Shown: positions 1 to 32,863 of the stretch, one piece after another
How positions within the stretch are numbered: the stretch's first letter is position 1
Layout of the letters: every line of letters begins with the position of its first letter
NCBI GenBank assembly: GCA_001871475.1
Contig: MNVE01000012.1
Location: 1-32,863, forward strand
Reading direction: 5' to 3'
Origin: Candidatus Micrarchaeota archaeon CG1_02_47_40
GTDB taxonomy: Archaea; Micrarchaeota; Micrarchaeia; Anstonellales; CG1-02-47-40
Length of the DNA: 32,863 nt
Notes under the pieces: generated by a model
The model's input: only the letters and a program-made list of their open reading frames with translations
The model's database searches: none
Told to the model about the DNA's origin: nothing
Made by a program: the position numbers and the translations under genes

Positions 1-3000
1 GTAGAAGCCGCCCGTAATGTTGTTGGAGAGGGAGTCTGAAATGAAAAGACCGTATCTTGTCCTTGAAATGCCTGTGGAGTTTATGAATGAGTTGTTGTTT
101 GAGCTGTAGTAGAGGTAGATGCCGTAGTTGTTGTTGGAGGTGAATGTTGAGCCTGTAATGTTGTTGTTTGAGCTGTCGTAGAGGCAGATGCCGTAGAAGA
201 AGGTGGAGGTTCCTGTGGAATTTATGATTGAGTTGTTTAAACCAGATAAGAGGTAGATGCCGTAACCGAAGGTGGAGGCGCCTGTGGAGTTTATGACTTG
301 GTTGTTTGAGCTGATGTAGAGGAGGATGCCCGTGTTGGAGGTGGAGGTTCCTGTGGAGTTTATGATTGAGTTGTTTGAGCTGATGGAGAGGGAGATGCCA
401 TTGCGGGTGTTAGAGGTTCCTGTTGAGCCTGTAATGTTGTTGTTTGAGCTGGAGTAGATGTGGATACCTGTTCCGTTTTTATTTGAGGTGAAGTTTGAGT
501 TTGAGATTGTGTTGAAGTTTGCGGAAGTGGTAAGGAATATTCCGTGCCCGTTTCCGTTTCCTCCATCACCATCCCAATATCTTGAGGTGTAGACTGTTAC
601 GTTGTCTATGGAGCCGTTGTCTGCTGTGTTGAAGAATATGCCCGTTGAGTAATTCTCTATCCTGCAATTCAGAATTGTGGTGTTAAATGAGTTTGAGTAA
701 ATCCCGTAAGTGTCTGTTGAGTTTGTGCCGTTGAGAATGAAGGAAGAGCCGCAGTCTATGGTGTTGTTTTCGGCAAAATTAGAGAGGTTGTAAGCAGTTG
801 TCCCACTTGCATAGGTTGAGTTAAACTTATTGAATGTGGAGTTGCCGCTTACAAGAACCCCAAAGGAGGAGTTCGAGCTTGCACTGTTCCGAACGAATGT
901 TGAGTTGGTGGAATTTGCAAGATAAATGCCGTAGCCCGAACCTACGCGGATGGTGTTGTTTGTAAAGTTGTTTCCTCCGCTGTTTTCAATCCAAATCCCG
1001 TAACGCTCTGCGGTTATGGTATTGTTTTCAAAGACACTGCGACCAGGTAACAGACCTGGATCGAATATATATATGCCGTAGTTATATCCGCTTATTTTAT
1101 TGTTTGAATACCGTGAACCGGTTTGAGTCCCCCATATACCGGAATACCAAATCCTAACTCCCGTGCAGACGCTTGCTCCTGTGCAGTTTGCTTCTATCGT
1201 GTTTTGGGTAATGTTGTAAGTGTCGCTGAAAGATTCTAAAAGAGCGATTCCGTTTATTCCCGTCTGCAGAAGCGTATTGTCTTCAACTGTGTCATATGAA
1301 CCATATAAATTCAACGAAGGATATGAAGCGGAAGAAACATAAACAGTGTTGTTTGTCCAGCGGTTGTTCTGCCCTCTTGTAAACATCCCGGTGCCTGTTG
1401 AGTTTATAAAATTTCCGCTGATGTTATTGTTATATGTGCCGACTTGGATTCCGATTGAACTGTTTGTATAGATAGTGTTGTTTATGATGCGATGGAACGT
1501 GTAGGCTCCCACGCCGGAGAATATTGCGCTTCCGTTTGGAGTGTCCGTTGGACCAAAAAGAAATGTGCTGTATATTGTGTTGTTCAGGATAAGCCCGTTT
1601 GAGGCAGGCTTGTGGAAATAGATGCCGGAGGCAAAATTGGAGATAATGCCGTTCTTTATGGTGGTGTTGAATTTGTTTGAATAGACTCCGTAGGTGTTGG
1701 TTGTGTTGGAGCCGTTTATGTAATGCCCCTGCAAATCTAAAGTAATATTCTCTGCCGTAATGTTGAAGCAGGTAAGACCAGTCCAGGAGGGAATGTCTGA
1801 CGCAAGGAAGTAAAACGTATTGTTCATGGTTATGTTCGCGCAGGAGTAAAGGTTCATTATCGGTCCGTAATCCGCGCCCCAGCCCACCCATTCTGCCTCT
1901 CCTGAATCATAGGGATAGACAGCTCCGGAATCCCCGTAGCCGTCCCCGCTTAAGTCTCCTATGGCAACCGCAGCGATATTGCCGTAGTAATTCCCCTGCG
2001 CTGTTCCTCCCACTGAAGTGTTGAACATGTTCAGATTCGCATCTACGGTCTTCCGATTATTCACGTAGGTTGAGCAGTTGTATAACTTATTGTGGAAGAA
2101 TGAGTTGAGCCCGGAGGTCGCTGAAACGTTTATGCAGGTGGTTGAGGAATTTATCGTGATGTTCCGGAGAATTGACAGGTCCGCATTTGTAAGGTTTACC
2201 GCGGTGTTGTAGTTTGACGAGGCAAAGCCTCCCGTTATGTTGTTTGAGAGGGAGTTCAGCAGATATAGCCCATAGCCGGTGGATGAGAGGGCGGTTGAGT
2301 CTGCCAGCTGGTTGTAGTTTGAACTTACGTAAAGGTATATGCCTGCCTGCCCTATGGGGGCGCTGCCTGTTGAGTTTGTAATGTTGTTGTGCAGGCTTCC
2401 GGAGAGGAGGATGCCGATGCCGAGGGCTCCGGCAGCCGCGCAGCTTGAGTTTATGACCCGGTTGTAGTTGGAGCCGGAGTACAGGTAACAACCAGGACCC
2501 GTGTTTGAGTTTCCGTTTGAGTTTATGATTTGGTTGTTGAGGGAGTTGGTGGAGAGGAAGACGCCGGAGCTTTCGGTTGAGGTTCCGTTTGAGCCTGTAA
2601 TGTTGCAGCTGGAGCTTGAGTAAATGTAGATGGCTCTGCCGTTGATGGTTGTGCCGCTTGAGTTTATGATTTGGTTGAAGTTTGCGCTGGTGGAAATGAG
2701 CATGCCTGTCCCGTCCGTGTATGTGCTGTTCGCGGAAACGTTCAGTATGGTTCCGCCATCGGCGCCGAGGAAGTAGACGCCGTGCACAAGGTTGTTTATC
2801 CTTATATTTCGGACGGTTGTGCCTGAAACCGTTGAATAAACTCCAAAAGAGCCGCTCGCATTCGTGCCGTTTATGTCATGCCCCTGCCCGTCTATGACCA
2901 CGTCCGCAGCGGTAACTGTGAAGCAGGTGGTGCTTCTGCCGGTTATATCTGCCGTAAGCGTGTATGTGCCTGCCGTGTCAAGGGTCTGGCAGGTGGAGAT

Positions 3001-3093
3001 GTCTCCCGGAGTGCTTGCGAAAAGGGCGGGAGAGAGCAAGAGGGATAGAAGAAAGAAAAGGAACAGATGCCTTGTTTTTTTTGCCAAACCCAT
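1..3093 (-). CDS. Giant secreted right-handed parallel beta-helix repeat protein (C-terminus beyond window)
   Basis: One frame stays open from the ATG at 3093 to the left edge; I checked every codon for stops, and at least 1031 residues are encoded. The N-terminus is a signal peptide (MGLAKKTRHLFLFFLLSLLL, then SPALFAS). The body is a long run of roughly 23-25 residue coils of the NosD/pectate-lyase type, with recurring phrases such as GIYLYSSSNN, QIINSTG and NNITGS. The Asn/Ser/Thr ladders and repeated NST/NIT sequons point to an exported, possibly N-glycosylated surface fibre or adhesin. Some relatives degrade polysaccharides, but I see no catalytic motif. A GGGAGG ribosome site lies 11 bases upstream of the ATG. 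Repeat similarity is highest in the left third, suggesting recent coil duplication. The fold call is strong; the function is unknown. Confidence 0.9.
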   Translation of the reverse strand, partial: MGLAKKTRHLFLFFLLSLLLSPALFASTPGDISTCQTLDTAGTYTLTADITGRSTTCFTVTAADVVIDGQGHDINGTNASGSFGVYSTVSGTTVRNIRINNLVHGVYFLGADGGTILNVSANSTYTDGTGMLISTSANFNQIINSSGTTINGRAIYIYSSSSCNITGSNGTSTESSGVFLSTNSLNNQIINSNGNSNTGPGCYLYSGSNYNRVINSSCAAAGALGIGILLSGSLHNNITNSTGSAPIGQAGIYLYVSSNYNQLADSTALSSTGYGLYLLNSLSNNITGGFASSNYNTAVNLTNADLSILRNITINSSTTCINVSATSGLNSFFHNKLYNCSTYVNNRKTVDANLNMFNTSVGGTAQGNYYGNIAAVAIGDLSGDGYGDSGAVYPYDSGEAEWVGWGADYGPIMNLYSCANITMNNTFYFLASDIPSWTGLTCFNITAENITLDLQGHYINGSNTTNTYGVYSNKFNTTIKNGIISNFASGIYFHKPASNGLILNNTIYSTFLFGPTDTPNGSAIFSGVGAYTFHRIINNTIYTNSSIGIQVGTYNNNISGNFINSTGTGMFTRGQNNRWTNNTVYVSSASYPSLNLYGSYDTVEDNTLLQTGINGIALLESFSDTYNITQNTIEANCTGASVCTGVRIWYSGIWGTQTGSRYSNNKISGYNYGIYIFDPGLLPGRSVFENNTITAERYGIWIENSGGNNFTNNTIRVGSGYGIYLANSTNSTFVRNSASSNSSFGVLVSGNSTFNKFNSTYASGTTAYNLSNFAENNTIDCGSSFILNGTNSTDTYGIYSNSFNTTILNCRIENYSTGIFFNTADNGSIDNVTVYTSRYWDGDGGNGNGHGIFLTTSANFNTISNSNFTSNKNGTGIHIYSSSNNNITGSTGTSNTRNGISLSISSNNSIINSTGTSTSNTGILLYISSNNQVINSTGASTFGYGIYLLSGLNNSIINSTGTSTFFYGICLYDSSNNNITGSTFTSNNNYGIYLYYSSNNNSFINSTGISRTRYGLFISDSLSNNITGGFY

Positions 3094-3101
3094 TGCGCAT
3101 T

Positions 3102-3135
3102 CTGCCTCCCTGAATAAGGCAGGGCTAAACCTGCC
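3102..3135 (-). promoter_or_regulatory. Leader with two mutually exclusive hairpins over the ribosome site of the beta-helix gene
   Basis: On the minus strand, GGCAGG (3130-3135) can pair with CCTGCC (3118-3123). CTGCCT (3117-3122) can instead pair with AGGCAG (3102-3107), and that second stem overlaps the AGGGAGG ribosome site. The two stems share 3118-3122, so only one can form. A translational switch is an inference. Confidence 0.4.
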
Positions 3136-3175
3136 ATTAACTTCTCTTGCACGCACGCTATTAATGAGCGGAAAA

Positions 3176-3187
3176 GATTTAAAAAGG
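3176..3187 (-). promoter_or_regulatory. Probable TATA box of the beta-helix gene
   Basis: CCTTTTTAAATC on the minus strand, about 90 bases from the ATG, would give a leader of about 60 bases that contains the paired hairpins. It lies between the end of the AAA ATPase gene and the beta-helix start. Confidence 0.45.
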
Positions 3188-3213
3188 AAAGGGGAATTTT
3201 CTCTCGGAGGGGG

Positions 3214-4515
3214 TTATCTCAAAAGCCATTTGTAAAGCGGGATTATGGTTATTTCAAAACCAGCTTCGGTTATTTCTTTTTCCTCATCCCAGGTAACTAT
3301 CGTTAGTTTGGAGGTTTTTAGCTCTTCGGCTGCTTTTATTAGGGAAGACACTTTCCGTTCCATAGTCAGGGGATTTGAGGCATCCCAGCAGGATTGAAGA
3401 AGCTCGTATTTATTGCCTTTTTTTAGGACAAAATCCACCTCATGATTGCCGTAGTCCCTCCAGTAGTAAAAATCCAAATCAGGCTCAATGGTTTGAGCAG
3501 AGCAAAGCTCTGCGAAAGACTTGTCCGCAGGACAAGCAGATTTTCTTCTGAACAATTCTATTGCAATCAGGTTTTCCATGAGTTTTCCGTGATTTGGCGA
3601 AGTTGAAAAGGCGACCGCGTTTAGAAGGCCCGTGTCAATTGAATATACTTTTTTTGGGGAAGAAACCTGCTCTTTTAATTTATAGGAAAATCGGTTGAGT
3701 TTGAAAACAAGGTATGCGCTTTCAAAATAGCCCATGTATTTTTGCACTGTATGGACGCTTTCTATTTTTAGGATATTTTTGAGCTTGTTGTAGGTTATTT
3801 CAGAGCCCGGGTTTGCAATGAGCAGTTTTGACATTTCCCGGACAGCAGATGCGTGCCTGGGTTTGTAGCGCAGAAGAATGTCTTTTTCAAGAATGTCCGA
3901 GAATAATTCTATCAGGTGCGATGGGTTTAATTTTAAGGCAAGGGGAAACCCCCCTTTTTGCATATATTCGAAAAGAAGGGATTTTATTTTTGAGATCGAT
4001 TTGGTTGAGTAAATATTGTAATTGAAATTTTTAAATTGGAGAAATTCCCTGAAAGAGAATGGCATCAGCACTATATCTTTGTGCCTTCCGGCAAGATGTG
4101 TTGAAAGCTCGCTGGAGAGGAGGTTTGCATTAGAGCCTGTTATTATTACTTTCTTTGTTTTTATAATGCGGGAGATGAACTTCTCCCACCCCGCCACATT
4201 CTGGATTTCATCAAACAAAAAAACTTCGGGCGCGCCTTTTAGGGAATAAAAAGCCTCAAGCACATCGTTTAAGTCGGAAGTTTTTAGATTAAGGCGCTCG
4301 TCATCAAAATTAATGTATGCGTAAGGCTGGTTTTTAATTGAGTGAAAGGAGAATATGGATTTTCCGGCCCTTCTTGGGCCGGTTATTACCGTGGCAATAT
4401 CCACTTTTGGAGAGCAGGTAATTTTTTCTCTTGGAATTATGTTCTCTCTTTTGAACTTTTCAGCCATATCCTCTTCCTGGTCTGTTATTATTCTCTTTAA
4501 TTTTTCTGTGTCCAT
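3214..4515 (-). CDS. AAA-family ATPase with C-terminal DUF4143 nuclease-like domain (COG1373)
   Basis: 433 residues from the ATG at 4515. Walker A is GPRRAGKS (residues 46-53) and Walker B is VFLFDE (98-103), followed by a sensor-like VIITGSNA. The C-terminal half has the YYWRDYGNHEVDFVLKKG block of DUF4143, a PD-(D/E)XK-like fold whose usual terminal lysine pattern is degenerate here (YELLQS). This family is abundant in archaea; its role is unsettled and probably lies in DNA or mobile-element biology. The start was chosen because a TATA box lies 26 bases upstream (leaderless) and the longer upstream frame is Cys-rich non-protein-like sequence. Residues 326-339 (SACPADKSFAELCS) are encoded by a double-hairpin element inserted just before the DUF4143 core. 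Confidence 0.85.
   Translation of the reverse strand: MDTEKLKRIITDQEEDMAEKFKRENIIPREKITCSPKVDIATVITGPRRAGKSIFSFHSIKNQPYAYINFDDERLNLKTSDLNDVLEAFYSLKGAPEVFLFDEIQNVAGWEKFISRIIKTKKVIITGSNANLLSSELSTHLAGRHKDIVLMPFSFREFLQFKNFNYNIYSTKSISKIKSLLFEYMQKGGFPLALKLNPSHLIELFSDILEKDILLRYKPRHASAVREMSKLLIANPGSEITYNKLKNILKIESVHTVQKYMGYFESAYLVFKLNRFSYKLKEQVSSPKKVYSIDTGLLNAVAFSTSPNHGKLMENLIAIELFRRKSACPADKSFAELCSAQTIEPDLDFYYWRDYGNHEVDFVLKKGNKYELLQSCWDASNPLTMERKVSSLIKAAEELKTSKLTIVTWDEEKEITEAGFEITIIPLYKWLLR
3497..3540 (+). repeat. Double-hairpin palindromic element, copy A, inside the AAA ATPase gene
   Basis: Stem 1 is GCAGAGC-AAA-GCTCTGC (3497-3513), the linker is GAAAGA, stem 2 is CTTGTCC-GCA-GGACAAG (3520-3536), and CAGA follows. 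The linker and flanks match copy B at 24395-24440, while the stem sequences differ and each remains self-complementary. The length in the coding frame keeps the gene open. Confidence 0.75.
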
Positions 4516-4533
4516 GGGTAGTTTATTGCAGCA

Positions 4534-4547
4534 GGTATTTAAAAAAG
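4534..4547 (-). promoter_or_regulatory. TATA box of the AAA ATPase gene
   Basis: CTTTTTTAAATACC on the minus strand, centred about 26 bases upstream of the ATG at 4515, as expected for a leaderless archaeal transcript. Confidence 0.6.
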
Positions 4548-4548
4548 T

Positions 4549-4597
4549 TTGCATTCGTATTGCACAAAATTCAAAAAATTGTGCATTCTGAATGCAA
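4549..4597. promoter_or_regulatory. Large dyad, candidate operator of the AAA ATPase gene
   Basis: Two 19-base arms, TTGCATTCGTATTGCACAA (4549-4567) and TTGTGCATTCTGAATGCAA (4579-4597), are inverted copies matching at 16 of 19 positions, separated by 11 A/T-rich bases. The dyad abuts the upstream side of the TATA box, where an activator or repressor could contact the basal factors. The right arm also contains a smaller palindrome, TGCATTCTGAATGCA. Confidence 0.5.
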
Positions 4598-4616
4598 GAA
4601 ATTTGAGGGCATAAAG

Positions 4617-4634
4617 GCTGCGGCGGAACGCAGC
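4617..4634. terminator. Hairpin after the COG1361-like gene
   Basis: GCTGCG-GCGGAA-CGCAGC lies immediately downstream of the stop codon of the minus-strand gene ending at 4638. No T-run follows directly. It may be a transcript-end structure or another member of the palindrome family. Confidence 0.3.
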
Positions 4635-4637
4635 ATC

Positions 4638-6170
4638 TTAGTCCTTCTTCTTGAAGAAGAGCTTTTTGCCGTGCCTGTAAAATTTGAAGTAGTATATTCC
4701 GCCTGCAACAAGCAGTATGAGCGCCGCGCCTATGCATAGCAGTGTGTTGTCTCCCCCTGTTCCGTTGAGTTTCTGTGCTGTTGCCGGTGAAACCACTTCC
4801 AGCATTACGGTTGAGTTTGCCTTATGCTCATTGTTATACGCGTCCTTGAAGGTTGATTCTACGCTGAAGGGGTAGCTGCCCTCTGCAACGTTTTCCACCA
4901 ATATTTTGTACTGCACGGAAGAGAAATCATCCTGCTGCAACCCCCCTATGAACTGCTCTCCTTGAGCGTCCATTATTTTGAATACTCCCCCTGCCGGCTT
5001 TACCTGCAGGGCTTTTATTGAAGAGGAGCCGATGTTTGAAACGAGCACGGAAAAGGTGTGCGCGCCGCCTGAAACAATTGGGGAGGGCCTGCTTGAGATG
5101 AATACGGAAATGTCGTTTGTGCCAAGTATGTTGAGGCCGGAGGAAAGAGTCTGGGGCGTTTCGCTTTTCCCATTGTCATCCATGTATGAAATCTGCACGG
5201 AAATCGGGTAAAAGCCCGGCTCTATGTTCTTCACGCCAACGTCAAAGGAAACCTCTTTTTGCGAGTCTGCAGGAATATCTCCCGCAATTATTTCGGAGGA
5301 GGAAAGGGGAGTCAGCGTGTCTGTTGAGAGTATTTTCATCTTCACTGAATATGCCGCCTTGTCCCCGGTGTTCTGCAGTTTCGCAATAAGTTTCGCCTGC
5401 CTTCCCGGAGTCAGCTCGCCTTCCTGCGGAGTCAGCGTTAAGATGAATTGGGGGGAGCGCACCTTGAGGTTTGCGTTTAGATAGAGCGTTTCCGAGTACT
5501 CCCCCCCTATCTGGTCGCGGTAGGTAATTGTAAGGGGGATGGAATATTTCCCGCTCTGCACGCCGCTTGCGACCGTTATGTTCAGGGAGAAGGGGGTTTC
5601 GTTTGAAACATCCCCGAGAAGGAGGGGAGTGGGCCCTGCGGCATAAAAGCTCGTGGAGTTTATGTATAGTTTTGCATCGTATGCCCTCCCTCCCTCGTTG
5701 CTTATCTTTCCCTGAACGTTGAAATCATCATCGGAAAATGCTGTTTTTGAGAATGCGGAGAGCTGGAAGGAGGCAGGGTTTCGCACAGTTATGGGAACGG
5801 TAAGCGTCTTTGTGCCTGAAAGGGTGTTTCCCAAGCTGTATGAAAAGTATGCGAGGCGGATTGGAAGGTTGTATACCCCTGCCTGCGCATTTTGCTCAAC
5901 GCGGAAGGGAATGGAAAAAGAGGTGGTGATTCCGGAGGAGAAATCCCCAAGGGAAACCCTTCCGGCAGCCAGTATGGGGGAAATGCCCGTCGGCTCTGCG
6001 GTGACGCTTGTTGCATTTGAGCCGCTGTTTAGTATAGTTACTGAAATTGAGCCGGTAACGCCTGGCCGCACTGTTGAGGGGAGAATGGAATAGCTTGAGA
6101 CTGAAATGTCGGCATAAAGAAAAGAGGCAAGAATGAGGAACAGAAATAATGCGGATGCTTTTTTATTCAT
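4638..6170 (-). CDS. Surface-anchored COG1361-like protein with repeated Ig-like domains
   Basis: 510 residues from the ATG at 6170, preceded by GGTGA at a spacing of 7. It has a signal peptide (KKASALFLFLILASFLYAD), four or five domains of about 100 residues that each resemble the CARDB/NEW3 Ig-like fold (recurring patterns such as SVTILNSGSNA, KISNEGGRAYD, KLQNTGDKAAY and LVSNIGSSS), and a C-terminal membrane span with a basic tail (residues about 478-510). Proteins of this family are often encoded with MacB-type ABC exporters in archaea, and here an ABC ATPase gene lies upstream on the same strand. A role outside the cell as an accessory to that transporter is an inference. No permease gene is adjacent. 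Confidence 0.75.
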   Translation of the reverse strand: MNKKASALFLFLILASFLYADISVSSYSILPSTVRPGVTGSISVTILNSGSNATSVTAEPTGISPILAAGRVSLGDFSSGITTSFSIPFRVEQNAQAGVYNLPIRLAYFSYSLGNTLSGTKTLTVPITVRNPASFQLSAFSKTAFSDDDFNVQGKISNEGGRAYDAKLYINSTSFYAAGPTPLLLGDVSNETPFSLNITVASGVQSGKYSIPLTITYRDQIGGEYSETLYLNANLKVRSPQFILTLTPQEGELTPGRQAKLIAKLQNTGDKAAYSVKMKILSTDTLTPLSSSEIIAGDIPADSQKEVSFDVGVKNIEPGFYPISVQISYMDDNGKSETPQTLSSGLNILGTNDISVFISSRPSPIVSGGAHTFSVLVSNIGSSSIKALQVKPAGGVFKIMDAQGEQFIGGLQQDDFSSVQYKILVENVAEGSYPFSVESTFKDAYNNEHKANSTVMLEVVSPATAQKLNGTGGDNTLLCIGAALILLVAGGIYYFKFYRHGKKLFFKKKD

Positions 6171-6198
6171 TTTGTATTCACCGTTATGCATTCCGTCT

Positions 6199-6306
6199 TC
6201 AGTTCATGTTCATCTTTGTGCTTTCCGTTTTCATTTTGCTTTCCGTTTTCATTTTGCTTTCCGTTTTCATTTTGCTTTCCGTTTTCATTTTGCTTTCCGT
6301 TTTCAT
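6199..6306 (-). other. Possible short repeat-encoded ORF (MKTES repeats)
   Basis: The 18-bp repeats keep a frame open on the minus strand that reads MKTESK about five times and stops at 6199, upstream of the COG1361-like start at 6170 and in a different frame from it. It could be a translated leader ORF or chance; nothing in the sequence proves translation. Confidence 0.2.
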
Positions 6307-6310
6307 TTTG
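6221..6310. repeat. Five perfect tandem copies of an 18-bp unit
   Basis: The plus-strand unit CTTTCCGTTTTCATTTTG is repeated exactly five times between the end of the ABC ATPase gene (6321) and the COG1361-like start (6170), with degenerate partial copies on both sides. On the transcribed strand each copy reads AGCAAAATGAAAACGG, resembling the true initiation context ACAAAATGAATAAAAAAG. Confidence 0.95.
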
Positions 6311-6320
6311 CTGCCTGCCT

Positions 6321-7019
6321 TCATTTCACATTCATCTTTATGCTTTCTATCCTGCCGTCTTTTATGCGGATTGTTTTTTTGCACCGGCTTGCAATATGAG
6401 AGTCATGCGTCACAACTATTATGGTTCGCCCATCCTTGTGAAGCTCATCAAAGATTTTTAAGACTTCCGCGCCTGACGCCGAATCAAGGTTGCCAGTCGG
6501 TTCGTCCGCAAGCAGTATTGCCGGGTCGTTTATCAGCGCCCGCGCGATTGCCACCCTCTGCCTCTGCCCCCCGGACAGCTCCTTTGGAAGGTGGGAGGCG
6601 CGCTCGTCCATCCCAAGCTGAAAGAGGAGTTCGCCGGCTTTATGCAGCCTCTCCTTTTGCGGAACACCCAGAAGCATCGCCGGAAGCGCCACATTTTCTA
6701 TTGCAGAAAGGCTTGGAATGAGGTGGAAGGACTGGAATACGAAGCCTATCTTCCTTCCTCGCACCTGGGCAAGCTTCTCCTCGGAAAGCTTCGTGGTGTC
6801 TATCCCGTCAATGAACACCCTGCCTGCTGTCGGCTCATCCAACAGCCCGAATATGTGCAAAAGGGTGGATTTGCCGCTGCCTGAAGGGCCGATTACGGAA
6901 GCGTAATCCCCCCTTTTTATCCTTAAGCTTATTCCGTCAAGCGCTTTTACAAGCACACTGCCCATTTGGTATTGCTTTGAAACCGATTCAAGGCGCAGGA
7001 CTTCTTCTTGCAAGCTCAT
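6321..7019 (-). CDS. ABC transporter ATP-binding protein, MacB/LolD type
   Basis: 232 residues. Walker [10 protein letters not shown] (44-52), Q-loop [20 protein letters not shown], signature [15 protein letters not shown], Walker [13 protein letters not shown] and H-loop VVTHD are all intact, so an active ATPase is expected. The closest class is the MacB/LolD/FtsE-like ATPases that pair with permeases carrying large extracellular domains. No permease is encoded in this window; the downstream partner is the COG1361-like protein. The gene is divergent from a PadR regulator with a 52-bp gap and a shared TATA element, which suggests local repression or induction by that regulator. Confidence 0.9.
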
Positions 7020-7040
7020 ATTACTAATTACAGGGAAGAA

Positions 7041-7050
7041 GCTTAAAAAG
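7041..7050. promoter_or_regulatory. Bidirectional TATA element between the ABC ATPase and PadR genes
   Basis: GCTTAAAAAG (CTTTTTAAGC on the other strand) is centred 26-27 bases from both divergent ATGs (7019 and 7072). Both transcripts would be nearly leaderless, and one bound regulator could block both. Confidence 0.45.
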
Positions 7051-7071
7051 AATAAGCGAGAGAGTTGCTGT

Positions 7072-7380
7072 ATGGAAAAAGTCTCCCCGCTTCGCAGGCT
7101 TGAAAAAACACTTTCTGTCGGGAATATGTGGATTTACATTCTCTCGCTTGCGAAAAAAAACGGAGTATATGCCTATTCCCTGTCCGAAGGAATTGAAAAA
7201 AAATTCGGCTTTTCCCCAAGCAGATTGATGTGCTATCTTGTGCTTTATCGGCTTGAGGCAGAGGGGCTTATCCGCTCAAAATTTGTGCAGAGAAGAAAAT
7301 ATTATTTTGCAACTGAAAAAGGGGGAAAGGCGCTGCGGGAGGCAAAAAAGCACCTGCAGGCAATTGCAGCGGGGCTTTAG
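7072..7380 (+). CDS. PadR-family winged-helix transcriptional regulator
   Basis: 102 residues, typical of short PadR proteins without the long C-terminal dimer domain. The pattern is characteristic: WIYILSLAKKNGVYAYSLSE, then LMCYLVLYRLEAEGLI, then a wing ending KYYFATEKGGKAL and a helix containing AKKHLQAI. PadR proteins bind palindromic operators and often control multidrug or ABC export genes. The divergent MacB-type ATPase gene 52 bp away is the probable target, which is an inference from position only. Confidence 0.8.
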   Translation: MEKVSPLRRLEKTLSVGNMWIYILSLAKKNGVYAYSLSEGIEKKFGFSPSRLMCYLVLYRLEAEGLIRSKFVQRRKYYFATEKGGKALREAKKHLQAIAAGL

Positions 7381-7417
7381 CACGGATGAAAAAAGGATGC
7401 GGAACTGAATTGTATGG

Positions 7418-7768
7418 ATGGAAAGAGGGATGCGGGTTTGTAGTATGGATGGAAAAGAAGATGCGAAAATTCGGGAGCGTGGCAGCAGAATGGAAGAGAG
7501 TGAAAAAAAGGGTGCGTGGCTTCGGGAGCGCAGTAACAGAATTGAAGAGTTGGAGAAAAGGATGGATTTCCTGCTTGAACAGCTCGTGAAAGCGCAGGGG
7601 GGATATACTTCCGGCAGACTCAAGCAAGGAGGCGTGGAGGATGAGAGGAAGCTTTTGGAGCTTGAAGGGAGGATTGCCGGCTTTGGAGAGGAGATACGGG
7701 AACTGCGGGAAAAAATTGACGAGGCGGAGAAAGGCGCGGTAGGAAGGAGGATTGTCAGGTATGTATAA
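7418..7768 (+). CDS. Small charged coiled-coil protein
   Basis: Up to 116 residues; ATGs at 7418, 7430 and 7445 are all possible and none has a good ribosome site. From about residue 20 the chain is almost pure heptad pattern, with an internal duplication (IRERGSRMEESEKK followed by LRERSNRIEELEKR) and a later segment ELEGRIAGFGEEIRELREKI. The DNA around 7390-7470 contains imperfect direct repeats of about 32 bases, so the region may have grown by duplication. I do not recognise the family. It ends 21 bases before the kinase ATG and is probably co-transcribed with it. Confidence 0.55.
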   Translation: MERGMRVCSMDGKEDAKIRERGSRMEESEKKGAWLRERSNRIEELEKRMDFLLEQLVKAQGGYTSGRLKQGGVEDERKLLELEGRIAGFGEEIRELREKIDEAEKGAVGRRIVRYV

Positions 7769-7789
7769 TGCAGATGGCGGCTGGTGCCA

Positions 7790-8314
7790 ATGAGGATTCT
7801 GCTGACTGGAGTGCCGGGAACGGGAAAAACCGCCATTGCCGCAGAACTTGCAAAAAATTTCGGCTTTGAGCGGGTAGAAATTAATGCAGTTGCACGAAAG
7901 GCAGGGCTTGTCGGAAAGGGCGGCGTCGTCCGTTTGAAAAAATTGGAATGGGAGCTTAAAGCACGGATAAAAAATGCAAAGAAAAAAAACCTTGTTGTGG
8001 AGGGGCACCTTGGCTGCGAGATGCGCCTGCCCCTTGATGTTGCACTTGTTTTAAGGTGCGACCCGAAGAAATTGAAGGTTAGGCTGGAAAAAAGGGAGTA
8101 TGGAAAGAAAAAACTGCAGGAGAATCTCCTTTCTGAAGCGCTTGATTACTGCGCTGTGATGGCGGAGGGAAATTACGGAAAAGTAAAAGAGATAGACACA
8201 GGAAAGAGGGGATTAAAGGAAACTGCAAAACTTCTTTTGAAAATTGCGGGTGGAAAAAAGAAGGGGGACGGGGTGGATTGGGGAGGGTGGCTGGAAAGGA
8301 CGCTGAAAGTTTAG
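7790..8314 (+). CDS. Fap7/AK6-like adenylate kinase
   Basis: 174 residues from the ATG at 7790; a GTG at 7784 is the alternative. The P-loop GVPGTGKT lies at the N-terminus (residues 7-14), followed by a VVEGHLG segment and the family-typical lid region KREYGKKKLQENLLSEALDYC. Fap7 (hCINAP/AK6) works as an adenylate kinase/ATPase in maturation of the small ribosomal subunit, acting with uS11 in archaea and eukaryotes. No ribosomal gene is immediately adjacent here; S8e is 19 kb away. It is convergent with the restriction locus, with a gap of about 36 bp that holds only a weak inverted repeat (ACTTA/TAAGT). Confidence 0.85.
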   Translation: MRILLTGVPGTGKTAIAAELAKNFGFERVEINAVARKAGLVGKGGVVRLKKLEWELKARIKNAKKKNLVVEGHLGCEMRLPLDVALVLRCDPKKLKVRLEKREYGKKKLQENLLSEALDYCAVMAEGNYGKVKEIDTGKRGLKETAKLLLKIAGGKKKGDGVDWGGWLERTLKV

Positions 8315-8350
8315 TTCACTTACGACGGAATAAGTCATTTTAACTCGCCC

Positions 8351-8578
8351 CTATTTTTGCAAGAATTTTTCTGCATCAACCTGGTTTGTAAAAAGAGTAG
8401 TGTCGCATTCTGGACAATACCATTCTCCGACATCATCACCATCAACCCGTCCGGGTGCTTCATAATGGGCTACTCCTTTTTCCAATCTGAAAGTCTGAAA
8501 ATTCCTAACAATCTGGCTGTACCCAAGAACAGTTAGTTCCTTTCTGCATTTTGGGCACACTCTAACGTTTCTTTTCAT
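8351..8578 (-). CDS. Zinc-ribbon protein associated with the restriction locus
   Basis: 75 residues with two CxxC knuckles, CPKC (8-11) and CPEC (near residue 55), which would bind one zinc ion. Between them lies an aromatic, charged segment with no recognised motif. It follows the HNH nuclease gene by 18 bases on the same strand, so the two are probably translated from one message. A role as controller or small partner of the nuclease is an inference. A second, different zinc-ribbon gene lies in the locus at 25820. Confidence 0.65.
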   Translation of the reverse strand: MKRNVRVCPKCRKELTVLGYSQIVRNFQTFRLEKGVAHYEAPGRVDGDDVGEWYCPECDTTLFTNQVDAEKFLQK

Positions 8579-8596
8579 GGTTTCATCTCACATGCA

Positions 8597-9325
8597 CTAT
8601 TTGAACAGATGATTTTTGATTATCTTCTTTACGTATGCGGGAATTGCGTTGTCGTTTTTTTCAGCTTCTTTTCTCAATTTATTGTATATCTGCACTTCAT
8701 CAGAATTCCAAATTATGTCTACGCGCCGAACTTCTTTTAGGGCGACGTGCAGATGGTTTGCAGGGTTAGCCCAATAGCAATGCGAACATATTTTCGGATT
8801 CTTTTCAATAAGCCAGTTGGGGCAGTGTTCGCATGACCAGGATTTGGCTCTGTTGCAGGAACCGCAGAGAAGCATGTAATCAGACATCTTTCTATTTTCA
8901 GAATTGATTTCGCCGGCAACTTCGTAGGGTAATTTGTGGTCTATCTGAAGATAACGCTCTTCGGATGAACCGGAGCACACAACGCATTTGCCTTTGTAAT
9001 GGGCATAAAGTGCATTCTTAAATTTCTTTGAAAAAATCTTTCTGCCGCCAAGTTTGTCTTTTTGTATCTTGGAGAAATCCCCAAAACGATACGCTGCTAT
9101 TTTGCGGCCGTCGGATGAAGAAATGGTGAATGTTTCTAGTGGGATGCCTGCTTCTCTGACATCCCTGGCTGCTCTTGGAGGATGGTTGTAACCATATTTT
9201 TTCTCTAAGGTTTCGGTTGAAATAGAACCATGCTTAAGTATGCTGTCAATAACAACTTTCGCACGTTTATTTTTTATGGATTTGAGCAAAGTGATTATTT
9301 TCTTTGGAAATTTTTCTTTTGCCAT
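8597..9325 (-). CDS. HNH restriction endonuclease with extra zinc-ribbon knuckles
   Basis: 242 residues. Residues about 20-62 look like a helix-turn-helix. Residues 114-161 form an HNH nuclease core: CVVC (114-117), the DH dyad (129-130), and CGSCNRAK (154-161) with N158 as the HNH asparagine. Two further pairs, CEHC (165-168) and CSHC (180-183), probably bind another structural zinc. The gene starts 7 bases after the adenine methylase stop on the same strand, a normal type II restriction-modification arrangement. The recognition site cannot be read from sequence. Being on an HNH scaffold it should use a single metal ion. Calling it the cognate nuclease is an inference from adjacency. Confidence 0.75.
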   Translation of the reverse strand: MAKEKFPKKIITLLKSIKNKRAKVVIDSILKHGSISTETLEKKYGYNHPPRAARDVREAGIPLETFTISSSDGRKIAAYRFGDFSKIQKDKLGGRKIFSKKFKNALYAHYKGKCVVCSGSSEERYLQIDHKLPYEVAGEINSENRKMSDYMLLCGSCNRAKSWSCEHCPNWLIEKNPKICSHCYWANPANHLHVALKEVRRVDIIWNSDEVQIYNKLRKEAEKNDNAIPAYVKKIIKNHLFK

Positions 9326-9332
9326 TAGAGTA

Positions 9333-10244
9333 TCACTGATAATTTGATAGTGTAATGGGATTGAAAAGCTTATCCGTTAGGTGGTTTGAGTTTAATTGGA
9401 GTCTGGATATCAATGCAGGCGATAAATATACTGATTCGTACGTGATGTCGTTCATGCCCAAGAGGGTTGCTTGTGTAGAGCGTCCGGCATTGATTTCTAT
9501 GCGCCGCAAGCCGAGGCTTTTTGGGAGTTCGCGGCCATAGCTCTTATTGCCTCGTCTGCCGTCATAACTCAAAATGAACGAGATATTGTCATAAACCAAG
9601 TCTTTCAATTCCAAAACGAGTTCGTTAAAATCGATGCCGTTGTAATATCTGGAGTCGCGATTTTGGCATACCCCTTGATATGGCGGATCCAGATACACTA
9701 CATCGTCTTTGGAGATGTGCTTAAGTATATCTTTATAATCTTTGCAGCTTAGCTGTGTTTTTCCTTTTAGGAGTTTTGAAACTGCAAAAATATCGCGGCG
9801 CATGTTATACGGGGATTTCCCAAGCCGCCGATTATCCGGACTCTGATTAAACTCGCCTTTGCTGTTGTAGCGGACTGAAGCTTTTACGCAACGGGCTAAA
9901 AGATAGAGCAGGCACGCAGAATTTTCGGTTTCATTAAATCTGTTTCGGGTAGTCAGATAAAAATCTTTTTCAATGCCTTTTTGCGAATTCCAAATATCTT
10001 CGTATTCGTCTGATATTTTGCGCGGGTTGTTTATTATCTGCTCAAGCAGACGGATAAGCGGCTTGTTGATGTCGTTGAGATAAAAATACTCGGCTTTTTT
10101 GTGGTAAGCGGCTGCGATAGAAATTGCTGCAGAGCCGGAGAATGGTTCAACAAGATAATTTATGCCGCTTGGGAAGACGGCAAGTATAGAATCTGCAATA
10201 TTTCTCTTGCTTCCTTGGTAAGGTATTGGATGCGGAACGGACAT
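9333..10244 (-). CDS. D12-class (Dam-like) DNA N6-adenine methyltransferase
   Basis: 303 residues. The alpha-class order is clear: PYQGSKR (8-14) binds near the cofactor, VEPFSGSAAI (32-41) is motif I, and DPPY (186-189) is catalytic motif IV. Between them lies a recognition region of about 120 residues (70-180). The enzyme methylates adenine using S-adenosylmethionine. Its partner is very likely the HNH nuclease directly downstream. A TATA-like stretch (10274-10284, about 35 bases upstream) gives the locus its own promoter. Methylase plus nuclease plus zinc ribbon form one three-gene unit with lower G+C than the neighbouring housekeeping genes, consistent with transfer. Confidence 0.9.
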   Translation of the reverse strand: MSVPHPIPYQGSKRNIADSILAVFPSGINYLVEPFSGSAAISIAAAYHKKAEYFYLNDINKPLIRLLEQIINNPRKISDEYEDIWNSQKGIEKDFYLTTRNRFNETENSACLLYLLARCVKASVRYNSKGEFNQSPDNRRLGKSPYNMRRDIFAVSKLLKGKTQLSCKDYKDILKHISKDDVVYLDPPYQGVCQNRDSRYYNGIDFNELVLELKDLVYDNISFILSYDGRRGNKSYGRELPKSLGLRRIEINAGRSTQATLLGMNDITYESVYLSPALISRLQLNSNHLTDKLFNPITLSNYQ

Positions 10245-10273
10245 GTTAATCCCTTGTATTGCTCTCTTTTTTG

Positions 10274-10284
10274 ATTTTAAAAGC
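10274..10284 (-). promoter_or_regulatory. Probable TATA box of the methylase-HNH locus
   Basis: CTTTTAAAATC on the minus strand, about 35 bases upstream of the methylase ATG at 10244. Confidence 0.4.
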
Positions 10285-10296
10285 TTTCCAGGGTAG

Positions 10297-10319
10297 AAGT
10301 CCGCTTCTATAGCGGACTT
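10297..10319. terminator. Perfect 9-bp hairpin overlapping the stop codon of the small gene at 10318
   Basis: AAGTCCGCT-TCTAT-AGCGGACTT covers two bases of the stop codon of the minus-strand gene. It could end that transcript or insulate the methylase promoter at 10274. No T-run follows, so a classical intrinsic terminator is doubtful. Confidence 0.4.
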
Positions 10320-10575
10320 ATTGCTTAATGATGAAATCAGCCATCCCCTTCCCTGCCGGGAAAAATCTCCCGTTTTTTGTAAAAACAGGCAAGCCGCTCT
10401 GTGCGCATACCTTCATCGCTTCAGCCGGTTCGAGGAATTTTTCTGAAAGAAGATAGGGGGATTTGCCTTCCGGCATCTCCTCGTATTTTACAAGGAATGT
10501 CATGCGCTGGTACATGCCTGCCCGATTCACTCTGAATACGGCTTTTCCCTGCCTTAAGATGAATTGCGTGTCCAT
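10318..10575 (-). CDS. Conserved-looking small protein downstream of rpoK, function unknown
   Basis: 85 residues from the ATG at 10575, which begins 4 bases after the rpoK stop, so it is almost certainly in the rpoK operon. It starts MDTQFILRQGKAVFRVNR and ends in a segment (VFTKNGRFFPAGKGMADFIIK) that looks like a compact alpha/beta fold. It has no cysteines arranged for metal and no membrane span. I do not recognise the family. Confidence 0.6.
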   Translation of the reverse strand: MDTQFILRQGKAVFRVNRAGMYQRMTFLVKYEEMPEGKSPYLLSEKFLEPAEAMKVCAQSGLPVFTKNGRFFPAGKGMADFIIKQ

Positions 10576-10579
10576 TTTT

Positions 10580-10747
10580 TTAGCGCACAACCACAAGCGG
10601 AATTATGCCCGTTTCAAATTCCCTTGTCGCAATTTTTATTGCGCTTTCAGTCCCATCCACTTCTATGAGGGGGGGCGCACCTAATGAAAGCTGCAGTGCG
10701 CGAGCGCCTATAAGCCTTGTTGTCTCGTATTTGTTCAGCCCTTCCAA
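10580..10747 (-). CDS. rpoK: DNA-directed RNA polymerase subunit K (Rpo6/RPB6 homologue)
   Basis: 55 residues if it starts at the TTG at 10747; a normal archaeal subunit K is about 55-60. The family signature is complete: NKYETTRLIGARALQLSLGAP, then IATREFETGIIPLVVVR. The start was chosen because translation upstream of it reads the duplicated tail of the aCPSF2 gene and a TATA box lies about 22 bases further up. Subunit K is a small polymerase assembly subunit clamping the largest subunit. It usually sits in operons with ribosomal or transcription genes; here it follows aCPSF2, which fits a transcription theme. Confidence 0.85.
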   Translation of the reverse strand: MEGLNKYETTRLIGARALQLSLGAPPLIEVDGTESAIKIATREFETGIIPLVVVR

Positions 10748-10760
10748 AAAACCACCCTTT

Positions 10761-10774
10761 AAACTAATATAAAG
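10761..10774 (-). promoter_or_regulatory. rpoK: TATA box of rpoK
   Basis: CTTTATATTAGTTT on the minus strand, centred about 22 bases upstream of the TTG start at 10747, consistent with a leaderless or near-leaderless message. Confidence 0.5.
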
Positions 10775-10825
10775 CAGGAATAGATTATGCAGGAGAAGGG
10801 TTAAAAAACCGCCCGCGGAGGTTCG

Positions 10826-10909
10826 CACCTTAAAAGTTTCCGATATTTTCAGTATTAAACTCGCTCACACCTTAAAAGTTTCCGATATTTCCGGTATTAT
10901 TACCTCAAA
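10826..10909 (-). repeat. 42-bp tandem duplication of the 3' end of the aCPSF2 gene
   Basis: The bases encoding the tail EISETFKV occur twice, 42 bases apart (inside the gene and just after its stop). Because 42 is a multiple of three, reading past the TGA would continue in frame and repeat ISETFKV, then enter the rpoK frame. Confidence 0.8.
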
Positions 10910-12154
10910 ATTCTTCAAATCGGCCATCAGCTCGTGCAGTTTTGCCTCCTCTCCGTGCACGAGGAATATTTTTTTCAAGCCCCGCATTCCGCGCGCAAAC
11001 TCCACCAAATCGTCGTGGTCGGCGTGCGCTGAAAAATGAACGCTCTCCACGTCAAGGGAGATGTAGCACTCCTCCCCGTCAAGAAGCACGAACTTCTCCC
11101 CGTCCTGTATCCTCCTTCCAAGCGTCCCCTCTGCCTGGTACCCTACGAAAATAAGCTTGTTTTTCTTGTTTCCCGCCATGAGGCGCAGATATTCAAGCGC
11201 AGGCCCTCCGGAGAGCATTCCGGAAGTTGAGATGATTATTGAGGGCTCTTCAAGCATCTTCGCGCGGTTTTGTTTCTTTGGGGAGAAAAAAAAGCGGCTC
11301 TCAAATGGATTGTCCATGCTTTTATTTGTGCGCCTGTGCAGTTCAGGGCGGAGGAAATCAGTGTATTTTGAGTAAATTGCGTTTGCCTTTCTTATCATTC
11401 CGTCAACATATATCGGAACTGCTGGAAGAAAGCCGCTTCTCATGTAATCCTCAAGCACGAGCATTATCTCCTGCCCCCTTCCCACTGCAAATGAGGGAAT
11501 GAGCACACTGCCGCCTCCCTCAAGCGTGCGCCTGACTGAATTTGCAAGATCGGAGCTTGCGCGCCTTATGCTTGGCAGTTTATCCATCTTTGCTCCGTAC
11601 GTCCCCTCCATGATGAGTGTTTTTGCGCGCATCCTTCTCTCGCATCCCTGCATCAGCCTTCCCTCGCGCAGGCGGAAATCACCGGTGTAAATCAGCCCGC
11701 CGCCATCAAACACCTCCACCATTGCTGAACCGAGTATGTGCCCTGCATTGTGAAGGGAAAATGAGGGGGCGTGTTTTTCTTTCACCTTTTTTAGGAAGGG
11801 GATTATGCGTCCGGCATTCATCACCCTCTTTACTGTCTTTTTTGAGAAAGAGCCCGAAATCCTCCAGTAATCGTCAAGCAGAAGCTCCATGAGCGCGAAT
11901 GTGGGCTTCGTGGCGTAGAGCGCAGGGGACTGCCCTCTTTCAAAGAGATGGGGAAGGTAGCCGATGTGGTCAAGGTGTGCATGCGTTATCACGATGTTTT
12001 TTGAGCGGGCAAAAAGCGCGTCGTTTATCTGGGGCACCTCTGTTTCCGCCCCCAGTTTTATCCCGCAATCTAAAAGAAGGTGCTTTTTGTCGCCAAACAC
12101 TTCTATTGAACTTCTTCCTACTTCACCCGCGCCGCCATAAAATGAAACTTCCAT
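10865..12154 (-). CDS. aCPSF2-type beta-CASP metallo-beta-lactamase ribonuclease
   Basis: 429 residues. Metal motifs are complete: HAHLDH (58-63), the HNAGHILGSA histidine, YTGDFR and the distal VHFSAHADHDDL histidines. The beta-CASP part includes IPSFAVGRGQE and STSGMLSGGP. No N-terminal KH domains are present, so this is the short aCPSF2 form rather than the KH-containing termination factor aCPSF1. Members are endo/5'-exonucleases in archaeal RNA maturation and decay, homologous to CPSF73. The gene shares a bidirectional TATA region (12171-12178) with the divergent gene at 12195. Confidence 0.9.
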   Translation of the reverse strand: MEVSFYGGAGEVGRSSIEVFGDKKHLLLDCGIKLGAETEVPQINDALFARSKNIVITHAHLDHIGYLPHLFERGQSPALYATKPTFALMELLLDDYWRISGSFSKKTVKRVMNAGRIIPFLKKVKEKHAPSFSLHNAGHILGSAMVEVFDGGGLIYTGDFRLREGRLMQGCERRMRAKTLIMEGTYGAKMDKLPSIRRASSDLANSVRRTLEGGGSVLIPSFAVGRGQEIMLVLEDYMRSGFLPAVPIYVDGMIRKANAIYSKYTDFLRPELHRRTNKSMDNPFESRFFFSPKKQNRAKMLEEPSIIISTSGMLSGGPALEYLRLMAGNKKNKLIFVGYQAEGTLGRRIQDGEKFVLLDGEECYISLDVESVHFSAHADHDDLVEFARGMRGLKKIFLVHGEEAKLHELMADLKNFEVIIPEISETFKV

Positions 12155-12170
12155 ACGAAATCACAACATT

Positions 12171-12178
12171 ATTATATC
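12171..12178. promoter_or_regulatory. Bidirectional TATA element between aCPSF2 and the transglutaminase-like gene
   Basis: ATTATATC, about 20 bases from the minus-strand ATG at 12154 and 21 or 27 bases from the plus-strand ATGs at 12195 and 12201. Confidence 0.4.
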
Positions 12179-12194
12179 ATCTAAAACATGAATT

Positions 12195-12836
12195 ATGCGT
12201 ATGTTTCCATTTGGAGTTTTTATAAGCCTGCCTATTTGGGAAAAAAAGGAAAAGAAAGAGGGAGAAGGAAAATTGGAAGCCTCCCCGCACATTGATGAAT
12301 GCCGCGAGAGCATTTACAGGAAAATAATAGAACGGTATGAGAGGCTGATAGAGGAGAATGAGGCAAAGAGTGTGCTTGAGTTAAAGGGGCTTGTGCAGCC
12401 CAATCATGCGAAAATTGAGGGGATTGCAAACGCGATAAAGGAGAAGCGCCATGAGTATTCTTCTGAAACTGATTTTTCGGATGCCGCATCTGAAGCGGTT
12501 GAGTTCATTTCAAGAATAAGGGGAGTGCAGCTGCCAGTCAGCTTTTGGCTTTCCTTTGAGGAGATTGGGGAGCTTGGGGTTGCGGATTCCATGGACAAAT
12601 GCATAATGCTCTGCTCACTGCTTCGCGCTCTTGGCTCGCCTGATGCCGTGGTGTTTCTGACAAAGGCGCGCGAGGTTTTCGTCGGCTGGGAGTTTGGGGA
12701 GAAATACTTCTTGTTTGATGCTGAAAAGAATGAAACGAAAAAGGGAAGGAAAGAGGAAATGGTTGCGCAAATGAAGGGGAGCCTGATTTATACTTTCAAT
12801 GACAAGGAGTATGTTGATTATTCGGAGGGGGATTGA
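12195..12836 (+). CDS. Degenerate transglutaminase-like protein
   Basis: 213 residues (an ATG at 12201 is equally possible). Residues about 130-185 resemble the transglutaminase/cysteine-protease core: DKCIMLCSLLRALGSPDAVV in place of the usual G-x-C-x-D...LLRALGIPA, then GWEFGEKYFLFDA with the terminal aspartate. The histidine normally found just before this strand (HAWVEV-type) is replaced (REVFVGWEF), so hydrolase activity is doubtful. The N-terminal 100 residues are charged helices. There is no clear signal peptide, so it is probably cytoplasmic. Its function is unknown. Confidence 0.6.
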   Translation: MRMFPFGVFISLPIWEKKEKKEGEGKLEASPHIDECRESIYRKIIERYERLIEENEAKSVLELKGLVQPNHAKIEGIANAIKEKRHEYSSETDFSDAASEAVEFISRIRGVQLPVSFWLSFEEIGELGVADSMDKCIMLCSLLRALGSPDAVVFLTKAREVFVGWEFGEKYFLFDAEKNETKKGRKEEMVAQMKGSLIYTFNDKEYVDYSEGD

Positions 12837-12839
12837 GGA

Positions 12840-13238
12840 TTATTTCCCAAAAACGTCTTTTAAGTTTTTAACGCCAGTTGGAATGATGAAAAGCATTGAT
12901 GCGACGTATATCAAACTGATTTTTAGAAGTTCTTCTTTTTGGTAGGCGGAAGGGTATATTAGAATAAACATGAGTCCGTTGCCAAGGGCAAACAGAACGA
13001 GAGATAGAACCAAACTCTTCCAAAAATCCAACTCTTTCAGGTACTGTTGTATTGTTGATGGAAAGAAAATAAACACAAACAACAGCACTAATGCAATCAG
13101 TATGGCAAACAGAAGAATATGCATTTGCGGATAGAGATTAAGAAAAAATAGCAAAGAAAAGATTAAGAAAGAACCAAATAAATCATAAACTAAAGCTAAT
13201 TTCTTCTTTAATTCCTGCATGTCCATGTTTGGTTGCAT
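12840..13238 (-). CDS. Small four-helix membrane protein
   Basis: 132 residues from the ATG at 13238, preceded by AAGGGCAG at about 7 bases. The chain has four hydrophobic spans (for example SFLIFSLLFFLNLY, HILLFAILIALVLLFVFIFF, SLVLSLVLFALGNGLMFILI and LLKISLIYVASMLFII) and a short cytosolic basic end (VKNLKDVFGK). I do not recognise a family. It is convergent with the transglutaminase-like gene (3-base gap) and follows the 33-residue single-span protein, probably as one unit. Confidence 0.55.
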   Translation of the reverse strand: MQPNMDMQELKKKLALVYDLFGSFLIFSLLFFLNLYPQMHILLFAILIALVLLFVFIFFPSTIQQYLKELDFWKSLVLSLVLFALGNGLMFILIYPSAYQKEELLKISLIYVASMLFIIPTGVKNLKDVFGK

Positions 13239-13256
13239 AATACTGCCCTTCAAATT

Positions 13257-13358
13257 TTAGAAAATGCCCAATAGTTTCAGAATTACAAAACCCCCCAAGA
13301 CGAGTATTACAATCGCTTTAAACCATTCTAAAGCTTCGCTGTTTAGGCTTCCTTTCAT
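13257..13358 (-). CDS. Tiny single-span membrane protein
   Basis: 33 residues (MKGSLNSEALEWFKAIVILV, then LGGFVILKLLGIF), preceded by a clear GGTG ribosome site at a good spacing. It has one membrane helix. It lies 18 bases before the next membrane protein's ATG, so the two may form a small complex. The longer frame extending upstream overlaps the aminotransferase tail and is not credible. Confidence 0.45.
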   Translation of the reverse strand: MKGSLNSEALEWFKAIVILVLGGFVILKLLGIF

Positions 13359-13399
13359 TTCACCACCAAAGAGAGAGTAACATTTATCGTTTATTAACC

Positions 13400-15127
13400 T
13401 TACTTCTCCCCCGTCTTCACCTGCACGCCTGCCTCTTTTTTCCGCAGGGGGAGAATGAGAGGCGAGTAAAGGGAAGCTTGATGAAGGGGAAAGTTCTTGA
13501 GTTTTGGCTCTTTCAGTTTCATGAAAAGCTGCCCCTTTGCAAGGAAGGAAGGGGAATCTTCGCTGGCGCATTTTTTTTGCAGAAGCTGGCGCTTGCGCTC
13601 AAATTCACCGGCTGTTTTCCGCAGATAGGTTATTTCATCCTCATCAAGCAGTTCATCAACGAATACAAACAGCTTTCCGTATTTTTTCTGTGCGTGCGGA
13701 GCAGCATTGAGTATGGCGGAAAATTCATCCTTTAATTCCAGCAGAATTTTGTTTTTTGCGCTTTTTCCATTTGCAAGAATGTATTCGGCGTATTTTGTCT
13801 TTCCATTGATGCCGCAGGCGTCAACAGGTGTCCGTAAACCTCCGCGGGCTAAAGCCCGAGGTTTGCAGGCGGAACGCCTGCAAAATTTTGCAACGCTCTG
13901 CGTTGCAAACGTCTTCCGCAACAGTAGATGCTTTAGGCGGAAGCCTCGGTTCGAACGAAGAGGGTGCGCTCCAACACCGTGAGAGCAGGCATGACGAGAA
14001 TCGTATCTGTTCTGCTCGCACGGTGTTCCTTCTCCGTCTGAAGGCGGAGGCTTCCGCGCACCCGCGGAGGTTCGTGAGGACGCCGCATCATCATGGAGGA
14101 TGGGAGAGGGCAGAGTCAGTCTCTTCCTTTCCCTTACGCCCTTCCCTTCAGGCACTATTATTGAGCGCACGGGAACTATGCCTGCCGCATTTCCGCAGAC
14201 GAAAGCGGAATCCGCATTTGCCATTCTTTCAAGGGAGATGGGCTCGTATTTTATTTTACAGCCTATCTGTCCCGTTATCTTCTCCACAAGAAGGAAGGTT
14301 ATTCCGCGCAGGCGGTTTTCAGGAGGCGCAATCACTATTGAGTTTCCCTCTATTATTGCAATATTGTCCCCGCCTCCCTCCACTATGCCCCCATCCGTGC
14401 CAGTAAATATTATCTCCACTGCATCAGGGTAAGTCACTCCGAAGGATTTTGAAACAAGGGAAAGCTGGTAATTGCTCGCAGCTTTATTGTTTGGAAATTG
14501 AACGGTGCGTGGAATATCATAAAGAAGCGCCCTGCCCCCTTCTTCCTCTGCCCGCTTTCCCAAGTAAGAGCCAAACGGCATCCCTGCAAGCGCAAGCTCC
14601 GGCTTTCCCAAATCCTGCCTCAAGCCGATTGTGTATCCGTGAGGAAAATAAACAAGCGGGCGCAGGTAAATGATTGCCGCTTCCTTTCCCCAAATATCTT
14701 TTGGTGTTTCCCTGTCCCAGCCATTCAGCACGCACACACGCGCCATTTGCGCAAGCATCTCTTCATCGGAAATTTCCGGGAATTCGTAGCCCCTGCCCCC
14801 TAAATTCACGCTCTCGCGCAGGCGGGCAAAATTGTCTTTCGGATGGAAGATGCCGAGGCGGTGCTTCCCGTTCTTCTGCCTGAACACCCTTGCCTGCATC
14901 CCCTCCCAGAAGCAGTTTGCATAATGCACGCTTGGGGAAAGAAAATCTATCTGCGCATCCGCTATCTTTGAGAGAACGTCGCGCCTTTCCCCTTTCTCAT
15001 CCTGGGAAAAAAGCATAAAATAGTTGTAAGCGGCAGTTGTTCCCTGCTTGGAAAAATTGCCGCGCGCAAAGGAAACCATTGGGATGACGCTCTTTGCATC
15101 TATGGGGCGCAGACTCCGCCTGGGCAT
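13400..15127 (-). CDS. ilvE: Branched-chain amino acid aminotransferase interrupted by an in-frame palindromic insertion
   Basis: 575 residues, against the usual 290-360. The fold-type IV aminotransferase core is recognisable: SPSVHYANCFWEGMQARVF (64-82), the PLP lysine in FPNNKAASNYQ (K215), GGIVEGGGDNIAII and CGNAAGIVPVRSI. After residue about 332 an Arg/Ala/Ser-rich stretch of about 105 residues intervenes before the family's final segment NGKTKYAEYILANGKSAKNK (441-460). That stretch is encoded by the MITE-like element at 13837-14072 plus flanks. A low-complexity tail after about residue 520 is also atypical. The start may be the ATG at 15079 instead, since 15127 overlaps the pilin gene by 28 bases. 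It catalyses the last step of Ile/Leu/Val synthesis if still active. Confidence 0.8.
   Translation of the reverse strand: MPRRSLRPIDAKSVIPMVSFARGNFSKQGTTAAYNYFMLFSQDEKGERRDVLSKIADAQIDFLSPSVHYANCFWEGMQARVFRQKNGKHRLGIFHPKDNFARLRESVNLGGRGYEFPEISDEEMLAQMARVCVLNGWDRETPKDIWGKEAAIIYLRPLVYFPHGYTIGLRQDLGKPELALAGMPFGSYLGKRAEEEGGRALLYDIPRTVQFPNNKAASNYQLSLVSKSFGVTYPDAVEIIFTGTDGGIVEGGGDNIAIIEGNSIVIAPPENRLRGITFLLVEKITGQIGCKIKYEPISLERMANADSAFVCGNAAGIVPVRSIIVPEGKGVRERKRLTLPSPILHDDAASSRTSAGARKPPPSDGEGTPCEQNRYDSRHACSHGVGAHPLRSNRGFRLKHLLLRKTFATQSVAKFCRRSACKPRALARGGLRTPVDACGINGKTKYAEYILANGKSAKNKILLELKDEFSAILNAAPHAQKKYGKLFVFVDELLDEDEITYLRKTAGEFERKRQLLQKKCASEDSPSFLAKGQLFMKLKEPKLKNFPLHQASLYSPLILPLRKKEAGVQVKTGEK
13837..14072. 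mobile_element. MITE-like palindromic element inside the aminotransferase gene
   Basis: About 236 bp bounded by perfect 12-bp terminal inverted repeats, AACCTCCGCGGG (13837-13848) and CCCGCGGAGGTT (14061-14072). Nested inside are TGCAGGCG-GAA-CGCCTGCA (13864-13882), TTTGCAACGC-TCT-GCGTTGCAAA (13887-13909), GCGGAAGCCTC (13937-13947) with GAGGCTTCCGC (14047-14057), and a 16-bp arm pair with one mismatch (13973-13988 and 14012-14027). It encodes no protein of its own, and the host frame stays open across it. Confidence 0.7.
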
Positions 15128-15648
15128 TCCCCGTTTCCGCTCGTGCCGGTGCCTGCCGCAACCACTGTTGCAGTTAATGATGCGTCAGCCTGCCTCTGTG
15201 AGTACTCTGCCGGCTCATTCTCATAATTGTATTTTACTATGAGCTTTCCGCGGAATTCGCTCCCGGCAGTTAGTTCAAGCGCGCCGCCGTTTCTCTTGCA
15301 CTTATAATCCACATCCGAGAAAGTCTGCGCACTGCCGGTTGGTATGAGCTCTCCGCCTGGGATAGTAGTAAATGCAGTTGGCACTTCCGAATCCTCGGTA
15401 ATGCATGCAAAGGAATGTATTGTCACTCCCTTCTGCCCCAGATTTTTGAGGGTGAATATTATTTTCCCATCCGGGCTTAGCACCTGCGGCGATGGGTCGG
15501 AGCAGGAAAACGTCTTCTGCGAAAACAGGCACTGCTCGCCCACCTTGAAAAACGAGGTAAAGGAAAAGAGCGCCGCAATAACTATCACTATTACAAGAAC
15601 CGCCCATCCGTAAGTCATCAGGTATTCCATCGCCGCTTGTCCCTTCAT
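15100..15648 (-). CDS. Archaeal type IV pilin with class III signal peptide
   Basis: 182 residues from the ATG at 15648, with GAGGTGG a few bases upstream. The N-terminus MKGQAAMEYLMTYGWAVLVI is the classic archaeal class III signal: short basic leader, cleavage before Gln, the glutamate in the mature hydrophobic helix. It predicts processing by an EppA/PibD-type peptidase and assembly into a pilus by the upstream ATPase and platform proteins. The globular part has four or five cysteines and ends in a low-complexity tail with CPGGVC. It is the only pilin in the operon. Confidence 0.85.
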   Translation of the reverse strand: MKGQAAMEYLMTYGWAVLVIVIVIAALFSFTSFFKVGEQCLFSQKTFSCSDPSPQVLSPDGKIIFTLKNLGQKGVTIHSFACITEDSEVPTAFTTIPGGELIPTGSAQTFSDVDYKCKRNGGALELTAGSEFRGKLIVKYNYENEPAEYSQRQADASLTATVVAAGTGTSGNGECPGGVCAP

Positions 15649-15685
15649 AAAAACCACCTCTTATTTTATCACAAAACCAATTTTA

Positions 15686-16741
15686 TTACAAAACCCCGCC
15701 TGAAAGAAATCCTCCAAGCGCAGCCCTTACCGCGAAGTATATTGCTAACCCTGCCAGTATTAAAAACGGCATGTATTTTATCCCTTGCGCCTTTGAGCCT
15801 CTCTGTATTATCCCTATCAAGAGGGAAGCGAAAATCATTGTGCAGACCAGCACCGCAAGGGAAAATAGGAAAAACTCATTGGGAGTTATGGGAAATGCGC
15901 TTATGTTTGCAAGTGCAAACCCCCCTCCGCCTGAAGGCGCGGCGGGCATTTTTGCAAACACGCCCTCAAGTGTTTCTATTAAATTCTGGGAAACTGCAAG
16001 CAGGAAAGGAGCGCCGACTACAGAGGCAAACACTACAAAAATCAAGTACATCAGAAGGGAGGAGGAAATTTCCTTTGAGATTATCTGCATGTTGCGCGCG
16101 TCCTGCGCAGTGGCGTCAAGCACTTCCGCAGTCTGCCCGCCTGTCGCCACGCTCTGCTTTATCAGGGAGATTGCGCGCCGGAGGAGCCTTGAGTCAAATG
16201 CATTGCAAATCCGCTCCAGCGCCCGGTCAAACGGCTCGCCTGCAAAAGCGGCTTTTGCAGCTCCCTCCACTTCTATAGAGAGGATGCCGAACTCCGGCTT
16301 TGCCGCCTGCCAGAGCGCCTGGTCAGTGCTCATCCCGGCGCGTATGTTCGCGCATGCTAGCATGAGAAAATCAGGAAGAACATTATCAACGAACCTTCTC
16401 CTTGCATCCGCACGAAGGGAGAGGTAGGTGTATGCGAAAAGGGACATCAGGATGATGGAGAGAAGGAATGAGAGTGAGGTTATTGCAAAAAGCACCGCCG
16501 CAGGACCGTGGGGGAGCGAAGCGTATGTTAGAAGCTTTTCAGCCGAAAGCCGCACCGCGGGCGTGCCAACGAAAAGTGAAGAGAGCGCTATTGCCAAAAG
16601 CGCGCACAGGAAAAACAGAAAGCCCGAGAAAATTTCCGGCTTTATTTTTATGCCGCTTGCGTGAAGCTTGGAATCCACCCACTTTATGCGGTTGTGCGAA
16701 AGCGCCCTTCCCATCCGGTCAAAAATTTCAGCTAAAGTCAT
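15686..16741 (-). CDS. Type II/IV secretion platform membrane protein (TadC/FlaJ-like), second copy
   Basis: 351 residues. The type II secretion F domain is visible in FVDNVLPDFLMLACANIRAGMSTDQAL, then FAGEPFDRALERICNAFDSRLLRRAISLIKQSVATGGQTAEVLDATA. At least five membrane spans surround it, two before the domain and three after. It starts 5 bases after the stop of the partner at 16747. Two consecutive F-domain proteins after one ATPase is the Tad/archaeal pilus layout. It forms the inner-membrane platform for pilus extension. Confidence 0.85.
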   Translation of the reverse strand: MTLAEIFDRMGRALSHNRIKWVDSKLHASGIKIKPEIFSGFLFFLCALLAIALSSLFVGTPAVRLSAEKLLTYASLPHGPAAVLFAITSLSFLLSIILMSLFAYTYLSLRADARRRFVDNVLPDFLMLACANIRAGMSTDQALWQAAKPEFGILSIEVEGAAKAAFAGEPFDRALERICNAFDSRLLRRAISLIKQSVATGGQTAEVLDATAQDARNMQIISKEISSSLLMYLIFVVFASVVGAPFLLAVSQNLIETLEGVFAKMPAAPSGGGGFALANISAFPITPNEFFLFSLAVLVCTMIFASLLIGIIQRGSKAQGIKYMPFLILAGLAIYFAVRAALGGFLSGGVL

Positions 16742-16746
16742 TTTTT

Positions 16747-17661
16747 CTACACCGCTTGGAATTTCGGCCTTGAGGAATCCGCCATTGAAACAAACATGAA
16801 CTGCAGGAGAAAGATGAGCACGAACGCCCCGCCAAGCAGGGAAAACCCGTCAACTGCCAGCCCGCCCCCCATGAATGAGATGAATATCACTCCAAGCGCA
16901 ACTCCCAAAGAGGGGAACACCACCCCGAAAATCATGAAGAACATCACTATCGGATTGAGCTTCTGCCCGTATTCGTGAAGCGAGATTACCTGCTCGCGCG
17001 AAATCTGCTCAAATACGGACTCAAGCGAGGCTCCGACGTCAGAGCCGGAGGAAAGGGAGTTGGTAAGCTGCATTATCACGCGGCGGAACATCTGCGAGGG
17101 GTTCTGGTTTGCCACCTCGTACATCGCCACGTTTGTGGGGGCGCCCAGGCTGATTTTCTCAAGTATTTTCGCAAACTCACAGCTGACCTCCCCGTAATCG
17201 TGGGTGATTGCGCCCATTGCCTCAAAAAGCGGCACGCCCGCCCGGATGCCTATGAGGAGGTGCCTCCCTGCAAAAAGAAGCTCCGAATCAATCATTCGCG
17301 CGCGCACCTGCGCCTTCACCTTGGGAAGCTGCATTGAATAAAGGAAAGTCAATAGGAGGTAAATTGGCACTCCTGCAATGAGAATGGGAATCAGAATCAA
17401 AGAGCGCGCCATGAAAAAATATGTAATCACTAAGAGTGCAAGCGTTAGAAATACCGCACTGCTTAACGCGAAATATATGAATGAAATGGGAGTGTGCCCA
17501 TTCATGCCCGCCTTTTCGAGCTCTTCCTTCAGCCTCGGAAAGCGCGGCAGGAGAAAGGAGAAATGCTTTGCAAATGCCGGCGCATGCGCCTTTTTCTGGC
17601 CCTGCGCCAGCCTCTGGCGCATGTATGAATCTTCCTCTTCCTTCCTGTTTTTTTTTGGCAT
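16747..17661 (-). CDS. Type II/IV secretion platform membrane protein (TadB/FlaJ-like), first copy
   Basis: 304 residues. A basic cytosolic N-terminus is followed by two spans (FIYFALSSAVFLTLALLVI and the next), an F domain (MIDSELLFAGRHLLIGIRAGV, then LTNSLSSGSDVGASLESVFE) and two C-terminal spans. The gene follows the ATPase gene by 5 bases, so translation is probably coupled. It is expected to form a hetero-complex with the product of the next gene. Confidence 0.85.
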   Translation of the reverse strand: MPKKNRKEEEDSYMRQRLAQGQKKAHAPAFAKHFSFLLPRFPRLKEELEKAGMNGHTPISFIYFALSSAVFLTLALLVITYFFMARSLILIPILIAGVPIYLLLTFLYSMQLPKVKAQVRARMIDSELLFAGRHLLIGIRAGVPLFEAMGAITHDYGEVSCEFAKILEKISLGAPTNVAMYEVANQNPSQMFRRVIMQLTNSLSSGSDVGASLESVFEQISREQVISLHEYGQKLNPIVMFFMIFGVVFPSLGVALGVIFISFMGGGLAVDGFSLLGGAFVLIFLLQFMFVSMADSSRPKFQAV

Positions 17662-17666
17662 GTATC

Positions 17667-19226
17667 TTATCCCTCGCGCCAGGGCTTTCCTTTTGCAGCA
17701 AGCTCCGTAATTTCTCCCGGAGTCTGGTAATAGCGGGAAACGATTCCCCCCACGACATTCACATCAGTATGCTTTTGCTTTGCCATCCAGCCGATTATTT
17801 CCGCCTTCTGCTTCACGTCAGCGTCTATTTCCTTTTGCGTCAAGCCGGAGTACAGGGATAGTTTTTCCGCGAGGCGGCTCATCCTTCCGGAGGAAATCAT
17901 CCTGTCCGCCTTTACATCCAGGCGCCAGAGAGTGTTCGCGTCCCCGCTTTGCGTTATTTCCGAGAATTCAAATGTCCTTCTCAAATTCAGCCTTCTCTGG
18001 CGGAACTGCACTATTATTCCCGAGAGCGAATCAAGCATCTGCTTTGGTATGTCGATGGGGGGGTTTGTCAGGCGCGAGATGGTTTCCTGCGAATTGTCCG
18101 CGTGTATGGTGGCATACACGGAATGGCCCGTGTGCATCGCCTCAAACATCACCTGCGCCTCCCTCTGCTTTCTTACCTCCCCTATCAATATCCTGTCAGG
18201 GCGCTGGCGCAGGGAATTCACGAGCAGGTCAAGCATTGTAATTTCCCCTTTTCCTTCTGCGTTTGGCTCCTTTGTCACCATTGGCACCCAGTGCATGAAG
18301 GAGGGGAGCGTCAGCTCCCTCGTGTCTTCTATTGAAATTATTCTTTGGCTTGCGGGAATGAGCGTTGCTATTGCATTTAGGAAGGAGGTTTTTCCGCTTC
18401 CCGTTCCTCCTGCTACTATTAAGGACATTTCATTCTGCACGCAAAGCCAGACCAAACCCGCCACTTCCGCCGGGATGCACCCGCTCTCAACAAAGCGCGA
18501 AATTGTCCAGGGGTTTTGCGAGAATTTTCTTATTGTAATTGTGTTTCCCATGTTGGAAACGGGAAAGAGTGTGGCATTTACCCTTTCCCCGGAGGGAAGG
18601 TGCGCATCCATGAGCGGGTTTAGGGTGTTTATCTGCTTGCCTATTTTTCTCCCTATCATTGAGGAGTAGTCGTATATGGAGTTCTCGCTGCGAATGTAAA
18701 TGTTCGTTTTGCACCAGCCGTATTTCTTATGGTATGCCCATACTGAATCGTGCGAGTTGTTTATTGCAACTTCTTCAAGCTGGTTGTCGTGCATGAGCGC
18801 TTCCAAATCCCCCAATCCAAGCGTGTTCTGTATCAGGTAGGAGGCAAGCACCATTTTCGTTGATTCGGAGAGGTTGGGGAAGTTTTTTGAAAGAATTGTT
18901 AGGGCTTTTGCAATGAATTTTGCCTTCACTTCCTCCGCCTTCTTTGTGTCAAGCATCTCTGAAACGGAAAGTTTTACTTCTGTCACAAGCTCTGCCTTGA
19001 GCGTGTTCAGCACCAGGCGCGTCCCCTCCCCAAGGCCCGGGATGAAGAGGTTGTATGAGGGAACGAAATCCGAGCGCTCGCGGGTTATTTTCACATTCAC
19101 CGGGATGGATTCGGAGTTGAAGAAGTAGCTGTCAAGCACTTCACCCTTTATCTGGGGCTTTTCAGTCAGCGAATCTTCAGAAAGGTCGCCTTCCTTTGTT
19201 TTTCGCTGTTTTTCGCTCTCGCTCAT
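17667..19226 (-). CDS. Archaeal pilus assembly ATPase (GspE/TadA/FlaI family)
   Basis: 519 residues from the ATG at 19226, chosen for the GGTG 6 bases upstream. Walker A is AGGTGSGKT (272-280), the Asp box IISIEDTRELTLP (296-308), Walker B RPDRILIGEVR (342-352) and the His box GHSVYATIHADN (367-378). All key residues are present, so an active hexameric motor for pilus extension is expected. The N-terminal 50 residues are charged and variable. It heads an operon of ATPase, two platform proteins, a pilin and, unusually, the aminotransferase. Confidence 0.92.
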   Translation of the reverse strand: MSESEKQRKTKEGDLSEDSLTEKPQIKGEVLDSYFFNSESIPVNVKITRERSDFVPSYNLFIPGLGEGTRLVLNTLKAELVTEVKLSVSEMLDTKKAEEVKAKFIAKALTILSKNFPNLSESTKMVLASYLIQNTLGLGDLEALMHDNQLEEVAINNSHDSVWAYHKKYGWCKTNIYIRSENSIYDYSSMIGRKIGKQINTLNPLMDAHLPSGERVNATLFPVSNMGNTITIRKFSQNPWTISRFVESGCIPAEVAGLVWLCVQNEMSLIVAGGTGSGKTSFLNAIATLIPASQRIISIEDTRELTLPSFMHWVPMVTKEPNAEGKGEITMLDLLVNSLRQRPDRILIGEVRKQREAQVMFEAMHTGHSVYATIHADNSQETISRLTNPPIDIPKQMLDSLSGIIVQFRQRRLNLRRTFEFSEITQSGDANTLWRLDVKADRMISSGRMSRLAEKLSLYSGLTQKEIDADVKQKAEIIGWMAKQKHTDVNVVGGIVSRYYQTPGEITELAAKGKPWREG

Positions 19227-19263
19227 TTGCACACCGTATATTAAGGGTAATATCGGGAAGGGC

Positions 19264-19277
19264 ATATTTAAAATAAA
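19264..19277 (-). promoter_or_regulatory. TATA box of the pilus operon
   Basis: A TTTATTTTAAATAT stretch on the minus strand about 45 bases upstream of the ATPase ATG, giving a short leader that carries the GGTG ribosome site. The rest of the gap to 19391 shows no further recognisable signal. Confidence 0.45.
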
Positions 19278-19391
19278 TGGGTTTGGAAGCGTGTTAGCCT
19301 GATGCTGTTTAAATTACTTTGGAGGGGGAAATTTGCCATTTTCTCGTAAAAAGCGTAAAAGGGCGCCTTTAAAGTCCTTATTTTCTTAATT

Positions 19392-22259
19392 TCACCAAAG
19401 AGAATTAATATCATTCTCAATAATCTTTTTTGAGTTTTTCTTTAATTCTTTCACGCTGTGCAGAGCTTTGAACTGAATGTCTAAAGCTGATACAATCTCT
19501 TTTTGTTTATCTAAAGCGGGTATTTTGATAGGAATTGAAAGCATTTCTTGGGCGTTTATATTTGCCATATTTACGGAAGCCTTAGCCATATTAAACAATT
19601 TTTTCTTAATCTTGTTAGAATTCATGTAATAAACAACATAAGTTGGAAGAGCTTTGGCTTTGTTAATTTTAACTCTTATTAGATATGAAGCAAAAACAAA
19701 CTCTTCATCTAAATCGAATAACGCAGTTTTCCCGACCAAATCTTGGCTGTTTGTCCTGTTGAACAAAATATCCCCTTTATTTAACATGAACTTAGTTTTA
19801 TTCTCTTTGGATAATTTGATATATTTCAAGTCTTCAAAGTCTAATTCTCCTTCATAAGTAAGATTGTTCATTCTCAAAATAGCTGTCCCATCCTCTTTTT
19901 TTGCATCTGCCTTTTCGGATGTCCCATACTGACAATCATCACATATGTCTTTTAGAATTATTTCCTCTCCATGGTCAAAATAAGAATCATCAATTCCGGC
20001 TTCGAATATACTTTTTTCAAATTCATGGGCTTTTTCCAAGATATTTTTATGACTGTTAAGTTTCTTTAAAATATTTTCCTGCAACTTGATAGGCAGTATA
20101 GGGATGGTGATTTTCTTTAAGTCATCAATTTCGTTTATTGCCTTTTGTGTAGAACCGTGAGCCAATCTGTCTCTTTCTTCCAAGAATCTTTTAGAGGATA
20201 CAATATATTTTAGAAATTCTGGATTAAGCCTACTCTCGTCTTTACTTCTCAAAACTATAAATCCTGTCGAGAATATCAGGTCTTTAGTTTCTTTATTTAT
20301 TAACAAACTCTTATCTGAATCCTTCATCTTAGAAAAGATAACATCATTTTCCTTGGCTAACAAATTTGCTCTCGAAGGTCTAACCGTATAGGTTACTTTA
20401 TCGAGATTTACAATAAAATTATCTTTTACTCCGCCAGTTGTTAGATAATATTTTTCGCCTTCAAAAATTTTAACAGGTTCTTTTATTATTCCTGTAACCT
20501 CTAAAATCGGGATTATTTTTGCTTCTGATTTAGCTCTAATCTTTTTAGGTTTGTATGTTTCTGCATTTAAATTAAAATTATTATTTTCAATCTCATTTAT
20601 ATTTATACCCCAAGAATTTTCCGTATCCTCTTTTGTTTGCCATATTTCTTCCAGCGTCTTTAAATTGTTCTGGTCGATTGGTTTTCTTCCACGTTTACTT
20701 GCAGATTTTTCAAATCCATCCTCTTCGACATTAAAGAACCATACTTTCTTGGTCGGTTTGCCCTTTCTGAAAATTAGGATGCTGGTATTAACTCCAGTAT
20801 ACGGTTGAAAGACATAATTATGTAATTTAATGACTCCAAGAACTTCACAGTTTCTTAATAGATACTCTCGGATGTCTTTGTAGACTTTGTTATTATCATA
20901 CAAAACGCCTTGGAAAGTTACTACCCCTGCGATGCCCCCATCAGTTAAAGCGTCTATAATGTGTTTAATAAAAATGGGGTTTGCATCCTTTGTGTTGAAT
21001 CCATATAACGAACCGTAATCAGTTTCCTGAGAGAATGGAAAATTAGTTAATATTACTTCAAACACGTCCTTAACTGGTTTGCTGAGGCTGTCCATCTGGT
21101 TGATATTTGTGTGTCCATCTCCCGCTAATATCATATTCATTTTTGCTATTCTTGCTGTGCCAGTAAGCTCTCTTCCGTAGATTGTTTTTTCCCGTAAAAG
21201 TTCGATGTTTTCTTTAGTGTGTTTGCACTTGTTCCAAAGACTTTTATAGGCTTCAATAAGAAATCCGCCCGTTCCACAGCACGGATCATAGACTTTATCC
21301 CCAAATTTTGGGTCTGTTAAATCAACCATCAATTTTACTATATGTCTGGGTGTGAAGTATTCACCCAAGTCGTTACCAACACTGACAGATTCTTTTAAGA
21401 AATACTCAAATGCCTCTCCTTTAACATCTGTTTCAATAATAGAAAGATTTAATTTAGATAATCTATCTACAATTTCTTTTATAGTATCAGGATTTTTTAT
21501 ATTAATAGTTCTTTCAAAAACATCCCCACTGTGGTTATATTTGTCAGCTAATTTTGGCAAAATTGTGTCGTTAATGTAATCCAGTATTCTTTGCCCGTCC
21601 CAATCCTTGAAGTAATTCCAACCGTATCTCTCTTCTAACCTTCTCGATAAACCATCCTTTTCTCTCTGATTTTCGGTTTCGCTAATCATCTTCATGAAAA
21701 GTAGATTAGCAAACTCAGAAAATCTCTCGACACCTTCTCTTAATCCGTCTTTTCTCAAAAGGTCGTTTGCTCTCTTAAATATTTTTATCAATTCTTGTTT
21801 CGTATATTTAACTTCAACAGGCGTAGATATTTGAGAACTGTCTTGGAATTTTAATAAATCTAATTCGCTAAGAAGATTTGATATGGCGATGCCGTCTTTT
21901 TTAAGTTCAGATTTATCTTTTATGTGATAAGCTCTTACAATATTTCCATCGGTAGCAAAGACGATTGGAACATTCAGGGGCTTTGCATATTTTTCTATTC
22001 CTTGACTTAACGCTTGTTTAATGCTTTCATTCGGTCTTTTTGTTTCAACTATTCCTATAATCTCGTCCGTCCCAGACTTGTATAAGAAATAGTCGCCTTC
22101 ATCTCCATTAAGGTCTTTTTTCTGTTTTAATAATTTTGGAACTTCGGTTGTAACATTGCAATTAGGGGATTCTTCATTTGTCTCCCACCCTAAATTTTCA
22201 AGAATCTTGTCAACCTTTTTACGAGTTGCTGTTTCTTGGAGTTTTGTCTCTCTTGTCAT
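19392..22259 (-). CDS. Single-chain restriction-modification enzyme: nuclease + HsdM-like methylase + two-TRD specificity domain
   Basis: 955 residues from the ATG at 22259. Residues 50-112 resemble the HsdR N-terminal nuclease, with D56 and the E-x-K motif ETK (72-74). Residues 160-290 match the HsdM helical domain (LREGVERFSEFANLLFMKM). The methylase has motif I DPCCGTGGF (325-333) and motif IV NFPF (406-409), where NPPF is usual. Two target-recognition domains follow (about 560-715 and 760-940), each ending in an HsdS-type spacer helix (PIKLQENILKKL and PALDKQKEIVSAL). This resembles type IIG/IIL enzymes that cut and methylate alone; no helicase subunit is nearby. The gene is much more A+T-rich than its neighbours, suggesting acquisition. 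Confidence 0.85.
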   Translation of the reverse strand: MTRETKLQETATRKKVDKILENLGWETNEESPNCNVTTEVPKLLKQKKDLNGDEGDYFLYKSGTDEIIGIVETKRPNESIKQALSQGIEKYAKPLNVPIVFATDGNIVRAYHIKDKSELKKDGIAISNLLSELDLLKFQDSSQISTPVEVKYTKQELIKIFKRANDLLRKDGLREGVERFSEFANLLFMKMISETENQREKDGLSRRLEERYGWNYFKDWDGQRILDYINDTILPKLADKYNHSGDVFERTINIKNPDTIKEIVDRLSKLNLSIIETDVKGEAFEYFLKESVSVGNDLGEYFTPRHIVKLMVDLTDPKFGDKVYDPCCGTGGFLIEAYKSLWNKCKHTKENIELLREKTIYGRELTGTARIAKMNMILAGDGHTNINQMDSLSKPVKDVFEVILTNFPFSQETDYGSLYGFNTKDANPIFIKHIIDALTDGGIAGVVTFQGVLYDNNKVYKDIREYLLRNCEVLGVIKLHNYVFQPYTGVNTSILIFRKGKPTKKVWFFNVEEDGFEKSASKRGRKPIDQNNLKTLEEIWQTKEDTENSWGININEIENNNFNLNAETYKPKKIRAKSEAKIIPILEVTGIIKEPVKIFEGEKYYLTTGGVKDNFIVNLDKVTYTVRPSRANLLAKENDVIFSKMKDSDKSLLINKETKDLIFSTGFIVLRSKDESRLNPEFLKYIVSSKRFLEERDRLAHGSTQKAINEIDDLKKITIPILPIKLQENILKKLNSHKNILEKAHEFEKSIFEAGIDDSYFDHGEEIILKDICDDCQYGTSEKADAKKEDGTAILRMNNLTYEGELDFEDLKYIKLSKENKTKFMLNKGDILFNRTNSQDLVGKTALFDLDEEFVFASYLIRVKINKAKALPTYVVYYMNSNKIKKKLFNMAKASVNMANINAQEMLSIPIKIPALDKQKEIVSALDIQFKALHSVKELKKNSKKIIENDINSLW

Positions 22260-22293
22260 TTTTTCGCCTTCTTCTCTTCTCAATCCAAATGTC

Positions 22294-22303
22294 GTTTATA
22301 ATC
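22294..22303 (-). promoter_or_regulatory. TATA box of the single-chain restriction enzyme gene
   Basis: GATTATAAAC on the minus strand, about 40 bases upstream of the ATG, indicating independent transcription of the acquired gene. Confidence 0.45.
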
Positions 22304-22310
22304 TTGTGGA

Positions 22311-22357
22311 GGGGGCAGAAGTCCGACCCCTTCTTACTGCCTGCGGGCTTTGCCCAT
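22311..22357. repeat. Double-hairpin sequence between the coiled-coil and restriction genes
   Basis: On the minus strand GGGC-AAA-GCCC is followed by a second, imperfect stem (GGCAG..AAG with CTTCTGCC). The layout is like the double-hairpin elements, but the shared linker is absent. It may serve as the transcript end for the upstream coiled-coil gene. Confidence 0.35.
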
Positions 22358-22359
22358 GT

Positions 22360-24123
22360 TTATGTGTGCGGCGGCTTGTTGTCCTGCCATAATTTATCTA
22401 TCATATTCCGCAGTTTCTGTCTTTTCTCCTCAAAGCGCGCCGCCTCCTCTGCAGAAAGGGCGAACTCCTCCCTTATTTTCTCTTCTGTTTTTGGGGAGGG
22501 GACTGGCTCCTGCTTTTGTAATTCCATTTTTTTTGCAAGCGCACTTATCTTCCCCTCAAGCTTTGTCTGCTCTTTTCTTAGAGAAGTCAGCGAGTCCAGC
22601 ACGTTTTTCACTTCATTCTTGCGCGAGCCGAAATCGCCCATCTTTGAAACCACTATGCCCATCTTCTTCATCTGCCCGTCAAGGGTTGCCTGCTGTTCCT
22701 TTATCTGCAAATCAAGTGAGGAAAGCGTTTTTGACATCTCATCAAAGAGGGAGAGGTATTCGCTTTTGAGCTTCTCCACCTGCGAAAACTGCTTTAGCAC
22801 CTGCGAGGAAATTCTTTTCTTCTCCGCCTCAACCTCGGAAATTTCCCTCTTTTGCGCGGAGCTTTTTATGTCCTGGGAAATTTCATGCGCGCGCGCAACG
22901 TCCGCTTCTATTTCCTTCTGGAAGCGGGATAATTCTGAAATTGCATCAGATATTTTTTTCTTCCTTGCTGCATATGAGGGAAGAAGGGAGAGCGCCTCCT
23001 TTATCTGGCGCACCTGTTCATTTATCTCCTCCTGCGAGGCGCTTATGTGCGCCATGTGCGCCTCTGTTTCCTTCACAAGGCGGTTTGCGCTTTTTGCTTC
23101 CAGAAAAAGCCCCCTTATCCTTGCCTCCGCGCCGAGTATTGCCTCGAGCTCCTCTTTTTGCACCCTTATGTGCCCGAGCGTTTCTTTTGCGGAATCCCCG
23201 AAGGAGCGCGCCTTTTCCTCAAGCGCGAGAAGCTCTTCTTTTATTTTTCCCGCGCCGGCATCAACCTTTTGCATTGTTTTCTCAATCACAGCTTTCGCCC
23301 CGTTATCCCTGGAGATTTCCAGGTGCATGTCGGAGAGATGTTTTACATGTGCCCCAAGCTCCTCTTTTAGCTTCTCAAGCTCGCGTGAGGTTTTTTCCAG
23401 CTTTTCCATGTGCACTTGCGCCTCATCCGGTGCGGAAAGCGCCTTTCTTGCAGCTCCTATGACTTCCAGCAGGCCGGATGCTTCTTCCTGCGTCTTTTTC
23501 TCAAGCTGTGCAATGCGCCCTGAAATTTTCTCGTATTCGGAATATTCGCCCCTTATCTTTTCCATCCCCTCTTCCGTTTTCCTGTATTTTTCGCGCAGTG
23601 AATCCACCTGCTCCCCTGTAGCCCCTACGGATTTTGCAATTCCGTCAAGCGACCCCCTTATTTCCTCAAGCCTGCGCGAGTAGCGCAAGTAAGCGTCATC
23701 GCGCGCCGCAGCAAGCTTTTTGAGCCGCTCGATGTTTGCCGAAGCGTCAAGCATTTTCGGGTCAAGGCTCTTGTAAATCTCAAGGTAGTCCTGCTCAAGC
23801 GTCTTTATCTGCTCCCCTTTTATCTGCACCCGCGCAAGAAGGCGGGATATTTCCGCCTCTGTGCTTACAGTAGGAATCTCGCTTCCAAATCCGCTTGCCG
23901 GCTGGGTTTTTTCCCCGGCAGCCCAGTTTATGTAGGTTTTAGTAAGCCCGTAATCCACCTTCACTATCCCCTCGTCTTCAAGCACCCGCGCCCAGTCCTC
24001 AAGCCTCTCCTTCGGTATTGAAAGAAGTTTAGACGCCTCCTCAAGTGAAATTTTCTTCCTCTCGTAAAGAAGTTTTATGAGCCTGTCAACCCCTGTTTTG
24101 ATTTCCTCCTCGTCCGCGCCCAT
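22360..24123 (-). CDS. Long coiled-coil protein with N-terminal winged helix
   Basis: 587 residues from the ATG at 24123, 25 bases from a strong TATA element. Residues 5-70 form a winged-helix pattern (TGVDRLIKLLYERKKISLEE, ASKLLSIPKERLEDWARVLEDEGIV, then a KVDYGLTKTYI wing). The remaining 500 residues or so are almost continuous heptads with very few prolines, then a Pro-rich break (QEPVPSPK) and a final helix. There is no ATPase head or hinge, so it is not SMC. A role as a DNA-bound scaffold is an inference. The divergent neighbour also contains repeated helical domains, and the shared promoter hints at joint function. Confidence 0.75.
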   Translation of the reverse strand: MGADEEEIKTGVDRLIKLLYERKKISLEEASKLLSIPKERLEDWARVLEDEGIVKVDYGLTKTYINWAAGEKTQPASGFGSEIPTVSTEAEISRLLARVQIKGEQIKTLEQDYLEIYKSLDPKMLDASANIERLKKLAAARDDAYLRYSRRLEEIRGSLDGIAKSVGATGEQVDSLREKYRKTEEGMEKIRGEYSEYEKISGRIAQLEKKTQEEASGLLEVIGAARKALSAPDEAQVHMEKLEKTSRELEKLKEELGAHVKHLSDMHLEISRDNGAKAVIEKTMQKVDAGAGKIKEELLALEEKARSFGDSAKETLGHIRVQKEELEAILGAEARIRGLFLEAKSANRLVKETEAHMAHISASQEEINEQVRQIKEALSLLPSYAARKKKISDAISELSRFQKEIEADVARAHEISQDIKSSAQKREISEVEAEKKRISSQVLKQFSQVEKLKSEYLSLFDEMSKTLSSLDLQIKEQQATLDGQMKKMGIVVSKMGDFGSRKNEVKNVLDSLTSLRKEQTKLEGKISALAKKMELQKQEPVPSPKTEEKIREEFALSAEEAARFEEKRQKLRNMIDKLWQDNKPPHT

Positions 24124-24140
24124 GAAAGGAAATAAGCCTC

Positions 24141-24154
24141 TAATATATATAAAT
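24141..24154. promoter_or_regulatory. Bidirectional TATA element between two divergent genes
   Basis: TAATATATATAAAT is centred 25 bases from the minus-strand ATG (24123) and 29 bases from the plus-strand ATG (24177). Both messages would be nearly leaderless. Confidence 0.55.
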
Positions 24155-24176
24155 ATGATTTGTATTTCTTTCCCCA

Positions 24177-25787
24177 ATGGCAAAAGAGGAGATTCCCAAA
24201 AAAAGAGAGCTTCCCCCGATAGAGCGCTTCCGCAACCAGAACATTATTTTAAGGAGTTTCGGGGAAACCGGGCTGCGCGTGTTCGGCGCGGTTGACGGGA
24301 AGAGGGATGCTGAAGGGATAATGAAAGCCAGCAACTGCACTCTCAAGGAGTATGAGAAAATAATTGCATTCATGAGGGGAAACGGGATGCTTGAGGAAAC
24401 CTCAAGGTTTCCGAAAGACTTGACGCGAAGCGTCAAGCAGATGGCAGGAGGGGGGGGCAGTATTGGCGAAAAAAATGAGGAAGGGGAAGAGGAAAAAGAA
24501 AAGAAAAGTATGGGTGCTGATAACGAAAATCCGGATGAAGAAAATAACGAAATTGAAAAAGACGGAAAGGAAAAAGAAAGCGGAAAAGATGATGACGATG
24601 ATGAAGAAACTGGAAAAGGCAGGAAAGGAAAAGAAAGGGGAGAAGATGGCGAAAATGATGATGAAGATGGAAAAGGAAAAGAAAGCGGTGATGATGAGAA
24701 CGATGAAGATGAGGAAAATAACGAAACTGGAAAAGGCAGGAAAGGAAAAGAAAGCGGAAATGGCGATAACGAAAATGATGATGGCGAAAATCCTGAAGAA
24801 GATGCAATTTCCCCCGAAGAGGAAACTCCTGCTGGAAAGGGGAAGAAAAAAAATTCTAAAAAGGAAGGCAGGGAGAGGAAGGCAATCTCCCCGGAGCTGA
24901 AAATAGCGCAGTCAAGGACAAGGGAAATTGGAGAAGAGGATGCCCAAACCAGCGCGCTCTCCCCCCTTGAAAAGAAAATATTCCAAAAATACGGCGCCCT
25001 CGGGGTGGATGTGTACAACCTGATTGACGGGCAGAAAACCGCCGAGGAGATAATGCTGCAGACAAAGATAAGCGAGGTAAAGCTCGTTGAAATACTCGAA
25101 TTCCTAGAAAATGAGGGGATAATAAAGCTTGAAAAGCCGGCAAATGCGGGAAAGGTGCAGGCGCCTGCCGGAATGGGCGAGAAGGAAGAGAGGATTAAAA
25201 CCGGCGCGCATGGGATGGAAGGGGAGGGAGGAAAGTTCTCCCCGATGGTAGATGAAACCCCCCTTTCAGGAGAATCTTCGGTAATGCGCACAGAAGAGGA
25301 AGTGGGCGGAATACCCATAGACGTGCCTATGAAGGCGAAGATGAATTTCATGCAGGAGGCGGGAATGCAGGCAGGACTTATTGCAAAATTCAAGGCAAAT
25401 GGCACTAATACTTACAAGCTTCTTGGAAGCGGAAAGGACATAGTGGAGATGGCACTGCAGATGAGGGCGTCATTGGATGAGCTGGACGGGATTTTCACAT
25501 TCCTTGGGGAGAAGAAGGCGGCGCTTTTCAAGAAGCTCTCGCGCGAGGAGGCAAGGGGGAAATACGGGGATGACGGCCTGGCGGTTTACAAGAAATTCGG
25601 AAGGGAAGGGGTATTGGTGTATGAGCTTATTGGAAGGGAAAAGACACTTACAGATGTTGTTATACGCAGCCGCGTCCCCCCAAAGCGCGCTGTGGAGATA
25701 CTTCTTTTCGTGCACAAGGTGCTCGGGCTTGAGATACCCCTGAATGCCGATTTATTGTATAAGCAGCTTGGGATTTCGGCAGACTAA
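24177..25787 (+). CDS. Protein with four copies of a small winged-helix-like domain and an acidic repeat linker
   Basis: 536 residues. Four segments share the pattern G..vy.l(i/v)dG..t..eI......e..eil.fL...g: FGETGLRVFGAVDGKRDAEG (27-46); YGALGVDVYNLIDGQKTAEE; FKANGTNTYKLLGSGKDIVE; and FGREGVLVYELIGREKTLTD. Between the first two lies a linker of about 125 residues made of Asp, Glu, Lys, Gly and Asn with repeated GKGRKGKE units. The domain resembles PqqD-like or winged-helix modules; I cannot name the family. Copy B of the double-hairpin element encodes part of residues 73-88 at the junction of domain 1 and the linker. It is divergent from the coiled-coil gene and possibly acts with it. Confidence 0.75.
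   Translation: MAKEEIPKKRELPPIERFRNQNIILRSFGETGLRVFGAVDGKRDAEGIMKASNCTLKEYEKIIAFMRGNGMLEETSRFPKDLTRSVKQMAGGGGSIGEKNEEGEEEKEKKSMGADNENPDEENNEIEKDGKEKESGKDDDDDEETGKGRKGKERGEDGENDDEDGKGKESGDDENDEDEENNETGKGRKGKESGNGDNENDDGENPEEDAISPEEETPAGKGKKKNSKKEGRERKAISPELKIAQSRTREIGEEDAQTSALSPLEKKIFQKYGALGVDVYNLIDGQKTAEEIMLQTKISEVKLVEILEFLENEGIIKLEKPANAGKVQAPAGMGEKEERIKTGAHGMEGEGGKFSPMVDETPLSGESSVMRTEEEVGGIPIDVPMKAKMNFMQEAGMQAGLIAKFKANGTNTYKLLGSGKDIVEMALQMRASLDELDGIFTFLGEKKAALFKKLSREEARGKYGDDGLAVYKKFGREGVLVYELIGREKTLTDVVIRSRVPPKRAVEILLFVHKVLGLEIPLNADLLYKQLGISAD
24395..24440 (+). repeat. Double-hairpin palindromic element, copy B, inside the four-domain protein gene
   Basis: Stem 1 is GGAAACC-TCAA-GGTTTCC (24395-24412), the linker is GAAAGA, and stem 2 is CTTGACGC-GAA-GCGTCAAG (24419-24437), with CAGA after it (CAG to 24440). 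An overlapping alternative stem is CTTGAGG-AAA-CCTCAAG (24390-24406). The linker and flanks are identical to copy A at 3497-3540. Confidence 0.75.
24575..24770 (+). repeat. Internal low-complexity repeats in the acidic linker
   Basis: The DNA encoding ETGKGRKGKE occurs twice nearly identically, with a shorter DGKGKES copy between, inside a purine-rich tract. Slippage or unequal crossover is the likely source, so linker length may vary between strains. Confidence 0.7.
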
Positions 25788-25789
25788 CA

Positions 25790-25798
25790 GTTATATAC
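25790..25798 (+). promoter_or_regulatory. TATA box of the zinc-ribbon/methylase unit
   Basis: GTTATATAC is centred about 26 bases upstream of the ATG at 25820, consistent with a leaderless message. Confidence 0.5.
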
Positions 25799-25819
25799 TT
25801 TACAGTATATATCTTTCTT

Positions 25820-25987
25820 ATGGTTAAATGCCCCAAATGCGGACACGAATTTTCAACCGTTCTGCGGTGCCATAGATGCGGTTATAAATGGTTTCCAAAA
25901 ACACCCAACGAGCCCAAGGTGTGCCCGAACCCGAAATGCAAAAGCCCATATTGGAACAAGCCAAGAAAAATAAAGAAAAGGAGATGA
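25820..25987 (+). CDS. Small zinc-ribbon protein heading a restriction-modification locus
   Basis: 55 residues, not long enough to appear in ordinary gene calls. It starts MVKCPKCGHEF and has CPKC, then CHRCGYKWFPK, then CPNPKC followed by KSPYWNKPRK. The C-x-RCGY-x-W...KSPYW signature belongs to a common archaeal family of tiny metal-binding proteins found beside restriction and toxin genes. Its TGA overlaps the ATG of an in-frame methylase start (ATGA at 25984), so translation is coupled. Acting as a regulator or controller of the methylase is an inference. Confidence 0.7.
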   Translation: MVKCPKCGHEFSTVLRCHRCGYKWFPKTPNEPKVCPNPKCKSPYWNKPRKIKKRR

Positions 25988-25989
25988 CA

Positions 25990-26841
25990 ATGGAGAAGAA
26001 AGGGATAGTTTTGGACTCGCCTGGGAGGGAGATTGAATTTAATAGGATATATAATGTTGATGCGTTGGCGGGGCTAAAAAAAGTGCCAAGCGATTCCTGC
26101 CAAGTGATTATCGCCGACCCCCCATATTTTAGAGCCATAAAAGCGGATTGGGATAACCAGTGGGAGAGCTTGGAGGAATATCTTAGATGGTGCGATAAAT
26201 GGATTTCGGAATGTGTCAGAGTTCTAAAGCCAAAAGGAACTATGTATATTTACGGATTTAGTGAAACATTAGCTCATTTGTTTGTGAGAATAAACACAAA
26301 CAAAAAATGGCTTGTCTGGCATTACACAAACAAAACCGTTCCCTCTTTGAATTTCTGGCAGAGAAGCCATGAGAGCATAGTTTGCTGCTGGAAAGATAAC
26401 CGGCCTGATTTCAACAGAGATGATGTCAGGGTGCCGTATACCGATATCTTCCTCAAAAATTCGGCAGGAAAAGTCAGGAACGGGACTAAAAGCAGGTTTG
26501 GGAAGGGGAAAGAAACCGTTTATATTGCGCATAAGAACGGGGCGCTGCCAAGGGACGTGATAAATGTGCCTGCGCTGGCAGGAGGGGCGGGCTTGAAAGA
26601 AGGAGTTGAGCATCCGACGCAAAAACCGCTTGCCCTCTGCGATATCCTGATTAAGGCGGCGCGAAACACGGACAACGTGGTGCTCGTTCCCTTTGTCGGA
26701 AGCGGCTCGGAGTGCGCGTCTGCAGTAAAAAATAACTGCAAGTTCGTTGGATTTGAGATAAACAAAAAATATTGCGAGATTGCCGAGGAAAGGATAATGG
26801 CGGAAATGAAACAGACAAAACTCCAAGTTCCTGCGGAATGA
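25990..26841 (+). CDS. Beta-class DNA N6-adenine methyltransferase
   Basis: 283 residues from the ATG at 25990, chosen because AAGGAG lies 6 bases upstream; an ATG at 25984 overlaps the zinc-ribbon stop. Catalytic motif IV IIADPPY comes first, and cofactor motif I VPFVGSGSEC comes near the C-terminus, preceded by HPTQKP. That circular order defines the beta class, and DPPY favours adenine-N6. The central 100 residues or so are the recognition part. It is convergent with a candidate nuclease gene whose stop lies 2 bases away, so the two probably form one type II system. Confidence 0.88.
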   Translation: MEKKGIVLDSPGREIEFNRIYNVDALAGLKKVPSDSCQVIIADPPYFRAIKADWDNQWESLEEYLRWCDKWISECVRVLKPKGTMYIYGFSETLAHLFVRINTNKKWLVWHYTNKTVPSLNFWQRSHESIVCCWKDNRPDFNRDDVRVPYTDIFLKNSAGKVRNGTKSRFGKGKETVYIAHKNGALPRDVINVPALAGGAGLKEGVEHPTQKPLALCDILIKAARNTDNVVLVPFVGSGSECASAVKNNCKFVGFEINKKYCEIAEERIMAEMKQTKLQVPAE

Positions 26842-26843
26842 GA

Positions 26844-27464
26844 TTATTCGAAAATTTGCTCCAAATCGGAGCCAAGTTCGTTTTTTGAGAAGCTTACTGA
26901 AAACAATTCTTCGCATAGTTTCAAAGGTATGTCCATCCAAAGCTGATTTGACATTTTCCTTACGATTCTGGCGTTTACGCCGTTCGTTTGAATATACTGC
27001 CAGCCAGCTTCGTCTCCGTTTTTGTTTTGGTATTTTTTCCAGCCTTCGGCTCTTGGCTTGAAAACCGAGGATGGGACTCTGAATACCGAGTACTTTCTTC
27101 CGCCGTCCCCGAGCCTGATTCTGGCGCAGCACAGGTAGAAATCGTAGTTTATCTCGCCGTTTATGAATTTCGTCATTTCGGCTATGTTTTTGTATCTTGT
27201 AAGCCGGTATGATGAAAGCGTAAGATGCCCGTTCTCAATCTTGCCTGCTTTTGCGGATATTGCAAATTTGCTGATTTTTACGTCTGCGCCTTTTTCGTGA
27301 GAGCCTAGCCTCCACTCCGGATTTTCGCCCATCTTTTTAAGGGCAAAAAAGATGGCTTCCTCCCAGCCATCCGCATTGATGTAAATGAAGCTCGTTTTGC
27401 TTTTGAAAACGATGACTTTCTTTAGGAATAGCTTGAACGTCTTCCAATCGAAGTTTTGAGCCAT
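26844..27464 (-). CDS. Probable type II restriction endonuclease paired with the beta-class methylase
   Basis: 206 residues from the ATG at 27464, 26 bases from a TATA box. The middle contains a GSHEKGADVKISKFAISAKAG stretch, compatible with a variant nuclease core in which an acidic residue (D of GAD) precedes a strand ending in an S-A-K lysine; the usual second acid is not obvious. LTLSSYRLTRYKN follows. The end-to-end arrangement with the methylase is typical of restriction pairs. The family assignment is uncertain because I cannot search it. The target cannot be predicted. Confidence 0.6.
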   Translation of the reverse strand: MAQNFDWKTFKLFLKKVIVFKSKTSFIYINADGWEEAIFFALKKMGENPEWRLGSHEKGADVKISKFAISAKAGKIENGHLTLSSYRLTRYKNIAEMTKFINGEINYDFYLCCARIRLGDGGRKYSVFRVPSSVFKPRAEGWKKYQNKNGDEAGWQYIQTNGVNARIVRKMSNQLWMDIPLKLCEELFSVSFSKNELGSDLEQIFE

Positions 27465-27485
27465 GGTTAGGGATTGGGAGTTAAG

Positions 27486-27493
27486 GTTTAAAT
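27486..27493 (-). promoter_or_regulatory. TATA box of the probable restriction endonuclease gene
   Basis: ATTTAAAC on the minus strand, centred 26 bases from the ATG at 27464. Confidence 0.5.
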
Positions 27494-27533
27494 GGATTTT
27501 CAGGATATTGCGGATAGACTCGGACACAAGAAG

Positions 27534-27543
27534 TTATTTAAAC
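27534..27543 (+). promoter_or_regulatory. TATA box of the S8e gene
   Basis: TTATTTAAAC is centred about 51 bases upstream of the ATG, giving a leader of about 25 bases that contains the GAGGTG ribosome site. Confidence 0.5.
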
Positions 27544-27588
27544 CGCCCCGCATAAAAAGAATTCCCAAATTATTGAGGTGTGTTTATT

Positions 27589-27975
27589 ATGAGGCAATAT
27601 CACGGTTATTCCAAAACGACGAACAAGGGCACGGGCGGCAAGCGCAAGAAGGCGCATGATAAGAAGCTAAGGCTTGTTGGAAGGCCCCCCGTAGCTACGA
27701 AAGTAGCGGAAAAAAGAGTAGTTGAATGCCTGGCAGGAAGGGGCGGAAACTTCAAGGTGAAATTGAAAAGGGAGTCGTCTGCAAACGTGCTAACCCCAAG
27801 CGGGATGAAGAAGGCGAAGATAAGGAACGTTGTGGAAACGCCTGACAACCGCCATCACGCCCGACAGAACATAATTACAAAGGGCGCGATAATAGATACT
27901 GAACTTGGAAAAGTGAAAGTGACAAATAGAGTCGGGCAGGACGGGGTAGTGAACGGGATTTTATTGCAGAAGTAG
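27589..27975 (+). CDS. rps8e: 30S ribosomal protein S8e
   Basis: 128 residues, the normal archaeal length. The start MRQYHGYSKTTNKGTGGKRK is typical, as are GRPPVATKV and the C-terminal ITKGAIIDTELGKVKVTNRVGQDGVVNG. The ATG at 27589 follows GAGGTG by about 8 bases; a GTG at 27580 is less likely. It is a primary small-subunit protein shared by archaea and eukaryotes and absent from bacteria, which fixes the domain of life of this window. A T-rich stretch just after the stop (CTAATTTCTTTTTTC) may end the transcript. Confidence 0.95.
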   Translation: MRQYHGYSKTTNKGTGGKRKKAHDKKLRLVGRPPVATKVAEKRVVECLAGRGGNFKVKLKRESSANVLTPSGMKKAKIRNVVETPDNRHHARQNIITKGAIIDTELGKVKVTNRVGQDGVVNGILLQK

Positions 27976-27979
27976 CCCC

Positions 27980-28846
27980 CTAATTTCTTTTTTCGGAGTT
28001 TGTCCTTGCAAGCATAAAGACGGAAAATGAAATGATTGCAAGCCCGATTATGTGCTGCCAAACTATTGCTTCCCCTAAAAACACCGCCGAGAAAACCACC
28101 CCTATTGCGGAATAAGGCACCATTATCGCAGTCGCCTTTGAGAGGTTTATCCGCTTCAGCGCGCCAAACCAGAAGAAGTAGGCAAAGAAGAATCCGGGCA
28201 AGCCCTGCCAGATAAACAGAAGGATTGAAGGAAGCGCAAACACGGATGTGTTTTGAGTTTCGCCTGCGAGGAAGCTGAAGAGAAGCAGAACGCAGCCTGC
28301 CGGAACCGCCTTTATCGCAATCGTCTCAAAAACCCCGATTTTCTCCATGAGCTTTTTTGCAAGGTATGCTTCCACTGACATGCAGAAAGTGAAAGCAAGT
28401 ATGAGCAAATCCCCTGCATTCAGAAAAAGCGAACCGCGAAAAAGCACTAAAAGCGCGCCCGCAAGCACTAAGAAGGAAAGGAAAAATTGCTTCGGAGTTA
28501 TTTTCTCACCAAGGAGAAAGTAGGAGAGTATGAGTGAAAAAAGTATTTCAGCCTGCACGAGTATGGAGGCATTCACAGCGCTCGTCTGGCTTATTCCAAT
28601 GTAGAAGAGCGCGCTTCCCAAAATCCCGCCAAAAAAAATCAGAAGGAATGCGTCGCGGGGGTTTGCCTCCCCCCATTTTGAATTCCTGCAGAATAGAAGG
28701 GAAGCCGCTCCTCCTACGAGAAGCGAGGCGGCGGCAAAGAAAAGAGGCGGCAGAGAATTGGTTGCGAATTTTCCCACTACCGGAAACGCGCCTGAAAGGA
28801 GCATTGCCAAAAACGCAAAAAGAGTCCCTTTTTTTTCTTCTTCCAT
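27980..28846 (-). CDS. EamA/DMT-superfamily transporter
   Basis: 288 residues with about ten hydrophobic spans in two homologous halves, each of EamA type (for example FAFLAMLLSGAFPVVGKFAT at the start and MVPYSAIGVVFSAVFLGEAI near the end). Members are drug/metabolite exporters of varied substrates; this one's substrate cannot be told. The start codon lies inside the first of four tandem 27-bp repeats, so the first four codons (Met-Glu-Glu-Glu) are repeat-derived. It probably belongs with the upstream D-aminoacyl-tRNA deacylase gene. Confidence 0.85.
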   Translation of the reverse strand: MEEEKKGTLFAFLAMLLSGAFPVVGKFATNSLPPLFFAAASLLVGGAASLLFCRNSKWGEANPRDAFLLIFFGGILGSALFYIGISQTSAVNASILVQAEILFSLILSYFLLGEKITPKQFFLSFLVLAGALLVLFRGSLFLNAGDLLILAFTFCMSVEAYLAKKLMEKIGVFETIAIKAVPAGCVLLLFSFLAGETQNTSVFALPSILLFIWQGLPGFFFAYFFWFGALKRINLSKATAIMVPYSAIGVVFSAVFLGEAIVWQHIIGLAIISFSVFMLARTNSEKRN

Positions 28847-28944
28847 TTCAAATCAGCTCTTCTCTTCTTCCATTTCAAATCAGCTCTTCTCTTCTTCCAT
28901 TTCAAATCAGCTCTTCTCTTCTTCCATTTCAAATCAGCTCTTTT
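28837..28944 (-). repeat. Four tandem copies of a 27-bp unit carrying mini-ORFs at the transporter start
   Basis: The four copies are 28837-28863, 28864-28890, 28891-28917 and 28918-28944; the last has one base different. On the transcribed strand each contains GAAATGGAAGAAG. In the three upstream copies ATG-GAA-GAA-GAG-AAG-AGC-TGA or nearly so makes a six-codon ORF ending 6 bases before the next ATG. The copy next to the gene supplies the real start. Confidence 0.9.
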
Positions 28945-28995
28945 CTTTTTCATTCGTGTGAATCAAATCTTTTCCCATTTGCGCCATCGCCCAGC

Positions 28996-29751
28996 TCATT
29001 TTTTCTTTTCGTATTGTAATTCCGCCCTGTCGCAGAACGAAATCATTTTCTCCCTTTGCTTTGAATCAAGCCCTTTCCAGTCAATTATTGCGTATTCGGT
29101 TTTCTCTACAGTTTTTGTGATTCCCTGTAAAAATGTCTTATATTCCACTTCATCAACGCGGTATTTCGGGAGCATGTGCCCCATTGCAAGCTCCTCCTTT
29201 TCAATTTCATATTTTGAGAAAAGTGGCGCGTAATGCCCTCCCCCTATCCCGAGCACGCACTTGCATTTTTTAGTGTGTGCAAGCGCATCCCAAATTGCCT
29301 GCGCAACTATTTGGGCGGCTTGTTCATCCCTCCATTCCTGTTGTGTGCTCCCTATTTCCGCGAACAGTATGGGAGAGGAGCAGGTGGGCCCGTGGTGGTC
29401 TACTTCCAGGGAAACATTCCAATCCAGCTTTTTCTCCTGCACTTGTGAATGCATACTGCATAAAATTTCCTTCATTTTTGATGCATATACTGTATTGAGT
29501 GTTTTCTCCTTCCCGCCAAAATCAGCTTTGCACCAGTTTCCCGGAGCGTGCACAGTGAGCGTGCGCATATTGCTCTGGCTTTTATGGGTTGATGGGACGA
29601 TGATAAAGTCGGTTTGCATATCGCAGGGAATTTCAAGTATGTGCTTATCTGTTTGGACAAAATCAATTCCTTTGAGGGAAAAATTCTCCTGCAGTGCGCG
29701 CGCTATTGAAGCGCTTGCGATATTGGTTGTGGAATAGACGATTGAGGGCAT
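28996..29751 (-). CDS. dtdA: D-aminoacyl-tRNA deacylase, archaeal type
   Basis: 251 residues from the ATG at 29751; translation upstream of it is the antisense of the neighbouring gene. Signature blocks are all present: TVHAPGNW (67-73), SLEVDHHGPT (114-123), AEIGSTQQEW (131-140) and LGIGGGHYAP in the second half. DtdA/DTD2 hydrolyses D-amino acids mischarged on tRNAs, preventing their use in translation. A possible minus-strand TATA (about 29778) lies 27 bases from the ATG. The EamA transporter gene follows in the same direction. Confidence 0.92.
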   Translation of the reverse strand: MPSIVYSTTNIASASIARALQENFSLKGIDFVQTDKHILEIPCDMQTDFIIVPSTHKSQSNMRTLTVHAPGNWCKADFGGKEKTLNTVYASKMKEILCSMHSQVQEKKLDWNVSLEVDHHGPTCSSPILFAEIGSTQQEWRDEQAAQIVAQAIWDALAHTKKCKCVLGIGGGHYAPLFSKYEIEKEELAMGHMLPKYRVDEVEYKTFLQGITKTVEKTEYAIIDWKGLDSKQREKMISFCDRAELQYEKKK

Positions 29752-29760
29752 ACAAGAATG

Positions 29761-29770
29761 TTTATATAAT
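29761..29770 (+). promoter_or_regulatory. TATA box of the CorA-like gene
   Basis: TTTATATAAT is centred 27 bases upstream of the ATG at 29792 and only 6 bases from the earlier ATG at 29771, which therefore cannot be the start of a transcript made from this box. Confidence 0.6.
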
Positions 29771-29791
29771 ATGGTTAATAATTTCTCCTTT

Positions 29792-30619
29792 ATGATTTGC
29801 AAATTTGAGGATTTTGAGAAATTCAAGGAGAAGGCAAGAGAATTCGGGGTAGAGGAGGATTTGGAGCAGCTAAAAACATTGAGCATCCTCTTCTTTGAGG
29901 CGTACCCAAAATACATGATAATAAAGCTCGTGTCTTACGAGGGCAGCCCCAACATGATAATGATTCTCTCAAAGGAGTACTGCCTGGTTTACCCTCTTGT
30001 GAAAAGCATTCCTGGGGTGAGCCTCTCAAAGCTCAAGAAGGAAAGCTCCTGGGGGGAAAGCACTTTTGTTGCGTACTGCGTTTTCAAATGCGCCCTTGAG
30101 GGGTATCAGAAGCATTTTCGGATGATTGATTTGGAGATTGACGCGCTTGAGGACTCTCTTCACCTTGAGCAGATAGAATCCACAAGCAAGAAGCTAAAAA
30201 AATTCCGCGACCTTATTGACGACTTTCTGCACTTGCTGATACGCGCAGAGGATAAGGACATGAAGTTCATTGACACGGCGGTGCTTGATTACGAGTTTGA
30301 CTTGCTGCTTGCGCAGACAAGGCATCTTGCGGACAGGTGCCGCACTGCAAGAAAAGAGCTCAGCCTGACGAGCAGCAAGTACGATACCCTGCAGACGAAA
30401 AAGCTGAATGCGAGCATTGAAAAGCTCACGAAAATCATGATGTTCCTTACGATTGTGGGAATCGTTATTTCGGTGCCTAACACAATTGCAACTGTTTACG
30501 GGATTGCCTCCTTCGGACAGAATGCCGACCAGATGCAGGTGATTGAGCTTCTCGTTTTCGCAACTCTTGTGTCAGTCCTCTTCTCCCTTGCATATTTGTA
30601 TAATTACATGAAAAAGTGA
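29792..30619 (+). CDS. CorA-like membrane protein lacking the GMN signature
   Basis: 275 residues from the ATG at 29792, set by the TATA position. An alpha/beta N-terminal domain is followed by a long helical stalk (LEIDALEDSLHLEQIESTSK onward) and two C-terminal membrane spans, which is the CorA/ZntB plan. The first span is IMMFLTIVGIVISVPNTIAT, and the loop that normally reads YGMN is YGIA. CorA proteins need this motif for Mg2+ selectivity, so the transported ion may differ or the protein may be a sensor. The following lipoprotein gene starts 5 bases after the stop, so they are likely co-transcribed. Confidence 0.7.
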   Translation: MICKFEDFEKFKEKAREFGVEEDLEQLKTLSILFFEAYPKYMIIKLVSYEGSPNMIMILSKEYCLVYPLVKSIPGVSLSKLKKESSWGESTFVAYCVFKCALEGYQKHFRMIDLEIDALEDSLHLEQIESTSKKLKKFRDLIDDFLHLLIRAEDKDMKFIDTAVLDYEFDLLLAQTRHLADRCRTARKELSLTSSKYDTLQTKKLNASIEKLTKIMMFLTIVGIVISVPNTIATVYGIASFGQNADQMQVIELLVFATLVSVLFSLAYLYNYMKK

Positions 30620-30624
30620 GAAGG

Positions 30625-31089
30625 ATGCAAAAACTTTCACTCTTTCTTCTGTTTGCGCTTCTTTTTCTTGGCTGTGTGCAGAAGGAGGAGGCGAAATACT
30701 GCACTGTTGGGATTGCAGGAAGGGAGAAAACGCTGAACTTGTCTGCGGAAATTGCAGATACTTCGGCAAAGCGCGCTGAAGGCTTGATGCATAGGGAGTT
30801 TTTGTGCGAAAACTGCTCAATGCTTTTTGTTTTTGAGGAGGAAGGGAGGCACGCCATGTGGATGAAGAATACGCTTATTCCGCTTGACATGGTGTTTATC
30901 TCAGGGGAGGGAAGAGTGGTGGATGTGAAAGCGGATGTGCCGCCCTGCAAAACGAAAATCTGCGAGAGCTACCTTCCAGGGGAGGGCGCAAAATACGCCC
31001 TTGAGGTGAACGCGGGCTGGAGCGAGAGAAATGGAATAACTGCAGGGAGCTTCTTTTATAAAGGTTGCAAAGATTATCTTCAGCAATGA
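30625..31089 (+). CDS. DUF192-family lipoprotein
   Basis: 154 residues from the ATG at 30625 (GTG at 30616 possible). The N-terminus has a signal with a lipobox-like LFLGC, so the protein is probably lipid-anchored outside the membrane. The DUF192 fold is clear: KRAEGLMHREFL, MLFVFEEEGRHAMWMKNTLIP, LDMVFISGEGRVV, YLPGEGAKYALEVNAGW and an ITAG near the end. The family's biochemical role is unknown. Extra cysteines (ENCS, PPCKTKIC) could form disulphides. It sits between the CorA-like and PfkB kinase genes. Confidence 0.75.
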   Translation: MQKLSLFLLFALLFLGCVQKEEAKYCTVGIAGREKTLNLSAEIADTSAKRAEGLMHREFLCENCSMLFVFEEEGRHAMWMKNTLIPLDMVFISGEGRVVDVKADVPPCKTKICESYLPGEGAKYALEVNAGWSERNGITAGSFFYKGCKDYLQQ

Positions 31090-31096
31090 ATTCATT

Positions 31097-31135
31097 AAGG
31101 GGGGTTGAAACCCTCAAGGGGGGACGCGCCCCCCT
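31097..31135. repeat. Double-hairpin element, copy D, at the PfkB kinase start
   Basis: GGGTT-GA-AACCC is followed by TC and then AAGGGGGG-ACGCG-CCCCCCTT. The sequence GAAACCCTCAAGG resembles GAAACCTCAAGG of copy B, but the GAAAGA linker is missing. It lies between an ATG overlapping the upstream stop (31086) and the conserved kinase start (31143). Confidence 0.55.
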
Positions 31136-31142
31136 TATGGGA

Positions 31143-32039
31143 ATGAAGCTGGATTTGGTTTGCATGGGGCACATTCTCTACGATGTGCGCTGCTACGTTG
31201 ACCATCTGCCAAAGCCCGATAAGACGGCGCTTATACAAAGCCCTATAGAAACCTCTGGCGGGGGGAGCGCGGCAAACGTTGCCGTGAATTCGGCGATGCT
31301 TGGCATGAAGGCAGGCATTATAGGGAATGTGGGGAGCGACCACCAGGGGGATTTTCTTCTTTCAAATTTCAGAAAGTTTGGAGTTGATGTTTCGCAGGTG
31401 AAACGGATGAGGGGAAACAGCGGCACTGCAATAGTAGTAGTGGACAAGTCGGCAGAGGTGGAAGTGATTGAAAGCGTTGGGGTTACGGAAGAGAAGAGAA
31501 CGGTTGATGAACGGTATATTGCAAATGCAAGATTTTTGCACATGACCGGAGCGGACTTGGAATTGCTGAAAAAAGCGGGCCAGATTGCAAAAAAAAAGGG
31601 AACGGTTGCACTGTTTGACCCTGGAAGGAGCAAGTCCCGCGAGGGGGAGGGGAGGCTTGCGCCAATACTGAAAAATTGCGATTATTTATTTGCAAACAGG
31701 AGTGAGATTTTGCTTATAGGGGGGAAGGGAGATGCTAAGGAAACCGCAAGAAGGCTGGCAGGGGAGTATGGGGTAACGTGCGTGCTAAAGGCGGGCAGGG
31801 ATGAGATATTCGTTGCAGGGGAGGAGGAGTTTTCCCTTTCTCCCCCAAGGGTAAATCCGGTCGATACCATTGGCGCTGGGGATGCATTTTCTGCAGGTTT
31901 TATATGCGGCTTGAATGAGGGGAAGAATTTGCGCGACTGCGTGAAAATGGCGATGTGGAGCGCGGTGCAGAAGATAATGTACAGAGGGGCGCAGTCAGGG
32001 ATAAGCAGAGGATGGGTGAGGAAAAGGGCGGGAGTTTAA
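31143..32039 (+). CDS. PfkB/ribokinase-family sugar or nucleoside kinase
   Basis: 298 residues from the ATG at 31143, where homology starts (MKLDLVCMGHILYDVRCYVD). Key motifs are ETSGGGSAANVAVNSAMLG near the substrate site and DTIGAGDAFSAGF, the PfkB C-terminal signature with the catalytic aspartate. The substrate could be a ribose derivative, nucleoside or fructose-phosphate and cannot be settled from sequence. Alternative starts at 31137 and 31086 exist. The last overlaps the upstream stop as ATGA and would add residues encoded by the hairpin element (RGVETLKGGRAPL). Confidence 0.88.
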   Translation: MKLDLVCMGHILYDVRCYVDHLPKPDKTALIQSPIETSGGGSAANVAVNSAMLGMKAGIIGNVGSDHQGDFLLSNFRKFGVDVSQVKRMRGNSGTAIVVVDKSAEVEVIESVGVTEEKRTVDERYIANARFLHMTGADLELLKKAGQIAKKKGTVALFDPGRSKSREGEGRLAPILKNCDYLFANRSEILLIGGKGDAKETARRLAGEYGVTCVLKAGRDEIFVAGEEEFSLSPPRVNPVDTIGAGDAFSAGFICGLNEGKNLRDCVKMAMWSAVQKIMYRGAQSGISRGWVRKRAGV

Positions 32040-32058
32040 AGCCCCCCTTCCGCAATAG

Positions 32059-32067
32059 ATTTATAAA
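32059..32067 (+). promoter_or_regulatory. TATA box of the ribbon-helix-helix/methylase unit
   Basis: The plus-strand ATTTATAAA at 32059-32067 is centred about 26 bases before 32089, close to the GGTG at 32091 and the TTG start at 32100. Confidence 0.45.
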
Positions 32068-32099
32068 GTTTGTGTCTTATATGTGTACTGGGTGTGTCC

Positions 32100-32279
32100 T
32101 TGGTCAAAGAAAAAATGAAACGAGTCCAAGTTTCGTTTTCAGATTCGCAGTGGAATCTTATTGAAAAGTTAAAGGGAGAGATGGGCATAAGCGATGCTGA
32201 AGTCGTCAGAAACGTTATTATTGCATGGCTTTCAGAAAAATCTTTTATAAGCAGCAAAATAAAAAAAGAAAAATTATAG
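32100..32279 (+). CDS. Ribbon-helix-helix (CopG-like) DNA-binding protein
   Basis: 59 residues from the TTG at 32100, which follows GGTG by 5 bases; an ATG at 32115 and a GTG at 32094 are alternatives. The core MKRVQVSFSDSQWNLIEKL, then GISDAEVVRNVIIAWL, matches the beta-strand plus two-helix CopG fold. It ends 10 bases before the methylase ATG. It may be the controller of that restriction-modification unit or an antitoxin-like repressor; this is an inference from position. Confidence 0.65.
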   Translation: MVKEKMKRVQVSFSDSQWNLIEKLKGEMGISDAEVVRNVIIAWLSEKSFISSKIKKEKL

Positions 32280-32289
32280 AGGCGCGTTT

Positions 32290-32863
32290 ATGCCCCATAA
32301 GAAATTTATTCTTGGACAGTATTTTACAAGAAAACTAATTGCAAAAAAGCTTGTTGAACTGCTTCTTAAATACGCGGATTGCGATAGGAACGTCCGAATT
32401 CTTGAGCCTTCTTTTGGAAAGGGTAGCTTTATTCAAGTTCTTAAGGAAAGGGGATTTATGAACATCGAAGGTTGCGAGATAGATCCAAAATTGACGGCCA
32501 AACCTTCAGATTTTTTTGATTTGCCTTTAGAGCGGAAGTTTGAATTGATTATCGGAAATCCTCCGTTCACAAAATTTAATCTTGACGGAAGTTACTATTA
32601 CAAAGAAAGATATGCACATAAGCTTCCTAAACCTGACGAGTATTTGGTTAACAGTTTAGCGGATAAAAAACGCATTCGGATTGAGAATGCATTTATCTTA
32701 AAATCGCTGATGCACTTGAAAGATGAAGATTCGACTATTGCATTTATTCTTCCGATTTCTTTTTTTATAAAAAATAAATATCTGCGCCCTAAAGGGCGCA
32801 GTTTTCCCTACATGAAGGAAATGAGGTTCATTTGCTCAAACTCTTTCTGCATCGAGCCAATTG
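32290..32863 (+). CDS. Gamma-class DNA N6-adenine methyltransferase (partial; runs off right edge)
   Basis: 191 residues visible. FILGQYFTRKLIAKKLVELL is the usual lead-in of Eco57I-like enzymes, motif I is ILEPSFGKGSF, and motif IV is IIGNPPFTKF. The motif order (I before IV) and NPPF point to N6-adenine methylation by a gamma-class or type IIG enzyme. Near the edge the frame reads LRPKGRSFPYMKE, encoded by a hairpin (32782-32801) that looks like an insertion. The frame stays open to the last base. The specificity and any nuclease lie outside the window. Confidence 0.8.
   Translation, partial: MPHKKFILGQYFTRKLIAKKLVELLLKYADCDRNVRILEPSFGKGSFIQVLKERGFMNIEGCEIDPKLTAKPSDFFDLPLERKFELIIGNPPFTKFNLDGSYYYKERYAHKLPKPDEYLVNSLADKKRIRIENAFILKSLMHLKDEDSTIAFILPISFFIKNKYLRPKGRSFPYMKEMRFICSNSFCIEPI
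32782..32801. repeat. Perfect hairpin inside the right-edge methylase gene
   Basis: CTGCGCCCT-AA-AGGGCGCAG has 9-bp arms and a G+C content far above the surrounding A+T-rich gene, so it looks inserted. Its CTAAAG tip recurs in the MITE-like element's first hairpin (13845-13858). Confidence 0.6.

Follow-up and report, generated by a model that had tools for sequence, protein, structure and literature searches.

In-frame insertion of an IS200/IS605-like palindromic mini-element family in conserved genes of Micrarchaeota

How a palindromic insertion can lie inside a protein-coding gene without interrupting its reading frame is the question raised by one locus in the 32,863-nucleotide stretch of DNA from Candidatus Micrarchaeota archaeon CG1_02_47_40 analyzed here (the window). 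The host gene, an open reading frame of 575 amino acids on the minus strand (13400-15127), encodes a class IV, branched-chain-like aminotransferase, as recognized by Pfam and NCBIfam, with homology that stops at residue 323, shortly before a 236-nt palindromic block, and it is uninterrupted by stop codons across the whole of this block. The first-pass annotation had proposed an in-frame, MITE-like element with perfect 12-bp terminal inverted repeats, and the repeats (AACCTCCGCGGG at 13837-13848 and CCCGCGGAGGTT at 14061-14072, plus strand), the several palindromes nested between them, and the open host frame were all recovered exactly. The element is a member of a previously unnoticed Micrarchaeota family that has repeatedly inserted in working genes without loss of the frame. 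Judging from its sequence features, it is probably a non-autonomous element of the IS200/IS605 type that is moved by a Y1 transposase supplied in trans and that genes tolerate as long as the frame is kept.

Under the boundary rule of the family (TCAC/..GTTCAC, with the slash marking the border), the net insertion comprises positions 13834-14073 on the minus strand, equal to 240 bp or 80 codons, which keeps the frame; the earlier figure of about 105 added residues is thereby reduced, the remainder being unaligned linker flanking the insertion. On the minus strand, the insertion is bordered by TCAC (14074-14077) on one side and by host sequence following TTTAC on the other, with the AACCTCCGCGGG arm on the right-end side of the element, and both arms co-vary across the family. 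The right end carries an IS200/IS605-like hairpin, CGGGC-TTTA-GCCCG (13845-13858, minus strand), a module that likewise terminates TnpB and Y1 elements within the same order. The core stem, formed by GGGTGCGC (13962-13969, plus strand) and its partner GCGCACCC (14056-14063, plus strand), is identical in both full copies of this genome and in most of the family, while two perfect 10-bp hairpins outside the core (13862-13884 and 13887-13909) are absent from the second full copy. A 55-bp palindromic element, AACACCGTG..CACGGTGTT (13973-14027), is nested in the loop. The 236-nt block folds at -127 kcal/mol, compared with -85 +/- 5 for dinucleotide shuffles (z = -7.9), and the window contains 12 perfect hairpins against 1-7 in controls, a modest general excess.

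The 1.15-Mb genome to which the window belongs (G000) contains only two full copies and one lone end. The second full copy, 179 bp in length (contig C4, 54529-54707), has identical ends, a shared core, and different inner hairpins, and the paired positions at which it differs from the window copy tend to change on both sides, as in CTAAAGC/GCTTTAG versus CTGAAGC/GCTTCAG. The lone end, reported previously as an extra terminal-repeat copy and verified exactly at 10812-10825 (plus strand), lies some 40 bp beyond a gene for a beta-CASP ribonuclease and adjoins a diverged duplicate of the 3' end of that gene. Both of the other element ends in this genome (L005:1240-1355 in C4 and window positions 10812-10900) adjoin such diverged copies, of about 33-36 bp, of the neighboring gene's 3' end, the genes being gatD and the beta-CASP ribonuclease, and the duplicates stop at the GTG target; duplications near the element were also seen at L114, L199, L200, and L213. 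Elsewhere in the window, the open reading frame at 9333-10244 (minus strand) is a candidate D12-class adenine DNA methyltransferase, judged by eye. Further copies of the 55-bp unit are dispersed in the genome at C11:270624, C15:164969, C11:178614, and C1:111818, and at L006:1428-1536 (C1) the palindrome is nested within another copy of itself. Larger family members, including that of the window, contain additional hairpins within loops, and other small palindromes may have entered these loops later.

The prediction of a dispersed family was extended well beyond this genome. A first covariance model, built from the two full copies and applied to 99 relatives at E<=0.1, detected elements in 21 of them, one weakly; a second model (R2), built from 23 sequences, produced 76 matches at E<=1e-6 in 27 of the 301 genomes of the phylum Micrarchaeota, with one to eight per genome. 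These dispersed mini-elements measure roughly 80-240 bp. When 84,980 species were scanned with the exact core pattern, 18 stretches matched, derived from Micrarchaeota, Burarchaeum (class Micrarchaeia), one contig labeled Diapherotrites, and archaeal metagenome-assembled genomes without a phylum in their title, and no bacterial match was obtained among these species. Mobility is evident in one genome with four 111-bp copies, identical at 110-111 of 111 positions and each at a different CCAC site, and Burarchaeum has five similar copies. In the literature searched, which was covered in part, no report of Micrarchaeota elements of this kind was found.

The evidence for a family of in-frame elements rests on other host genes rather than on the aminotransferase. 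In chorismate synthase (AroC), a 43-codon in-frame insert is spanned by a single Pfam match that extends over the full model (E 6e-116), and a PCC-domain protein likewise bears a 43-codon in-frame insert across which its Pfam match runs (E 6e-25). An in-frame insert of 65 codons lies within the CM_2 domain of a chorismate mutase-prephenate dehydratase, and that of a Ca-transporting ATPase lies between two halves that each strongly match solved structures. Within alanyl-tRNA synthetase (AlaRS), the insertion point falls within codon 3 and the upstream ATG stays in frame; a CCA-adding enzyme has an in-frame element near its start, and additional in-frame, stop-free copies occur in a PMT-like membrane enzyme and a TPR-like protein. 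The same CCA-adding enzyme (L138:1174-3111, genome G011, C106) seems to carry another insertion, unrelated to the first, within its second domain, where the Pfam match falls into two stretches. Orientation and codon phase vary between host genes, with both orientations and several phases represented and many gene copies antisense to the host gene. In Burarchaeum, three copies introduce in-frame stops into genes, so that frame-keeping is what survives in some genes and not a property of every copy. Lengths divisible by three were counted in 18 of the 28 entries with a CAC, TAC, or GAC left boundary, which is only suggestive because many of these entries share descent.

Against this background, the case that the aminotransferase of the window is intact is good but not proved. 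The extra segment is missing from remote aminotransferase homologues of the same order and other copies of the repeat exist, the reverse, in both respects, of what had been named beforehand as speaking against an insertion. Codon usage in the tail 3' of the element resembles that of a gene, and the frame it fits is the one used by the catalytic part; the element itself shows no such usage. The proposal that the tail is a last conserved segment of the enzyme is not borne out by homology, since neither phmmer nor a 6-sequence HMM gave a significant match of the tail to remote homologues, and shuffled sequences scored equally; for this reason, intactness falls short of proof. No empty aminotransferase site was seen, and the sole genome of the same family that was searched is without the gene. 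An alternative would be that the gene is already broken, its frame staying open only because a GC-rich palindrome happens to lack stops, and its tail being a remnant. Two of the three gene-strand frames are stop-free in the element, the open frame by itself has a sizeable chance probability, and the non-significant tail homology points in the same direction; the shared frame of tail and catalytic part, together with the recurrence of in-frame copies in unrelated conserved genes, argues against this alternative, which we regard as unlikely.

The structure of the ends indicates the type of element involved. Written on the strand opposite to the plus strand of the window, the family plan is TCAC/(T)GAAC..GGG-TGCGC-GGAAGCC-hairpin-GAGCGCACCC..GCCTAAAGC..GGAAGCC-GGGC-TTTA-GCCC..GTTCA/C. 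Most copies have TTCAC, TCAC, or CCAC as the left flank and GTTCAC as the right end, and several copies of genome G011 occupy TTGAT-like sites. The only signal resembling a target duplication is the CAC..CAC identity at the insertion borders, which an IS605-type right end also accounts for. The right-end module, consisting of GGAAGCC, a TTYA-loop hairpin, and TTCAC, is common to TnpB and Y1-transposase (IS200/IS605-type) elements of the same order, and the last approximately 33 bases follow the same plan as the TnpB right ends, e.g., GGAAGCCCACGCCTTTAGGCGTGGGTGATTCAC. In two Y1-transposase (IS200-type) elements, the right-end hairpin is located immediately 3' of the tnpA stop, and these elements and family members are about 90-93% identical across 29-34 bp. 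IS200/IS605 elements have left and right hairpin modules, and a second TTNA-loop hairpin, as expected of such a pair, was identified in the first half of about 17 of 52 copies by a strict rule (about one third). The label MITE-like accordingly holds for a mobile mini-element in frame and not for its ends, which are IS200/IS605-like rather than those of a classical MITE.

The connection with Y1 elements is through the right end. Neither an autonomous partner with the same terminal inverted repeats nor the left end of a parent transposon was found, and the TnpB neighbors examined lack the full mini-element, with weak R2 matches stemming mainly from the right end. Applied to Y1 loci, R2 recovered a single full element, which is the AroC copy in L163; L158 and L169 gave weak matches to the right end. 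Y1 genes occur in 7 of 21 carriers versus 14 of 78 non-carriers, a weak co-occurrence, and in the genome of the window only as fragments at contig ends. Two of its contigs (L076 and L077; C10:1-240 and C15:1-240) share their opening sequence, a Y1 transposase fragment plus a terminal hairpin; the assembly was therefore probably interrupted at these points by a repeated IS200-type element. Additionally, the right-end hairpin of this genome's own TnpB element (L074:1321-1450, C11) is apparently split by further small hairpins, and a 544-aa Cas12f/TnpB-like protein (L075, C12:32389-35028) is closely followed by a CRISPR array with the repeat GTTTCAGCGCACGAATTAACGAGATGAGAGATGCAAC, apparently a compact system of the Cas12f type.

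The terminal repeats, 10-14 bp in length, pair and co-vary in nearly all copies, with most positions of the terminal helix varying on both sides. Mismatches in this helix are about equally G.T (19) and A.C (22), without strand bias, and the pairing therefore gives no sign of selection acting on a single RNA strand and would fit repeats, or a required fold, at the level of DNA. This observation bears on the possibility that the element is an omega-RNA-like guide module, with TnpB acting in trans to cut empty alleles via the transcript, so that the element homes by RNA guidance. In known TnpB systems, it is the right end that gives rise to the guide RNA's 3' end. The right end of the family, GGAAGCC included, matches TnpB right ends, and CTAAA/TTTAG and CTGAA/TTCAG tend to co-change between the core and the right-end loop. 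If such guidance were real, the in-frame form would spare the host gene while the element homes. The unbiased pairing of the ends, a TnpB distribution that does not clearly track the element, and the antisense position of many gene copies weigh against it, making this explanation quite improbable; we give equally little credence to its fuller form, in which the host mRNA or a transcript of the element itself ends in a TnpB-type hairpin plus a guide from the flanking gene. Removal of the element from RNA, as an intron or self-splicing RNA that leaves a normal protein, agrees with the very stable fold and the conserved internal stems and is nevertheless scarcely credible, given that the inserts in conserved genes are stop-free and frame-keeping, which splicing does not need, that Rfam gives no family at gathering score for the window and no fit to the elements at E<=0.01, that the terminal repeats lack strand bias, and that three copies contain in-frame stops. 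The best relevant Rfam match below threshold, to HgcC (E 0.04-0.08; seen in one family member and in one TnpB right end), is not claimed.

For the preferred reading, a Y1-mobilized element of the IS200/IS605 type, a sequence of events may be proposed. The element would have passed through a single-stranded intermediate and entered the aminotransferase gene on the 3' side of a TCAC site, with transposition presumably catalyzed in trans by a Y1 (TnpA) transposase. Because the 80-codon net insertion is stop-free in the frame of the gene, the translated protein would gain an Arg/Ala-rich segment separating the catalytic domain from the tail, and it may well remain functional. Selection would purge copies that are out of frame or that introduce stops, so that those persisting in needed genes are in frame.

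Within the literature searched, this would be the first archaeal mobile family found repeatedly in frame in conserved and probably needed genes, those at issue being the genes for AroC, AlaRS, the CCA-adding enzyme, the Ca-ATPase, and the aminotransferase. The family also ties terminal-inverted-repeat mini-elements to right ends of the TnpB type in DPANN archaea. Whether proteins gain segments from selfish palindromes was asked for Rickettsia but has been little explored since (PMC10969869), and the family makes the question testable in a second domain of life.

Several known systems resemble the family in part. With IS200/IS605 and TnpB (IS1341-type) elements it shares the TTYA-loop right-end hairpin, the TTCAC terminus, and insertion 3' of a short motif, whereas the mini-elements contain neither a tnpA nor a tnpB gene and possess terminal inverted repeats, which classical IS200/IS605 elements lack. 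The enterobacterial RU, MITE-like repeat units with intragenic ORFs, are small mobile repeats with open frames fused to host ORFs, a feature that recurs here (PMC2759123); they differ in their ends, and the present family has no recognized parent sharing its terminal repeats and was found only in Micrarchaeota-like archaea. The PATEs of Haloquadratum, as described in the consulted portion of PMC3119063, are archaeal, transposase-free elements with near-terminal palindromes related to the IS605 type, without target duplication and invaded by smaller repeats. Near-terminal IS605-type palindromes are also present in the Micrarchaeota family (clear at the right end, with the left module in about one third of copies), and its nested 55-bp unit resembles the invading repeats; however, PATEs are by definition without terminal inverted repeats, so that the family is not a PATE by class definition, and that portion of the source does not mention in-frame gene insertions. 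Rickettsia palindromic elements (RPE) are dispersed palindromes of about 150 bp, which often lie in frame within metabolic genes that are unrelated to one another and whose translation is predicted (PMC10969869). The analogy to RPE drawn in the first-pass annotation is strengthened by the further in-frame insertions in conserved archaeal genes, with the qualification that no single frame is used and that genes are broken by some copies. The Micrarchaeota family differs from RPE in its domain of life, its IS200/IS605-like ends and target, and its low copy number, and each RPE family encodes a conserved peptide in one frame, whereas frame and orientation vary here. It is not filed as RPE, because its frame is not fixed and the likeness is one of description; it is best read as an archaeal analogue of RPE that would work alike.
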